In this document: positions 1 through 64,000 of the stretch, piece by piece
Layout: the number at the start of each line of letters is the position of its first letter
How positions within the stretch are numbered: position 1 is the first letter of the stretch
From: Clostridiales bacterium
GTDB taxonomy: Bacteria > Bacillota > Clostridia > Oscillospirales > Oscillospiraceae
NCBI GenBank assembly: GCA_022782265.1
Contig: JALFOM010000028.1
Location: 1 to 64,000 of the forward strand
DNA: 64,000 nucleotides
Direction: 5' to 3'
Made by a program: the position numbers and the translations under genes
Notes under the pieces: generated by a model
What the model was told of the DNA's origin: nothing
The model's database searches: none
What the model saw: the letters and a program-made list of their open reading frames with translations, nothing else

Positions 1-462
1 ATCGTCGCACTTGCAGCGGCTCTCAAGGAGAGCGTTGACAACATGGAGGCCAACACCGCGAAGATCATCCCCATGCGTGATAAGCTCTTCGCCGAGCTCA
101 GCAAGATCCCCCATTCCAAGATAAACGGCTCGCTCGAACACCACGTTCCCGGCACTGTGAACATGTGCTTTGAGGGCATCGAGGGCGAAAGCCTCCTGCT
201 CCTGCTCGACGCAAAGGGTGTCTGCGCATCGTCCGGTTCGGCATGCACCTCCGGCTCGCTCGACCCCAGCCACGTTCTGCTCTCTCTCGGCCTGCCTCAC
301 GAGGTAGCGCACGGCTCGCTGCGCCTGTCGATTGGAGAGTATAACACTATGGAGGAGATCGACCACATCATCAAGGTCGTCCCCGAGGTCGTTTCCTACC
401 TGCGCGATATCTCCCCCGTGTGGGAGGAGCTCGAAAACGGCACCAAGAAGCATCTTATTTAA
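1..462 (+). CDS. iscS: Cysteine desulfurase (NifS/IscS family), C-terminal part; 5' end outside the window
   Basis: Frame 1 is open from base 1; SSGSACTSGSLDPSHVLLSLG active-site loop; followed directly by an IscU gene. Confidence 0.9.
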   Translation: MVALAAALKESVDNMEANTAKIIPMRDKLFAELSKIPHSKINGSLEHHVPGTVNMCFEGIEGESLLLLLDAKGVCASSGSACTSGSLDPSHVLLSLGLPHEVAHGSLRLSIGEYNTMEEIDHIIKVVPEVVSYLRDISPVWEELENGTKKHLI

Positions 463-500
463 TAAACAACACACCGTGATATAATAGGAGGAACTTAGTT

Positions 501-929
501 ATGGCACTTTATAGCGATAAGGTAATGGATCATTTTCAGAATCCCCGCAATGTCGGCAAGATGGACGACGCGGACGGCGTAGGTGAAGTCGGCAACGCAA
601 AATGCGGCGACATCATGAAGATGTATATAAAGGTCAATGACGGCATCATCACCGATGTTAAGTTCAACACCTTCGGCTGCGGCAGCGCTATCGCCACCAG
701 CTCCATGGCCACCGAGCTCATCAAGGGCAAGCCCATCGAAGAGGCGCTGCAGCTGTCCAACAAGGCCGTGGTAGAGGCTCTGGACGGCCTGCCCGCCCAC
801 AAGATCCACTGCTCCGTTCTGGCCGAGGAGGCCGTCCGCGCCGCCGTCAAGGATTACTATGACAAAAACGGCATCGCCTACAACCCGGACGAATTCCAGA
901 TCCACGACTGTGAGCATTGTCACGACTGA
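501..929 (+). CDS. iscU: Fe-S cluster assembly scaffold protein IscU/NifU-like
   Basis: MALYSDKVMDHFQNPRNVGKMDDADGVGEVGNAKCGD, GCGSAIATSS and C-terminal HDCEHC; RBS aggaggaa upstream. Confidence 0.93.
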   Translation: MALYSDKVMDHFQNPRNVGKMDDADGVGEVGNAKCGDIMKMYIKVNDGIITDVKFNTFGCGSAIATSSMATELIKGKPIEEALQLSNKAVVEALDGLPAHKIHCSVLAEEAVRAAVKDYYDKNGIAYNPDEFQIHDCEHCHD

Positions 930-933
930 ATAA

Positions 934-977
934 AAACCTCCGATGTGGTGTCCTGTTCTACACCACATCGGAGGTTT
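934..977. terminator. 18-bp perfect inverted repeat between convergent genes
   Basis: AAACCTCCGATGTGGTGT-cctgttct-ACACCACATCGGAGGTTT. Confidence 0.8.
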
Positions 978-1044
978 GCACATCGTTTGGGACGGTCTCC
1001 CTGCTCGCGCAAATATCGCTTTGCTCTTGCATGAAAGGCATGTC

Positions 1045-1854
1045 TCACCTGTATGCTTCGTTTACCTCCCGGGCCACATCCCGTAAGGCCTGTGCTTCCA
1101 TGGGACGCTGGAAATATTCAAACGACGGGGCACATTTACGAAGCACATAAGCGTAGTTTCCGTCCTTTGCCTGGTTGTCTGAATTGAGATACGCCCACGC
1201 TTCATCCAGCAGCGCCTCAACCTTCCCGTATGACGTGTTATCCCGGTCAAATGTCAGATGGGCAAGCATGACCAAAGAGATCGCAATCTCTCCATCGTGA
1301 TGACCCACCTTTTTTAATATCTCAATCGCTTCTTTCCAGTTTTCTTCCGCCTCATCATAACGCTTCAATTCGTTGAGCGTGCCTGCCCTGTTGTTCAGCA
1401 ATGCGGCATACTCATATGTTTCTGTCAAATCACTGCGAATATAGCATTCGGCGGCTTTATCATATAAGCGCAGGCCCTCTTCTTCCCGGCCGAAAAAAGA
1501 CAGCGTAGTTGCCGCGTTAATATAAATTGTAGCGCCGGAGAGGCTCTGGGTCAGGCCCAGTTTTTCCACCAAAGAGAGGCTTTCCTCCATAGCCCTCAGC
1601 GCCCTGCTTTTCTTTTGCGAACGCCGGTAAAAGCCAACGGCTTCATTCAAAACCGTCAACAGCCCTCTGTCATCACCCAGCCGCCTTGCCTCGTTTTCCC
1701 AGTATTCAATACACTCCCGGGCTTCTTTCATGTTGTTTCTGTTGAAGCATCCGTCCAGGCGTTCGATAAAGCGTGCAATATTGATTCTCGCGTCATTATC
1801 CATAGTTTTCTCCCATGATGCAGGCCGCAACATATTTATTATAATCAACAGCAT
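1045..1854 (-). CDS. Tetratricopeptide-repeat protein (start may be internal)
   Basis: Repeated TPR-like helices (YDKAAECYIRSDL, YDEAEENWKEAIEILKK). Confidence 0.7.
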   Translation of the reverse strand: MLLIIINMLRPASWEKTMDNDARINIARFIERLDGCFNRNNMKEARECIEYWENEARRLGDDRGLLTVLNEAVGFYRRSQKKSRALRAMEESLSLVEKLGLTQSLSGATIYINAATTLSFFGREEEGLRLYDKAAECYIRSDLTETYEYAALLNNRAGTLNELKRYDEAEENWKEAIEILKKVGHHDGEIAISLVMLAHLTFDRDNTSYGKVEALLDEAWAYLNSDNQAKDGNYAYVLRKCAPSFEYFQRPMEAQALRDVAREVNEAYR

Positions 1855-1976
1855 TCACCTCTGTCAACGCTTTCCTGCCCTTTTCCCGGTGAATCTGTGT
1901 TTTCCACAACTTTGAGACGGGAATTTCATGCAGTTTGGCTCTTGGAAAGCGGGGACGGATATGTTATATTATAGTC

Positions 1977-2307
1977 ACAAAGGATAAGTCCTATCTGAAA
2001 AGAGAGTCCCTGAGATCCGGAAAGGATAAGGGAGGGACGGCAGGGCGCGAAGGTCAATATTCGTGAAGGAAGCTTCCGGCATACAGTTCATCTCGCTTAA
2101 GAGAATTTATTGTTGACAAAAGAAGTGCCGTGTGAACAGGTTCCGAAGACTATGGAGCGCTCAATCTGCAGAAAGAGAGGTAGCCAGGATGTTAGATATC
2201 AAGAATTCAGAGAAATGACCCTTGACTGTTGCAGGTGAAAGATGCATCGGTCAAGGGTCATTTCGTTTATATACGGTTTTTTCCGTGCCCGGGATGGGCG
2301 TTTTTTT
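1977..2307 (+). ncRNA. Candidate structured small RNA, paralogue copy 1 (long form, ~330 nt)
   Basis: TTGGAA-N17-TATATT promoter (1942-1970), 5' hairpin AGGA/TCCT, conserved 3' domain 2170-2308 shared with copy 2, 17-bp stem 2212-2264, terminator stem plus T7 at 2286-2307. Confidence 0.7.
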
Positions 2308-2761
2308 ATCTTTTCCCGAACACAGACAGATCCAGATGGTGGGAGGTATCCCCCTCAGCCCGGGTGACGAAGTTGCGGGTGCGGAACTTCCACTTCCCTT
2401 CTTCCTTTACAAAGGTGTCAAACTTCCTGTCGATCCAGATGATCTGGGGCGGGAATTTTTTTGTGATGCCCTGGAGAACCACGGTGTAGGACCTGGCGGT
2501 GGCCGTCAGTCCGTCCTCCGCCACCTCAATGATGGGGTCGATGCACATATGCACGGTTTTGGTGGTGCCGTCCTTATAGCGGACAATGGGCTTGAGGGTC
2601 TGCATATAGCCCTCCGGGTCCCGGCTGTAGGTCAGCTTGCCGCCGTAGGAGATGTCCGCGTCCTTCAAAAGCCGGCACACGCCCTCAAAATCGCCGGAGT
2701 CAATGAGCCAGCAGTAGGAATACAGCAGATTCCTGATCTCAAATACGTCCTCTATTGCCAT
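2306..2761 (-). CDS. SnoaL/NTF2-like nuclear transport factor 2 fold protein
   Basis: MAIEDVFEIRNLLYSYCWLIDSGDFEGVCRLLKDADISYGG; SnoaL-like N-terminus and size. Confidence 0.65.
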   Translation of the reverse strand: MAIEDVFEIRNLLYSYCWLIDSGDFEGVCRLLKDADISYGGKLTYSRDPEGYMQTLKPIVRYKDGTTKTVHMCIDPIIEVAEDGLTATARSYTVVLQGITKKFPPQIIWIDRKFDTFVKEEGKWKFRTRNFVTRAEGDTSHHLDLSVFGKR

Positions 2762-2949
2762 GGTGAACTTCCTTTCATAGAAAAAATGCAGGACCCTCTG
2801 ATCCTGCTCACAACAGTTTCATTATATAAATTCTTTCGGATGATGTCAATACAGGCGAAAGCATTTCTGTGTATCGCACAACTTTAGCACGTTAAATTCG
2901 TGCACTATTCCCCTTTGCAAAAGCCCTTCTCCTGTGGTATATTATAGCC

Positions 2950-3158
2950 AGAAAGGGTGATACCCGATGTACAATTAAAAAAGCCACTGGAAGAAACGTA
3001 AAGTGGCAGCAAAATTGAAGAAAGAGAGGTAACCAGGATGTTAGATACTAAGAATTCAGAGAAATGACCCTTGGCTGTTGTAGGTGAAAGATGCATCAGT
3101 CAAGGGTCATTTCGTTTTTATCTTTCTTTTTCCGTGCCCCCGGAGGGGCGCTTTTTTT
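2950..3158 (+). ncRNA. Candidate structured small RNA, paralogue copy 2 (short form, ~209 nt)
   Basis: TTGCAA-N17-TATATT promoter (2915-2943), 5' hairpin GGGT-gat-ACCC, GCCACT/AGTGGC hairpin, conserved 3' domain 3018-3159, 17-bp stem 3061-3113, terminator GTGCCCC-CGGA-GGGGCGC plus T7 (3134-3158). Confidence 0.72.
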
Positions 3159-4941
3159 ATGCCGCTTTTTCCTGAGCCGTCAGATGCAGGCGCATCTGCT
3201 CCGCGACGCGCTCTACCCGCCCGGGGGCAAAGGGGCTTTCAAAGCCGCCGGCGGACACCGCGTCCATGAAGTACTCATAATCCCGGTCCAAAATCTCCAT
3301 GAATTTTTCCAGGCCCTGCCCGCTCTGCTCCTCTTCCAGGGCGTAGATCTGCATAGCGATGTCGTTGGAGACGGGGTAGCTTATGACATAGAACGGCATT
3401 TCAAAAAAATGGGTGATATCGCACCAGCTCATGGCGTAGTATTCCTCGTAGCCCTCCTCAAAGTAGCCGTACTCCATGGCCAGCTCCAGAGACAGCTCGT
3501 TCAGTACCTCCGCGCTGAGGGCCTCCGCGCCCAGGGCATAGACCCGGCTTTCAAATTCGGCAAAGGATGCCTGCTGCACATAGAGCTCCAGGGTGTCCAG
3601 CAGCTTCATCCGCACCACGTTCTCCGCCTCCTCCGCCTCCATGGCAGACTCCAGCCTTGACAGCGTCAGATACTCCATGGCCTGGGAGAAGATCTCCGCC
3701 ACATCAATGGTCTCATAGGCGTCGTAGTTGGCATAGGCATCCACATAGTGTCCGAACTCATGGGCAAAGGACAGAATATCCTCCGTGTCTCCATAGGGAT
3801 TCAGGAAGAGGAAGGGCGCTTCATAGTCGCTCAGGTAGGTCTGAAAAGACATACCGGCCTTTTTGGCGCTGACAGTCACGTCGTACAGCCCGTAATCGCT
3901 CATGAAATCAAAGGCTTCCTCCACCTGCCCGCCGATCTGCCCGGCAACGGTGTCCATGATACCCAGAAGCTCCTTTTCCGACAGGGCGTTATACCAGAGC
4001 TGCCCATAGGGCGAATCCGCCATGACCTCTTTATACAGCGGCACCATGTATTCCCTGATATCCGCCACATAGCCCGCGGCCTGCTCCGGGGTATAGTCCC
4101 GCTCAAAATAAAAATAATACTGCATCTGCTCGTAGCTTTCAAAGCCCAGTACATCGGCCTGGCGGTTTCTCACGTCCACCAGACGGATAAAAATGTCCGC
4201 AAAGCGCTGGTTGTATTTTTCGTAGTACTGCACCAGGGCTTCATTATATTCCTCGCCCTCCAGCTCCCACAGCACGTCCAGATCGTTCTCCTCCGCACCG
4301 TCCCGCTCAATGGTGGGATTTGCCGACAATGCCCGGTATTCGGCAATCAGGGCGCTCTCCTCCTGCATCAGCTCTACCACCAGGTCGGTGTAATAGGAGC
4401 TCTCCGCATCGCTGTATTCCTCCCGAAAGCCCTCCCAGAAATATTTCTCTTCCAGCTCCTCCGCGTTGGAGGAGGCGGCGCAGGTGTAATACAGCTCGTC
4501 AAAAAGCTGCTGCACCACGGCGTAATTCTCCCCGCACCAGTTGTATTCGGCGGCGTAATATTCATCCGTCAGGTTCTGGCAGCTGCGGATATCGGCCAGA
4601 GTGTACATGGTGTAATAGCTGTAATAGTCGTCAAAGCAGCTGTCCAGCAGCCGTCTGGTCTTCAGAAAAGGCACGCCTTCGTCCAGGGCCTCCCCGGCGG
4701 CGGCGATATCCGCGCGCAGAGCGTCCAGATCCGGACGGACATATTCCATGTCGTCAAAGTGGACCATGTCCGGACTGCGGCGGGCGCCGCTGAAGGGAGA
4801 GCCGCTGACGGCCTCAGCAATACTCTCCGCCGCCTGCTGCACGGAGCCGCAGCCGGCAAGCAGCAGCACAGCCAGCAGGGCAGAGATCAGACCGATCGTT
4901 CTCTTTTTCATGCTTATCCGTCCTTTCCCATCATTTTTCAT
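3157..4941 (-). CDS. M3-family metallopeptidase (oligoendopeptidase F-like) lipoprotein; start probably at the MKKRTIGLIS methionine
   Basis: HEFGH zinc motif; LLAVLLLAGCGS lipobox. Confidence 0.85.
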   Translation of the reverse strand: MKNDGKGRISMKKRTIGLISALLAVLLLAGCGSVQQAAESIAEAVSGSPFSGARRSPDMVHFDDMEYVRPDLDALRADIAAAGEALDEGVPFLKTRRLLDSCFDDYYSYYTMYTLADIRSCQNLTDEYYAAEYNWCGENYAVVQQLFDELYYTCAASSNAEELEEKYFWEGFREEYSDAESSYYTDLVVELMQEESALIAEYRALSANPTIERDGAEENDLDVLWELEGEEYNEALVQYYEKYNQRFADIFIRLVDVRNRQADVLGFESYEQMQYYFYFERDYTPEQAAGYVADIREYMVPLYKEVMADSPYGQLWYNALSEKELLGIMDTVAGQIGGQVEEAFDFMSDYGLYDVTVSAKKAGMSFQTYLSDYEAPFLFLNPYGDTEDILSFAHEFGHYVDAYANYDAYETIDVAEIFSQAMEYLTLSRLESAMEAEEAENVVRMKLLDTLELYVQQASFAEFESRVYALGAEALSAEVLNELSLELAMEYGYFEEGYEEYYAMSWCDITHFFEMPFYVISYPVSNDIAMQIYALEEEQSGQGLEKFMEILDRDYEYFMDAVSAGGFESPFAPGRVERVAEQMRLHLTAQEKAA

Positions 4942-5064
4942 CGTTATTTTTATATTAACACATCCTGAACGGCTTTAGAAGTGGAAATATACTTGAATTT
5001 AACCGCGGCATAAAATATAATCAAAATAACAAAAACGTTAAATCACATTCGGAGGTATTCCATC

Positions 5065-6678
5065 ATGGGCGAGATCTATGTTACTGGACACCGCAACCCG
5101 GACACAGACTCTATCGTGGCGGCAATCGCATATGCCAACCTGAGAAACTCCCTGGGAGACCGGGAATACAAAGCGGTGCGCATCGGCGCAATCAACGACG
5201 AGACCAAGAATGTGCTGGATCGCTTCGGCTTTGAAGCGCCTCCGCTGATCAAGAACATGCGGACCCAGGTCTGCGACCTGGACTTTGACCGGCCGCCGGA
5301 GCTGAACTGCTCCGTCACCATGGATCTGGCCTGGCGCACCATGCGGGAGGGGCAGATTGCCACCATGCCCATTGTCAACGAGGACGGCAGTCTGTACGGG
5401 ATGCTCTCCGCCGGTGACATCGCCTCCTTCGACATGCAGACCATATACAACAGCCGCATTGACGAGCTGCCGCTTTTCAACCTGCTCAGTGTGCTGGAGG
5501 GCCAGCTGGTCAATGAATTCGGCAACGATGTGAACACCGTCTCCGGCGAGGTAATGATTGCCCTGCCCCAGTCTTTTGAGGATCTCAGCTCCATTGACCG
5601 GGACAGCATCCTGATCTGCGGCGACCAGCCGGAGGTCATCGAGATGGCGCTGGATAAGGGAATCAACTGCCTCATCATCTGCCAGGCAGAGATCAAAAGC
5701 CGCTGGGCCGAGCGGGAGACGACCACCTGCATCGTCTCCACCCCGCTGGACGCCCGCCGGGTGGCCAGAATCATCTATCAGGCGATCCCCATCGCCAGAG
5801 TATGCGAAAAGAAAGACATCATCACCTTCCATCTCAGTGATTATCTGGATGATGTGCGTGAAGTGCTTCTGAAAAGCCGTTACCGCTGCTACCCCATTCT
5901 GGACGAAGAGAACCATGTGGTGGGCACCCTGTCCCGCTTCCACCTGCTGCGTCCCCGGCGCAAGAGAGTGGTGCTGGTGGACCACAACGAGGCCTCCCAG
6001 TCCGTCCACGGTCTGGATCAGGTGGAGATCATGGAGATCATCGACCACCACCGCCTGGCCGATATTCAGACCAAGCAGCCCATCAGCGTCAGAAACGAGC
6101 CTGTGGGCAGCACCAACACCATCATCACCTCCATGTATCAGGAATACGGCGTGGTGCCCTCTCCCAAGATGGCCGGGCTCATGGCAGCGGCTATCCTGTC
6201 CGATACGGTCATGTTCAAATCCCCCACCTGCACAAAAAAAGACATTGCTATGGCCAAACGCCTCTCCCGCATTGCCAATGTCTCCCTGGAGGAGCTGGGC
6301 AAACGGCTGTTTTCCTTCGCCGGCGCGGACGGCAAGACCGCGGAGGAGCTGCTGCGCACAGACTACAAGCAGTTCCACATTGCCGAGCAGAATATCGCCG
6401 TCAGCCAGATCACCTGCGATGACTCCGAGCACCTTATGGCCCGCAGCGGGGAATTTCTTGAGGTGATGCAGAAGCTGCGCGTGGCCAACGAATATGACAT
6501 CATTATTCTGATGATCACCGACGTGCTGCTGGAAGGCTCCCACCTGTTATATGTGGGCAGCGACGATATTATGCAGCAGGCTTTCTCCGTGGTACCCAGG
6601 GACAATCACCTGTTTTTGCCCAGGGTCATGTCCCGGAAAAAGCAGGTCATCCCCATGCTCACCGCCCTCTGGGGCTAA
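5065..6678 (+). CDS. ppaC: Manganese-dependent inorganic pyrophosphatase with CBS/DRTGG regulatory insert
   Basis: GHRNPDTDSIVAAIAYA, DHNEASQS, DHHRLAD motifs; ~250-aa insert between motifs. Confidence 0.9.
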   Translation: MGEIYVTGHRNPDTDSIVAAIAYANLRNSLGDREYKAVRIGAINDETKNVLDRFGFEAPPLIKNMRTQVCDLDFDRPPELNCSVTMDLAWRTMREGQIATMPIVNEDGSLYGMLSAGDIASFDMQTIYNSRIDELPLFNLLSVLEGQLVNEFGNDVNTVSGEVMIALPQSFEDLSSIDRDSILICGDQPEVIEMALDKGINCLIICQAEIKSRWAERETTTCIVSTPLDARRVARIIYQAIPIARVCEKKDIITFHLSDYLDDVREVLLKSRYRCYPILDEENHVVGTLSRFHLLRPRRKRVVLVDHNEASQSVHGLDQVEIMEIIDHHRLADIQTKQPISVRNEPVGSTNTIITSMYQEYGVVPSPKMAGLMAAAILSDTVMFKSPTCTKKDIAMAKRLSRIANVSLEELGKRLFSFAGADGKTAEELLRTDYKQFHIAEQNIAVSQITCDDSEHLMARSGEFLEVMQKLRVANEYDIIILMITDVLLEGSHLLYVGSDDIMQQAFSVVPRDNHLFLPRVMSRKKQVIPMLTALWG

Positions 6679-6711
6679 ATACGGGTGCGTCTCCCGGTTA
6701 TATAGAAAAAT

Positions 6712-6745
6712 CCGGTGCCTGCAAACGCAGGCGCCGGTTTCTTTT
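6712..6745 (+). terminator. Rho-independent terminator
   Basis: CCGGTGCCTGC-AAAC-GCAGGCGCCGG followed by TTTCTTTT. Confidence 0.85.
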
Positions 6746-8282
6746 ACTTTTCTGTCTTTTCGCTTTTTCCGGTGTCTTTCGCCTTGGGCTTCTTCTCCTC
6801 CGGCAGTCGGCCGTAGCGGGCGGTATACTCCCGGAGCTTTTTGGTGAGCTTGGGGTCGATGGCGTCGGGCAGCATGCGCCACTGCCAGTTGCCGGTGGCG
6901 GTGCCGGGGGTGTTCATGCGGCATTCGGCGGGCAGCTCCAGCACATCCTGCATCTGCATAACGAACAGATCGGACGCGGTGGACATGCCGGTGCGGATCA
7001 GGCCCCAGTTCCAGCCCTCGTCGGGCGTGATGTGCATATACTTCTCCGCGAAGTTTTTATCCTTTCTGCTCATGGTCTTCAGCCAGCCCTGAATGGTGTC
7101 GTTGTCATGGGTGCCGATATAGCAGACGCTGTTGAACTGACAGCGGTGAGGCAGATAGTCGGAGTCGCCGTGGGCGTCAAAGGCAAACTGAAGCACCTTC
7201 ATTCCGGGCAGGCCGGAGTCGGACAGCAGCTTCTTCACACCGGGGGTGATATAGCCCAGGTCTTCCGCAATATATTTCACATCCCGGAACCAGGAGGTGA
7301 GCACACCCACCAGATTCATGCCCGGGCCGGGGAGCCATTTGCCGCTTTTGGCACTGGCGGCGTCGGAAGGCACAGACCAATAGCTGTCAAAGCCCCGGAA
7401 ATGGTCGATCCGGATCACGTCAAAGAGCTTCTTTGCCCCGCCGATGCGGCGGATCCACCAGCCGAAGCCGTCCTGGGCCATGCGCCCCCAGTCATACAGC
7501 GGGTTGCCCCAGAGCTGGCCGTCCTCGGTAAAGGCATCTGGCGGAACACCCGCCACAGCCTTGGGCAGATTCTTCTCATCCAGCTGGAAGAAATGGGGTT
7601 CGCTCCACACATCGGCGGAGTCCATGGCCACATAGATGGGCACGTCGCCGATAAAGCTGATGCCCTTATCGGCAGCGTAGACCTTCAGCGCGTCCCACTG
7701 CTTATAGAACAGATACTGGAGGAAAACATAGAAATCCACATCATCCTTGAGTTCCTGTGCGTATTTCGCCATGGCTGCAGGGCGGCGGAGCCGGATATCC
7801 TCGTCCGGCCACTTGATCCAGCTGACCATGTTGAAGTGAGCCTTCACCGCCATAAACAGGGCATAATTTTCCAGCCATCCGGCATTCTCTTTCCGGAACG
7901 CGGCAATCTCATGCGCATACTTTTCCGCCCCTCTGGCATAAGCCAGACGGAGCACCGGGAAGCGGAGCTGGTAGATCAGGCCGTAATCCACTCTGGCCGC
8001 ATCTTCACCCCAGTTCAGGTCCCTGACCTCGGCAGCTTTCAGCAGGCCGTCCTTGATCAGCATGTCCAGATCAATAAAATAAGGGTTGCCGGCAAAGCTG
8101 GAAAAGGGGGAATAGGGGCTGTCCCCGTAGCTGGTGGGGCCAAGGGGCAGGAGCTGCCAATATTTCTGCCCGGCGGCTTTGAGAAAGTCCACAAATTTAT
8201 ACGCGCTTTTTCCCAGTGTGCCGATTCCGTAATTGGAGGGCAGGGAGCTCATGGGCATAAGAATGCCGCTGCTTCTTTCCAT
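6744..8282 (-). CDS. malQ: 4-alpha-glucanotransferase
   Basis: GH77 motifs: SSLPSNYGIGTLG, FIGDVPIYVAMDSADVW, IRIDHFRGFDSYW, YIAEDLG, THDNDT. Confidence 0.95.
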   Translation of the reverse strand: MERSSGILMPMSSLPSNYGIGTLGKSAYKFVDFLKAAGQKYWQLLPLGPTSYGDSPYSPFSSFAGNPYFIDLDMLIKDGLLKAAEVRDLNWGEDAARVDYGLIYQLRFPVLRLAYARGAEKYAHEIAAFRKENAGWLENYALFMAVKAHFNMVSWIKWPDEDIRLRRPAAMAKYAQELKDDVDFYVFLQYLFYKQWDALKVYAADKGISFIGDVPIYVAMDSADVWSEPHFFQLDEKNLPKAVAGVPPDAFTEDGQLWGNPLYDWGRMAQDGFGWWIRRIGGAKKLFDVIRIDHFRGFDSYWSVPSDAASAKSGKWLPGPGMNLVGVLTSWFRDVKYIAEDLGYITPGVKKLLSDSGLPGMKVLQFAFDAHGDSDYLPHRCQFNSVCYIGTHDNDTIQGWLKTMSRKDKNFAEKYMHITPDEGWNWGLIRTGMSTASDLFVMQMQDVLELPAECRMNTPGTATGNWQWRMLPDAIDPKLTKKLREYTARYGRLPEEKKPKAKDTGKSEKTEK

Positions 8283-8319
8283 GTTAAATCAACTCGTTTC
8301 TTCTTAGTTTTGCTCTTGC

Positions 8320-9174
8320 TCAGCCTTTGACCGCGCCGGCCGCCACACCTTTTATGATATGCTTCTGGCAGGTCAGGTAGAACACAATAACGGGGATAAT
8401 GCTCAGCAGGATCAGCGCCATGGTTGCACCCAGATCCACTGTGCCGTAGCTTCCCTTCAGATACTGGATATGGATGGGGATGGTTCTGTATTCGTTGATG
8501 TCCAGTACCAGGTAAGGCAGGAGGTAGTCGTTCCAGACCCACATGATTTCCAGGATGGAAACGGAGATCATGGTCGGTCTGAGCATGGGGAACACCACGC
8601 TGAAATAAGTGCGCAGAGGGCCGCAGCCGTCAATGGCGGCAGCTTCCTCTATTTCAAGAGGAATACTCTTGACAAAGCCTGTGAACATGAACACCGCAAG
8701 CCCGGCGCCAAAGCCCAGATAAATGATGGGGATGGCCCAGGGGGTGTTCAGCTTCAGAACGTCCGCCGTTTTAGACAGAGTAAACATGACCATCTGGAAG
8801 GGGACAACCATGGAGAACACGCAGGCAAAGTATACAATGCGGCAGAAGCGGGAATTGACGCGGGCGATATACCAGGCCGCCATGGAGGTGCAGATCACGA
8901 TCAGCGCCGTGGACAGCAGGGTGATGACCAGGCTGTACAGCACAGACTTAAAAAACGGATAGTTGCCGAAGGTCATGCCCTTGATGAAGTTGGACCAGCC
9001 GGCATAGCTGTCTTCATTGGGCAGGGCAAAGGTCTCGGTCTTGACAAAGGTGTTGAGTTTGAAGGAGTTTATGGCCACCATAACCACAGGCAGCACATAC
9101 AGAACACATACGATGGCAAAAAAGATGCTCAGCAGGGTCTTCCCGTATTTCTTTTTGTGAAGGGTATTGTTCAT
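8320..9174 (-). CDS. Carbohydrate ABC transporter permease (MalG-like)
   Basis: EAA loop EIEEAAAIDGCGPLRTYFSVVFPMLRP; downstream of MalF-like permease. Confidence 0.92.
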   Translation of the reverse strand: MNNTLHKKKYGKTLLSIFFAIVCVLYVLPVVMVAINSFKLNTFVKTETFALPNEDSYAGWSNFIKGMTFGNYPFFKSVLYSLVITLLSTALIVICTSMAAWYIARVNSRFCRIVYFACVFSMVVPFQMVMFTLSKTADVLKLNTPWAIPIIYLGFGAGLAVFMFTGFVKSIPLEIEEAAAIDGCGPLRTYFSVVFPMLRPTMISVSILEIMWVWNDYLLPYLVLDINEYRTIPIHIQYLKGSYGTVDLGATMALILLSIIPVIVFYLTCQKHIIKGVAAGAVKG

Positions 9175-10088
9175 TACTGTTGTACCTCCTTCTGGCGGGT
9201 TGAGCGCAGCTGGATCAGGCCGATGGCCGCAACAAGGATGAAGAACAGCACTGCCTTCGCCTGTGCAACGCCGCGGGAGTTGGAGGCCTGGCCGTAGAAG
9301 GTGTTATAGATATTCAGCGCCAGCATCTCCGTGGTATGGATGGACGTACCGTCGGGATTGATAACATAGGGCTGACCGCCGGTAAGGGCCAGGTTCTGGT
9401 CAAAGAGCTTGAAGCCGTTGGTCAGCGTCAGGAACATGCAGATGGTGATGGAGGGCATCACATTGGGAATGGTGACCTTGAACAAAGTCTGCCAGCCGTT
9501 GGCCCCGTCGATTCTGGCCGCCTCCAGCATATCCTCCGGTACCGCCTGCAAACCGGCGATATAAATAATCATCATATAACCGATCTGCTGCCAGCACATC
9601 AGGATAATCAGTCCCCAGAAGCCCCAGGTGGTGTTGACCATGATGGAGGTGCCGTAACGGCTGAGAAATCCGTCGAAGATCATGCTCCAGATATAGCCCA
9701 GAACAATGCCGCCGATCAGGTTCGGCATGAAGAATACCGTGCGGAACAGGTTGGAGCCCTTGATCTTCTGTGTCAGTGCATAGGCCACGGCAAAGGCCAG
9801 CACATTGATCAGCACCAGGGAGATCAGCGCAAACAGCGCCGTGTAGCCGAAGGAATACATGAAGCTGTCGTCCTGAATGGCCTTGACGTAGTTGCTGATG
9901 CCCACCCAGGTCCATTTACTGGTGGTCTTGAATTTGCAGAAGGACAAAAACATGCCCTGAAGGAACGGCCATACAAAGCCGATGCAGAAAGCCGCCACCA
10001 TGGGCAGCAGAAACACCGGGAACCAGCGCCGGATGGATCTGCGCAGCAAAATACTGTTCACCGCAGCTCCGTTACCGCTTCCTTTCAT
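9174..10088 (-). CDS. Sugar ABC transporter permease (MalF-like)
   Basis: EAA loop DMLEAARIDGANGWQTLFKVTIPNVMPS. Confidence 0.92.
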   Translation of the reverse strand: MKGSGNGAAVNSILLRRSIRRWFPVFLLPMVAAFCIGFVWPFLQGMFLSFCKFKTTSKWTWVGISNYVKAIQDDSFMYSFGYTALFALISLVLINVLAFAVAYALTQKIKGSNLFRTVFFMPNLIGGIVLGYIWSMIFDGFLSRYGTSIMVNTTWGFWGLIILMCWQQIGYMMIIYIAGLQAVPEDMLEAARIDGANGWQTLFKVTIPNVMPSITICMFLTLTNGFKLFDQNLALTGGQPYVINPDGTSIHTTEMLALNIYNTFYGQASNSRGVAQAKAVLFFILVAAIGLIQLRSTRQKEVQQ

Positions 10089-10166
10089 TGATCCTCATCT
10101 CCTGTTTGATTTTTTTGTTCACCCCTGCCGCCTCATGCAGCGGCAGAAATCCTGTCTATCTACAAA

Positions 10167-10192
10167 CAGGGCGAGCGTAAAAGCTCGCCCTG
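10167..10192. terminator. 10-bp perfect stem-loop between binding-protein and permease genes
   Basis: CAGGGCGAGC-GTAAAA-GCTCGCCCTG. Confidence 0.7.
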
Positions 10193-10239
10193 CTTTCATT
10201 ATTACTGTTGTTTCAAACAGCTTTTCTTCCGTCAGAGGA

Positions 10240-11586
10240 TCAGCCCTGTGCAGCCTGATACTGCACGGCCCAGCCGTCAACGAATGCGGTCACAACCGTT
10301 GCCCAGGTGTCGTCGCAGGGATTGGCGTTGTAGCCGTTGATGGCGGAAACAAGAGCCTCGCGGTAAGCGTCAACATTGGGCTGGTAGTTGGTTGCCCACC
10401 ACATGTTGTAGTTGCCCTGTGCCAGGTAGTTGTTGGCGTCCACGAAGAAGGGGTTGGCAGACTCGGCAGCCTGCTTGTAAGGCATAACACCGAAGGTGGC
10501 AACTGCCAGTTCGGAAGCCTCAGGATCGGTTACCAGCCAGTACATGAAGTCCAGAGTGGCCTGGATGTCTTCCTCGGAAGCCTCGGAGTTGACGGCCCAG
10601 TAGTTCTCGGTGCCGCAGTTGAGAGCGGCCTTCTCTTCGCCTTCAACACCGCAGTAGTAGGGGATCATGGCCAGCTGGTCGGCGGTCATGCCCATGCCGG
10701 ACAGGTCGCTCCAGGTCCAGCTGCCGTTGACATAGAAGACTGCCTCGCCGTTGGCAAACTCTGCGTTGGCGTCAAAGCCTCCGGTGGCCAGCTCGCTGCG
10801 GTCAACAGTGGAGTTGGCGAACATCAGCTCGAGCAGGTTGCGGTAGTTGTCCATGTAGGCGCCGGTCAGCTCTGCGGGGCACTGCTCCCAGGCTGCGGGA
10901 TCGTCAACGGACTCATAGTAGTACTCCAGGTTGGCAACGTGGCCGGTGAAGCGCCAGGAGGAGCCGCCGTCCATACCGGCGGAGGTGAAGGCGGAGAAGC
11001 CCAGCTCGTCCTTGCGGGCGGTGATGTCTTCCACAACGGCCTTCAGGGAGTCAAAGTTGGTGATCTCGTCGATGGAGTGGCCTGCTTTCTCAAGCAGGGT
11101 CTTGTTGACGATGATACCGTAGCACTCGTAGCAGTAGCCAATGGAGCAGAGCTTGCCGTCTGCGTCATAGAGCATGTAAGCGTCGGTGCTCAGTTCGTCG
11201 GCAACGGGAGTGCCGGTCAGGTCAAGGCAGTACTCACCCCAGGTGTCCACAGCGGCAGCGTTGCCGACCACAAACAGGGTGGGAGCATCAGTCTTGTCCA
11301 TCTCGGAGGTGAGGGTCTGGTTGTAGGTGCCGGAAGCAGCGGTGACAACCTTCACGGGAACGCCGGTCTTCTCGGTGTAGAGCTTTGCGATCTCCTGCAG
11401 GGCCTCGTCGGACTCGGGCTTGAAGTTCAGCCAGTAGACGGAGCCTGCGGGGGCAGCGCTCTCCTCAGCGGGGGCAGCGCTCTCCTCAGCGGGAGCTGCG
11501 CTCTCTGCGGGAGCAGAGGATCCGCCGCATGCGCACAGGGCGAATACCATTGCAAGACAGAGAACAAGTGCGAGAATCTTTTTCAT
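10240..11586 (-). CDS. Extracellular sugar-binding lipoprotein (ABC)
   Basis: MKKILALVLCLAMVFALCACGG lipobox; SBP fold motifs; RBS AAGGAGA before ATG at 11586. Confidence 0.92.
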   Translation of the reverse strand: MKKILALVLCLAMVFALCACGGSSAPAESAAPAEESAAPAEESAAPAGSVYWLNFKPESDEALQEIAKLYTEKTGVPVKVVTAASGTYNQTLTSEMDKTDAPTLFVVGNAAAVDTWGEYCLDLTGTPVADELSTDAYMLYDADGKLCSIGYCYECYGIIVNKTLLEKAGHSIDEITNFDSLKAVVEDITARKDELGFSAFTSAGMDGGSSWRFTGHVANLEYYYESVDDPAAWEQCPAELTGAYMDNYRNLLELMFANSTVDRSELATGGFDANAEFANGEAVFYVNGSWTWSDLSGMGMTADQLAMIPYYCGVEGEEKAALNCGTENYWAVNSEASEEDIQATLDFMYWLVTDPEASELAVATFGVMPYKQAAESANPFFVDANNYLAQGNYNMWWATNYQPNVDAYREALVSAINGYNANPCDDTWATVVTAFVDGWAVQYQAAQG

Positions 11587-11655
11587 TTGGTACAATCTCC
11601 TTATAATAATTTTTCCTCATTTGAGGTGGTATCTTCAGGCCGTCAGGCCGGAAAA

Positions 11656-12666
11656 TCAAATGTGTTTTACGGAGGCGCCGGGCCGGAGCTTTGCCTCCAG
11701 TCTCAGATGCCGGGCGGGTGCGCCCTTCTCCAGCACGTCGGCCAGAATCTGTACGCTCTGCCTGCCCATGTCCTCCGCCGGCTGGACCATAGTGGTCAGG
11801 GTGGGGTTCACATATTCGGAGACCCGCAGGCCGTCGATGGCGATCACGGAGCAGTCCTCCGGCACGCTTCTGCCGTGGTCACTCAGCGCCTTGATGGCGG
11901 CCAGGGCGGTAGTATCCGCCAGGGTGAACACCGCGCTGAACTCCGTGCCTCTTTCGATCAGGGCTGACATGCCCTCATAGGCTTCCGGCATCTCAAAGCT
12001 GCCGGTCTCCACCAGGAGCGCCGGGTCATAATCAATGCCATTATCCCGGAGTGCTGCACGGAAACCGTTATATCTCAGCTCGCTGATGGAGCGGTCGCTG
12101 CAGCCGGAGACCAGAGCGGCAATGCGCCTGTGACCCAGCTTGATCAGCTCTTCCACCGCCGCGTAGGCGGTGCGGTAGTCGTCTATGGATACGGAGGAAT
12201 AGTCCTCCTCCCGAAGGGAACCGAAACAGTTGGTATAGGAGCAGCAGACATAGGGCACGCCCACCAGCGCCAGCTCCGCCGGGGTGTAGTCGAAGCGGCC
12301 GCCCAAGAAAATCAGCCCTCGCAGCTTTTTCTCCCGTTCCAGAATGGCCCCTGCCTTCACCTCGTCCGCGCCGGAGTCGATAAACTGGAGCACCATGGTG
12401 TAGCCCTTGTTTTCGATCTCTTTCGACACTGTCTTCAGCATTTCGGCGAAAAACAGGTTCCCCGTCCCTCTCACGATCACGCCGATGGCGTCCGAACGGC
12501 TGCGCACCAGATCCCGGGCACTGTTGTTGGGGATATAGCCCTTGGCTTCCACCGCCGCCAGCACGCGCTGCCGCACTTCCTCGCTGACATCAGGGCGATT
12601 ATTCAAAACTCTTGATACAGTGCTCACACTGACGCCGCATATGCTGGCGATGTCCTTAATCGTCAC
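11656..12666 (-). CDS. LacI-family transcriptional regulator
   Basis: MTIKDIASICGVSVSTVSRVLNNRPDVSEEVRQRV HTH. Confidence 0.95.
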   Translation of the reverse strand: MTIKDIASICGVSVSTVSRVLNNRPDVSEEVRQRVLAAVEAKGYIPNNSARDLVRSRSDAIGVIVRGTGNLFFAEMLKTVSKEIENKGYTMVLQFIDSGADEVKAGAILEREKKLRGLIFLGGRFDYTPAELALVGVPYVCCSYTNCFGSLREEDYSSVSIDDYRTAYAAVEELIKLGHRRIAALVSGCSDRSISELRYNGFRAALRDNGIDYDPALLVETGSFEMPEAYEGMSALIERGTEFSAVFTLADTTALAAIKALSDHGRSVPEDCSVIAIDGLRVSEYVNPTLTTMVQPAEDMGRQSVQILADVLEKGAPARHLRLEAKLRPGASVKHI

Positions 12667-12702
12667 GCTGGTCTATCCTGTCCTGTAGAATGGGAAAAAG
12701 CG

Positions 12703-12749
12703 CGGTTTCCGCGGGAGAAACCGTTCCCGGGAACGCTTCCGGTAACGTT
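12703..12749. promoter_or_regulatory. Cluster of overlapping inverted repeats, candidate LacI-family operators
   Basis: CGGTTTC-N7-GAAACCG (12703-12723); CGTTCCCGGGAACG perfect 14-bp palindrome (12722-12735); AACGCTTCCGGTAACGTT (12732-12749). Confidence 0.65.
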
Positions 12750-12880
12750 TCCAGTTCCTTACGGTTATGATATTACCAATCTTGCACAACAAAGTCAACA
12801 ACAAAGGGTCGGATCGGCTTCATTTTTGGATGAATAAACAAAATCGCCGGCTTGTTTTGGTGGTTTCGCCCAAAGAAGAA

Positions 12881-12907
12881 CCGCCCTCCGGACTTTCCGG
12901 AGGGCGG
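12881..12907 (-). terminator. Terminator of pfkB-family gene
   Basis: CCGCCCTCCGG-acttt-CCGGAGGGCGG. Confidence 0.75.
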
Positions 12908-12924
12908 CGAATTCTGATCTTCTG

Positions 12925-13857
12925 TTATTCTTCCACGATAATATCCAGTCCCAGCTCCTGGGGCAGGAAGCGGGGGCACACATTTTCCGACACTGTGATG
13001 ACGGAGGCGGCCAGACGGGTGCCGATCTCCACCGCCTCGCTCATGCTCTTGCCGTAGGTAAGGCCGATGGCCACACCGGCACAGAAGGCGTCCCCGGCGC
13101 CTGTGGTGTCCCGGACCTTCACCTTTTCCGCCGGGCAGATGCCCTTGCCGCCGTCCATATCGGCATAGACCGCGCCCCGGCTGCCCATAGTCACCACCAT
13201 GGAGGGGATCCGGGCGCTGATTACCCGCTCCGACAGAGCCTCGCACAGCTCCTCCGGGCCCATTTCCGAAAAATCGGACACGAAGAGGATGCCTGCCTCA
13301 AGGGCGTTGCACACAAAGCAGTCAATGGACTGGAGAAAATCCCGGCGCTGGGAGGCGATGCCCATGTTGGCCACCACGGCATACACCTTCTTGCCGTACT
13401 TTTCCGCGTATTTGAACACCTGCTTGACGATGTCCTTGTCCAGGTCGATCTCCAGCACGATGCTGTCCGCGTCCCTGAAGATCTCGTCCCCTTTTTCCTC
13501 CAGAAGTCTTCTCATCGGCTCCATGTTCGGCCGCTTGGAGATGGAGCCGGCCACGTCGCCATACTGGTTGAACACTGCCAGCCACATGCCCATACCGTCC
13601 GGCGTCACCGCCACATAGTCGGTATTGACCTTGTGGTTTTTCAGCTTGCGCAGAACGCTTTCCCCTTCCGCGCTGTCGTCCACCATGCTGACAAAGATTG
13701 GCCGAAGCTCCACATTGGCGATATCTTCCACCACGTTGCGGCCCACGCCGCCGTGCACGATCTCCACCCGCCCGGCGTTGCGGCCGGTGGGGATGTACAG
13801 ATCATCGGGAAAGCCCTTGATATCCACAAAAACATTGCCTACCACAACAATTGCCAT
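12925..13857 (-). CDS. PfkB-family carbohydrate kinase
   Basis: VRDTTGAGDAFCAGVAIGL PfkB signature 2; N-terminal VVGNVFVDIKG. Confidence 0.92.
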   Translation of the reverse strand: MAIVVVGNVFVDIKGFPDDLYIPTGRNAGRVEIVHGGVGRNVVEDIANVELRPIFVSMVDDSAEGESVLRKLKNHKVNTDYVAVTPDGMGMWLAVFNQYGDVAGSISKRPNMEPMRRLLEEKGDEIFRDADSIVLEIDLDKDIVKQVFKYAEKYGKKVYAVVANMGIASQRRDFLQSIDCFVCNALEAGILFVSDFSEMGPEELCEALSERVISARIPSMVVTMGSRGAVYADMDGGKGICPAEKVKVRDTTGAGDAFCAGVAIGLTYGKSMSEAVEIGTRLAASVITVSENVCPRFLPQELGLDIIVEE

Positions 13858-13920
13858 CTTTTCTCTCCCTGCCCGTTTTTGCTGAAATTATAACGGATAA
13901 TTTTCTGTTTTACAACCGTT

Positions 13921-15276
13921 TTATCCTCTTTTTTCAAAGCTGTGCAGCCAGTCGGCCCGGAAATAGTATGCGGTCAGGAATATGGTGCTCAGGCTCCAGG
14001 TCAGCGGGTAAACCCAGTTCACCACGGCGATGGTGTTGAAGATGGGCACCGTAATCTGCAGAAACAGGACTCTCACCACGCACCAGAAGCTGAGCATAGC
14101 CGCCATGGGAATGATTGCTCTTCCCGCGCCGCGCAGCACGGCGGAAAGACTGTGGGAAGCGGCAAGCAGGCAGAAAAACAGGGAGCAGATCCTGCACTTG
14201 TCCACGCCGAAGGCGATGGCCTCCGGCTCGTTGGTAAAAGCGGCGATCAGCCAGGGAGCCGTGACATACATCACCACGCCGATGAGCTCCGCCAGCAGAA
14301 TGGCGCAGAGTATGCCGAAGCGGGCGCCCTTCTTTGCCCGTTCATATTCCTTTGCCCCCAGGTTCTGGCCCACAAAGGTGGTCAGGGCGATGGTAAAGCT
14401 GGTAATGGGCAAAAAGGCAAAGCCCTCGATCTTGGAATAGGCGCCGCAGCCGGACACGGCCATTTTTCCGAAGGCGTTGATATTGGACTGCACCACCACA
14501 TTGGCAATGGCGATAACCGAATTCTGAAGCCCGGAGGGCAGGCCGTAGCGGATGATGAGCCTGAGCATCTCCCAGTCGAAGCCGATCTTTTTCAGATGCA
14601 CCCGGTACTCCTCGTTACTGCGCATCAGCCGGTTCAGGCAGAGGACTACGCTGAGAAACTGGGACAGGATGGTGGCGTAAGCCGCGCCGTCCACATCCAT
14701 GTGAAACCCCGCGATAAACACGATATCCAGGATCACATTGGTGACAGAGGAGATGATCAGATACTGCAGGGGGTGCCTGCTGTCCCCCACGGCCTGCATG
14801 ATGCCCCGGCAGCTGTTATACAGCGTCAGGCCCAGACTGCCGGCAAAATACACCCGCACATACAGCACCGCCCGGTCCATTACGTCCTCCGGCGTGCCCA
14901 TAAGGCGCAGGATAAAGGGCGTCAGCGTTGTGCCCGCTACCGTGAGGAAAAGGCCGGAGGCCAGATCAAAGGCCAGATCCGTATGTATGGCCCGCTGCAT
15001 TTTCTCCGGCTCCCGGGCGCCGAAGTAGCGGGAAATGACCACGCCCGCGCCGGCGGAAACGCCACCGAAAAAGCTGATGAGCAGAAAGACCAGCGTTCCT
15101 GTGGCGCTGACCGCCGCTAGGGCGTCGTTTCCCAGCGTGTTTCCTACAATAAGCGCGTCGGCCGTATTATACAGCTGCTGAAACAGGTTGCCCACAAAAA
15201 GCGGCACAGCAAAGCGGATCATTTTTCCGCCGATGGAGCCCTCTGTCATTCTCTCATGGTCGTGTGTGATCGTCAT
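13921..15276 (-). CDS. MATE-family efflux transporter
   Basis: MTEGSIGGKMIRFAVPLFVGNLFQQLYNTADALIVGN. Confidence 0.94.
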   Translation of the reverse strand: MTITHDHERMTEGSIGGKMIRFAVPLFVGNLFQQLYNTADALIVGNTLGNDALAAVSATGTLVFLLISFFGGVSAGAGVVISRYFGAREPEKMQRAIHTDLAFDLASGLFLTVAGTTLTPFILRLMGTPEDVMDRAVLYVRVYFAGSLGLTLYNSCRGIMQAVGDSRHPLQYLIISSVTNVILDIVFIAGFHMDVDGAAYATILSQFLSVVLCLNRLMRSNEEYRVHLKKIGFDWEMLRLIIRYGLPSGLQNSVIAIANVVVQSNINAFGKMAVSGCGAYSKIEGFAFLPITSFTIALTTFVGQNLGAKEYERAKKGARFGILCAILLAELIGVVMYVTAPWLIAAFTNEPEAIAFGVDKCRICSLFFCLLAASHSLSAVLRGAGRAIIPMAAMLSFWCVVRVLFLQITVPIFNTIAVVNWVYPLTWSLSTIFLTAYYFRADWLHSFEKRG

Positions 15277-15411
15277 ATCCCTGAACTCTCCCGATACTTC
15301 CCCGAATTAGGGTGGAATCAAATCAAAACCCCGGTTTTCGCTTCCGGGGTCCTCTGGCAGGCTGAAGCCATGACCGTTCGGTTTGAAACAGCCATGGCTT
15401 TTGGTTTCCGT

Positions 15412-16788
15412 TTATTGTTGTTTGTTTCCCTCGCCGGTTTTTGCCTTGGGCTTGTTGTTATTGTAGCGGCGGCGCCGGTTATTTTTGCGCGCCCCCTGCT
15501 CCTTCGGGGCATTCTCCCTGGGCTGAGCCGTCTGGACTTCACCGCTCTGGGGCTTTGCGTCCACCTTCACAGGCTTTACCGTGGCCTTTCCGCTCTTGCG
15601 GCGGGGCTTTTTATTTTCGGCCCCTTCAGGCTTTTCCGCCTGGGCGTTCTTTTTCTCCTCTGCCCGGCGGGGCTGCTGCTTGCGGAGCTGCTGCCGGTCG
15701 GCCTTGGGCTGTTCCTTCTTCTTCTGGCCCTCCTGCCTTTCGCTCTTGGGCTGCTCCTTTTTCTTCTGGGTCTCCTGCTCAGCCTTGGGCTTAGCGCCGC
15801 GGTTTCTGCGGTTACGGGAGGATCTTTTCTTCTCCGTTTCCTCTGCTTTTACCGGCTCCGGCTGCACCTCGGGCGTCACAAAAACAGGCAGGGCCCATTC
15901 GTCCTCGGTCTCCTCTTCCTCCGGCTCGGGCACATATTTCAGCACGGAGGGCGGGGTTTCCCCGTCCTTGGGCCGTCCGCCGGGTACGGCGGCAAGCTCA
16001 TTTGCCTTAAAGAGACGGAGGGTATCATCGGTATCGTTATCCAGCTTCACCTTCACCGTCTGGCGCAGGAGATTGACCTGCACCGCGGTGCCATAGCCGT
16101 CCTTGGTCTCCACGAACGCGCCCTGCTTGGGGACCTTTTTCACCAGATCCTCATAGGCCTCCTGCTCATAGCGCAGGCAGCACATCAGCCTGCCGCAGCT
16201 GCCGGAGATCTTGGCGGGGTTGAGGGACAGGGACTGCACCTTTGCCATCTTGGTGGACACAGGCTGGAACTCGTCCAGGAACTGATTGCAGCAGTAGGGC
16301 CGGCCGCAGATGCCCAGGCCGCCGATCATCTTTGCCTCGTCTCTGACGCCGATCTGCCGCAGCTCGATGCGGTTGCGGAAAATGCCCGCCAGGTCCTTCA
16401 CCAGCTCGCGAAAATCCACGCGCCCGTCGGAGGTGAAGAAGAACATGGTCTTGTTCCCCTCAAAATTGCACTCCACATCCACCAGCTTCATGTCCAGCCC
16501 ATGCTCGGCGATCTTTTTCTGGCAGATCTGAAAGGCTTCCTTCTCCCGCTGCTTGTTGATCTCCGCCACGCGCAGGTCGTCCCGGGTGGCGATACGCACC
16601 ACCGGGCGCAGCGGCTGCACCACCGCGGTATCCTCCACCGGGTGATTTCCCCGGCTGCAGTCGGCAATCTCCAGGCCCTTGGAGGTCTCCACGATCACCT
16701 TGTCGCCGGTCTTGATGTCAAGGCCGTTGGGGGCAAAGAAATAGCACTTGCCCCGGTTTTTGAATTTTATACTTACTACGTCGATCAA
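15412..16788 (-). CDS. yaaT: PSP1/YaaT-type stage 0 sporulation protein with long basic low-complexity C-terminus; TTG start
   Basis: (M)IDVVSIKFKNRGKCYFFAPNGLDIKTGDKVIVETSKGLE; GGLGICGRPYCCNQFL; GRLMCCLRYE; TTG at 16788 with RBS AGAGG, overlapping the holB stop. Confidence 0.85.
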   Translation of the reverse strand: MIDVVSIKFKNRGKCYFFAPNGLDIKTGDKVIVETSKGLEIADCSRGNHPVEDTAVVQPLRPVVRIATRDDLRVAEINKQREKEAFQICQKKIAEHGLDMKLVDVECNFEGNKTMFFFTSDGRVDFRELVKDLAGIFRNRIELRQIGVRDEAKMIGGLGICGRPYCCNQFLDEFQPVSTKMAKVQSLSLNPAKISGSCGRLMCCLRYEQEAYEDLVKKVPKQGAFVETKDGYGTAVQVNLLRQTVKVKLDNDTDDTLRLFKANELAAVPGGRPKDGETPPSVLKYVPEPEEEETEDEWALPVFVTPEVQPEPVKAEETEKKRSSRNRRNRGAKPKAEQETQKKKEQPKSERQEGQKKKEQPKADRQQLRKQQPRRAEEKKNAQAEKPEGAENKKPRRKSGKATVKPVKVDAKPQSGEVQTAQPRENAPKEQGARKNNRRRRYNNNKPKAKTGEGNKQQ

Positions 16789-17606
16789 TTGTCTTTTCCT
16801 CTGTTTCCGCTGCCCAGCGGCGAGTCCACCGCCAGCAGTCCAAATATATGTTTTATGCCTGTATTTACTTTGAGATAGCTCCCGCAGCGCTCCATGAGCC
16901 GGATCATCCCGGCAAGCTTCTCCTCCGTCAGCCCTGAGCGGGACTTCCTGCCGCAGAGCATGTCTGCCAGCAGCTCCTGGGCGCTGTCCACAAAAGCCGC
17001 CGTGCTCCGATTGTCCAGACCCTCGTTTTCCGTGCACCAGCGCAGAAGCTTTGCCCTGTCTCCGCCGGAGACAGCCTTGACATAGGCGGCAGCCAGCTTG
17101 TCGGCCTCCTCGTCTCTTTCCGCCTTCCCCGCGTTGCCTTTCAGCTCCGCGCAGCGGGAGCGCACAGTGGGCAGAAGCTGTTCGGGATTTGTGGTACACA
17201 GCAGGAAAATCACGCCCTTCGGCGGCTCCTCCAGCAGCTTCAGCGCCTTGTTCTGGGCCGACGGATTCATGGTCTCCGCTTCTTCGATGATATATACCTT
17301 CCGCTCCGCCTCGTTGGGCAGGACATAAGCGTCTCCGATCATCCAGCAGACCTGGTCCACGGTGATATCCCGTCTTTGCTTCCCCTTGTCGTCCGTCTGA
17401 CGGCGGATTGTGGTGATATCCGGATGGATGCCGCTCTCCGCCTTCCGGCAGGCACGGCATTTTCCGCAGGGCACCGGCCCTGCGCCTGTGCACACCGCGG
17501 CCGCCGCCAGGGTTCGCGCCCGGCGCAGGCACTCCTCCCGGGAGGGTGCTGAGACAATATATGCATGAAAAAGACGCCCGGCGTCTGAAAAGCGCAGTTC
17601 TTCCAT
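16785..17606 (-). CDS. holB: DNA polymerase III delta' subunit (HolB-like)
   Basis: HAYIVSAPSREECLRRARTLAAAAVC, zinc cysteines CGKCRACRK, YIIEEAETMNPSAQNKALKLLEEPP. Confidence 0.9.
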   Translation of the reverse strand: MEELRFSDAGRLFHAYIVSAPSREECLRRARTLAAAAVCTGAGPVPCGKCRACRKAESGIHPDITTIRRQTDDKGKQRRDITVDQVCWMIGDAYVLPNEAERKVYIIEEAETMNPSAQNKALKLLEEPPKGVIFLLCTTNPEQLLPTVRSRCAELKGNAGKAERDEEADKLAAAYVKAVSGGDRAKLLRWCTENEGLDNRSTAAFVDSAQELLADMLCGRKSRSGLTEEKLAGMIRLMERCGSYLKVNTGIKHIFGLLAVDSPLGSGNRGKDN

Positions 17607-17945
17607 GGTTCCCTCCGGATCAGATCAAGCCATGTGTATTTTACCTTTTTCTCTCCGCTGCGTCAACCATCTTAAAAGCCGTTATTGGGGGTCTGTCCTC
17701 CCCGTATACGGCAGGACAGCCCTTCTGTTGAATCCTTTTTATTCTTTAACCTTGATATTATAATTTATTTTCCCCTTTATGTCAATTTTATATCTTCCGT
17801 GCCTGCATGTGCGTTTTTCAGATTTTTCCGGTTTTTTTCTTATTTTTTGTGTTGATATCGAATCCACAAACTGGTAAAATCGCATCAGCGGATTTACCGT
17901 CGATTTATATTGATTCAACACAGATTTTATTTCCCGGAGGTCCTT

Positions 17946-20762
17946 GTGAAAAACAGGAAAAAGATCATCACTGTTCTGATTTCCGCCGCGGCGGCAGTAC
18001 TTCTCTTGCTGGGGCTTGTCCTTTCCGCGCATCGCAGGCAGGCCTCCGCGCAGGAGGACGCGCTCTCCCTGAGTGAGGTCTATCCCCAAACCTTCGTCTG
18101 CCCCGAGGGCGGCGGCCTTTGTTCATGGGCAGAGCTTCACAACACCTATGAGAAAGATACGGACATTTCCGGCTTTTCCCTCTCTTTGGACAGCGGGGAA
18201 GCCTATGTGTTCCCGGAAGGCAGCATACTGCCCGCCGGGGGCTTTATCCTTGTCCATTTCGGCGGCGGATGTGAGGGGGCATATTCCGCGCCCTTCTCTC
18301 TGCCCGAATCCGGCGGGGAGACCCTGACGCTTATGAGCGGCAGCGGACGGCCTTTAGACAGCATCACGCTTTTGCCCGCAGAGGCCGGTAAGTCTCAGCT
18401 GCGTACTGCGGACGGTCCCTCCCTCAGCGATGCGCCCAGCCCCGGCTTTGAAAACGATGACGCCGGGCGGCAGGAATATCTGCGCAGCATCCCTGCCGGG
18501 GAGGCAGGCAGCCTGCGCATTTCCGAGATCATGGTGAAAAACCGCAGTGTCTTTCAGGCGGCGGACGGCTCCTTCCCCGACTGGATTGAGCTGGAAAACA
18601 CATCCGACGGGGCAGTAAACATCGGCGGCTGGTTTCTGTCTGACGGGGAAGGCGCTTACGGCTGCGCCCTGCCCGGCCTGAATCTTGAACCGGGTCAGCG
18701 GCTGCTGATTATGGCCGACGGGAAGCCCTCTTCCGATGGAGAGATCCATGTGGATTACGCCCTGTCCCAGGGTGAGACTGTCTGCCTGTATACGTCCTAC
18801 GGGCTTCTTGCGGACAGCCTGTTCTGCGATACCGATACAGCGAATCATTCTGTTTGTCGTGATGAAGACGGAGAGCGCATTGAAACAAAATGGGCCACGC
18901 CCGGCAAGGCGAATACCCGGGACGGATATGAGGAATACTGTACTGCGCAGGCTTCAGCCGGCCCGCTGGTGATCAATGAAGTGATGGCGGCAAATCAGTC
19001 CTGGCTTTACCAGCAGGATCTGGACAGCTACTGTGACTGGGTGGAGCTGAAAAACATCTCCGACAGCCCGGTCCTGCTCTCTGACTACTGGCTCAGCGAC
19101 GACGAGGAAAACTATCTCCAGTGGCAGCTGCCGGAGATCAGCCTCACGCCGGGCGGGACGTATATCGTCTGCTGCACCAACGACATTGCGGACGCCGCCC
19201 GCAGCGGCTTTTCCCTGGACGCCAACGAGGAGGAGCTGTTCCTCTGTACCGAAAGGGGCGTTGCGGACTATGTTTATCTCCACGACATGCCGGTAGACGG
19301 CAGCATGGGGCGCCTTGACGGCCAGGCAGGCTTCTTCTATTTCCGCCAGCCCAGCCCCGGCTGGGATAATTCCGGCGGAAGCCGCTTTGTGTCTGAAAAG
19401 CCGGAAGTACTGACCCCCGACGGGGTGTATGACAATATTGAATCGCTGAGCGTGGAACTTTCTTCTCCCGGCACCGTCTATTATACCACGGACGGCAGCG
19501 TGCCCACGGTAAACAGCCGGGTGTACGACGGGCCTGTCACCATCAGCGAGACCACGGTGATCCGGGCCATCGCGGTGGAAGAGAACGCCGTGCCCAGCCG
19601 GGTGCTTACATTGAGCTATATTGTCAATGAAGGCCATACCCTTCCGGTGCTGAGCCTTGTTACCGACAACCGCAGCAGATTTAACGCCATATACACCAAC
19701 GGGACGAAATATGTGGAGCTCCCGGGCAGCCTGTCTCTTTATGAAAACGGCGAGGGCTTTACCATTGCCTGCGGCGTCAGCATGAAGGGCTGGACCAGCC
19801 TGGGCCTGCCCAAGAAGAGCATGGGCGTGTCTTTCCGGGGCTGCTACGGCGACGGTGATCTGGAATACGACGTGTTCGGCAACGGCATTGATCTCTATTC
19901 CTCCCTGTCCATCCGCGCCGGGCAGGACTATCCCCGCGCCATTATCCGAAACGAGCTTTTCCAGGAGCTCTGCCTTGAGATGACCGACCATGTGGTGACC
20001 CAGGAGAGCAAGTATTGCGTCCTGTACATTGACGGCGAATACTGGGGCATATACTGCCTGAAGGAGGATTTCACCCGCCAGTATTACGCCTCCCACACCG
20101 GAAGCAGTAAGGAGAGCGTCACCATGCTCCGCTCCTCCATCAGCAGGGATTCCGCCCTGTATCAGGAGGTTTTCCAGTTCTGTTTTCAAAATGACATGGC
20201 TCTGGAGGAAAATTACCGGCACTTCTGCTCCCTGTTCGATGTGGACAGTCTGATCGACTGGATCATTCTGGAGGCCTACTGCGCCAATTCCGACATCAAC
20301 GGCAATATGCGCTACTTCCGCACCAGTGAAAACGGCGGCAAATGGCAGATCGCCTTCTATGATCTGGACTGGACCTTCCGCTGGACCGGCAACTGCTTTG
20401 ACAACACCATCTATCCCACCCGGGCCGTGCAGATCGCCCCGCTCATCAACGCGCTCCTTGAAAACGAGGAGTTTTGCCTGGCTCTCGCCCGGCGCTGCGC
20501 AGAGGTCTGCCAGAGCACCCTCTCCAACGCCCATGTGCTGGCAAAGATCGACGAAATGCAGGCCCTGATCGAGCCGGAGGTCCCCCGGGAACGGGAGCGC
20601 TGGGGCTTAAGTCTCCATTCCTGGTATACCAGCATGGATGCACTGCGGGACTATATCAACGACTTTGACTATGAAAACTACATGACAGACCGGCTTTTCG
20701 ATATTCTGAATCTGAGCGCGGAGCAGCGGGAAGCCCTTCTGGAAGGAAAGGAAACACCATGA
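17946..20762 (+). CDS. CotH kinase-family protein with lamin-tail-like domains
   Basis: GTG start with RBS ccggagg; repeated 'ISEIMVKN...DWIELEN' / 'INEVMAAN...DWVELKN' LTD-like segments; CotH core 'IAFYDLDWTFRW'. Confidence 0.82.
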   Translation: MKNRKKIITVLISAAAAVLLLLGLVLSAHRRQASAQEDALSLSEVYPQTFVCPEGGGLCSWAELHNTYEKDTDISGFSLSLDSGEAYVFPEGSILPAGGFILVHFGGGCEGAYSAPFSLPESGGETLTLMSGSGRPLDSITLLPAEAGKSQLRTADGPSLSDAPSPGFENDDAGRQEYLRSIPAGEAGSLRISEIMVKNRSVFQAADGSFPDWIELENTSDGAVNIGGWFLSDGEGAYGCALPGLNLEPGQRLLIMADGKPSSDGEIHVDYALSQGETVCLYTSYGLLADSLFCDTDTANHSVCRDEDGERIETKWATPGKANTRDGYEEYCTAQASAGPLVINEVMAANQSWLYQQDLDSYCDWVELKNISDSPVLLSDYWLSDDEENYLQWQLPEISLTPGGTYIVCCTNDIADAARSGFSLDANEEELFLCTERGVADYVYLHDMPVDGSMGRLDGQAGFFYFRQPSPGWDNSGGSRFVSEKPEVLTPDGVYDNIESLSVELSSPGTVYYTTDGSVPTVNSRVYDGPVTISETTVIRAIAVEENAVPSRVLTLSYIVNEGHTLPVLSLVTDNRSRFNAIYTNGTKYVELPGSLSLYENGEGFTIACGVSMKGWTSLGLPKKSMGVSFRGCYGDGDLEYDVFGNGIDLYSSLSIRAGQDYPRAIIRNELFQELCLEMTDHVVTQESKYCVLYIDGEYWGIYCLKEDFTRQYYASHTGSSKESVTMLRSSISRDSALYQEVFQFCFQNDMALEENYRHFCSLFDVDSLIDWIILEAYCANSDINGNMRYFRTSENGGKWQIAFYDLDWTFRWTGNCFDNTIYPTRAVQIAPLINALLENEEFCLALARRCAEVCQSTLSNAHVLAKIDEMQALIEPEVPRERERWGLSLHSWYTSMDALRDYINDFDYENYMTDRLFDILNLSAEQREALLEGKETP

Positions 20763-21292
20763 AAAAACTATTCAGCATTCTCATCGCGGCCACGCTTCTT
20801 CTCTCCCTCTGCGCCTGCGGCAGCAGTGCGCCGGCGGCCACCGAGCCGCCTGTCCACGAGACGCCCACCCCCTCCGCGGCCCCTTCTGCGTCTCCCACCG
20901 GGGAGAGCATGGGTCAGGCCCTGCTGAAGGACTTCAGCGACAGAGTGAACGCGGAGCCGGAGCTTGGCGCGGAAGAACTGGCAAAGGCGCTGCTGGAAAA
21001 CCCGGTGATTGAATTTGCCGGCGACGCCCTGCCTGTTGAGCCGGGCCTGCTCACCGGCTTTGGCAACGCGGAGATCACCGGCTTTGCCCAGGGCGCCATG
21101 TTCGCCCCCATGATCAGCACCATTCCCTTTGTGGGCTATGTCTTTGTGCTGGATGAGGGCGCGGACGCGGAGGCCTTTGTCCAGACCTTGAAGGACAACG
21201 CCGACCCCCGGTGGAACATCTGCACCGAGGCGGACGAGACCATTGCCGAGCATGTGGGGAACACCGTGTTCTTCGTCATGTGTCCCGCGTGA
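20759..21292 (+). CDS. Small lipoprotein of unknown function
   Basis: MKKLFSILIAATLLLSLCACGSS lipobox; ATGA overlap with upstream gene. Confidence 0.75.
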   Translation: MKKLFSILIAATLLLSLCACGSSAPAATEPPVHETPTPSAAPSASPTGESMGQALLKDFSDRVNAEPELGAEELAKALLENPVIEFAGDALPVEPGLLTGFGNAEITGFAQGAMFAPMISTIPFVGYVFVLDEGADAEAFVQTLKDNADPRWNICTEADETIAEHVGNTVFFVMCPA

Positions 21293-21366
21293 GCGCAATC
21301 TAAACCGCTGACAGGCGCGGCAAAAGCCGCGCCTGTATTTCTGTCTGTGGGAAAGGAGAGTCTGTC

Positions 21367-22764
21367 TTGCTGTTTTCCAGCCTCAGCTTTCTGTATTATT
21401 TTCTGCCCTGTGTGCTGATTATCTATTTTCTGGCCCCAAAAAAGCTGAAAAACAGCGTTCTGCTGCTTTCCAGCCTGTTTTTCTACGCCTGGGGCGAGCC
21501 GAAGTATGTGCTGCTCATGCTCCTGGCCATCCTCTGCGGCTATCTTTTCGCCCTGCTCATTGAGCGTTACCGGGGCAGGCGGCTGTCCCGGCTGTTTCTC
21601 ATTCTGTCGGTGAGCCTCAGCGCCGCCATACTGGGCTTTTTCAAGTACGCGGACTTCTTCATTCAAAATTTCAACGCCGTCACCAGCCTTTCCCTGCCCC
21701 TGCTCAGGATCGCCCTGCCCATCGGCATCAGCTTTTATACCTTCCAGCTCATCAGCTACACCGTGGACGTGTACCGGGGCGTCCCCGCCCAGAGGAGCTT
21801 TATCGACCTTGCGGCCTACATCTCCCTCTTTCCCCAGCTGATCGCCGGCCCCATCGTGCGCTATTCCCAGATCGCGGAGCAGCTCTCCTCCCGGCGGCAC
21901 AGTCTGGACAAGGCGGCACTGGGCATTCGCCGCTTTATCCTGGGTCTGGGCAAAAAGGTGCTCATCGCCAACGCTATGGGCCAGCTCTGCCAGATCTTCC
22001 GTGCCTCGCAGGACAAGTCCGTCCTGTTTTTCTGGCTCTATGCCATCGCCAACATGCTGCACATCTACTTCGACTTTTCCGGCTACAGCGATATGGCCAT
22101 CGGTTTGGGAAAGCTGTTCGGCTTTGATTTTCCGGAGAACTTCAACTACCCCTACATTTCCCGCAGCGTCACCGAGTTCTGGCGCCGCTGGCATATCTCC
22201 CTGGGCTCCTGGTTTCGGGACTATGTGTACATCCCCATGGGCGGGAACCGGGTGTCCAGACCCCGCTGGTTGCTGAACCTTCTCACGGTCTGGCTGCTCA
22301 CCGGCTTCTGGCACGGGGCCGCCTGGAACTTCATCGTCTGGGGCCTGTTTTTCGCCGTCTTTCTGATTCTCGAAAAGCTTTGGCTGCTGAAGCACCTGGA
22401 AAAGGCCCCTGTTCTGGGCCGGGTCTATGTGCTTTTCACCGTGATGCTCAGCTTCATCATCTTCAGTGCGGAGAACATGGGTCAGGCCTTGTCCAGCCTG
22501 TCTTCCCTGTTCGGTGCCGGGGGCCTGCCGCTGCTGTCGGCAGAGTGTTTGTATTACCTGAAAAGCTATGCCGTCCTGCTGCTCATTGCGGTCGTCGGCG
22601 CTACGCCCCTGCCCAGGCTTCTGCTTCAGCGCCTCGGCATCCGTCCGGGCGGAGAAAAACTGCGGAACCTGCTGGAGGTTCCGGCGCTGCTGCTGATCCT
22701 GGCGCTCTCCACCGCCTATCTGGTGGACGGCTCCTTCAACCCCTTTTTGTATTTCCGCTTCTGA
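21367..22764 (+). CDS. MBOAT-family O-acyltransferase (AlgI-like)
   Basis: MLFSSLSFLYYFLP, YFDFSGYSDMAIGLGKLFGF, LTGFWHGAAWNFIVWG. Confidence 0.94.
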   Translation: MLFSSLSFLYYFLPCVLIIYFLAPKKLKNSVLLLSSLFFYAWGEPKYVLLMLLAILCGYLFALLIERYRGRRLSRLFLILSVSLSAAILGFFKYADFFIQNFNAVTSLSLPLLRIALPIGISFYTFQLISYTVDVYRGVPAQRSFIDLAAYISLFPQLIAGPIVRYSQIAEQLSSRRHSLDKAALGIRRFILGLGKKVLIANAMGQLCQIFRASQDKSVLFFWLYAIANMLHIYFDFSGYSDMAIGLGKLFGFDFPENFNYPYISRSVTEFWRRWHISLGSWFRDYVYIPMGGNRVSRPRWLLNLLTVWLLTGFWHGAAWNFIVWGLFFAVFLILEKLWLLKHLEKAPVLGRVYVLFTVMLSFIIFSAENMGQALSSLSSLFGAGGLPLLSAECLYYLKSYAVLLLIAVVGATPLPRLLLQRLGIRPGGEKLRNLLEVPALLLILALSTAYLVDGSFNPFLYFRF

Positions 22765-22776
22765 GGAGGAGGGCTT

Positions 22777-23886
22777 ATGGGTTTAAAACCGAAAAATATT
22801 CTGCTCACCGTTTTGATGGCCGGGGCGCTGCTGGCCGGATTCCTGTGCTGCCTGCTCCTGCCTGACCGGGAATTTTCCCTCAGCGAGCGCCGGAAGCTGG
22901 CCGCCATGCCTGAGCTGAGCGCGGAAAACCTCCTGTCCGGCGCTTTCGCGGAGGATTTTGAGACTTATGTTCAGGATCAGTTTCCGGGCCGGGAGGGCTT
23001 TCGCAGTCTGAAAGCCCTGACAGAGACCTATGCCCTGGGCAAGCTGGACAACAACGGCCTGTATCTTGCGGAGGGCCATCTCTCCAAGCTGGATTATCCC
23101 CTGAATGAGCAGATGCTGGATCACGCGGCGGAGCGCTTCCGCTATCTGTATGACACTTATCTGGCCGGTAAGGGCATGAAGATCTATCTTGCCGTCATTC
23201 CGGACAAGAACGTTTTTCTGGCCGGGCAGAGCGGACGGCTGACCTATGATTACCAGGCCCTTGTGTCCGCTGTGCGGGAAAAAGCGGACTATATGGAATA
23301 TATCGATCTGTTTTCTGTTTTGTCCCTGGATGATTACTACCGCACCGACAGCCACTGGCGGCAGGAGCGGCTGCTGCCGGTGGCGGAAAGGCTTGCCGGG
23401 GCCATGGGCGCGGAGCTGCCCCGGGCAGAATATAAGGAAAACACCCTGGACACGCCCTTTTTCGGGGTGTACAGCGGTCAATCCGCCCTGCCGGTCAGCC
23501 CTGACGCACTGGTTTACCTGACGGGCGGCGCCATTGACGGCTGCACCGTCACCGGCTACGGCAGCGGCTCGCCAGAGGCGATGCCCATGTACGACTTGGG
23601 CAAGGGGCAGGGACGTGACCCCTATGAGCTGTTTCTGTCCGGCTCCCAGCCGGTTATCACCATAGAAAACCCCAACGCCGAAACCCACCGGGAGCTGATT
23701 ATTTTCCGGGATTCCTATGCCAGCGCTCTCGCCCCGCTGCTCGCCGGGGCCTATGCCAGAATCACGCTGGTGGATATCCGCTATGTGCAGAGCGCCGCTT
23801 TGGACCGCTTTGTGGACTTTGATCGTCAGGATGTGCTGTTTTTGTACAGCAGCACCCTTCTCAACAGCAGCCTGGCCCTGCGCTGA
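22777..23886 (+). CDS. DHHW-family / AlgJ-AlgX-like SGNH protein
   Basis: 'YRTDSHWRQE' and 'IFRDSYASAL' motifs; directly after MBOAT. Confidence 0.85.
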   Translation: MGLKPKNILLTVLMAGALLAGFLCCLLLPDREFSLSERRKLAAMPELSAENLLSGAFAEDFETYVQDQFPGREGFRSLKALTETYALGKLDNNGLYLAEGHLSKLDYPLNEQMLDHAAERFRYLYDTYLAGKGMKIYLAVIPDKNVFLAGQSGRLTYDYQALVSAVREKADYMEYIDLFSVLSLDDYYRTDSHWRQERLLPVAERLAGAMGAELPRAEYKENTLDTPFFGVYSGQSALPVSPDALVYLTGGAIDGCTVTGYGSGSPEAMPMYDLGKGQGRDPYELFLSGSQPVITIENPNAETHRELIIFRDSYASALAPLLAGAYARITLVDIRYVQSAALDRFVDFDRQDVLFLYSSTLLNSSLALR

Positions 23887-24097
23887 TCATAAAAACTTAA
23901 AATTTCTTTATTATTTTTCAAAAACAGATGCACAAGCGGGAAAAAAGGTGTATACTGTCCTGGCAAGTCTGCATCGGTCTGTCGATAAGCGTCTGGCTGA
24001 TGGCTGTTACTGCGCCAAAACCATGCGTCTTCTCCGCAAGCTTCCGGAAAATCCCGGGCCGCCGGGCTGCCGCTGAACGAAGAGGTTGAATATTGAA

Positions 24098-25846
24098 ATG
24101 AATACAATTACCGCCAAGACCCCCTGGGCCGACCATCTGGGCGGTCTGCCCCTGCATCTGGACTATTTTGAAGGCTCCATGTTTGACGCCGTGAAGAAAA
24201 TTGCCGATCAGTACCCCGACAATGTGGCCTTCGACTTCATGGGCAGTCCCACCACCTACCGCAGGCTGATCCAGCAGGTGGAGCAGTGCGCCAAGGCCCT
24301 CAAGACCATCGGCGTGCGCGAGGGCGACAAGGTGACCATCGCCATGCCCAACTGCCCCCAGGCCATCTTCATGTTTTACGCGGTGAACCTGGTGGGCGGC
24401 ATTGCCAACATGATCCACCCCCTCTCCGCCGAGAAGGAGATCGAGTTTTATCTCAACGAGTCGGAGAGCGTCACGGCAATCACCCTGGACCAGTTCTACG
24501 ACAAGTTTGAAAACGTGCGGCAGAACACCAAGGTGGTGAACATCATCATCGCCAGTGTGAAGGATGAGCTTTCCAAGCCCATCAAGGCGGGCTATATGCT
24601 CACCGAGGGACGCAAGATCAAGAAGATCCCGGACGACGCGCCGGTCATCCGCTGGAAGGACTTCATGCGTCTCAGCCGGGCCTGCTTCTATAATTACGCC
24701 GTCCCCCGCAAGGGCGACGACCCCGCCGTCATCCTCTATTCCGGCGGCACCACCGGCACCACAAAGGGCATCGTGCTCACCAACCGCAACTTCAACGCCC
24801 TTGGCCAGCAGGTCATCGCCACAAACCCCATGTTCCGCGTGGGCGACAAGATGCTGGCCGCCATGCCGCTGTTCCACGGCTTCGGTCTGGGCGTGTGCAT
24901 ACATACCATGCTTTCTCAGGGCGGGCGCTGCATCCTGATCCCCCGTTTCACCGCCCAGAGCTATGCAAAGCAGATTACCAAGTATAAATGCAATTTCATT
25001 GCCGGCGTCCCCACGCTGTATGAGGCCCTGCTGCGCCTGCCCTCCATGGAGGACGCGGATCTGAGCTGCCTGAAGGGCGTGTTCTCCGGCGGCGACTCCC
25101 TGTCCATCGAGCTGAAGAAGAAGTTCGACAAGTTCCTGTACGACCACAAGGCGGTTATCCAGGTCCGCGAGGGCTACGGCACCACCGAGACCGTCACCGC
25201 CTGCTGCCTGACCCCGCCCCATATGTCCAAGGAGGGCAGCATCGGTCTTCCCTTCCCGGACACCTACATCAAGATCGTCAAGCCCGGCACCGATGAGGAG
25301 CTGCCCTACGGTGAGGAGGGCGAGATCCTTCTGGCCGGCCCCACGGTGATGAAGGAGTATATGAATCACCCGGAGGAGACGGCCCAGACCCTCCGCACCC
25401 ACGCCGACGGCCTCACCTGGGTCTATACCGGCGATTTGGGCACCATGGACAAGGAGGGCTTCATCTACTTCCGGGGCAGAGCCAAGAGGATGATTATCTC
25501 CTCAGGCTATAATGTGTACCCCAGCCAGCTGGAGAACATTCTGGACGCCCATGAGTTTGTGCAGATGAGCTGTGTCATCGGCGTGCCCGACCCCTACAAG
25601 ATGCAGAAGGTAAAGGCCTTTGTCAAGCTTACGCCGGATGTTCCCGCCAACGAGGAAACCAAGAAAGAGCTGATGGACTACTGCCGCAAGCACATCGCCA
25701 AATACGCCATGCCCTACGACATAGAGTTCAGGGAGGACATGCCCAAGACGCTGGTAGGCAAGGTGGCCTACCGCGTCCTTGAAGAAGAGGAGCTGGCCCG
25801 CATTAAGGCCCGGGAGGAAGAGGCAGCGGTTCCGGCAGGACAATAA
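24098..25846 (+). CDS. AMP-binding acyl-CoA synthetase/ligase
   Basis: YSGGTTGTTKGIVLTNRN, YGTTE, YTGDLG, GRAKRMIISSGYNVYP. Confidence 0.93.
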   Translation: MNTITAKTPWADHLGGLPLHLDYFEGSMFDAVKKIADQYPDNVAFDFMGSPTTYRRLIQQVEQCAKALKTIGVREGDKVTIAMPNCPQAIFMFYAVNLVGGIANMIHPLSAEKEIEFYLNESESVTAITLDQFYDKFENVRQNTKVVNIIIASVKDELSKPIKAGYMLTEGRKIKKIPDDAPVIRWKDFMRLSRACFYNYAVPRKGDDPAVILYSGGTTGTTKGIVLTNRNFNALGQQVIATNPMFRVGDKMLAAMPLFHGFGLGVCIHTMLSQGGRCILIPRFTAQSYAKQITKYKCNFIAGVPTLYEALLRLPSMEDADLSCLKGVFSGGDSLSIELKKKFDKFLYDHKAVIQVREGYGTTETVTACCLTPPHMSKEGSIGLPFPDTYIKIVKPGTDEELPYGEEGEILLAGPTVMKEYMNHPEETAQTLRTHADGLTWVYTGDLGTMDKEGFIYFRGRAKRMIISSGYNVYPSQLENILDAHEFVQMSCVIGVPDPYKMQKVKAFVKLTPDVPANEETKKELMDYCRKHIAKYAMPYDIEFREDMPKTLVGKVAYRVLEEEELARIKAREEEAAVPAGQ

Positions 25847-25857
25847 AGCAAAAACGA

Positions 25858-25883
25858 AACCTCCGGTCATTCGACCGGAGGTT
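25858..25883. terminator. Bidirectional terminator hairpin
   Basis: AACCTCCGGTC-attc-GACCGGAGGTT. Confidence 0.8.
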
Positions 25884-26146
25884 CAGTATTCCCGCAGGAC
25901 GAGGTCTGTGACGCCCATGTTCAGACCAATTTCTATTCGTTTCACCTTCGGATGTCCGGTATATTCCCGGCGGATCATGTCCCGCAGGGCCGTGCCGCTG
26001 TGGTAGCCGTGGATGATGCGCAGACGGTATACGCCGCTCCCGGCCCGGCGGAGCTTTGCGTTGATGGCCGTTTTCGCCTGCACCTGGGTCATGCCGTGTA
26101 TGTCCAGTTCCAGAATGCTTTCCGGCATCTTTATTTCTCCCTGCAT
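25883..26146 (-). CDS. Stand-alone Smr-domain protein (start may be the internal MPESILELD methionine)
   Basis: LDIHGMTQVQAKTAI ... YRLRIIHGYHSGTALRDMIR: Smr 'LDLHG' and 'IIHGxGxG'-like motifs. Confidence 0.8.
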   Translation of the reverse strand: MQGEIKMPESILELDIHGMTQVQAKTAINAKLRRAGSGVYRLRIIHGYHSGTALRDMIRREYTGHPKVKRIEIGLNMGVTDLVLREY

Positions 26147-26241
26147 TTCAAATTATCTCCCTGTACTGCATTTTGCAAAGAGCAGCCAAACGGAGCAGAA
26201 TCGAGGTAAGAACGACTAAAAGTATACCAACGCACCGCCAT

Positions 26242-26574
26242 TTACCTCTGTCGGTTCAAAAGGTAAGTTTCCAAATTGATTTCATGATGGTACTTTAAGG
26301 AAGCCGCTCTATCCTTCCGGAGTACAATATCATTCATGTCGATTTTGTTGATTGCCGCGATCGCAACGATATAGTGGAGCATATCTGCCAATTCTGTACC
26401 CAGTTCCTCCTGAAGATCGCTTTCGTCAGAGGATTTCCTTCCCGCCCTTTTGTTCAAGACCTCCGCAACTTCCCCGATTTCTTCCACCAGTTTCATAAAC
26501 AGGCCCTGTTCATTCGCCCAGCCGCCGTAGCGGTCAGATAAGTATGCTTGCAAGGCTTCAATTGTGATGTTCAT
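26242..26574 (-). CDS. MazG-like nucleotide pyrophosphohydrolase
   Basis: LFMKLVEEIGEVAEVLNKR ... LGTELADMLHYIVAIA: EExxE...ExxD-type MazG motifs. Confidence 0.85.
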   Translation of the reverse strand: MNITIEALQAYLSDRYGGWANEQGLFMKLVEEIGEVAEVLNKRAGRKSSDESDLQEELGTELADMLHYIVAIAAINKIDMNDIVLRKDRAASLKYHHEINLETYLLNRQR

Positions 26575-26867
26575 GATTTATTCTCCTTTGCGGTGTTGAT
26601 GGAGGAGATGAGCATTCTACGTATTGAACCGCAATCGTGCAGAACAGTCTTTGCTACATCTTTGGAAATCAATTCCGCTTTTTGAGCAATTTCAATCCAG
26701 TATTCTGTTTCATAGCATTCCTTCAATGAAATCGCGCACAGCGCGATGAAATCCGAGCAGGCTCGGATGAAATCTGCTGACGCAGATGAAATGAAATCCA
26801 CCCATCCGCCGTTGAGGCGGATTTCATCCCCGTAGGGGATTTCATCATCGAAGATGATTTCACCCAC
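26571..26867 (-). pseudogene. C-terminal remnant of S23r/Avd-like four-helix-bundle protein whose 5' half is a hairpin-repeat array
   Basis: SDFIALCAISLKECYETEYWIEIAQKAELISKDVAKTVLHDCGSIRRMLISSINTAKENKS matches the C-terminal half of the S23r family; preceding codons are encoded by the repeat array. Confidence 0.65.
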
Positions 26868-26884
26868 CCAAAAGGGTGGATTTC
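26728..26884. repeat. Strand-symmetric array of seven short hairpins joined by GAA (left) / TTC (right) spacers
   Basis: Stems at 26731-26747, 26751-26768, 26772-26787, 26804-26822, 26826-26840, 26844-26858 and 26864-26879; GAA spacers at 26728, 26748, 26769; TTC spacers at 26823, 26841. Confidence 0.9.
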
Positions 26885-26889
26885 GTTGA

Positions 26890-26932
26890 AAAGGAACAAC
26901 CTTTGTCTGGCAGACAAAGGTTGTTCCTTTTC
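26890..26932 (-). terminator. Long perfect hairpin immediately 3' of tRNA-Arg
   Basis: AAAAGGAACAACCTTTGTCTG-g-CAGACAAAGGTTGTTCCTTTT. Confidence 0.85.
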
Positions 26933-27009
26933 TGGCACGCCGTAAGGGATTCGAACCCCTGACCTTCTGGTCCGTAGCCAGACGCTCTATCCAGCTGAGC
27001 TAACGGCGC
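26933..27009 (-). tRNA. tRNA-Arg(ACG), CCA encoded
   Basis: GCGCCGTTAGCTCAGCTGGATAGAGCGTCTGGCTACGGACCAGAAGGTCAGGGGTTCGAATCCCTTACGGCGTGCCA; anticodon loop CTACGGA. Confidence 0.95.
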
Positions 27010-27097
27010 ATTTCTTGAAGCCTTGATATATTAGCACAGCTAAGATAGAATTGCAAGTGGTTTTTCAAAAAAAATCAGGTTTTTTTGCTTTTTCCTT

Positions 27098-27265
27098 TTA
27101 CCAGCCCAGGCTGTCGGAAATGGAATCGGCTACCTCGCCCATGGTTTTCAGGGTTTTGCCCACAGCGCTCTTCATGCAGCGCTTTTTGGGCCTGGTCGCC
27201 ATGGCGATCACGCCGCCCACGGTAAGTCCCATACCCATTCCGATCAGAAAATTCTTTTTGTTCAT
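27098..27265 (-). CDS. Small membrane-anchored protein (YtxH-like size/topology)
   Basis: MNKKNFLIGMGMGLTVGGVIAMATRPKKRCMKSAVGKTLKTMGEVADSISDSLGW; start at 27265 rather than the ORF-track start. Confidence 0.6.
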   Translation of the reverse strand: MNKKNFLIGMGMGLTVGGVIAMATRPKKRCMKSAVGKTLKTMGEVADSISDSLGW

Positions 27266-27384
27266 GCTTTGCACCTCCATTGGTTTCTTCAATCCTATTA
27301 TGTGCATAAATTCCATTGATACCAATATGCAATTTGTGGTATGATAGGATAAAAAAGTGAAAAGTTTTAAACTGGAGGCGAAAT

Positions 27385-28158
27385 ATGAGCGTCAAAATTC
27401 TGGCGGTGGGAGATATATGCGGCGAACCGGGGCTGAGCTTTCTGGAAAAGCGCCTGCGGGATTACCGGAAGGAGAACAATATTGATTTTGTTGTGGTAAA
27501 CGGAGAGAACGCGAACGTGGTCGGCATCACCCCCCGGCAGGCGGACGCCATTCTCCGCGCCGGAGCGGACGTGATCACCCTGGGCAATCACACCTGGACC
27601 AGGACGGAGCTTCAGCCCTACCTGGACGAGCGGAAAAAGATCCTGCGCCCGGCAAACTTTGCGCCCCAGTGCCCCGGCCGGGGGATCGACGCCTTCAAGA
27701 CCCCCTTCGGCGACGTGTGCGTGCTGAATCTGCTGGGCCGCTTTACTCTGGACAGCAACACCGACAACCCCTTCGTCATCGCCGACGGCTTTATGGAGGA
27801 GATCAGGGAGAAAATCATTCTTGTGGACTTCCACGCCGAGGGCACCAGCGAGAAACGGGCCATGGGCTTTTTGCTGGACGGCAGGGCCAGCGCGGTATGG
27901 GGCACCCACACCCATGTGCAGACCTCTGACGCCTGCGTGCTGCCCAAGGGCACCGGCTATATCACCGACCTGGGCATGACCGGCGCGGAAAACTCCGTTC
28001 TGGGCATTGACCCGGAGCAGAGCATAGGCAAATTTATGGGCGACCCTCCCCGGCGCTACGAGTCGGCAAAAGGGCCGGTCAAGCTGGAGGGCTGTATTTT
28101 CGAGATAGACCCGGAGACGGGCAGGTGCCTTAGCGCAGAGGGAATAAGACTGAAATGA
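27385..28158 (+). CDS. ymdB: YmdB-family metallophosphoesterase
   Basis: ILAVGDICGEPG, VNGENAN, LGNHTW, GTHTHVQTSD. Confidence 0.92.
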   Translation: MSVKILAVGDICGEPGLSFLEKRLRDYRKENNIDFVVVNGENANVVGITPRQADAILRAGADVITLGNHTWTRTELQPYLDERKKILRPANFAPQCPGRGIDAFKTPFGDVCVLNLLGRFTLDSNTDNPFVIADGFMEEIREKIILVDFHAEGTSEKRAMGFLLDGRASAVWGTHTHVQTSDACVLPKGTGYITDLGMTGAENSVLGIDPEQSIGKFMGDPPRRYESAKGPVKLEGCIFEIDPETGRCLSAEGIRLK

Positions 28159-29270
28159 GTACACTGAAGATTATCCATGCGGCGGATCTGCATCTGGATT
28201 CGCCCTTTGAGGGGCTTCCCTCCGGGAAAGCCTCTGTCCGGCGCGGCGAGCAGCGGGGGCTGCTGAGTCGTCTGGCGGAGCTTGCCCTCCGGGAAAAAGC
28301 GGATATTGTCCTGCTCAGCGGTGATTTGCTGGACAGCGACAATACATATTATGAGACCGGGGACGAGCTGATCCGCAGCCTGGGCAGTATGGGCGTGCCT
28401 GTTTTTATCGCCCCCGGCAACCACGATTACTATTCCGACAAATCCCCCTACGCCCGGCTGGAGCTGCCGGAAAACGTGCATGTGTTTACAAAAGGGCAGA
28501 TCCAGTGCGCAGAGCTGCCTTTCCTGGGTCTGCGGGTATACGGCGCCGCCTTTACCGATAAGCGCAGCCCCGCTCTGCTGGAGGGCTTCTCCGCTCCCCG
28601 GCAGGAGGGCATCAAAAATTTGCTGTGCATCCACGGCGAATTTGGGGTGAGGGAGTCGATCTACAACCCCATCAGCGAGGCCCAGCTTGCCGCCAGCGGC
28701 ATAGATTACGCGGCCCTGGGCCACATTCACAAGGCCAGCGGGCTGCGGCAGGCAGGCTCCACCTGGTACGCCTGGCCCGGCTGCCCCGAAGGGCGGGGCT
28801 TTGACGAGACCGGGGAAAAGACCGTAAATATCGTTGAGCTCTCGGACGACGGATGCACTTTGCGCACAGCGTCCATCGCTTCAAGAAAATATGAGATTCT
28901 GGACGTAAACGTGACCGGTTCGGATCCCCTGCTGGCCATACACACCCAGCTCACCGACGAGACCGTGCGGGATATCTACCGCATCACCCTCAGCGGCGAG
29001 GTGGACAGCGCCCCCGATCTGAACAGGCTCCGGCGCAATTTAGAGGAATTTTTCTTTGAACTGCAGCTGCGGGACAACACAAGGCTGAAGCAGAGCGTGT
29101 GGGAAAAGGCCGGGGAGGACACCCTACGCGGCCTGTTTCTGATGAAGCTCCGCGCCAAATACGAGCGCGCCCGGACAGACGGGGAACGCAGCCGCATTGA
29201 ACAGGCAGCCCGCTGGGGCCTGGCCGCTCTGGACAACAGAGAAGAGGTGGTACGGCATGAAGATCAATAA
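28155..29270 (+). CDS. DNA repair exonuclease, SbcD/YhaO-like metallophosphoesterase
   Basis: HAADLHLDSPFEGL, LSGDLLD, APGNHDYY, ALGHIHKA. Confidence 0.92.
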   Translation: MSTLKIIHAADLHLDSPFEGLPSGKASVRRGEQRGLLSRLAELALREKADIVLLSGDLLDSDNTYYETGDELIRSLGSMGVPVFIAPGNHDYYSDKSPYARLELPENVHVFTKGQIQCAELPFLGLRVYGAAFTDKRSPALLEGFSAPRQEGIKNLLCIHGEFGVRESIYNPISEAQLAASGIDYAALGHIHKASGLRQAGSTWYAWPGCPEGRGFDETGEKTVNIVELSDDGCTLRTASIASRKYEILDVNVTGSDPLLAIHTQLTDETVRDIYRITLSGEVDSAPDLNRLRRNLEEFFFELQLRDNTRLKQSVWEKAGEDTLRGLFLMKLRAKYERARTDGERSRIEQAARWGLAALDNREEVVRHEDQ

Positions 29271-31161
29271 GCTCACTGCCTCCTTCGGCAAGCTGGAAAA
29301 CGAAAGCCTCAGCTTTCACAGCGGGCTGAACGTGATCTACGCCCCCAACGAGAGCGGAAAATCCACCTGGTGTGCCTTTATCCGGGCCATGCTTTACGGC
29401 GTGGACAGCGCGGAGCGGGCCAGGGCCGGCTATCTGCCGGACAAGCTGCGCTACGCCCCCTGGTCCGGCGCGCCCATGGAAGGCACCATGGAGCTGACTG
29501 CCGACCGCTGCGACATCACCCTCACCCGCAGCACCAAAGCCAAGAACGCCCCCATGCGGGAGTTTTCCGCCACCTACACCGGCACCGGCGTAAAGGTGGA
29601 GGGCATGAACGGCGCCAACGCCGGGGAGATGCTCACCGGCGTATCCAGAGATGTGTTTCGCCGCAGTGCCTTTATTGAACAGGGCTCTGTAACCGTCAGC
29701 GGGAACCCGGAGCTGGAAAAGCGTATTACGGCCATCGTCTCCACCGGCGAGGAGGAGACCTCCTACAGTGAGGCAGACGAGCGGCTTCGTGCCTGGCAGC
29801 GTAAGCGGCGCTTTAACCGCCGGGGCATGCTGCCCGAGCTGGAGGGCCGCATGGATGAGACCAGCCGCCGCCTTGAGGAGATGAGCGGTTCCGTGCAGGA
29901 CGTCTCTCTGCTGGAGGAGCGGCTGGAAAAGACACGGCAGGAATGCGCCCAACTGGAGGCCGCCGTGACCGAGAGCCGTAAGAAACAGCGCCGGGAATCC
30001 CTCGACCGCTTAAATTCCGGCCGGGCTGTGCTGAAAGCCCGCAGTGACGAGCATGACAAGGCCATGGAGGAGCTGTCTCTCCGCCGTGAGGAGCTGCGTC
30101 ATGGTCTCTTTGGCGGCGAAAACCGGGAGGCTGTGGATCAGCGTGTGGAAAACGACATTGCCGAGCTGTCCCGTCTGAAGGCTGAGGGGCAGAAAAAGAT
30201 ATCCCCCCTGATCGCCATCCTTCTCTTTGCCATCGCCGTGGCCGGGGCCGCACTGTACACAGCGTATAATTCCGTCATTTACATGATCTGTGCCGCCGTG
30301 TTCGGCGTTGCCGCGGTGGTGTTTCTGCTGCGCTATTCCAAAGCCCGCCGGGCTGTTCTGGAGGCCAGGGAAGCCAGGCGCAGGCTGCTGAAGAGCTATC
30401 AGGTGACCTCCTCTAAGGATATTGCCGCCCAGCTTGAAAGTTACCACAGCCGTCTTGAGGCGGTGGAGCAGGCCGAACAGGCCGAGCGGGAAAGCCGTGA
30501 CGCTTACGAGAGCGCCAGAGCCCGCCAGGAGCAGCTTGAGGAGGCGGCTCTGGCCGACCTGGACTTTACCGGCGGCAGTACAGAGGCCGCCAGACTGGGC
30601 CGCCAGCTCTCCGCCGCCCGTGCCTCGGCCGAGCGGCTGGCCGGGCAGATTGCCAGTCTCAACGGCAGGCTTGCCGCCATGGGTGATCCGCTGGTCCTCT
30701 CCAGCGACTTGAGCTGCATGAACGAGGAGCACGAGCGGATCCAGGAGGAATACGACGCGCTGAGTCTGGCCATTGACGTTCTCCGCGAGGCGGACGGGGA
30801 GATCCAGAGCCGCTTTTCCCCCGCTCTTGGGCGCGTGGCGTCGGAATACATGGCAAAAGTTACCGGCGGGCGCTACACCGACGTGCTCATCAACCGGGAT
30901 TTCTCCGCCCTGACCCGAACCTCCGGTGACGCGGTGGCCCGTGAGTCCGAATACCTCAGCGCCGGAACCCTTGATCTGATGTATCTTGCGGTGCGCCTTG
31001 CGGTGTGTGAGCTGGCCCTGCCGGAGGGGGAGCCCTGTCCGCTCATCATTGACGACGCCCTTGTGAATCTGGATGAGACAAGGCAGGCCCAGGCCATGGA
31101 GCTGCTGAGTGAGATTGCCAGGGACCGCCAGGTGATCCTTTTCACCTGCCGGAAGGTCTGA
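29257..31161 (+). CDS. AAA ATPase, SbcC/YhaN-like; start at 29257 rather than the ORF-track start 29197
   Basis: MKINKLTASFGKLENESLSFHSGLNVIYAPNESGKSTW Walker A; coiled coil; LIIDDALVNLD Walker B; overlaps SbcD end. Confidence 0.9.
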   Translation: MKINKLTASFGKLENESLSFHSGLNVIYAPNESGKSTWCAFIRAMLYGVDSAERARAGYLPDKLRYAPWSGAPMEGTMELTADRCDITLTRSTKAKNAPMREFSATYTGTGVKVEGMNGANAGEMLTGVSRDVFRRSAFIEQGSVTVSGNPELEKRITAIVSTGEEETSYSEADERLRAWQRKRRFNRRGMLPELEGRMDETSRRLEEMSGSVQDVSLLEERLEKTRQECAQLEAAVTESRKKQRRESLDRLNSGRAVLKARSDEHDKAMEELSLRREELRHGLFGGENREAVDQRVENDIAELSRLKAEGQKKISPLIAILLFAIAVAGAALYTAYNSVIYMICAAVFGVAAVVFLLRYSKARRAVLEAREARRRLLKSYQVTSSKDIAAQLESYHSRLEAVEQAEQAERESRDAYESARARQEQLEEAALADLDFTGGSTEAARLGRQLSAARASAERLAGQIASLNGRLAAMGDPLVLSSDLSCMNEEHERIQEEYDALSLAIDVLREADGEIQSRFSPALGRVASEYMAKVTGGRYTDVLINRDFSALTRTSGDAVARESEYLSAGTLDLMYLAVRLAVCELALPEGEPCPLIIDDALVNLDETRQAQAMELLSEIARDRQVILFTCRKV

Positions 31162-31294
31162 ACATTTTTACACTGATCCCCCTGCCCATGCGCTGGAGGG
31201 GAGCCTGCGCGCAAAGATGCGCTACCGCTTTTGGTCCGGTGAGACCCTGTTGTTTTCGCATACAGACGATAACGCCAGCTTTGAATATGCAAAT

Positions 31295-31334
31295 AAGCGG
31301 GAGGAGTTTACCCTTTGAACTCCTCCCGCTTTTT
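31295..31334. terminator. Rho-independent terminator, 14-bp stem
   Basis: AAGCGGGAGGAGTT-taccctttg-AACTCCTCCCGCTTTTT. Confidence 0.9.
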
Positions 31335-31351
31335 GCTCTGTTTGTTTCCTG

Positions 31352-31717
31352 TTAGTCCACCAGCTTGCGCAGCAGTTTTTCCACCTCGGCGGCTTTCAGC
31401 ACCTGGCCCATGGAGGCCACCTGCTCGTTGACCACAAGGGCCGGCATACGCATCACACCGTAGGCCATGACCTTCTCCATATCGGTGATGTACTCCACCT
31501 CAAGGGGCAGGCCCAGGGCCTTGACCGCAGTCTGGGCGTTTTCGTACAGCTCATGGCAGGACTTGCAGCCCGCGCCCAGAACCTTGACGCAGCAGATGCC
31601 CTCCACCGGACTGCCGCAGCAGCAGGCTGCCGCTTCCTCTGCCGTCGCCCCGGAGCCGCAGCAGCAGCTTTCCGTTTTCTTTTCCTCGTTTTTCTTTCCC
31701 CAATTGAACAGTGCCAT
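31352..31717 (-). CDS. Thioredoxin-family (redox-active disulfide) protein with CCCG-rich N-terminus
   Basis: GAGCKSCHELYENAQ; N-terminal SCCCGSG...AACCCGSP. Confidence 0.85.
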   Translation of the reverse strand: MALFNWGKKNEEKKTESCCCGSGATAEEAAACCCGSPVEGICCVKVLGAGCKSCHELYENAQTAVKALGLPLEVEYITDMEKVMAYGVMRMPALVVNEQVASMGQVLKAAEVEKLLRKLVD

Positions 31718-31733
31718 TGATTTTTCCTCCTGT

Positions 31734-32747
31734 TTATAAAATAAATGCCTGAATGATATTGAAAAAGTATCCGACGATGATGATGCCGGCGGTGCAGACC
31801 CCGACGAAAATGCTCAGCAGCCCGGGCTTTACCGCCTTGCGGAGCATGATGATAGAGGGCAGGGACAGCGTTGTGACGCCCATCATAAAGGACAGGACCA
31901 CGCCCAGTCGGGCTCCCTTGGCCAGCAGGGCTTCCGCGATGGGGATGGTGCCGAAAATGTCCGCATACATGGGTATGCCGGCTATCGTTGCCAGAACCAC
32001 GCCGAAGGGATTGCCGGTGCCCAGGAGCTTCACAATCCATTCCTCCGGGATCCAGTTGTGGATGACCGCCCCGATGCCCACGCCGATCAGCACATAGGGG
32101 AACACCTTCTTTGCCGTGGTGCAAACCTGGCTCCAGGCATAGCGGATGCGCTCTTTGAAGTGCAGCTCTTCCTGGGGAAGGTCTATGGCTTTGCCGTTAC
32201 GGATATATTCCTCCACCTGATTTTCAAGACGGAGCTTTTCCATGAGCGTACCGCCGGCAACCGCGATCACCAGGCCCAGCACCACATAGATAACGGCCAC
32301 CTTCCAGCCGAAGATGCTCATCAGCAGCACCAGGCTCCCCAAGTCCACCATGGGCGAGGAGATCAGGAAAGAAAAGGTCACACCCAGGGGCAGTCCCGCG
32401 CCGGTAAAGCCGATAAACAGCGGGATAGAAGAGCAGGAGCAGAAGGGCGTCACCGTGCCCAGCAGAGCCGCCACACAGTTTGCGCCCAGGCCCCGGAAGC
32501 GGCCCAGAATCTGTTTCGTCCGCTCCGGCGGGAAGAAGCTCTGAATATAGGAAATAACAAGAATGAGAACGCCCAGCAAAACCATGATCTTGACGGTGTC
32601 ATAGAGAAAAAACCGTATGCTGCCGCCCACTCTGCCGGCGGTGTCCAGCCCCAGGGCCGCAAGTCCCCCGCCGATCAGTTCGTTGAGCCATTTCATGCCC
32701 AGCACCTGATTCTGGATAAAATCCCAGACCGAACGGAAAAGCTTCAT
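31734..32747 (-). CDS. Permease of the DUF318/ArsP type
   Basis: FCSCSSIPLFIGFTGAGLPLGVTFSFLISSPMVD. Confidence 0.9.
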   Translation of the reverse strand: MKLFRSVWDFIQNQVLGMKWLNELIGGGLAALGLDTAGRVGGSIRFFLYDTVKIMVLLGVLILVISYIQSFFPPERTKQILGRFRGLGANCVAALLGTVTPFCSCSSIPLFIGFTGAGLPLGVTFSFLISSPMVDLGSLVLLMSIFGWKVAVIYVVLGLVIAVAGGTLMEKLRLENQVEEYIRNGKAIDLPQEELHFKERIRYAWSQVCTTAKKVFPYVLIGVGIGAVIHNWIPEEWIVKLLGTGNPFGVVLATIAGIPMYADIFGTIPIAEALLAKGARLGVVLSFMMGVTTLSLPSIIMLRKAVKPGLLSIFVGVCTAGIIIVGYFFNIIQAFIL

Positions 32748-32767
32748 TCTTTTCCCCCCCTGTCAAA

Positions 32768-32789
32768 TCGACAAATTGAAAAGTGTCGA
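32768..32789. promoter_or_regulatory. Inverted repeat upstream of permease, candidate ArsR-type operator
   Basis: TCGACA-aattgaaaag-TGTCGA. Confidence 0.45.
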
Positions 32790-32804
32790 AGTGTTGTTCT
32801 GATC

Positions 32805-32832
32805 AAAATCCATCTTTTCAGATGGATTTTTT
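32805..32832 (-). terminator. Hairpin between arsR-type gene and permease
   Basis: AAAATCCATCT-tttc-AGATGGATTTTTT. Confidence 0.75.
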
Positions 32833-32835
32833 GAT

Positions 32836-33162
32836 TTATTTGCAGCAGCCCTTTTCCTCCTGCCCGCCGGGAGCGGTCAGCGCAAGCTGCTGTTCCAGCA
32901 GCCGCAGAGCTCTTGCGGCCCCTGCCGGGTCAAGGGAGTAGTGGACCCACTTTCCCTCCCTGCGGCCCCGGACCACGCCGGAGTCACAGAGGATCTTCAT
33001 GTGGTGGGAGAGGGTGGACTGCCCGATCTGCAGCTCCTCCAGAAGCTTACAGGCACATTTTTCGCCGCTTCGTAAAAGCGCCAGAATCTCCAGCCGGTTT
33101 TCATCGCAGAAGGCTTTGAACACCTTTGCCGTTTCCGTGTATTCAGCCCCCATGCCCATCAC
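32836..33162 (-). CDS. ArsR-family metalloregulator
   Basis: GEKCACKLLEELQIGQSTLSHHMKILCDSGVVRGRREGKWVHYSL. Confidence 0.92.
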   Translation of the reverse strand: MMGMGAEYTETAKVFKAFCDENRLEILALLRSGEKCACKLLEELQIGQSTLSHHMKILCDSGVVRGRREGKWVHYSLDPAGAARALRLLEQQLALTAPGGQEEKGCCK

Positions 33163-33177
33163 CTCAAATCGTTTTTC

Positions 33178-33218
33178 TTCGATGTGTCCTGATTATACAC
33201 AACGTATCGAAATTTGTC
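33178..33218 (-). promoter_or_regulatory. arsR promoter with inverted repeat flanking the -10
   Basis: Minus strand TTGACA-N17-TATAAT; TTCGAT (33178-33183) / ATCGAA (33206-33211). Confidence 0.6.
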
Positions 33219-33450
33219 AATATCATAGTTTGCCTGCCGTCTGCGCGCCGGCCTTTATCGGTCAGGTCTTTTTGCTATCCAATTTTCATGCTCAGCGCTG
33301 GAGCCAGCGGGCGATGGCCGACAGGACCCGGTAATTCCGGGCGAAAATGCTGTAGATCTCGCGCTCCGCCCCAATATTCACAATTCTTAAGAACCGCTCC
33401 GTATAGAAAAATCCGGCATGACGATCAAGCCATGCCGGAAGGATTTTCCT

Positions 33451-34626
33451 TTATCTGCGTCTCCTGCGGCGGCGTCTGCGCCGGGAGGACTTTATGGTGT
33501 CAACGATTACAAGGATAACGATAATCAAAACGATCCCCGCAAGCACCCAACCGATGGATATACCGGAGAGGATTTTATCCGCGCCTGCCTCATACGCCAG
33601 CGGCCGCGTGGTCTCATAGCCGCAGACGGAACAGACGCCCTTTTCCTCTCCCGCCTCCTTTTTCGTAGCGGCGCGAAGCTCCGTCCACTGGAAGCTGTGG
33701 GCGGCCTTGTCGGTCTGCTCGCCGCATTCACACGCATGCCAGTGGTATTCGGCGCTGCTTACCCAGTCCGCTCCGAAGCTGTGCTCATGCTCCTCCGGCG
33801 CGGCGCTCTCCTCCGGCGCGGCGCTCTCCTCCGGTACAGACGGCGTGGGCGTGGGTTCAGGTGTGGGGGTAGGCGTGGGCGTGGGTTCGGGGGTGGCCTT
33901 TGCCGGGTCGGCTTTGACCTTTATGTAGGCCCCGCTGGAGGTTTTGCTGCCGCCCGGGCCTTTGAAGACGGCCTTGATCTGCCAGCCGTCCATTTCGGCG
34001 GGAATATTGTGGACAATGATCTTTCCCGCCCCGTCGTCATTGACGCTGGAGCCGGGGAAGGTCTTGCCGATCTCACTGCAGTCCACCACCGTGGCGCCGT
34101 CCGGGCTCACCAGGCACCAGGAACAGCTCTCCGCGTAGATGGCCGTGGCCACAAAGGAGGCCCAGCCATTCTCTTCCACCGTCTCTCCGCCGGGGTCTTT
34201 GATGATCGTAGGCGCCCATACTGCCGGGGTATACTCCCGCACAAGGGTGACGGATTTCCCGGAGGGGTCAGCAACGGCGTCCACGCCGGAGTTATTGAGA
34301 TAGGCCCGAAGCTCTCCGGCGAAGGAATAGCCCTCACCGGCGTCTATGCGGATCTCCAGACGGTAGTTCTGCTGCTGAAAGCTGCCGGAGGCCGGATTGC
34401 CGCTTGCGTCGTACCATGTCACGCTGCCCACGGTGCAGCCCTCCGTGCTGGTGGCAACGGCTACGCTGCTGATGTCCATCAGCACCACAGGGCTGGGCTG
34501 GGCCGTGGCCAGCACTTTTTCTATCACCGTATCTGCCGAAGCGGTCACAGGGATAAAGCTCAGTATGCCCCATCCAAGGCAGAGGGAAAGCAGCACTGAG
34601 AACACTCGTTTAAACGTTCTGGTCAT
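33451..34626 (-). CDS. Secreted/membrane-anchored protein with Thr-Pro/Pro-Glu-Glu-Ser repeats and poly-Arg C-terminus
   Basis: Signal peptide; TPEPTPTPTPTPEPTPTP linker, SAAPEESAAPEE repeat, C-terminal TM GWVLAGIVLIIVILVIV then KSSR(10)*. Confidence 0.75.
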   Translation of the reverse strand: MTRTFKRVFSVLLSLCLGWGILSFIPVTASADTVIEKVLATAQPSPVVLMDISSVAVATSTEGCTVGSVTWYDASGNPASGSFQQQNYRLEIRIDAGEGYSFAGELRAYLNNSGVDAVADPSGKSVTLVREYTPAVWAPTIIKDPGGETVEENGWASFVATAIYAESCSWCLVSPDGATVVDCSEIGKTFPGSSVNDDGAGKIIVHNIPAEMDGWQIKAVFKGPGGSKTSSGAYIKVKADPAKATPEPTPTPTPTPEPTPTPSVPEESAAPEESAAPEEHEHSFGADWVSSAEYHWHACECGEQTDKAAHSFQWTELRAATKKEAGEEKGVCSVCGYETTRPLAYEAGADKILSGISIGWVLAGIVLIIVILVIVDTIKSSRRRRRRRRRR

Positions 34627-34774
34627 GGTAGAGTCCTCCTCTGTCTGTTTGGATAATTATATTCCCCAAGCCATTTCCGGTCAAGAAAAATATCGTTTTC
34701 CCCTTTTTCCGGTAATCCGATTGCATAAATGCGCTTTTGATATTATAATACTCTGTTGAAAAAGGAGAACTGCT

Positions 34775-35407
34775 ATGACTTGCTTTATTTTTGCCGCCGG
34801 AAGCTTTTACGGGCTTGTGGAGCGCCCTGCCCCCGGCGATCTGGTCATCGCCGCCGACGCGGGCTATAAAGCCTGCCTGGCCTGCGGCATCACGCCGGAT
34901 ATTATTGTGGGCGACTTTGATTCTATGCCCGCTCCCGACGTGCCGGGGGTGATCAGCCTCCCGGTGGAGAAGGACGACACGGACTCCCTGCACGCCATGC
35001 GGATAGGGCTGGAAAAAGGCTATACCGACTTTGTGCTCTACGGCGGCACAGGCGGCAGCCGGGCCGACCACACCATTGCCAATATCCAGAGCCTTCTGTT
35101 TCTGGTGTCTCGCTGTGCCCGGGGCCGCATGTACGGCGACAGGGTAATCTACCGGATGATCCACAACGAGAAAATCCGCTTCCCCGCCTCCTGCCGGGGC
35201 ACGGTCTCCCTGTTCTGCATGGACGGGCAGGCCCGGGGCGTCAGCATAAGCGGACTGAAATATTCCCTTGACAACTATACCGTGACCTCCTGCTTTCCCA
35301 TTGGGGTCAGCAACTCCTTCACCGGCTCTCCGGCGGAGGTCGAGGTCAAGGACGGTACGCTGCTGATTATTTCTGATATTCAAGGTGATAACATTGAACA
35401 AGTATAA
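34775..35407 (+). CDS. Thiamine pyrophosphokinase
   Basis: [40 protein letters not shown]. Confidence 0.92.
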
Positions 35408-37265
35408 TGCCGGAAAATGCGATATCGCCGTCATCGGCGCGGGCCACGCCGGGATCGAGGCCGCCCTTGCCGCGGCGCGTCTGGGCCTTGACACGGTGTG
35501 CTTTACCGTGAATCTGGACAGCGTGGGCAACATGCCCTGCAACCCGGCCATCGGCGGCACGGGCAAGGGCCATCTGGTCCGGGAGCTGGACGCCCTGGGC
35601 GGCGAGATGGCAAAGGCGGCGGACAAGGCCTGCATTCAGTACCGTATGCTGAATCTGGGCAAGGGCCCTGCCGTACACTCCCTCCGGGCTCAGGCCGACC
35701 GGCGGCGCTATCAGGAGATCATGAAGCAGACCCTGGAAAGGCAGGAAAACCTGCGCTTAAAGCAGGCGGAGGTAGTGGATATCGGCCTGGAAGACGGCCA
35801 CGTCTGCTCCGTCACCACCCACACCGGCGCGGTCTACGCCTGCCGGGCGGTGGTGATCGCCTCCGGCACCTACCTGGACGGCCGCACCATTGTGGGCGAG
35901 GTGCTGCGCTCCTCCGGGCCGGACGGTCTGGCCGCCGCCGTGCCCCTGGGCCAACGTCTCCGGGAAATGGGGCTGTCCCTGCGCCGCTTCAAAACCGGCA
36001 CGCCCCCCAGAGTGAATGCCCGCACAGTGGACTTTTCCCAAATGGAGCTTCAGGAGGGGGATAAGGACCCGGAGCCCTTCTCCTTTACCACCACCCAGAC
36101 CCCCAACAACAGCGCCGTCTGCTACCTGACCTATACCAACCAGCGCACCCATGAGATCATCCGCCGGAATCTGGACCGCAGTCCCATCTATTCCGGCGTG
36201 ATTGAGGGCGTGGGGCCCCGTTACTGCCCCAGTATTGAGACAAAGGTGATGACCTTTGCCGATAAGCCCCGGCACCAGCTTTTTGTGGAGCCCATGGGGC
36301 TGAACACCGAGGAGCTTTACATTCAGGGCTTCTCCTCCTCCATGCCCGAGGAGGTGCAGGTGCAGATGCTGCACACCATCCCCGGTCTGGAGCAGGCGGA
36401 GATGACCCGCTGCGCCTACGCCATCGAATATGACTGCATCGACCCCACGGAGCTCACTCCCACTCTGGAGTGCAAAAAAATCCCCGGCCTCTACGGCGCG
36501 GGGCAGTTCAACGGCTCCTCCGGCTATGAGGAGGCGGCGGTACAGGGCTTCGTGGCGGGGGTGAACGCCGCTTTGAAGCTGAAGGGCCGCCCGCCCTTTA
36601 TTCTCCGCCGCAGCGACGGCTATATCGGCACCCTGATCGACGATCTGGTGACCAAGGGCACCAACGAGCCCTACCGCATGATGACCTCCCGCAGCGAATA
36701 CCGTCTGCTCCACCGGCAGGACAACGCTGACCAGCGGCTCAGCGCTTACGGTCTGGAAATCGGGCTGGTCAGCCCGGAGCGGCATCAGGCGGTGCTGGAC
36801 AAATACGCCGCCGTGGACCGGGAGATCAAGCGGCTGGAGAGCTGCCACCTGGCTCCCACAGCGGCGCTGAACGCCATGCTGGAGAGCCGGGGAACCGCCA
36901 GGGTCGCCACCGGCGTGTCTCTGGCGGACCTGATCCGCCGCCCCCAGGTGAGCTACGCCGATCTGGCGCCTTTCGACCCGGAGCGCCCCGCGCTGGACCG
37001 GGCGGTGTGCTACGAGGCGGAGCTGAATTTAAAATATGAGGGCTATATCAAGCGGCAGCTGAAGCAGGTGGAGGAGTTTACCCGCATGGAAAGCCACAGT
37101 CTGCCCGCCGACCTGGATTACGATCAGGTAGCCGGTCTTCGGCTGGAGGCCCGGGAAAAGCTGAAAAAGATCCGGCCCGAGAATTTCGGCCAGGCCAGCC
37201 GCATTTCCGGTGTGTCCCCGGCAGACATCTCGGTGCTGATGATCTATATGGAGAACCGAAAATGA
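35385..37265 (+). CDS. mnmG: tRNA uridine-5-carboxymethylaminomethyl(34) synthesis enzyme MnmG
   Basis: [65 protein letters not shown] start overlapping TPK end. Confidence 0.95.
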
Positions 37266-38257
37266 GCAAAATTGTCCTTGGATTTTCCGGCGGCGTGGAC
37301 TCCGCCGTGTCCGCAAAGCTGCTGCAAAAGGCGGGGCATCAGGTGTACGGGCTGTATCTGGACAATGCGGACAGGGCCGCCCGGGAGGACGCTGTCAGCG
37401 CGGCGGAATTTATCGGCATCCCCCTCACGGTGCTTGACGTGAAGACGGAGCTGGAGGAAAAGGTCTGCCGCCCCTTTGCAGAGAGCTATCTCCGGGGTGA
37501 GACACCCAATCCCTGCATCATCTGCAACCCCGGTGTCAAATTCAAAAATCTTCTGGCCGAAGCGGAGCGCATCGGTGCGGAGCATATCGCCACGGGCCAC
37601 TATGCCCGGGCGGAAAAGGGCATGATCTTCAAGGGTATGCCTGCCAACGACCAGAGCTATATGCTCTGCCGCCTGACAAGGGAGCAGGCCGGGCGCTGTC
37701 TCTTCCCCCTGGGCGGCTTTGAGAAAAAGCAGGTCCGGGCCATGGCGGAGGAATTTCATCTTCCTGTGGCCCACAAGCCGGACAGCATGGAGATCTGTTT
37801 CATTCCGGACAAGGATTACATTGGCTGGTTGTCCCGCAGGAGAGAAATGCCCCCTCCCGGTGAATTTGTCTTTCATGGGCAGGTGGTGGGGCAGCACGAG
37901 GGCATACACCGCTATACCGTAGGCCAGCGCCGCCCGGGGCTGCTGAACGAGCGCAAGGTATACATCTCCCGCATTGACCCCATCTCCAACACCATTGAGC
38001 TTGCCCTGTGGGAGGAGCTTTTCAAAACCGAAGTCCACGCCCGAAACTTCAACTGGCTCACGGAGCCGCCGGAGCAGCCGATCCGCGCCAGCGTCCGGGT
38101 CCGGCATACCAAGTGGGAAAATCCCCCCTGTACCGTCTGGGCAGAGGGCAGCGGCGTAAAAATCCTCTGCGACGAGCCGGTGCGGGCCCCGGCGGCGGGT
38201 CAGTCCGCCGTGCTGTATGACGGCGACCGCCTCTTGGGCGGCGGCTTTATCCTGTAA
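37262..38257 (+). CDS. mnmA: tRNA 2-thiouridine(34) synthase MnmA
   Basis: [60 protein letters not shown] overlap with mnmG. Confidence 0.92.
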
Positions 38258-38324
38258 CACTAACTTCTGATCAAACGCTGATATGAAAACTGAAAAAACA
38301 CCCCAAAACGGGTGATCAGCATGT

Positions 38325-38366
38325 GGAGAACCCCGGCTGCCGCTTGACGCGCAGCCGGGGCTCTCC
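38325..38366. terminator. Terminator-like hairpin
   Basis: GGAGAACCCCGGCTGC-N10-GCAGCCGGGGCTCTCC. Confidence 0.75.
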
Positions 38367-38432
38367 GCTTTGTGAAAAAGGAACGCCTCACGAAAAAGAT
38401 CAGCGCACCTTCCTGTATACGGCAGGGCAATT

Positions 38433-39854
38433 TCAGGTCATGGTGCCTGAAGTTTGCTCATTTTCTCCTTCTGGAGGATAAAACATCATCACAGTGACCG
38501 AAAACACATGGTCGGAATGGTTAATGATCGTACGTCCTCCGTATTTCTGCACGACCAGCTGCACGTTGGAAAGGCCGATGCCGTGGGAGACAGGGTCTGA
38601 TTTTGTGGTCAGATATGTATCGCTGGATACTTTTACATTGCCGGAAAAGGAATTTTTGACATTAATGCAAAGCAGCGGACCTTTTAGGCGTATATCCACA
38701 TCAATGAATTTATTCTCGTTCTCTGTGTCGTTCCTGCAAGCCTCCACAGCATTATCGAAGAGGTTGCCCAAAATGATACACATATCCGAATCCTTGATCG
38801 TCAGCACCTGGGGCACCATCACGCAAAGGGATATCTTCACGCCCTCATCTTTTATTTTGCCGAAACGGTTGTTCAGCATTGCCCCGATGAGCACATTTCT
38901 GCACTCAGTGACCGGCGTGACAGATTCCGTATCCTGTATCAGCGCTTCGGAGTATTCCATGGCGTCGCGGTATTTCCCCTGGGCGATCAGGCCATGGATA
39001 GCCCTGTTGTGATTTTTTATATCGTGGCTCAGCCGGCGCAGCTTTTCCTGATGCTCCTGGAGAGAAAGATAATACTGCTCCTGCACCGAGATGAGCTGCT
39101 CAAGTGAGGCAGAATGATTTATCGCCTCGTGCATCTTTGCGGCTCTGTTGGATGTGGTAAACAGCATCAGCGCAATCAGCAGCAACATAGCAGCGATCAG
39201 CATTTTATACCGCACAAAATTGAATTCCGAGGTTATTCCGCCCAGCAAATAAAGCAGATTGAGCACAATGATCAGCAGTAGCAGGGGACAGGCGATAAAC
39301 ACCAGCAAGGCAAATGGGAGATTGTCCTTGATGTTATCCTTACTGTCCAGCTTGCGGAGGAGGCGGAAGAAATACAGAAACACCGAAAAGATCGCGCAGA
39401 GCACGCCCTGTGACAGATAATCCATCCGCAGGTTGGGCGGGAAATTTTCAACGCCGCCGCCCCGGAGATGCCACACGATTACCACCGCGATGATTGTGGC
39501 CGAATAATTGATCGCCACAAAAACAAAGGGGATAAGTAAACGTATTTCAAAGGGGTCGTCATAAAAGAGCAGAGCGATGCCGGTGATCAGCAGATAACAT
39601 ATTGTCATGACAAAGTATACCTTAAAATTATAGTACGCGTCAAAGATCGTAACCAACACATATATTATCATCGCCGCGGCGAACAACTTTCGGCTCCGGT
39701 TGTTTCTGTGCAGCAGGCTGTGAAAGGCCTGGATCACCATAAACCCCTCTGTGCAGCCGATAAACAGCAGCATCAGCGGATCATGGGGCGTATTCAGCAG
39801 CGGATAAATCTCAGATATCATATTTTTGCTCCGCATAATCCAGCATCGCCTCAT
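38433..39854 (-). CDS. GHKL-type sensor histidine kinase (AgrC-like)
   Basis: Multiple N-terminal TM helices, HDIKNHNRAIHGL, ILGNLFDNAVEAC, SHGIGLSNVQLVVQKYGG. Confidence 0.92.
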   Translation of the reverse strand: MRRCWIMRSKNMISEIYPLLNTPHDPLMLLFIGCTEGFMVIQAFHSLLHRNNRSRKLFAAAMIIYVLVTIFDAYYNFKVYFVMTICYLLITGIALLFYDDPFEIRLLIPFVFVAINYSATIIAVVIVWHLRGGGVENFPPNLRMDYLSQGVLCAIFSVFLYFFRLLRKLDSKDNIKDNLPFALLVFIACPLLLLIIVLNLLYLLGGITSEFNFVRYKMLIAAMLLLIALMLFTTSNRAAKMHEAINHSASLEQLISVQEQYYLSLQEHQEKLRRLSHDIKNHNRAIHGLIAQGKYRDAMEYSEALIQDTESVTPVTECRNVLIGAMLNNRFGKIKDEGVKISLCVMVPQVLTIKDSDMCIILGNLFDNAVEACRNDTENENKFIDVDIRLKGPLLCINVKNSFSGNVKVSSDTYLTTKSDPVSHGIGLSNVQLVVQKYGGRTIINHSDHVFSVTVMMFYPPEGENEQTSGTMT

Positions 39855-40530
39855 AAAGTTTTGCCGAGCGATGCTTGCTGAGGAAAACCGTGTCTCCGTT
39901 TTCCATGAGCAGTGAGGCTTTATATATCGTCTTTACATGGGCAAGGTTGACCACAAAGCTCTTATGCACTCTGAAAAAATGATAAGGCGTCATGCGCTCC
40001 TCTATATCGCTGATGGAACCTCTGAATATATATTCATTATCCAATGTGCGCAGCTTAATCATATGGAGATTGGATTCAAAATACATGATGTCCGCATAAC
40101 GTATTTTGTGCATCCCCGTTTCATTGCTGACGATAAAGCAATTTGGCTTTTCTATATCCTGTTCCCTGTATATGCTTGCAATCTCACTGAGGAATAAATT
40201 TTTGTCCACAGGCTTTACCAGATAGCGCCACGCGTTGACCTGATAACCCTCCAGCGCATACTGTACAGTCGATGTCACTATGAGGATTGGCACATAACTG
40301 TCGTATTTCCGGATCTCTCTGGCGGTGGAGATTCCGTCAAGAGGAGTCATCAGCATATCAAGAATGAGACACTGGAAACGGTGCCCTTTTTCAAATTCTG
40401 ATATCAGCTCTGTCCCGGAGGAATATGTTGTTACCTCTGCAAATATTCCGGCCGATCTGAGCTCAGCCAGGTATGATGACATTGTACTGAGATCAAAACT
40501 GTTGTCATCACATATCGCTACCCGAAACAT
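39811..40530 (-). CDS. LytTR-family response regulator
   Basis: FRVAICDDNSFDL receiver; C-terminal MYFESNLHMIKLRTLDNEY ... FFRVHKSFVVNLAHVK LytTR domain. Confidence 0.95.
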   Translation of the reverse strand: MFRVAICDDNSFDLSTMSSYLAELRSAGIFAEVTTYSSGTELISEFEKGHRFQCLILDMLMTPLDGISTAREIRKYDSYVPILIVTSTVQYALEGYQVNAWRYLVKPVDKNLFLSEIASIYREQDIEKPNCFIVSNETGMHKIRYADIMYFESNLHMIKLRTLDNEYIFRGSISDIEERMTPYHFFRVHKSFVVNLAHVKTIYKASLLMENGDTVFLSKHRSAKLYEAMLDYAEQKYDI

Positions 40531-40621
40531 TGATTTACCTCCTGCTGTACAATTCTAGTTCTTATTTTTTCCCATAATGAAGTATACCATAAGTCCCCTG
40601 CCAAAACAATGTCATAGCCCG

Positions 40622-40652
40622 CCCGATTCTGTACCGGTTTTTCCCGATTGTG
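40622..40652 (+). promoter_or_regulatory. Direct repeat with 21-bp period, candidate LytTR regulator site
   Basis: CCCGATTCTG (40622-40631) and CCCGATTGTG (40643-40652). Confidence 0.5.
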
Positions 40653-40747
40653 ACAAAGGTGTGTATTTTTTTTGACAAATCCGGTAGAAGAAAAGCAAGA
40701 GGGATTTATGGCCCCAAAAAACATATTTTTTCAGGAGGTTTGTAAAA

Positions 40748-42142
40748 ATGGCAAGAAAAAAGAAAGGCGGAAGCGGCGGTATGAGCCAGATGGACATGCT
40801 CCTCGGCCTCGTATGCGCAATATTCTTCCTTGATACCATCCCATCGGTGGCCACCATGGGCTGGGCATCCATCACATGGATCGTAATCGTAGGCATCTTT
40901 TTCTTCTTTACCGGTTCCCTTACCTGCGCCGAGCTGGGCGCCGCTTATCCTGACGACGGCGGATTCTCCGGCTGGGCCGCCAGAGCCTTTGGCCCCAAAA
41001 TGGGTGCGCGCATGGGTTACATCTACTGGGCATGCAACGCGGTATGGCTTTCTTCCAACGCAACTCTGTTTGTCCAGGTGTTTCAGATTACCTTTGGCAT
41101 TGAGTTGAGTACGGTGGCCTCAGTGATCCTCAACCTCGTTGTTGTTTACGGTATGCTGGCCATTCTTCTGCTGCCCAGCAAGAATTCCACCTTCCTTTAC
41201 AACTACGGCGCCATCGTAAAAATCATCATCGGTGTATGCCTTGTTGCCGCCGGCGTCATCTGCTTCACCAAGGGCGGCACGAAGGCCAACCCCTTCTCTT
41301 CGAAAGAAATGGTTCCCACTCTGGGCGCATCCATTGTTTTCATCCCCGCCCTTGTTTATAACTTCCTGGGCTTTGAGACCTCCGCTGCCAACGGCAGAAT
41401 GGAAAACCCGGCCAGAGACGTTCCCCGGGCCGCCATCAAAAACGTTGTTCTTGTGGCCGTGCTCTACATCCTCACTTCCGTTGCCGTCTTGTGGGCTGTC
41501 CCCATTGGCGATGTGAATATCACCACCGGCATCATCCAGACGCTTCAGGCCGGCTTCGGTACTGCAGGCTTCCTGGGCATTGTTGTTGTGATCCTGGGCT
41601 TCCTGTATCTCACGGTCCTCTTTATCCAGGGTATGCTATGGGTCGGCGCCCCCTGCAACACAGCTGCCATCGGCGGCGAGACCGGCGAGCTGCCCAAGGT
41701 CTTCTCCAAGCGCAATAAGAACGGCCAGCCTGTCGGCGTTATCATCATCTCCGCCGTTATGGCAACACTGATGACCCTTGCTTCCAACCTTATCCCCGGT
41801 GACGCGCAGGACGTGTTCTGGGCCATTTTCTCCTGCACCAGCCTTCTCCTCCTCATTCCTTACATTGTAAACTTTGAAGCCTACTTCAAACTCAGAAAGA
41901 CCGATAAGGAAACCCCCAGACCCTATGTGTTCCCGGGTCCCAAGTGGTTCTCCGCTCTGCTGATCCGTATCGCTGAATTCATCACCATCGCCACCTGCGT
42001 ACTTTTCGTTTGGGTGCCCGGCGTTCCCGTCAACATGACTCAGCTTCTGTTTGTGGTCATCGGCGTTGTGGTCGTCGTCGCACTGGGTGAAGTTCTGCTG
42101 AAAGTGGCCGAAAAGCAGCGCGCAGCTGTAAAAGACCAGTAA
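40748..42142 (+). CDS. APC-family amino acid permease
   Basis: 12-TM; FLDTIPSVATMGWASITW, PDDGGFSGWAARAFGPKMGARMGYIYW, PALVYNFLGFETSAANG. Confidence 0.9.
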   Translation: MARKKKGGSGGMSQMDMLLGLVCAIFFLDTIPSVATMGWASITWIVIVGIFFFFTGSLTCAELGAAYPDDGGFSGWAARAFGPKMGARMGYIYWACNAVWLSSNATLFVQVFQITFGIELSTVASVILNLVVVYGMLAILLLPSKNSTFLYNYGAIVKIIIGVCLVAAGVICFTKGGTKANPFSSKEMVPTLGASIVFIPALVYNFLGFETSAANGRMENPARDVPRAAIKNVVLVAVLYILTSVAVLWAVPIGDVNITTGIIQTLQAGFGTAGFLGIVVVILGFLYLTVLFIQGMLWVGAPCNTAAIGGETGELPKVFSKRNKNGQPVGVIIISAVMATLMTLASNLIPGDAQDVFWAIFSCTSLLLLIPYIVNFEAYFKLRKTDKETPRPYVFPGPKWFSALLIRIAEFITIATCVLFVWVPGVPVNMTQLLFVVIGVVVVVALGEVLLKVAEKQRAAVKDQ

Positions 42143-42193
42143 GCGCATTTAACCTTACCATCCGTTTTCACTCCGAAAATAACAAAAGCCCTG

Positions 42194-42230
42194 TCCCGGG
42201 GGGAGAAAATCAGGATATCTCCCCCCGGGA
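42194..42230 (+). terminator. 13-bp perfect intergenic hairpin between transporter and amidohydrolase
   Basis: TCCCGGGGGGAGA-N11-TCTCCCCCCGGGA. Confidence 0.7.
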
Positions 42231-42261
42231 TCCGAAAAAAATTCAAAGAAAGGAAAGACAA

Positions 42262-43926
42262 ATGACAGCAGAAAGAGTTTATATCAATGCAACCGTATAC
42301 ACCGCTGATAAAGCCCGTACCATGGCGCAGGCGGTAGCAATCTCCGGCGGCAAATTCGTGTATGTAGGCAGCAATGAAGGCGCAATGGCCTATGTGGGCA
42401 AGGACACCATCGTTGAGGACGTCGCGGGCAAGCTCATCATGCCCGCATTCATCGAGGGTCACGCCCACTACACCAAAGCCACCTCTACGGTTGTGGGCAT
42501 CAATCTCGCCGGCTACAACAGTGAGGAGCAATATGTGGAAGCCTGCCGCAAATACATCGAGGATCATCCGGACATTAAGGTGCTCCGCGGACAGGGCTAT
42601 CTTGAGGCCATATTCCCCGGCATAGGCCCCAAACGGGAGGCAATGGATCGCGCTTCAAAGGATGTTCCCATTGTTGTCCAGGCAGAGACGCTGCATTCTC
42701 TGTGGGCAAATACGGCTGCAATAGAGCTTGCCGGTATCACGAAGGACACTCCCGACCCCGAAAACGGCCGCATTGAGCGCCGTCCCGACGGTTCCCCCAG
42801 CGGCTGCTTCCGTGAGAGCGCTCAAGATCTGATTCTGGACGCGCTGCCCGACTACAGCGTGGAAGAGTATGAGCAGGGCATCCTGGCCTATCAGGAGCTG
42901 TGCCATAAATACGGTTTCTCCAGTTCTTATGACCCCTGGCTGTTTGTCAACAGCAACGGCGTGGAAGCGCTGAAATCCCTGGACAAAAAGGGTCTGCTCT
43001 CCATGCGTATGCGCGGCGCCTACTGGGCCAATCCCCACCGGGGCGTTGAGCAGGTCAAAGAGATCGCCGAGGCCCGCGACCGTGACAACGATGGCAAGCT
43101 CTTCCATATCAATGCCGTCAAGTTCTTTATGGACGGCGTGCTGGAGAGCATAACCGGTTTTCTGCTGAAGCCCTATGAGAAAGCCGACGGCCGTCCGGAA
43201 GGCTGGCGCGGCGACCAGATTTGGGATCCCGACAACATGAACGCAGTTGTTGCCGCTTTGGATAAAGAGGGCTTTGGAATACACGTCCACTGTGCCGGCG
43301 ACGCTGCGGTCAAGCAGTCTCTGGACGCTGTGGAATATGCGTTCAAGGTCAACGGAAAGCGGGACGCCCGCCACTGCATAACCCATATCTTCTTGCTGGA
43401 TCCGGCGGATATCCCCCGTTTCAAGGAGTTAGGTGTTGTCGCCATGACCAACTCCTACTGGATGCAGATCGACGACACCTATTTTGTCAACGGGATTTAT
43501 ACTGGTATGGACCGTATTGCCCACTCCTTCCCGGAAAACTGTCTGTTCGCAGGCGGCGTGACCGTTGCCAACGCCAGCGACTACCCCATTACGGCCACAC
43601 CCAACCCCTTTGTGGGCATAGAGATCGGCGTCACCCGCATTGCTCCCGACAACTATCACCCCTGGGTCATCGACTACGATGATCCCAAGTTCCATGAGCC
43701 GCTGTGGCCCGAGGAAAAGGCGGACATCCGCGACATGATTGATTCCTTTACGATCAACCAGGCTTACGCAAACTTCATGGACGAGGAGACCGGATCCATT
43801 GAAGTGGGCAAATCCGCGGATATGATTCTGGTAGACAAGAACATCCTTGCGATCGCGCCGGAAGACATCGGCACCGCCGTTGTGGAAAAGACCCTGTTCA
43901 TGGGCAACGTGGTATACGAAGCCTGA
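42262..43926 (+). CDS. Amidohydrolase family protein (YtcJ-like)
   Basis: MPAFIEGHAHY, IHVHCAGDAAVKQSLDAVE, HCITHIFLLDP, GGVTVANASDYPI, EVGKSADMILVDKN. Confidence 0.92.
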   Translation: MTAERVYINATVYTADKARTMAQAVAISGGKFVYVGSNEGAMAYVGKDTIVEDVAGKLIMPAFIEGHAHYTKATSTVVGINLAGYNSEEQYVEACRKYIEDHPDIKVLRGQGYLEAIFPGIGPKREAMDRASKDVPIVVQAETLHSLWANTAAIELAGITKDTPDPENGRIERRPDGSPSGCFRESAQDLILDALPDYSVEEYEQGILAYQELCHKYGFSSSYDPWLFVNSNGVEALKSLDKKGLLSMRMRGAYWANPHRGVEQVKEIAEARDRDNDGKLFHINAVKFFMDGVLESITGFLLKPYEKADGRPEGWRGDQIWDPDNMNAVVAALDKEGFGIHVHCAGDAAVKQSLDAVEYAFKVNGKRDARHCITHIFLLDPADIPRFKELGVVAMTNSYWMQIDDTYFVNGIYTGMDRIAHSFPENCLFAGGVTVANASDYPITATPNPFVGIEIGVTRIAPDNYHPWVIDYDDPKFHEPLWPEEKADIRDMIDSFTINQAYANFMDEETGSIEVGKSADMILVDKNILAIAPEDIGTAVVEKTLFMGNVVYEA

Positions 43927-43938
43927 TTTGACTTAAAA

Positions 43939-43973
43939 ATATGCGCCGGAGGGACTCCCCCTGCCGGCGCATA
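43939..43973 (+). terminator. Terminator
   Basis: ATATGCGCCGG...CCGGCGCATAT. Confidence 0.75.
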
Positions 43974-44031
43974 TTCAAAAATTTCTCTTTTTAACCAAAG
44001 TGCTTCTCCGGCTCTGAGGAGGGATCGTGAC

Positions 44032-45606
44032 GTGGAGCAGTCTGTTGGCTTTCTCTCGATCGTGCCGCCGCTGCTTGTGGTAGCTCTGGCCATATTGACA
44101 AAAAATGTGCTTATATCACTGCTGCTTGGCATCGTGCTCGGGCTTTTTCTGGCCTCAGTTGGCACAAGTCCCGTGCTGAATTCCCTGGTGAATATCATTC
44201 CGGACAGTATAGATATCATAACAAAAGTTGTCAGTGATGCAGATAACGTGCATCTTCTCATTTTTCTTGCCCTGCTGGGCGGGCTGATCGCAGTAATGAC
44301 CGCCGCGGGATGTGCTGGAGCATTTTCAGCCTTTGCTGTCAGAAAAATAAAAAGTCGTACACATGCGCAGCTGGCCACCCTTTTGCTTGGCTGCATTATT
44401 TTCATAGATGATTACTTCAATGCAATAACCGTCGGGAACATTATGGTCCCCATCACGGACAAGTTCAAAATATCCCGCGCAAAATTAGCATATATCATTG
44501 ATTCAACCTCAGCCCCTGTGACCATACTGATGCCGGTATCAAGTTGGGTTGCCACGGTGATTTCGATCATGCTTCCGGCCCTTACCGCCTATGGATTCAG
44601 CGGCGGCGGGATGAATGCCTTTATCCATGCCTGCTGTTATAACTATTACGCCTGGTTTACGCTGCTCATGGTATTTCTGGTGGCAATACGGAAATATGAT
44701 ATCGGACCGATGTCCGGTTTTGAAAAAAGTTTTCTTGAAACCGGAGAAGACCGGAGTGTTTTTATCGACATCAACGAAAGTGTCATTGATGACATGGCTA
44801 ATGGGCGCAAAGGCACGGCTTTGGACATGATTGTGCTGATTACGGTCTTAGTCGTTCTCTCTTTGCTCTTCATGGTAAGCAACGGCGGGTTTTTCAGCCG
44901 GGGCGTTCCTTTGGGGGCCGCTTTTATGGAGTGCGATACCATGCTTGCCCTTGTTTATGCGGTGATCGTCACCCTTGTGCTTGCCTTTGGTCTATTTGTC
45001 CCCTTTGGGAAGCTGTCCCTCAAGCAGTTCGACGCAGCCTTTATCCAGGGGATAAAAAGCATGGTGTCTGCCATATGCATACTCATCGCCTCCTGGACAT
45101 TTTCCGAGATACTGGGCGATGACGGTCTGGGCACCGGGAGATATGTGGCAAACGCGGTGGGCGGCTGGCTGCCGTACTGGCTCATGCCGGCGGTCCTTTT
45201 TGTGATCTCCGCGTTTATCTCCTTCACCACCGGCGCATCCTGGGGCGCCCTGACCATCATGCTCCCCACCTCCATAGCCATTTGCTCGGCAGTAGATCCC
45301 GGTTCCCTTCATGCCGTATTGGGCGCCACACTGTCGGGTTCAGTCTTCGGCGATCACTGCTCTCCGGTCTCTGACACCACCGTACTGTCCTCTTCCGGCG
45401 CCGGTTGCCGGCACCTGGACCATGTGATGACGCAAATGCCCTACGCGATGATCGTCGCCGCCTGTTCCACAGCGGCCTTTCTGGCGGCCGGCGCCGCCTC
45501 AAGCGCAGTGTTGGGTTTTGCCGTTGGCTTCGTGCTCACCCTTGCCTGCGTATTTGTCCGGGAGCTGTGGGTGAAAAAGAAGGCCGTATATTCCGCCCCA
45601 AAATAG
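44032..45606 (+). CDS. NhaC-family Na+/H+ antiporter-like transporter
   Basis: IDDYFNAITVGNIMVPITDKFKISRAKLAYIIDSTSAPV, SGSVFGDHCSPVSDTTVLSSSGAGCRHLDHV. Confidence 0.9.
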   Translation: MEQSVGFLSIVPPLLVVALAILTKNVLISLLLGIVLGLFLASVGTSPVLNSLVNIIPDSIDIITKVVSDADNVHLLIFLALLGGLIAVMTAAGCAGAFSAFAVRKIKSRTHAQLATLLLGCIIFIDDYFNAITVGNIMVPITDKFKISRAKLAYIIDSTSAPVTILMPVSSWVATVISIMLPALTAYGFSGGGMNAFIHACCYNYYAWFTLLMVFLVAIRKYDIGPMSGFEKSFLETGEDRSVFIDINESVIDDMANGRKGTALDMIVLITVLVVLSLLFMVSNGGFFSRGVPLGAAFMECDTMLALVYAVIVTLVLAFGLFVPFGKLSLKQFDAAFIQGIKSMVSAICILIASWTFSEILGDDGLGTGRYVANAVGGWLPYWLMPAVLFVISAFISFTTGASWGALTIMLPTSIAICSAVDPGSLHAVLGATLSGSVFGDHCSPVSDTTVLSSSGAGCRHLDHVMTQMPYAMIVAACSTAAFLAAGAASSAVLGFAVGFVLTLACVFVRELWVKKKAVYSAPK

Positions 45607-45639
45607 TATTCCGCATTCTTTTCAGAGGAGGGAAAGCTT

Positions 45640-46095
45640 ATGTTCTTTTTTCTGCTGGCATTGTGGCTGATTTTTTCCGGAAATCCCAGCGCGTCAACGG
45701 TTATTCTGGGCTCGGTCGTCAGCGGTCTGCTCACCATTTTCTGTATCCGCTTCATGGGCTACCGCCCCAAAAATCTGTTTATTAAGCTGAAAAGGGCGGA
45801 TAAAGCGGCCCAGTATCTGCTGTGTCTTTTCAAGGAGATCGTCTGGGCAAACTGGGCCGTTCTCAAACTTATTTACCGCCGCAAAGCACCGGAACCTGTG
45901 CTGGTACATTTCCGTTCCGGCCTGAAAACCGAGGGGGGACGCGTACTGGCGGCAAACTCCATTACACTGACGCCCGGCACCTATACCGTCTCGCTGGAAG
46001 GTGACGCCTATTCCGTCCACGCTCTGGACCGCTCTCTTGCCGCCGGGATCGAAGACTGTTCTTTTTTTGAAAAACTGCGGCGGATGGAGGCTTAG
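45640..46095 (+). CDS. mrpE: Mrp/Mnh antiporter subunit E
   Basis: MnhE-like: LWLIFSGNPSASTVILGSVVSGL, LTPGTYTVSLEGDAYSVHALD. Confidence 0.88.
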   Translation: MFFFLLALWLIFSGNPSASTVILGSVVSGLLTIFCIRFMGYRPKNLFIKLKRADKAAQYLLCLFKEIVWANWAVLKLIYRRKAPEPVLVHFRSGLKTEGGRVLAANSITLTPGTYTVSLEGDAYSVHALDRSLAAGIEDCSFFEKLRRMEA

Positions 46096-46096
46096 T

Positions 46097-46378
46097 ATGG
46101 AAAAGCAAATACTTCTCTGGACCCTCATTGCTTTCAGCGTTTTCATTCTTGCGCTTTTATTCCGGCTAATCAAAGGCCCCGACCTTTCTGACCGCATGGT
46201 CGCGGTAAACGCCATCAACACGCTGATTATCGCCTCCATATGCCTGCTATCGCGCTATCTGCAGGCCGACTACCTGCTTGACGTGGCCCTGATCTATGCC
46301 CTTTTGGGGTTTATGGCAAGCGCGCTTCTTCTGCGTATCCTGATTGCGAAGAAAAAAGACGGGAGGGATAAGGAATGA
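46097..46378 (+). CDS. mrpF: Mrp antiporter subunit F
   Basis: RLIKGPDLSDRMVAVNAINTLIIASI; ATG at 46097. Confidence 0.9.
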   Translation: MEKQILLWTLIAFSVFILALLFRLIKGPDLSDRMVAVNAINTLIIASICLLSRYLQADYLLDVALIYALLGFMASALLLRILIAKKKDGRDKE

Positions 46379-46689
46379 TCCGAATTGCTGCTGCCTCCCT
46401 TTTTCTCGCCCTGGCGGTTTTCCTGTTTTTCTCCGAGATCCTGGGTCTGTTCAAATTTCGCTATGTCATGGACCGCATACACGCCGCCGCCCTGGGCGAC
46501 ACCCTAGGAATCGTATTTGTCGTTCTGGGCGTGGCCGTACTCGGCGGCGTCTCCGTGTCTGTCATCAAACTGCTGCTGATCCCTGCGTTCATGTTTCTCA
46601 CCGGGCCCGTGATCACGCACCTTATCGCCCAGGCAGAAGTGCTCTGCCGCCGAAACCAGGGGAGTGAATATGAGGAGGAATACCGATAA
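46375..46689 (+). CDS. mrpG: Mrp antiporter subunit G
   Basis: FLFFSEILGLFKFRYVMDRIHAAALGDTLG. Confidence 0.9.
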   Translation: MIRIAAASLFLALAVFLFFSEILGLFKFRYVMDRIHAAALGDTLGIVFVVLGVAVLGGVSVSVIKLLLIPAFMFLTGPVITHLIAQAEVLCRRNQGSEYEEEYR

Positions 46690-46940
46690 TGGAAATCGCC
46701 GAATGTCTCCTTTTGCTTGCGCTCATCATCACCGCCGCTGCTGCGCCTTTGCTGAAGCGGTTGCTCAATACGGTTATCGTGTATATGGCTTTCGGGCTTA
46801 TCATGTCTGTCCTGTGGATCCTGCTTCAGGCCCCTGACCTGGCGATCACCGAGGCTGCCGTCGGCGCAGGCGTTACCAGCGTCCTGTTTTTCCTCACTCT
46901 GAAGAAAACAGACCTGTTGGAAGGAGAAGACAAAAAATGA
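46689..46940 (+). CDS. Small Mrp/Mbh subunit (DUF4040-like, MrpA C-terminal/MbhD-like)
   Basis: AFGLIMSVLWILLQAPDLAITEAAVGAGVTSVLFFLTL. Confidence 0.85.
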   Translation: MEIAECLLLLALIITAAAAPLLKRLLNTVIVYMAFGLIMSVLWILLQAPDLAITEAAVGAGVTSVLFFLTLKKTDLLEGEDKK

Positions 46941-47785
46941 AAAAACTCTTTTCTTCTTTTTCCGCATGGGTCGACGGGCAGAAGCCCTTCCCACTGAAAA
47001 CAGAATATCCGGCGCAGAACCGTGCTCCTGTCCTCAAGGATCGCTCCGGGCGAAGCGACAGAGAGAAGCTGCGGATATTTTCCCGGTTTTATACCGTCTG
47101 CTGTCTGATGATCTGTGCCCTTATTCTCTTTGCGCTACTCAGCATGGCTGTCTCCATGCCCGAATTCGGCTCCGATACCAACCCCACCGTAAATGAAGTG
47201 TCCGAACATTATGTCGGCAAGGCGGAGAGCGAGACCGGGGCGGAAAATGTCATCGCCGGAATGATCCTCAATTACCGCGGCTTTGACACCTTCGGCGAAT
47301 CCTGTGTGCTGTTTCTGGCCGTGTGCTGCGTGATCCAGCTCTTGTGGCACACCGGCGGATCTGCGGATACCAGATCAGACAGCGGCAAAGACGCGGCGCC
47401 GGATGTGATCCTCAGCCGGGTCTGCCAGATCGTGATCCCCTGCGTTCTGTGCTTTGGCATATGCGTACTGTTTAACGGCCATGTCTCCCCCGGCGGCGGC
47501 TTTTCCGGCGGGTCCACCCTGGGCGCCGCGCTTATTCTTTTCGCCGTCGCTTACGGGGAAAAGGACGTGAGCCGCTTTTTCACACGGCGCGTATTCGATT
47601 TTGTGCGGATCGCCGGTCTTGCCATCTATGCGCTCATGTTCGGCGTATATATTTTCCAGGGCGCAAACGGGATTTCCAGTGATCTTGCCCACTACATTGT
47701 TCTGGTCATCGACATTGCTGTCGGCTTAGTAGTAATGAGTACCATGTACGGCTTCTATTCTTTCTACATACGAGGAGATCTATGA
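46937..47785 (+). CDS. MrpB/MnhB-like antiporter subunit with N-terminal MbhE-like segment
   Basis: FNGHVSPGGGFSGGSTLGAALILFAVAYG MnhB motif. Confidence 0.88.
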   Translation: MKKLFSSFSAWVDGQKPFPLKTEYPAQNRAPVLKDRSGRSDREKLRIFSRFYTVCCLMICALILFALLSMAVSMPEFGSDTNPTVNEVSEHYVGKAESETGAENVIAGMILNYRGFDTFGESCVLFLAVCCVIQLLWHTGGSADTRSDSGKDAAPDVILSRVCQIVIPCVLCFGICVLFNGHVSPGGGFSGGSTLGAALILFAVAYGEKDVSRFFTRRVFDFVRIAGLAIYALMFGVYIFQGANGISSDLAHYIVLVIDIAVGLVVMSTMYGFYSFYIRGDL

Positions 47786-48159
47786 TGCTGGAGACCATCA
47801 TTGAAAACAGATATACCATCACTGCCGTCATCCTTTTTACCCTGGGTTTCGGCAATCTGCTGCTGCACCAGAATCTGATCAAAAAAGTGATCGCCTTCAA
47901 TATTATGGATGCATCCACCTTCCTGCTGTTGGCCACCCGGGGCTTTATTGAGGGCAGGAGTGCTGCCATACTCACGGAGGGCGGCGCAAACACCGGCCTA
48001 TATGTCAATCCCATACCGGCGGGTCTGGTACTGACAGGAATCGTTGTCTCCGTCAGTGTGTCGGCTTTTTCCCTTGCCCTTATTCAGCGGATATACCGCA
48101 GATACGGCACAGTTGATCTGCGAGAGCTCCTTGACGCCGTGCGGAAAGAGAAGGTGTAG
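47785..48159 (+). CDS. mrpC: MrpC (NuoK-like) subunit
   Basis: Small 3-TM protein LFTLGFGNLLLHQNLIKKVIAFNIMDAS...NPIPAGLVLTGIVVSVSVSAFSLALIQRI. Confidence 0.9.
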   Translation: MLETIIENRYTITAVILFTLGFGNLLLHQNLIKKVIAFNIMDASTFLLLATRGFIEGRSAAILTEGGANTGLYVNPIPAGLVLTGIVVSVSVSAFSLALIQRIYRRYGTVDLRELLDAVRKEKV

Positions 48160-48161
48160 TC

Positions 48162-49649
48162 ATGCCCTTTACACACAACCTGCCCTTTTTATGCATATTT
48201 TTGGCTATGGCGGCCGCAATTCTCCTCTCTGTTGTGAGAAACCCCCGCCTGTGCTGGAACATCACTTTTTTCGTCGCTTCCGCGTCGGCGCTGATGTCCC
48301 TCATCTTTCTATCGGCAATCCTCTGTGAAGACAGCGCTTTCGCTTACACCATGGGAAAATTTCCCGCGCCTTTTGGAAACGAAATTAAGGCCGGGCCGCT
48401 TCAGGCGCTGTTCGCCTCCTGTTTTTCCCTGGTCTCCGTTCTGGCGCTGCTGGGAGGAAAGAAAGATCTGTTTGAGGATGCGGACGGGAAAAAGCTGGGC
48501 CTCACCTGCGTTATGCTCAACATGGTGCTGGCCTCTTTGTTGGTCCTTACCTACACCAACGACGTCTTTACAGCCTACGTTTTTATCGAGATAAGCACGA
48601 TCGCCGCCTGTGCCCTTGTGATGGCCAAAGACAGCGGAGAAACGCTTGTGGCCACCATACGGTATCTGTTTATGAGTCTTTTAGGCTCCGGACTTTTTTT
48701 GCTCAGCCTCTTTATTCTCTACGGCATCACCGGGCATCTGCTTATGCCGCAGCTCTCGCAGGCTGTGGCAGAGCTTCTCTCTTCCGGCGTCTATCATCTG
48801 CCGCTGCTGATCTGTGCCGCGTCCATGGCGGCCGGCCTTGGCATCAAAAGCGCCATGTTTCCCTTCCACCGTTGGCTTCCGGACGCGCACGGAAGCGCCA
48901 CTACCTGTTCCAGCGCCGTCCTTTCCGGCCTTGTTCTCAAAGGCTATGCCGTGCTGATGATCACCATGTTCATCAGAATCTTCTCTCTGGATTTTATTCG
49001 TTCCTCCGGCATCGGAGCGGCAATATTCCTGTTTGGGCTGCTGGGCATGATTGCCGGCTCAATACAGGCCATCAGAGAGACCCACGCCAAACGTATGCTG
49101 GCCTATTCCTCCGTGGCCCAGATGGGCTATGTCTTTATGGGTATCGGTCTGTGCAGCGAGGCCGGCATAGCCGCCGCCTGTTATCAAATACTCGCTCACG
49201 CCTTTGCCAAGCCCCTGCTGTTTAGCTGTGTCGGAAAGCTCTCCGCCGCTGCGGGACACGACAAGCAGCTCAGCGCTCTGAGGGGTAGCGCATGGAGTTG
49301 TCCCCTTGCCGGCATCGGATTCGCCGCAGCAGCCCTCTCCATGATCGGCATTCCCCTCTTCGCCGGATTCAACGCCAAGCTGTTCCTTGCCTCCGCCTCC
49401 ATAGAGAGTCCCGGTACGATCCTTGCCCTGTCTGTGCTGGGATTGTCCTCTGTGCTCAACGCGATTTATTATCTTCCGGCCCTCATCGCCCTGTGGATCC
49501 CCAAGGGCGCGGAAAAACACTCTCGCGCCCATAGCACTGACCCGGCCTTTACCGCCGCATCAGTCCTGCTCATCGCCGGCGTTCTGGTTCTCGGCATATT
49601 TTCCAGCCCCATTATGGCAATCATCATCCGCGGGCTTCAGCTCATGTAA
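48162..49649 (+). CDS. NuoN/MrpD-like proton-translocating subunit (1)
   Basis: KSAMFPFHRWLPDAHGSATTCSSAVLSGLVLKGYAVLM; AYSSVAQMGYVFMGIG. Confidence 0.9.
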   Translation: MPFTHNLPFLCIFLAMAAAILLSVVRNPRLCWNITFFVASASALMSLIFLSAILCEDSAFAYTMGKFPAPFGNEIKAGPLQALFASCFSLVSVLALLGGKKDLFEDADGKKLGLTCVMLNMVLASLLVLTYTNDVFTAYVFIEISTIAACALVMAKDSGETLVATIRYLFMSLLGSGLFLLSLFILYGITGHLLMPQLSQAVAELLSSGVYHLPLLICAASMAAGLGIKSAMFPFHRWLPDAHGSATTCSSAVLSGLVLKGYAVLMITMFIRIFSLDFIRSSGIGAAIFLFGLLGMIAGSIQAIRETHAKRMLAYSSVAQMGYVFMGIGLCSEAGIAAACYQILAHAFAKPLLFSCVGKLSAAAGHDKQLSALRGSAWSCPLAGIGFAAAALSMIGIPLFAGFNAKLFLASASIESPGTILALSVLGLSSVLNAIYYLPALIALWIPKGAEKHSRAHSTDPAFTAASVLLIAGVLVLGIFSSPIMAIIIRGLQLM

Positions 49650-49661
49650 AGAAGGGAGGAA

Positions 49662-51107
49662 ATGGTTTTGCTGCTCCTTTTACCTGTGATCCTTGCATTT
49701 CTGGGCGGTATAACAGCTTTTTTTATCCGGCAGAACAAGCCACGGCACCTGGTGGTCTCTATCGCCGTATTTTCCGCTGCAGCAACCGCATTACTCCTCA
49801 TGTTTCGCCGTCCCGAGGATATTGCGCTCCTGCAGCTCGGCGGCACACTGGCCCTCCGCTTTGGCCTGGATGAAACCGGTGCTTTCTTCATTCTGACGGA
49901 TTCCCTTATCTGGTGCCTTGTCCAGTTTTATGCTTTTGGCTATATGCGGCATGAGGGCGGCGACGCCCGGTTTTCTGGCTTTTTCAGCCTGACCTACGGC
50001 GCACTTCTGGCCTTAGCAATGGCAAAAAACGCAGTCACGCTGTACATGTGCTTTGAGCTGATGACCTTGCTCAGCATGCCGCTGGTTTTGCACAACGGCT
50101 CAGCGCGTGCGCGAAGCGGAGCAATAAAATATCTGGGCTATTCCAGCTTTGGCGCCGCGTTGGCACTGATGGGGTTTTTCCTTCTGGCCTCCGGTGGAGC
50201 AAGCCTTGAATTTAGCCCCGGCGGTATAAGCTTTCCCTCTGTCAGTAACGCTGTGCTGCTTTCTGCCAGTTTTCTTATTGTGATGGGCTTTGGCTGTAAG
50301 GCAGGACTTGTACCCTTGCAAATGTGGCTGACGGAGGCCCACCCTGTGGCTCCCTCTCCGGCAAGCGCAGTACTCTCCGGCATCATCACAAAAGGCGGCG
50401 TACTGGCCATACTTCGCGTGGTTTTTTATCTGATCGGCGCGGACGTTTTGCGGGGTACCTGGGTCCAGGAGACATTGAAAATCCTTGCCATTGTCACTGT
50501 GTTTACCGGATCTGTTCTGGCACTCCGGGAACAGCTTCTGAAGAGGCGTCTGGCCTACTCCACCATCAGCCAAGTGTCTTATGTGCTCTTCGGACTGTTT
50601 ACGCTGAATGTCTCCGGATTTGTGGGGGCAATGCTTCAAATCCTGTTTCACGCGCTGGCAAAAAACATTCTGTTTCTGGCAGCCGGATCGATTATTTTTT
50701 CCACAGGCTTTACCCGTGTGGATGAACTTAAAGGCGTCGGACGTAAAATGCCGGTTACTATGTGGTGCTTTGCCATCGCCTCTCTGTCTCTGATCGGGAT
50801 TCCGCCAACCGGCGGCTTTGTGAGCAAATGGTTTCTGGCCATGGGCGCATTGGAAGCCGGGTCGGCTGTGGATTTCGCGGGTCTTGTCATTCTGATGCTC
50901 AGTGCGCTGATGACCGCCTTTTATCTGCTGCCGATTGTTACGGCGGCGTTTTTCCCCGGACGGGACTTCAACGCCGGGGACTACCGGGAGGTGGAACCCA
51001 AAATGCTTCTGCCTGTCGTCGTTTTCTCCGCTCTGGTTATTGTTTTCGGAATACTGCCGGGCGGCTTTTTCCAATGGTTTTCTTCCATCGCCGAACGCCT
51101 GCTCTGA
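49662..51107 (+). CDS. NuoM/MrpD-like proton-translocating subunit (2)
   Basis: CKAGLVPLQMWLTEAHPVAPSPASAVLSGIITKGGVLAILR; AYSTISQVSYVLFG. Confidence 0.9.
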   Translation: MVLLLLLPVILAFLGGITAFFIRQNKPRHLVVSIAVFSAAATALLLMFRRPEDIALLQLGGTLALRFGLDETGAFFILTDSLIWCLVQFYAFGYMRHEGGDARFSGFFSLTYGALLALAMAKNAVTLYMCFELMTLLSMPLVLHNGSARARSGAIKYLGYSSFGAALALMGFFLLASGGASLEFSPGGISFPSVSNAVLLSASFLIVMGFGCKAGLVPLQMWLTEAHPVAPSPASAVLSGIITKGGVLAILRVVFYLIGADVLRGTWVQETLKILAIVTVFTGSVLALREQLLKRRLAYSTISQVSYVLFGLFTLNVSGFVGAMLQILFHALAKNILFLAAGSIIFSTGFTRVDELKGVGRKMPVTMWCFAIASLSLIGIPPTGGFVSKWFLAMGALEAGSAVDFAGLVILMLSALMTAFYLLPIVTAAFFPGRDFNAGDYREVEPKMLLPVVVFSALVIVFGILPGGFFQWFSSIAERLL

Positions 51108-51122
51108 CGGAGGGATATCACT

Positions 51123-52604
51123 ATGTATCGTCTGCCTGTACTAAGTATCCTGCTTCCGCTGCTCTCTGGCGCATTTTTGCTGGTCTGGAGGCCGGAAAGC
51201 AGAAAAGTCAGAAATCTATACACAATGACCGCTGTGATTATCAGCGCAGTCTTTGTTCTGGGAACCGTTTCCGCCGCTTGGCTCCGCGGCTCTGACGCCG
51301 TCGCTTTTCCTGTTTTCTCACTGGGGAACATGCTTGAGCTGGCCTTTCGCCCGGACGGCCCTTCGCTCATTTTCGGCGGTATTATCGGTGTCCTCTGGCC
51401 CATAACCACCCTCTACGCCTTCTCTTATATGTCCCACGAGGGATGGGAAAACCGTTTCTTTGGTTTTTTTATCATGACCTTTGGTGTCGTCGCCGGCATC
51501 GCCTTTTCCGCAAATTTCTTCACCATGTATCTTTTCTACGAGCTTATGACGCTGGTCACGCTCCCCCTGGTCATGCATCAGATGGACGGAAAAGCCCGCA
51601 GCGCGGGGAAAAAATATATCCTCTATTCCATGTCCGGCGCGGCCCTGATTTTTATCGTGCTGGTATTTCTCCTGCATTACGGCAGCACGCTGGATTTTCG
51701 CATGGGCGGGGTGCTGGACGCGGCAAAAATCCGCGGACACGAAAGGGCGCTGCTGCTGGTATTTGTTCTGGGTTTCTTTGGATTTGGTGCAAAAGCCGCC
51801 GTTTTCCCCCTGCACGGCTGGCTGCCCTCAGCCTCTGTGGCGCCCACGCCGGTCACGGCGCTGCTGCACGCGGTGGCCGTGGTCAAATCCGGCGCTTTTG
51901 CCGTGATGCGCCTGATCTATTTCAGCTTCGGCACCGGATTTCTCTCCGGGACCTGGGCCCAATATACGGCCATTTCCGTCTCTGCATTTACCATCGCTTA
52001 CGGCAGCATAATGGCCCTGCGTATGCCCCATCTGAAAAGGCGGCTGGCTTACTCTACGGTCAGCAACGTCTCCTACATACTGCTGGCTTTTTCCCTGATG
52101 ACCGCCCAGGGTCTTACCGGCGGCCTGCTGCACATGATCTTTCACGCGGTGATCAAGATTACCCTGTTCTTCTGCGCCGGCGCCGTCCTGCATCGTACAG
52201 GGTTTGAATATCTCGATGAGATGGAGGGGCTGTGTAAACAGATGCCTGCCACCTGCGGCGTGTTCCTTCTCTCCTCCCTGGCGCTGATCGGCGTGCCGCC
52301 GCTTTGCGGCTTTATGAGCAAATGGGTCATCGGGACCGCAGCCGCCGGACTCGGTACATGGGCCGGACACCTTGGTGCCGCGGCGCTCATCGTTTCCGCC
52401 GTCCTTACCACACTTTATCTGATGACGGCGGCAGTGCGCTTCTTCTTTCCGCTTAAAAGCGTCCCCCTCTCCGGCACCGGCCGGAATGAGGCCGACTGGA
52501 AGATGCTCCTGCCCCTTGTTCTTTTGTCCGTACTGATAGTAGGGCTTTCACTTTTATCCGGCAGGCTTATTTGTCTGCTGTCTGTCATAGGAGGTGCCGC
52601 ATGA
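51123..52604 (+). CDS. NuoM/MrpD-like proton-translocating subunit (3)
   Basis: AKAAVFPLHGWLPSASVAPTPVTALLHAVAVVKSGAFAVMR; AYSTVSNVSYILLAF. Confidence 0.9.
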   Translation: MYRLPVLSILLPLLSGAFLLVWRPESRKVRNLYTMTAVIISAVFVLGTVSAAWLRGSDAVAFPVFSLGNMLELAFRPDGPSLIFGGIIGVLWPITTLYAFSYMSHEGWENRFFGFFIMTFGVVAGIAFSANFFTMYLFYELMTLVTLPLVMHQMDGKARSAGKKYILYSMSGAALIFIVLVFLLHYGSTLDFRMGGVLDAAKIRGHERALLLVFVLGFFGFGAKAAVFPLHGWLPSASVAPTPVTALLHAVAVVKSGAFAVMRLIYFSFGTGFLSGTWAQYTAISVSAFTIAYGSIMALRMPHLKRRLAYSTVSNVSYILLAFSLMTAQGLTGGLLHMIFHAVIKITLFFCAGAVLHRTGFEYLDEMEGLCKQMPATCGVFLLSSLALIGVPPLCGFMSKWVIGTAAAGLGTWAGHLGAAALIVSAVLTTLYLMTAAVRFFFPLKSVPLSGTGRNEADWKMLLPLVLLSVLIVGLSLLSGRLICLLSVIGGAA

Positions 52605-54535
52605 TCTTCTTTCTTATGGTGCTTCTCCCCATAGCGGCAGCGCTGGCGGTCTATCCCCTCTGCAGGAAAAACGAGAAGCTGGGAAACGCCTGGATTATCA
52701 CCGTGACAGCGGCCGTGCTTGCTATGGCGCTTTTCCTGTTCTTCGTCCCGGAGGACAGCATTTATGTCAGCGGCCTATGCGGTCTGGGTCTTAGCTTTAC
52801 CGGTGGAAGTCTGCGGAACATTATGGTTCTGATTGCCGCCTTTATGTGGCTGATGACCGCGCTGACCTCCCCGGAATACTTTAACGGTGGCCTTTCCCTT
52901 CCCCGGTACTACTGTTTTTATCTGTGGACTCTGGGCGCGCTGATGGGCGTTTTCCTTGCCGGAGACCTGTTGACGCTCTTCATTTTTTTTGAGATCATGT
53001 CATTCACCTCTTATGTATGGGTCGCGCAGAACGAGACGCCTGAAGCCTTACGCGCCGGGGAAACCTATCTGTTCATCGCGGTCATCGGCGGTCTGACCAT
53101 GCTGATGGGCCTGTTCCTGCTCTATCACGACTGCGGCACGCTCAGCCTGAACGGCATAATCGAAAACGCGGACCAGATGGATTCTGGCAGGAGGCTGGCG
53201 GCAGGCTTGTGCCTTCTTGTGGGCTTCGGCGCCAAAGCCGGCATGTTTCCTCTGCACATTTGGCTGCCGAAAGCGCATCCTGTGGCCCCCGCCCCTGCCA
53301 GTGCGCTCTTATCCGGCATTCTCACAAAAAGCGGAATTTTCGGGATCATTATCACCAGCTGCTGGCTTTTTGAAGGCGCTCCGCTATGGGGCAATCTGCT
53401 GCTTATCCCGGCCGTCATTACCATGGTACTGGGCGCTGCGCTGGCCGTGTTCAGCACAGATCTGAAACGCACCCTTGCCTGTTCCTCCATGAGTCAGATC
53501 GGCTTCATTCTCACTGGCATTTCCATGTGCTACCTACTCGGAGAGCATGGCGGTCTTGCGGCCTGTGGGGTCACATTGCATATACTGAATCACTCGTTCA
53601 TCAAGCTGGTCCTCTTTACCGCTGCCGGTGTGATCTATCTTAATCTCCACTCTCTGGACCTGAATGAAATACGCGGCTTCGGGCGTGGGAAGCCGCTGCT
53701 CATGCTCTGCTTTCTCTGTGCAGCCTGTTCCATTGCCGGCATACCGGGCTTCAGTGGGTATATCAGCAAAACGCTTCTCCATGAAAGCATCGTGGAATAC
53801 ATCGCTCTGCTGAGCGAACAAGGACTGCGTTCATGGCTCTACTCCGTGGCAGAATGGTTGTTTCTCCTCTCTGGAGGGCTGACCTTTGCATACATGACGA
53901 GGCTATTCTATATCATTTTCCTCGCCCCCAAAGCAGCCTGTCAGCATGAAAAGACCGGGCCCTGTATGGGTGCGGCCACTGCCGCCGTGCTGGCCGTTAC
54001 TGCCGTTCTCATGCCCGTTCTCGGTCTGACTGCGCACAGCACCATGGACCGCATCGCCGCCTATGCCAGTAGCTTCTTCCGGCAGAGCTTCCCGGAGCAC
54101 GCTGTTCATTACTTTTCGGCCGTCAACCTCAAAGGTGCGCTCACTTCCATCGGGATCGGCTGCGTCGTATTCGTTCTGGCAGACTGGGGACTGCTTACCA
54201 GGCGGAAGGATGGAGACGAGCGGTATCTCAATATCTGGCCTGAGAGGCTTGATCTGGAAAACCGTGTATATCGTCCTTTGCTTTCCGCTCTGTCCTTTAC
54301 CGGAGCCGCTGCCGCCCGTCTGGTGGAATCATTGGGGGCCGCACTGATATACGGTTCGGTCGACCTAATGCTTCTGGGGGCGAAAAAGACGGTTGAACCG
54401 CCCAGCGACGAGAATTTTGCCGCCTATACCAAACCGGCAAAACGCGATATCGTACAGCGCACGTTCTCCTCAGATCTTCTGGCTGCCGCGTTTGGTATTG
54501 CCGTATTCCTTGTTCTTGTACTGATCGTTGGTTGA
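52601..54535 (+). CDS. Large NuoL/MrpA/MbhH-like subunit (4)
   Basis: AKAGMFPLHIWLPKAHPVAPAPASALLSGILTKSGIFGIII; ATG at 52601 with RBS AGGAGG. Confidence 0.9.
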   Translation: MIFFLMVLLPIAAALAVYPLCRKNEKLGNAWIITVTAAVLAMALFLFFVPEDSIYVSGLCGLGLSFTGGSLRNIMVLIAAFMWLMTALTSPEYFNGGLSLPRYYCFYLWTLGALMGVFLAGDLLTLFIFFEIMSFTSYVWVAQNETPEALRAGETYLFIAVIGGLTMLMGLFLLYHDCGTLSLNGIIENADQMDSGRRLAAGLCLLVGFGAKAGMFPLHIWLPKAHPVAPAPASALLSGILTKSGIFGIIITSCWLFEGAPLWGNLLLIPAVITMVLGAALAVFSTDLKRTLACSSMSQIGFILTGISMCYLLGEHGGLAACGVTLHILNHSFIKLVLFTAAGVIYLNLHSLDLNEIRGFGRGKPLLMLCFLCAACSIAGIPGFSGYISKTLLHESIVEYIALLSEQGLRSWLYSVAEWLFLLSGGLTFAYMTRLFYIIFLAPKAACQHEKTGPCMGAATAAVLAVTAVLMPVLGLTAHSTMDRIAAYASSFFRQSFPEHAVHYFSAVNLKGALTSIGIGCVVFVLADWGLLTRRKDGDERYLNIWPERLDLENRVYRPLLSALSFTGAAAARLVESLGAALIYGSVDLMLLGAKKTVEPPSDENFAAYTKPAKRDIVQRTFSSDLLAAAFGIAVFLVLVLIVG

Positions 54536-54551
54536 AACACAGCCTGTTCAA

Positions 54552-54597
54552 AAAGCACCCCGTGCCGAGGGATTTCCCTCAGTACGGGGTGAGCTTT
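54552..54597 (+). terminator. Terminator at end of Mrp cluster
   Basis: AAAGCaCCCCGTgccGAGGGatttCCCTCagtACGGGGTgAGCTTT. Confidence 0.8.
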
Positions 54598-54605
54598 CAT
54601 CAAAA

Positions 54606-54631
54606 ATCCGGGAAACGGTTGTTTCCCGGAT
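54606..54631 (-). terminator. Terminator of GAPDH gene
   Basis: ATCCGGGAAAC-ggtt-GTTTCCCGGAT followed on the minus strand by TTTTTG. Confidence 0.85.
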
Positions 54632-54651
54632 TACAGATGTGCTTATTTCGA

Positions 54652-55770
<1,119 letters not shown>

Positions 55771-55936
55771 TCATATACTATTAACAAAAATCAATATTTC
55801 ATTCTATCAATTCTTAACAAAAAAACGCCGAAATTTATTACCCTTTCAACGCTTTTTTCGACTCGGTATTGTATATTTTGTCGGTATTTGTTAAAATTGC
55901 AAAAAAAGGACCCGATTATAGAGGAGGCTGCTTTGT

Positions 55937-56995
55937 ATGATCCAGATCCCTTCCGATATTCTGACCCTTTCCGGCGAGCCCACAGTGCTGTGCAGGTTCG
56001 GCAAGCTGATTTTCGCCAACCGCAGCGCGGAGGACATTCTGGGAAAAGACTGCGTAGGCAAGAGCGTAAAGGCCCTGTTCGGCACGGTCATCTCCGATGC
56101 CCAGGCCTCTTCCTTTGTGGCGGATGTGCCTGTTATGGACCGGCATTATATTCTGCGGGTGGCCCGGATCGGCGACGTTCAGGCTATATTCTTTTCCCAC
56201 GACGAAGCGCCTGCCGTGCTGATGAACGACGCTTTCATCTGCTCCATGCGCAACAGCCTGATGAATATCGGCATTGTGGCTGACAAGGGCCGGCTAAAAG
56301 CCGATCAGCTGGCAGACCGGACCCTCTCCGTATGTTTTGCTTCCCTCACCAAAAACCACTATATCATGATGCGTCTGCTTTCCAACATTTCCATCGTAAA
56401 GGGCATTTTGGAAAAAAATCTGCCTGTCACCCTGTCCGCCGTGGAGTTGTCCGGGTTTTTGGCCGATCTGGTGGACACCATAAGCATGCTCCGGCCGGAT
56501 GTTCAATTCCATGTGAGCGCCGGAGAAAAGATCATTGTCGATGCCGATTCCGCCATGCTGGAGATTTTGGTGCTGAATCTGCTCTCCAACTGTCTGGTCC
56601 ACGCCCGGGGGCTCAGCCGGATCAGCTTGAGCCTGATCGACAGCGGCGACAGCGTTGTGATCTCCGTTTGTGACGACGGCTGCGGCATAAAGGCAGACGA
56701 ACTGCACTCCGTATTCAGCCGTTACCGTTTTGGCTTTGATATAAGTCACCTGGGGAAGGGCCCCGGCCTTGGGCTGACGGTCGTGCGCGGTATCGCCGAA
56801 TACCACGGCGGGACCTTACTGCTGGAGAGCCGGGAGGGCAGCGGCACCACAGTGCGGGCCTCCATCTCCAAACGGCTGGGCACCCAGCATCTCCGGGAGC
56901 CGCAGGTCCCCTATGCAGACAACATGAAGAGCGTCCTTATCGGCCTTTCCGACTGCCTGCCGGAAGCGTGCTTTGCCGATAAATATATGGATTAA
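55937..56995 (+). CDS. PAS/HATPase sensor histidine kinase, orphan
   Basis: LEILVLNLLSNCLVHA N-box, DDGCGIKADELHSVF, GKGPGLGLTVVRGIAEYHGGTLLLESREGSGT. Confidence 0.85.
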   Translation: MIQIPSDILTLSGEPTVLCRFGKLIFANRSAEDILGKDCVGKSVKALFGTVISDAQASSFVADVPVMDRHYILRVARIGDVQAIFFSHDEAPAVLMNDAFICSMRNSLMNIGIVADKGRLKADQLADRTLSVCFASLTKNHYIMMRLLSNISIVKGILEKNLPVTLSAVELSGFLADLVDTISMLRPDVQFHVSAGEKIIVDADSAMLEILVLNLLSNCLVHARGLSRISLSLIDSGDSVVISVCDDGCGIKADELHSVFSRYRFGFDISHLGKGPGLGLTVVRGIAEYHGGTLLLESREGSGTTVRASISKRLGTQHLREPQVPYADNMKSVLIGLSDCLPEACFADKYMD

Positions 56996-57004
56996 TAAAA
57001 GATC

Positions 57005-57033
57005 TGGCGGCCCTGTGGGCCGCCAAACTTTTT
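57005..57033 (+). terminator. Terminator of the histidine kinase gene
   Basis: TGGCGGCCC-tgt-GGGCCGCCA aacTTTTT. Confidence 0.88.
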
Positions 57034-57874
57034 ATCCTCTTCCGATATTCATTGTCCCGATGGCGTAATCCGGGTTGGGCTCATAGGGAATTTCGGTCTG
57101 CCGGACTTCCAGGTTGAAGGCGATGCGCTCCAATGTCTCCATATCTGAGGCGCCGCCCACATAGAGCATATAGCCCTCCTCCTCGTTGAACATGACCACA
57201 TAGTTTTCCCCGTAGTCGTGGTAAGGGTCGCCGGTCCAGTCCACGGCAATTTCCGTCACCTGAAAACCCTTTTGCTCCTCCTGCTTCACAATCTCACAAT
57301 TTCCGTTCAGCACCAGCTGGAAACCGGGCCGGGCATAGCAGAAGGCGATGACATAGGGAATGTCGTTGCTCTCTCCGCTGCCTTCGTCCACCATGTAATT
57401 GTACCAGCCCTCATCGCAGTTCCCGGAAGAACTGCGGGTGGCTTCGCTGGGCAGCCAGCCGGGCCTGAACTGGAAACACAGGGGCGGGCTTTCCCCTTCA
57501 AAGCTGAATACGATCCCCGCGTCCTCATAGCGGAAGGTCTGCACATAGTCCACATTGCCCTGCTCATCCCGCTCGGTCCAGGTGCCGCTGACCGGCTCGT
57601 CCCCGCGCACTTCCTCCGCGTTCATCCGGAAAAAGGCGGACACAGCATAGGCCGTGGCACTGAGCAGCAGCATCACCGCGGCGATCAGCACCGCCGTGCG
57701 GACTGTCCTGCGCAGCTGATACACCCGGTGGGCCTTCTCTTCCGCGATTTTATCCAGTACAGCGGCCTTGATCCGATCCTCTGCGGCCCGGTCCAGCTCC
57801 GTGGGGACGGCACAGGACACATCGTCAAAGCCGTCCTGCGTTTGATACAGCAGCTCGCTTATCTTAAATTTCAT
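57032..57874 (-). CDS. Anti-sigma-like single-pass membrane protein
   Basis: MKFKISELLYQ...; TM VRTAVLIAAVMLLLSATAYAV; overlaps end of ECF sigma gene; DUF4367-like C-terminus. Confidence 0.7.
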   Translation of the reverse strand: MKFKISELLYQTQDGFDDVSCAVPTELDRAAEDRIKAAVLDKIAEEKAHRVYQLRRTVRTAVLIAAVMLLLSATAYAVSAFFRMNAEEVRGDEPVSGTWTERDEQGNVDYVQTFRYEDAGIVFSFEGESPPLCFQFRPGWLPSEATRSSSGNCDEGWYNYMVDEGSGESNDIPYVIAFCYARPGFQLVLNGNCEIVKQEEQKGFQVTEIAVDWTGDPYHDYGENYVVMFNEEEGYMLYVGGASDMETLERIAFNLEVRQTEIPYEPNPDYAIGTMNIGRG

Positions 57875-58412
57875 CACTGTACCCCCCTTCCGCCAGGACT
57901 GTCCGGAGCTTGTCCCGGCCCCGCAGGAGCTTGACCCGCACCGTTGAGGCGGGCAAGTCCAGCTCTGCCGCAATGTCCCCGGTCTTTTGGTAGAGATAAT
58001 AGTGGCGGATAAAGATCCCCCGGTCGGGCTCCGGCAGCGCGTTTACCGCCCGGCGGGTCAGCTCTGCCAGTTCTTTTTCCACCGCTTCCTCCTCCGGACC
58101 GGGCGCGCTCAGGTCCATGGTCTCGTCATCCAGCGGCTCCGGCAGGTGCAGGGAGCGGAGTCTGGACAGGGCGGCATTCCGCGTGACAGTGGCAAGCCAG
58201 GCTTTCAGCTTTCCCGGCCGGACAGCCTCTCCCTTTTCCCAAAGGGCGGTAAAGGCGTCGGAGGCCACCTCCTCCATGTCCTCCCGGGGCAGAGCCGGAG
58301 CGAGAATATTGTGGGCAATGGTATAGACATAGGGCATGTAGGCATCCATGATCTCCTCCAGCGCGGCGCAGTCCCCACGGGAGAGGCGACGCAGAAGGCG
58401 GCGTTCATCCAT
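57864..58412 (-). CDS. ECF-type RNA polymerase sigma factor
   Basis: Region 2 AYMPYVYTIAHNIL...DAFTALW; region 4 YLYQKTGDIAAELDLPASTVRVKLLRGRDKLR. Confidence 0.92.
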   Translation of the reverse strand: MDERRLLRRLSRGDCAALEEIMDAYMPYVYTIAHNILAPALPREDMEEVASDAFTALWEKGEAVRPGKLKAWLATVTRNAALSRLRSLHLPEPLDDETMDLSAPGPEEEAVEKELAELTRRAVNALPEPDRGIFIRHYYLYQKTGDIAAELDLPASTVRVKLLRGRDKLRTVLAEGGYSDEI

Positions 58413-58444
58413 TTCCGGTCACTTCCTTTTTCTTTCTTCTATAA

Positions 58445-58502
58445 AGAACGCAGTATCCCGCAAAAATGTTACATGAAACATTTTCATTTCCCGCCGCGTT
58501 AT
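58445..58502. promoter_or_regulatory. Symmetric divergent ECF-type promoter pair
   Basis: Minus: TGTAAC (58473-58468) N17 CGTTCT (58450-58445). Plus: TGAAAC (58474-58479) N17 CGTTAT (58497-58502). Confidence 0.7.
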
Positions 58503-58535
58503 TGATATAAACGATATTTTTTCGGGAGGCGTGAA

Positions 58536-60668
58536 ATGAAAAGAACTCTGGTGAAATTTTTTTCGGCTATATTGGCGCTGACCCTGTTTTTCTCCCTTGG
58601 CTCCTGTGCGTTCAAAGGGGAAGAGGCTTCCCCGGCGGAGGAGACAATATTAAGCGAAGAGCTGGTCCCGGGCTATGTTTCCACGGCGATCCAGGTACCG
58701 GACTGGCTGGGCGGCATCCGGGAGCTGACATTGGAAAGGGGCGTCCTCTACCTTGTGGGACAGACCGCCGAGGACTACACCCTGGGCAGCTTCGATATTG
58801 CCTCCGGCACATGGACGGAGATCGGTTTCGACCGCTCCGGTCTGAAAAAAGCCAGCGAAAACAACGGCTTTCCCGCCTATGCGATCAGCAGCCTGACCGC
58901 GGCGGAGGGCACAGTCTGGGCCATGCTGGAGCAGTATACCGACAGCGGCCGGGACAGCTATATTCTGCGCTTTGACGCCGTGCAGGACAGCGCCGCCCGG
59001 CGGGTAAAAGTGGGCTTTGAAGCCGGGGCCAATACCGAGTCCACAGACAGGATCTTCACCGGCCTGCGCGCCCTGGACAGGGAGATGGCTATTCTGTCAG
59101 ATTTCAGCGGCAATTACCTGATCGACAGTTCCGCCCGGCTGCTTCAGACCCTGCCCAACAAAGAGCTGAACTATATGACGGCGGCCAGAAACAACGGGCG
59201 GCTGATGGTCTGCTGTACCTCAGCCGGGCAATACGGCAGCTGCCTGTTTGACCCGGCGGCGCTGAGCGCCGGGGAGACGAAAACGGAAGAACCGCTGGAC
59301 TGCGTCAGCGAAAACGGCCACTGGCTCCGCGCCGGGATGGAGGGCCTGTATCTGTGGGACGAAGACAGCGGCGCCGAGACGCTGATCTTCCGCTGGCTGG
59401 ATGCGGCGCTGAGCTACGACGATGTGCAGCTGCTTGAACTCAGCGCGGGTCAGACCGTGGAGGACAGTGAGGGGAATTTCTATCACTTCGGCACGGGTGC
59501 CGACTACATCATCAAAACCAGCCCAGGCATGGTGAAGAACAAAACCGTACTCACCCTGGCCACTTTCGGGACAGGCAGCGGCGTACTGGACGCCGTTTTG
59601 CGCTTTAATAACAGCAGCCCGGACTATAAGGTTGAGCTGCTCTCCTACGACGGCTGGACGGAAAAGGACAAATTCCTGATGGACATGACCACCGGCAAGG
59701 CGGCAGACATCGTCGATCTCAGTTCTCTGCCCGATTCGGCCATTGACAGCGGGGTGTTCGTGGACCTGCTGCCCTATATCGACAGCGACCCTGAGCTGAG
59801 CCGGGAGGATTTTATCCAGCCGGTTTTCAACAGCATGCTCCGGGACGGACAGCTCTGCAAGCTGACCGTCAATTTCGGTCTCATCACCTTTGAGGCCCGG
59901 GCCTCCCAGTTTCCCGGGCGGGAGGGCTGGACCATTGACTATGTCAACGGGCTGATCGCCAACCGGGGAGAGAACACGCCGGTGTTCTTCTGGCACCGGA
60001 ACCGGGACGCACTGCTGGATATGCTCTGTCTGATGTCCACGGCGGAGTATATCGACTGGGAGACCGGCACATGCAGCTTTGAAAGCGAGGGCTTCAAGCA
60101 GTGGCTCCGGTTTGTCCGGGACATCCCCTATACCGATACTTACACCGAGGATGCGGTGCTGATGTACCCGGACGGCGACGTGGGGTACAGGAGCGCCTAT
60201 TATGCCAGAAGCTTTTTGCAGGAGGACTATGTATACGCCGGCTTCCCCGGCACCTCCGGCAGCGGCAGCTATTTCACGGAATTAGGGGACGACAGTCTGG
60301 GAATCAATATCTGCTACGGGATCTCCGCCGCGTCGGAACACAAGGACGCCGCCTGGGAATTTCTGCGCATCCTGCTGCAATGCTGCGGCTCTGACGGCTT
60401 CCCGGTGCTGCGATCGGCCTTTGAGGAGCAGCTGGAAAGCGCGATTTGTGAAGAATCGGAGTACGATTTCCGGATTTTTACACAAAGTGACGCGGACAAG
60501 CTCCGGGAGCTGGTCTGCTCCACGGAGAAGACGGTACACCGGGAAGAGGAGCTTTTGGCCCTCATCCGCCAGGGTGCGGAGCAGTATTTTTCCGGGCAGA
60601 AGAGCCTGGACGAGGCCGCCGCGCTGATCCAGAGCCGGGCGGCGATCTATGTGGCGGAGAAGGGCTGA
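58536..60668 (+). CDS. Extracellular solute-binding-like lipoprotein (710 aa)
   Basis: Signal plus lipobox LFFSLGSCAFKG; C-terminal half resembles type-1 SBPs (LDAVLRFNNSSPDYKVELLSYDGWTEKDKFLMDMTTGKAADIVDLSSL). Confidence 0.75.
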   Translation: MKRTLVKFFSAILALTLFFSLGSCAFKGEEASPAEETILSEELVPGYVSTAIQVPDWLGGIRELTLERGVLYLVGQTAEDYTLGSFDIASGTWTEIGFDRSGLKKASENNGFPAYAISSLTAAEGTVWAMLEQYTDSGRDSYILRFDAVQDSAARRVKVGFEAGANTESTDRIFTGLRALDREMAILSDFSGNYLIDSSARLLQTLPNKELNYMTAARNNGRLMVCCTSAGQYGSCLFDPAALSAGETKTEEPLDCVSENGHWLRAGMEGLYLWDEDSGAETLIFRWLDAALSYDDVQLLELSAGQTVEDSEGNFYHFGTGADYIIKTSPGMVKNKTVLTLATFGTGSGVLDAVLRFNNSSPDYKVELLSYDGWTEKDKFLMDMTTGKAADIVDLSSLPDSAIDSGVFVDLLPYIDSDPELSREDFIQPVFNSMLRDGQLCKLTVNFGLITFEARASQFPGREGWTIDYVNGLIANRGENTPVFFWHRNRDALLDMLCLMSTAEYIDWETGTCSFESEGFKQWLRFVRDIPYTDTYTEDAVLMYPDGDVGYRSAYYARSFLQEDYVYAGFPGTSGSGSYFTELGDDSLGINICYGISAASEHKDAAWEFLRILLQCCGSDGFPVLRSAFEEQLESAICEESEYDFRIFTQSDADKLRELVCSTEKTVHREEELLALIRQGAEQYFSGQKSLDEAAALIQSRAAIYVAEKG

Positions 60669-60682
60669 ACTGCCGTAATACT

Positions 60683-60724
60683 GGAATAATCAAGGGAGGG
60701 CTGCTGCCCTCCCTTGATTATTCC
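60683..60724 (+). terminator. 19-bp perfect hairpin
   Basis: GGAATAATCAAGGGAGGGC-tgct-GCCCTCCCTTGATTATTCC. Confidence 0.8.
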
Positions 60725-60772
60725 GCTTCCCTTGCCGCGCGCAGGGCAGCGGCATAGGAGAGTATATTCAAT

Positions 60773-61477
60773 TTATCTCACAACCTTTCCCAGCACCCGC
60801 AGGGGCAGCTCGGGAGAGACAACAATATCCGAATAGGCGGGGTTTAACGAGTGCAGGGCCATGGAGTGCTCCAAAGCCACCAGTTGCTTGAGATAGGCGT
60901 TTCCGTCGTAGAGGAAGATGCCGATCTCCCCGGTCATCAGGCTGCGCTGCTGGCGGACCCAGACGGTCTGCCCGTCGTGAAACGCCGGCTCCATACTGTC
61001 GCCGGCCACGCGGACGCCGAAGTTGGCCCCGTCGGGCACCTCCGCCCCCACTTCCACCATCTCATAATCCTCCCCGTCCAGAAACTGGCCGGTGCCGGCG
61101 CTGACCGCCAGGGAGTACAGAGGCAGAGAACGGATATAGGCAGGCTCCTCCCTGCGGTTGGCATAGCGCCCGCTGTCCCGCAGAAGCTGCACATAGTCCA
61201 GCGCCAAACGCCGGCCCTCGCGGCAAAGCCCGGCAAATATGCCCTCGCTGCCGCAGGAAAATTCGCCTCTCACATCGTCGATCTCCAAAATCTCGCACAG
61301 GGCGAGAAACTGTTTCGCGTTGGGCAGGGTGGCGCCCTTTTCCCACTTGGACACCGCCTGATTGGTCACGGGAAAGCCCCGCAGACTCATGGCCTCCGCA
61401 AGCTCTGTCTGGTTGATCCCCAGCTCCTTCCGGCGCTTGCAGAGCATCTGGCCTATGTTTTCATACATTCGTCTCAC
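60773..61477 (-). CDS. XRE-family regulator with S24/LexA-like peptidase domain
   Basis: MLCKRRKELGINQTELAEAMSLRGFPVTNQAVSKWEKGATLP HTH; VRVAGDSMEPAFHDGQTVWVR S24. Confidence 0.92.
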   Translation of the reverse strand: MRRMYENIGQMLCKRRKELGINQTELAEAMSLRGFPVTNQAVSKWEKGATLPNAKQFLALCEILEIDDVRGEFSCGSEGIFAGLCREGRRLALDYVQLLRDSGRYANRREEPAYIRSLPLYSLAVSAGTGQFLDGEDYEMVEVGAEVPDGANFGVRVAGDSMEPAFHDGQTVWVRQQRSLMTGEIGIFLYDGNAYLKQLVALEHSMALHSLNPAYSDIVVSPELPLRVLGKVVR

Positions 61478-61511
61478 CTCATCACAAGCATACCATGCAT
61501 CAAGAGAAAAA

Positions 61512-61552
61512 GCAAGGTAATTTTATCTTTATAAGATAAAATTACCTTGCTC
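61512..61552 (-). terminator. 19-bp perfect inverted repeat; terminator overlapping the repressor promoter
   Basis: AGCAAGGTAATTTTATCTT-TAT-AAGATAAAATTACCTTGCT; on the minus strand followed by TTTTTCTCTT. Confidence 0.8.
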
Positions 61553-61560
61553 ACGTTTTC

Positions 61561-62496
61561 TCAGTATTCGTAAATTCCGCCGCCGATAAATTCGCGGATC
61601 AGGGAATCGTCGGCCACAAGGCTCTCGTCGATATGGCCGAAGAGCTGAAGGGCCGGGAGAACGGCGCGAAGCTCGTCAAAACGCTCGATCCCCTCGGGCA
61701 CGGACTTGAAGAGCTCGGTGGCCACATGGTTGAATACCGGCAGCTCATAAGGCATGGCGGTGTCGAACTGGAAGTTGGCCTTATCCTTGAAGGGGGAGAT
61801 GTTCATCTTCTCGCCCCGGCGCACATTGGCCCACATGCTCATGGTCTCTGCCGGCGCGGAGCCCCGGAAGTTATAGTCCCGCACCGTGCGGCGCACCAGA
61901 CGGAACCAGGTGCGTTTGAACACGATCTTCCCCTCGAACTCCACATCGCTGCGGGCGGAGATGTAGAGCTTGAAGGCCTCCGGGTGCTGGTCGGTGATCA
62001 TGTCGTTCAGGGCGTGGATGCCCTCGAAAATGACCACCTCGTCGCTGCCCAGCTTGATGGACTTGGAGGGCTCCTGCACTCTCATCCGGCGGGAGAACTC
62101 ATATTTGGGCACAAAGATGCGCTTGCCCTCGGACAGCATGGTGAAGTGCCGGTTCAAAAGCTCCATGTCCATGCAGTAAGGGGACTCCAGATCCAGATCT
62201 CCCTCCGGGGTGCGGGGGGCGGTGGCCGGGTCGATGGTCTTGAAATAGTCGTCCATGGCCACATAGTGGGTGCCGATGCCCCGCTTTTTCAAGGCCTCGG
62301 CGATTTTCATGGACGTGGTGGTCTTGCCCGAACCGGAGGGGCCGGAGAGCAGCACGATGGGGCTTTTCTTCCGGTTTTCCACGATCATGTCTGCCGCCTT
62401 TTCCACCTTGCGGAGGTACTGTTCGTCCCCCTCTTCCATAAGCCCTTTCGGGTCGGATACGGTTCTGAAATTGATCTCTTTCAGCGAATACGCCAT
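61561..62496 (-). CDS. Uridine kinase-like nucleoside kinase
   Basis: VLLSGPSGSGKTTTSMKIAEALKK P-loop; VIFEGIHALNDMI. Confidence 0.88.
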   Translation of the reverse strand: MAYSLKEINFRTVSDPKGLMEEGDEQYLRKVEKAADMIVENRKKSPIVLLSGPSGSGKTTTSMKIAEALKKRGIGTHYVAMDDYFKTIDPATAPRTPEGDLDLESPYCMDMELLNRHFTMLSEGKRIFVPKYEFSRRMRVQEPSKSIKLGSDEVVIFEGIHALNDMITDQHPEAFKLYISARSDVEFEGKIVFKRTWFRLVRRTVRDYNFRGSAPAETMSMWANVRRGEKMNISPFKDKANFQFDTAMPYELPVFNHVATELFKSVPEGIERFDELRAVLPALQLFGHIDESLVADDSLIREFIGGGIYEY

Positions 62497-63983
62497 TACT
62501 CTTCCTCCTGACTGCGTTCTGTATAAAATTCTGTTATCCCACGTTTGTCCGCGCAGGTCTTTTCTATGCCGTTAATATACTCCAGGGGGTATTTGGGCTC
62601 CATGATGCGGATATTCCGCCCCCCGTCGTGCCGCACCAGCTTGGTGGAACCGCCGCCGCCCATGGCGACGATGCTGCACAGCTCCTCCATGATGCAGATG
62701 TTGTAAAGGTTAATGTAGCCCTCCCGGCTCCAGCCCACATTTTCAAAGCCGCCGGACATGAATTTCTGCCGGTAGAGATAATAGGGTGCGTAGTCCGCCA
62801 CTCTCAGCTTCTCCTGGGCGATGTCCAGCATGCCCCCCACCTCTGCCGCCGTGGGCAGAGCGGAGCCCTCCAGGGTGATCCGGGAGCCTTTTTTCAGCGA
62901 CAGGGTGTGCACGGTCACATTCTCCGGCGAGAGGGCCAGCACCTGGTCCACCGTATCCGTGAAGCCCTGCACCGTGTCTGTGGGCAGACCGGCGATCAGG
63001 TCCATATTCACCGCAAAGCCTCCCACCTGGCGTACCTTTTCCAGGGCGGAGACAATGTCTGCCGCGCTGTGGCGGCGGCCTATGGCCTCCAACACCGTAT
63101 CGCTCATGGTCTGGGGGTTCACGCTGACCCGGTCTACGCCGTGGCGGCGCAGCACCTGCAGCTTCTCCAAGGTGATGGTGTCAGGCCGCCCGGCCTCCAC
63201 CGTGTATTCCCGGATCTGGGACAGGTCAAATTCCTTCTCAAGGGCAGAGCACAGGCGGTCCAGCTGCTCCGCCGACAATGTGGTAGGCGTTCCGCCGCCC
63301 ATATAAACCGAGACGATACGCAGGCCCAAAGCCCGGATCTCCGACGCTGTGGCCCTGATCTCCTGATGCAGGGCCTCCAGAAAGGGCGGGATCAGCTTCA
63401 TACTCTTCTCCACCGACTGGCTGACAAAGCTGCAGTAGGCGCAGCGGGTGGGGCAGAAGGGGATGCCCACATACAGGCAGATGTCCCGGTCCTCTAAACT
63501 CGCCTTGGCGCGCAGAGTCTCCCGGCTGGTGTCCAGGCACAGGGCGGCCCGTTCCGGGCTGACGTCATATTCCTGAATAAAGCGGTGCAGGGCCGCCTGC
63601 TCGTCACCTTCAGAATCCAGAAGGGCGCAGAGCAGCTTGCCCGGCCGTACGCCGGTGAGAGCGCCCCAGGCGGGCTTCTGCCGTCCGGAGCGGAGGGCCG
63701 CCCGGTACATGGCGTTTTTGATCAGCCGCTGGCATATGCGGTCTGTGGAAAGATCGTCGGTCATGGCGGAATTTTTCGCCGCAGCCCGGCCTTTCCAGCA
63801 TTCCCCGCCGGTATAGAATGCGCAGGATGCGGTGGTATATACGCCGCCCCGGTGCAGCCGGAGCTCTATTCTGTCTCCCGCGGGGCAGCCCTCCGGGTAC
63901 TCCGGCCGCTCCTCAGGGAAGAGGGTCAGAAGCATCTGCTCGGCGGCGTATTTGTAATCGTGCCCGTAAAAATACAGTCTCAC
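62496..63983 (-). CDS. hemZ: Coproporphyrinogen dehydrogenase HemZ-like radical SAM protein
   Basis: YVGIPFCPTRCAYCSFVSQ; YMGGGTPTTLSAEQL; VNPQTMSDTVLEAIGRRHS. Confidence 0.92.
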   Translation of the reverse strand: MRLYFYGHDYKYAAEQMLLTLFPEERPEYPEGCPAGDRIELRLHRGGVYTTASCAFYTGGECWKGRAAAKNSAMTDDLSTDRICQRLIKNAMYRAALRSGRQKPAWGALTGVRPGKLLCALLDSEGDEQAALHRFIQEYDVSPERAALCLDTSRETLRAKASLEDRDICLYVGIPFCPTRCAYCSFVSQSVEKSMKLIPPFLEALHQEIRATASEIRALGLRIVSVYMGGGTPTTLSAEQLDRLCSALEKEFDLSQIREYTVEAGRPDTITLEKLQVLRRHGVDRVSVNPQTMSDTVLEAIGRRHSAADIVSALEKVRQVGGFAVNMDLIAGLPTDTVQGFTDTVDQVLALSPENVTVHTLSLKKGSRITLEGSALPTAAEVGGMLDIAQEKLRVADYAPYYLYRQKFMSGGFENVGWSREGYINLYNICIMEELCSIVAMGGGGSTKLVRHDGGRNIRIMEPKYPLEYINGIEKTCADKRGITEFYTERSQEEE

Positions 63984-64000
63984 TGATTCTCTCCGTTTCT

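Follow-up and report, generated by a model that had tools for sequence, protein, structure and literature searches.

Several described systems share one trait or another with the two loci analysed here. The raiA motif RNA (ModT, RF03072), ROOL, GOLLD and OLE are, like them, conserved structured RNAs that occur in Bacillota as stand-alone units, some of them common in gut and rumen bacteria. The dual-function sRNAs SgrS/SgrT, Spot 42 and VcdRP are also stand-alone small RNAs carrying a small ORF, and tmRNA holds a frame of about ten codons that ends in a stem of a stable RNA. The STAB-SD leaders (cry3A, hbs) display a strong Shine-Dalgarno (SD) sequence near the 5' end of a Bacillota RNA, and SD sequences near the 5' end stabilise some Bacillus mRNAs. 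In pyrBI-type attenuators, the end of a short ORF overlaps an intrinsic terminator, the hairpin of which can be blocked by the ribosome. pyrBI is cited as a leader-peptide design in a study where, in E. coli, termination fell from ~90% to <10% when a stop codon was moved to a position 5 bp before the terminator, the ribosome blocking the hairpin (PMC4824070).

The two loci lie in a window of 64,000 nt, the whole stretch of DNA analysed, which is part of a metagenome-assembled genome (MAG; contig C85). At the level of sequence comparison, they and their relatives form a conserved RNA unit with conserved ORFs, a covarying stem, a stop codon placed in this stem and a stand-alone genomic context.

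Organisation of the two loci

Copy 1 extends on the plus strand from a promoter at 1942 to the end of a hairpin (T2) at 2308, and copy 2, also on the plus strand, from a promoter at 2915 to the end of its own T2 at 3158. Their predicted parts are as follows.

1838..1867, minus strand: copy 1 divergent consensus sigma-A promoter, TTGACA-N18-TATAAT (12/12 match)
1942..1970, plus strand: copy 1 promoter, TTGGAA-N17-TATATT, with extended TG, of the same type across copies
1976..2169, plus strand: copy 1 5' portion and long middle domain, without ORF1 (fold of the whole RNA and cluster alignment with relatives)
2077..2130, plus strand: copy 1 P3 (CGGCAT 2077-2082 / GTGCCG 2125-2130), around P4
2091-2104, plus strand: copy 1 P4 hairpin, TCTC-GCTTAA-GAGA; in relatives from other families the stem varies and the CUUA/CUUU loop is kept
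2170..2181, plus strand: copy 1 SD 2 (AGAAAGAGAGGT), anti-SD duplex of -13.9 kcal/mol
2189..2218, plus strand: copy 1 ORF2, MLDIKNSEK, with its TGA within the T1 stem; conserved in order and class
2212..2264, plus strand: copy 1 T1, a long terminator-like hairpin with a U-rich tract behind it (fold and covariation)
2285..2308, plus strand: copy 1 T2, GC hairpin and T7
2821..2849, minus strand: copy 2 divergent consensus sigma-A promoter, TTGACA-N17-TATAAT (12/12)
2915..2943, plus strand: copy 2 promoter, TTGCAA-N17-TATATT, with extended TG
2950..2978, plus strand: copy 2 SD 1 and ORF1 (ATG TAC AAT TAA at 2967-2978, MYN and stop)
3019..3030, plus strand: copy 2 SD 2 (anti-SD pairing strength)
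3038..3067, plus strand: copy 2 ORF2, MLDTKNSEK, with its TGA within the T1 stem
3061..3113, plus strand: copy 2 T1 hairpin and U-rich tract (fold and covariation)
3134..3158, plus strand: copy 2 T2, GC hairpin and T7

From its promoter position, copy 1 would start transcription at about 1976-1979. The two copies match each other by BLAST with E = 9e-46, and the folding of the whole RNAs compared with shuffles gave z = -4.2 for copy 1 and z = -6.1 for copy 2. Their reading as functional-looking paralogues that belong to the same stand-alone RNA family and have conserved stems, which an earlier sequence-only reading had put forward, is partly supported. Much of what that reading described is retrieved here: a match between the upstream sequences (~1894 and ~2867), with similar sequence recurring 5' of other copies; TTGSAA-N17 promoters, TTGGAA and TTGCAA in the window, each with N17, TATATT and an extended TG and of the same type at most copies; the GC hairpin with T7 at both 3' ends; the convergent orientation of both units to minus-strand genes; and an NTF2-like gene between them, which is SnoaL-like, i.e. 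of NTF2-fold. The variability that it attributed to the middle domain also stands, copy 1 being long and structured with its CUUA-loop hairpin and copy 2 having barely more than one hairpin.

Over the family, the middle domain ranges from ~70 to >400 nt. Across families, it repeatedly contains a small hairpin whose loop is CUUA or CUUU and whose stem varies, and folds are consistent within middle-domain subgroups; no single consensus fold emerged, the long forms aligned over their full length giving almost nothing outside T1. Members of the copy 2 type have a near-zero middle domain, yet ORF1, ORF2 and T1 are kept. In loci from other orders (L212-L228), a motif formed by ACACGACGGTGTNACGTATAATATAGAT and AAATTCGCCTTTTG is shared in the middle domain, upstream of ORF2, and traces of it are also present in L161 and L165.

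A near-consensus promoter directed away from the RNA was found at 98 of 119 loci, versus 7.3 in shuffles, and this predicted divergent promoter is part of the family layout (~80% of copies). The divergent transcripts expected from it tend to start with GTTGGG, GTTGTG or GTTGCGG, with a hairpin and a T run within ~50 nt; at one locus (L128), the divergent promoter drives a tRNA gene instead. A terminator-like hairpin (2788-2807, minus strand), possibly an attenuator of the SnoaL-like gene (2306-2761, minus strand), separates this gene from the divergent promoter of copy 2. In many copies, the interval between their two divergently oriented promoters contains a recurring sequence, TCTGYGTTTTGCAYAA ... 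TTTGTACAAAATT (e.g. ~1894-1913 and ~2867-2886 in the window), which is possibly a binding site for a shared regulator.

Short reading frames and the terminator-like stem

The 3' domain, 88% identical between the two copies and already singled out for its conservation, reads AGAAAGAGAGGTARCCAGG-ATG-TTA-GAT-AYY-AAG-AAT-TCA-GAG-AAA-TGA, i.e. an SD followed by a nine-codon frame (ORF2) that the earlier reading had missed. The stop codon of ORF2 falls four pairs into the 5' arm of a 17-bp stem in the window copies. Genus copies were collected with a pattern fixing the first codons of ORF2 and leaving the stop free; among ~102 unique ones, the frame is nine codons long in 95 and eight in 5, and the stop is TGA, TAA or TAG in all but two. 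TGG, a triplet that stem pairing alone would tolerate too, was seen once at the stop site, versus 7.8 expected (Fisher p = 2e-4, phylogeny ignored). This test of stop-codon independence concerns the genus set only, the order set having been pre-filtered for short ORFs. Length variants of ORF2 are mostly in frame and the frame survives indels.

Beyond the genus, in covariance-model hits that were not chosen by their ORF, the frame follows the pattern M-(x)-L-[D/E]-x-K-... over 8-10 codons (e.g. MLDIKSEQK, the commonest peptide elsewhere, MTLDFKSEQK, MLDLKSTEK and MLEPASEMK). ORF2 ends within the stem in all but a few of these hits in the order and the class, and its canonical stop is absent in few copies (L030, L050, L153a, L183 and L209). 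The synonymous share of the non-consensus codons is 18/25 for Leu, 7/14 for Asp and 12/17 for Lys, higher than the fractions expected from single changes (~0.50, 0.22 and 0.24, respectively) in a comparison that ignores shared ancestry; the non-synonymous changes of Asp are all to Glu. SD regions 1 and 2 pair with the general anti-SD at -13 to -14 kcal/mol, which is stronger than ~90% of the window genes (median -10.6); the general anti-SD was used, an exact search for the 16S 3' end in the genomes having returned none. Ribosomal RNA is often missing from MAGs.

The long stem for which wobble changes between the window copies had been described (T1) displays strong covariation over the family. 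In an alignment of 53 diverse copies, compensatory changes affect both sides of 15/16 pairs, 97.4% of the cells are paired, and no shuffle (0/500) or slid control comes close; homologues keep the stem. T1 is followed by a U-rich tract, and T2 is found downstream of it in 57/99 genus copies versus 8.6 in shuffles. The interpretation of the conserved 3' block as an SD and a conserved, predicted ORF of 8-10 codons with its stop in a terminator-like stem is well supported. It amends the former notion of a structured sRNA family: the stand-alone nature and the maintained stems stand, and the 3' block appears as more than structured RNA.

At the 5' end, ORF1 has at most four codons in 45 of the 52 non-genus copies with promoter and start detected, the frame controls being imperfect in that ATGA makes a +1 stop. 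A strong SD near the transcription start is followed by ATG, and the frame closes within four codons; conservation concerns the stop and not the peptide (MYR, MYK, MF, MNR, MRK, MKI and others). This unit is doubled in tandem at L161 and L223. Of the two window copies, only copy 2 carries it (MYN), and many genus copies lack it as well. A 5' hairpin had been considered as covarying between the window copies. Pairing is possible in both, but covariation is not established, because the segment in copy 2 is the SD and start region of a three-codon ORF conserved throughout the class; the apparent covariation is better read, at least partly, as conservation of a predicted ORF1 ribosome-binding site.

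Distribution, genomic context and excluded candidates

In the order, 54 of 297 genomes matched a covariance model of the 3' domain, and in the class 21 of 392, among which are families belonging to other orders, with 1 to 7 copies per genome. This search rejects the idea of a genus-specific element, for which BLAST had given almost nothing outside the genus. With BLAST, 49 of 55 good-quality relatives have some match at E <= 1, the weak ones of which may be chance. In GTDB genomes, loci that share the core originate mostly from ruminant-gut Oscillospiraceae MAGs, and one from Candidatus Limivicinus faecipullorum. Most of the genomes compared are fragmented MAGs, and the copy, promoter and codon counts derive from consensus scans.

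The neighbours of the copies are unrelated genes on either strand, and the family is therefore considered as stand-alone and not as a leader. The orientations of the flanking ORFs are even (++ 23, +- 23, -- 21, -+ 17), and in the window the neighbours encode a TPR protein, the SnoaL-like protein and a large protein without Pfam match. The same sites are occupied in close relatives (G012). Tandem pairs 0.5-0.9 kb apart occur in several genomes (L145, at 908-1016 and 1501-1609, L153, L060, L101 and the window copies). At three non-genus loci, a tRNA gene lies on the same strand less than ~100 nt downstream (L155 1680-1753, L215 1688-1761 and L221 1335-1418). A Gut-1 RNA (RF01706) stands beside a tRNA gene in the window (26816-26888 and 26936-27009, both on the minus strand), and the same pairing is found just downstream of the family member in L215 (1688-1878).

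No Rfam 15 family was retrieved at the window copies or at 39 loci with relatives, with gathering or relaxed thresholds, the matches at relaxed thresholds being chance microRNA-like ones on the long hairpin. Both RNAs that had been named as candidates to rule out are without Rfam match. The raiA motif (RF03072) has no covariance-model match in the window or at the 39 loci; a raiA search in 20 relatives was empty, and its positive controls likewise gave no signal. CsfG has none even at E up to 5, and this sRNA requires a forespore sigma F/G promoter, whereas the promoters here are of the sigma-A type TTGNAA-N17-TATATT. Neither tmRNA (RF00023) nor a replacement of it is in question, the loci having no match and the genome a separate, ordinary tmRNA; ROOL, GOLLD and OLE gave no Rfam match. 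Phages and plasmids contain no match to the family. In IMG/VR, one pattern retrieved two contigs, of which only one (L138) is family-like, and only at the contig edge, and a second pattern retrieved none. In open-access papers, no account of the family was found.

Proposed reading and comparison with known systems

We tentatively propose, with a confidence that stays somewhat short of even, that the two loci belong to an uncatalogued family of regulatory RNAs of the class Clostridia, stand-alone and ribosome-engaged, in which translation of ORF2 decides the outcome at T1. In the full form, its own sigma-A promoter would give an RNA starting with a strong SD and an ORF1 of 2-4 codons, continuing with a variable structured domain that contains the CUUA-loop hairpin, and closing with a fixed 3' module made of a strong SD, the 8-10-codon ORF2 and T1 with the ORF2 stop inside, often followed by T2. 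A ribosome completing ORF2 on the nascent RNA would cover the 5' arm of T1. With ORF2 untranslated, T1 would stop transcription; with ORF2 translated, the polymerase would continue to T2. Both ends of the RNA would be shielded by the ribosomes that cycle on its ORFs, its amount, 3' end and lifetime would follow translation initiation, and the regulatory work would be done by the middle domain. With the ORF2 stop located in the hairpin in nearly all copies across the class, translation of ORF2 should oppose T1. It is our inference that the ORFs are actually translated, that this controls T1 and that the ends are protected, and the same applies to any target; ribosomes probably read these "non-coding" RNAs as well.

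Several points speak against parts of this proposal. Readthrough of T1 would mostly reach just T2 or a convergent gene, and its benefit is not obvious. In Bacillus, transcription outruns translation, which, if true here, would weaken the control of terminators by ribosomes. The amino-acid conservation of ORF2 exceeds the need of a role limited to placing ribosomes. The many genus copies devoid of ORF1, together with copy 1, and the few copies without canonical ORF2 stop also count against it. A broader claim, which we regard as doubtful, is that of a new class of Clostridia RNA in which two minimal translation units bracket the RNA, ribosomes set termination and lifetime, and the middle domain reports translational capacity.

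The constraint on the Leu, Asp/Glu and Lys positions, whose codons change synonymously, the similarity of the peptide across orders and the strong SD would also suit a micropeptide gene, the peptide of 8-10 aa being its product and the upstream RNA a long regulatory leader acting on its translation, or the nascent peptide acting on the ribosome. We consider this explanation unlikely: positions 4 and 6-9 of ORF2 are loose, paralogues within one genome differ in their peptide, 9 residues would still be inside the ribosomal tunnel at termination, and there is no nearby partner gene. Improbable as well, in our estimate, is a regulatory sRNA whose middle domain is the active part, through base pairing or protein binding, with ORF1 and ORF2 just anchoring ribosomes that protect the ends, an explanation close to the idea of the sequence-only reading. 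In its favour are the covarying CUUA-loop hairpin, the subtype-specific folds, the strong SD close to the 5' end and the presence within a genome of several paralogues that differ in their middles, but the members of the copy 2 type dispense with nearly all of the middle domain while keeping the rest, and anchoring alone leaves unexplained why the stop should lie in T1.

An attenuator or leader of a downstream gene is very improbable, for although a short ORF overlapping a terminator is the design of a leader peptide and is found in nearly all copies, the downstream gene is equally often on the opposite strand, including at both window copies, and no downstream gene family recurs. The chance is just as slight that the loci are a mobile repeat or a bidirectional DNA terminator without RNA function, as the several copies per genome and the near-palindromic stem could suggest, with ORF, SD and promoters conserved, phages and plasmids without match and the same sites kept in close relatives.

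The family that we propose spans many families and several orders of gut Clostridia, with up to ~7 copies per genome, and appears absent from Rfam 15. If translated, its ORFs would rank with the shortest translated ORFs conserved in bacteria outside leader peptides, and it would offer a natural system for how ribosomes set RNA ends and lifetimes in Bacillota. We know of no RNA family with a comparable layout, a 2-4-codon ORF, a structured middle and an 8-10-codon ORF with its stop in a terminator; the function could still be of a known kind. Unlike the pyrBI-type attenuators, the family is stand-alone, has its own T2 and no controlled downstream gene, and often carries a tiny ORF at the 5' end. 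The small proteins of the dual-function sRNAs are longer (29 aa for VcdP) than the 8-10 codons of ORF2, which is fused to the terminator and accompanied by an ORF1 of 2-4 codons. The raiA motif RNA, ROOL, GOLLD and OLE differ in layout from the family, which has ORFs and short variable middles. In contrast to the frame of tmRNA, ORF2 has an SD and a start AUG of its own, and in contrast to the STAB-SD leaders, the SD of the family has a start codon with a stop 1-3 codons on, in an RNA without long coding sequence.
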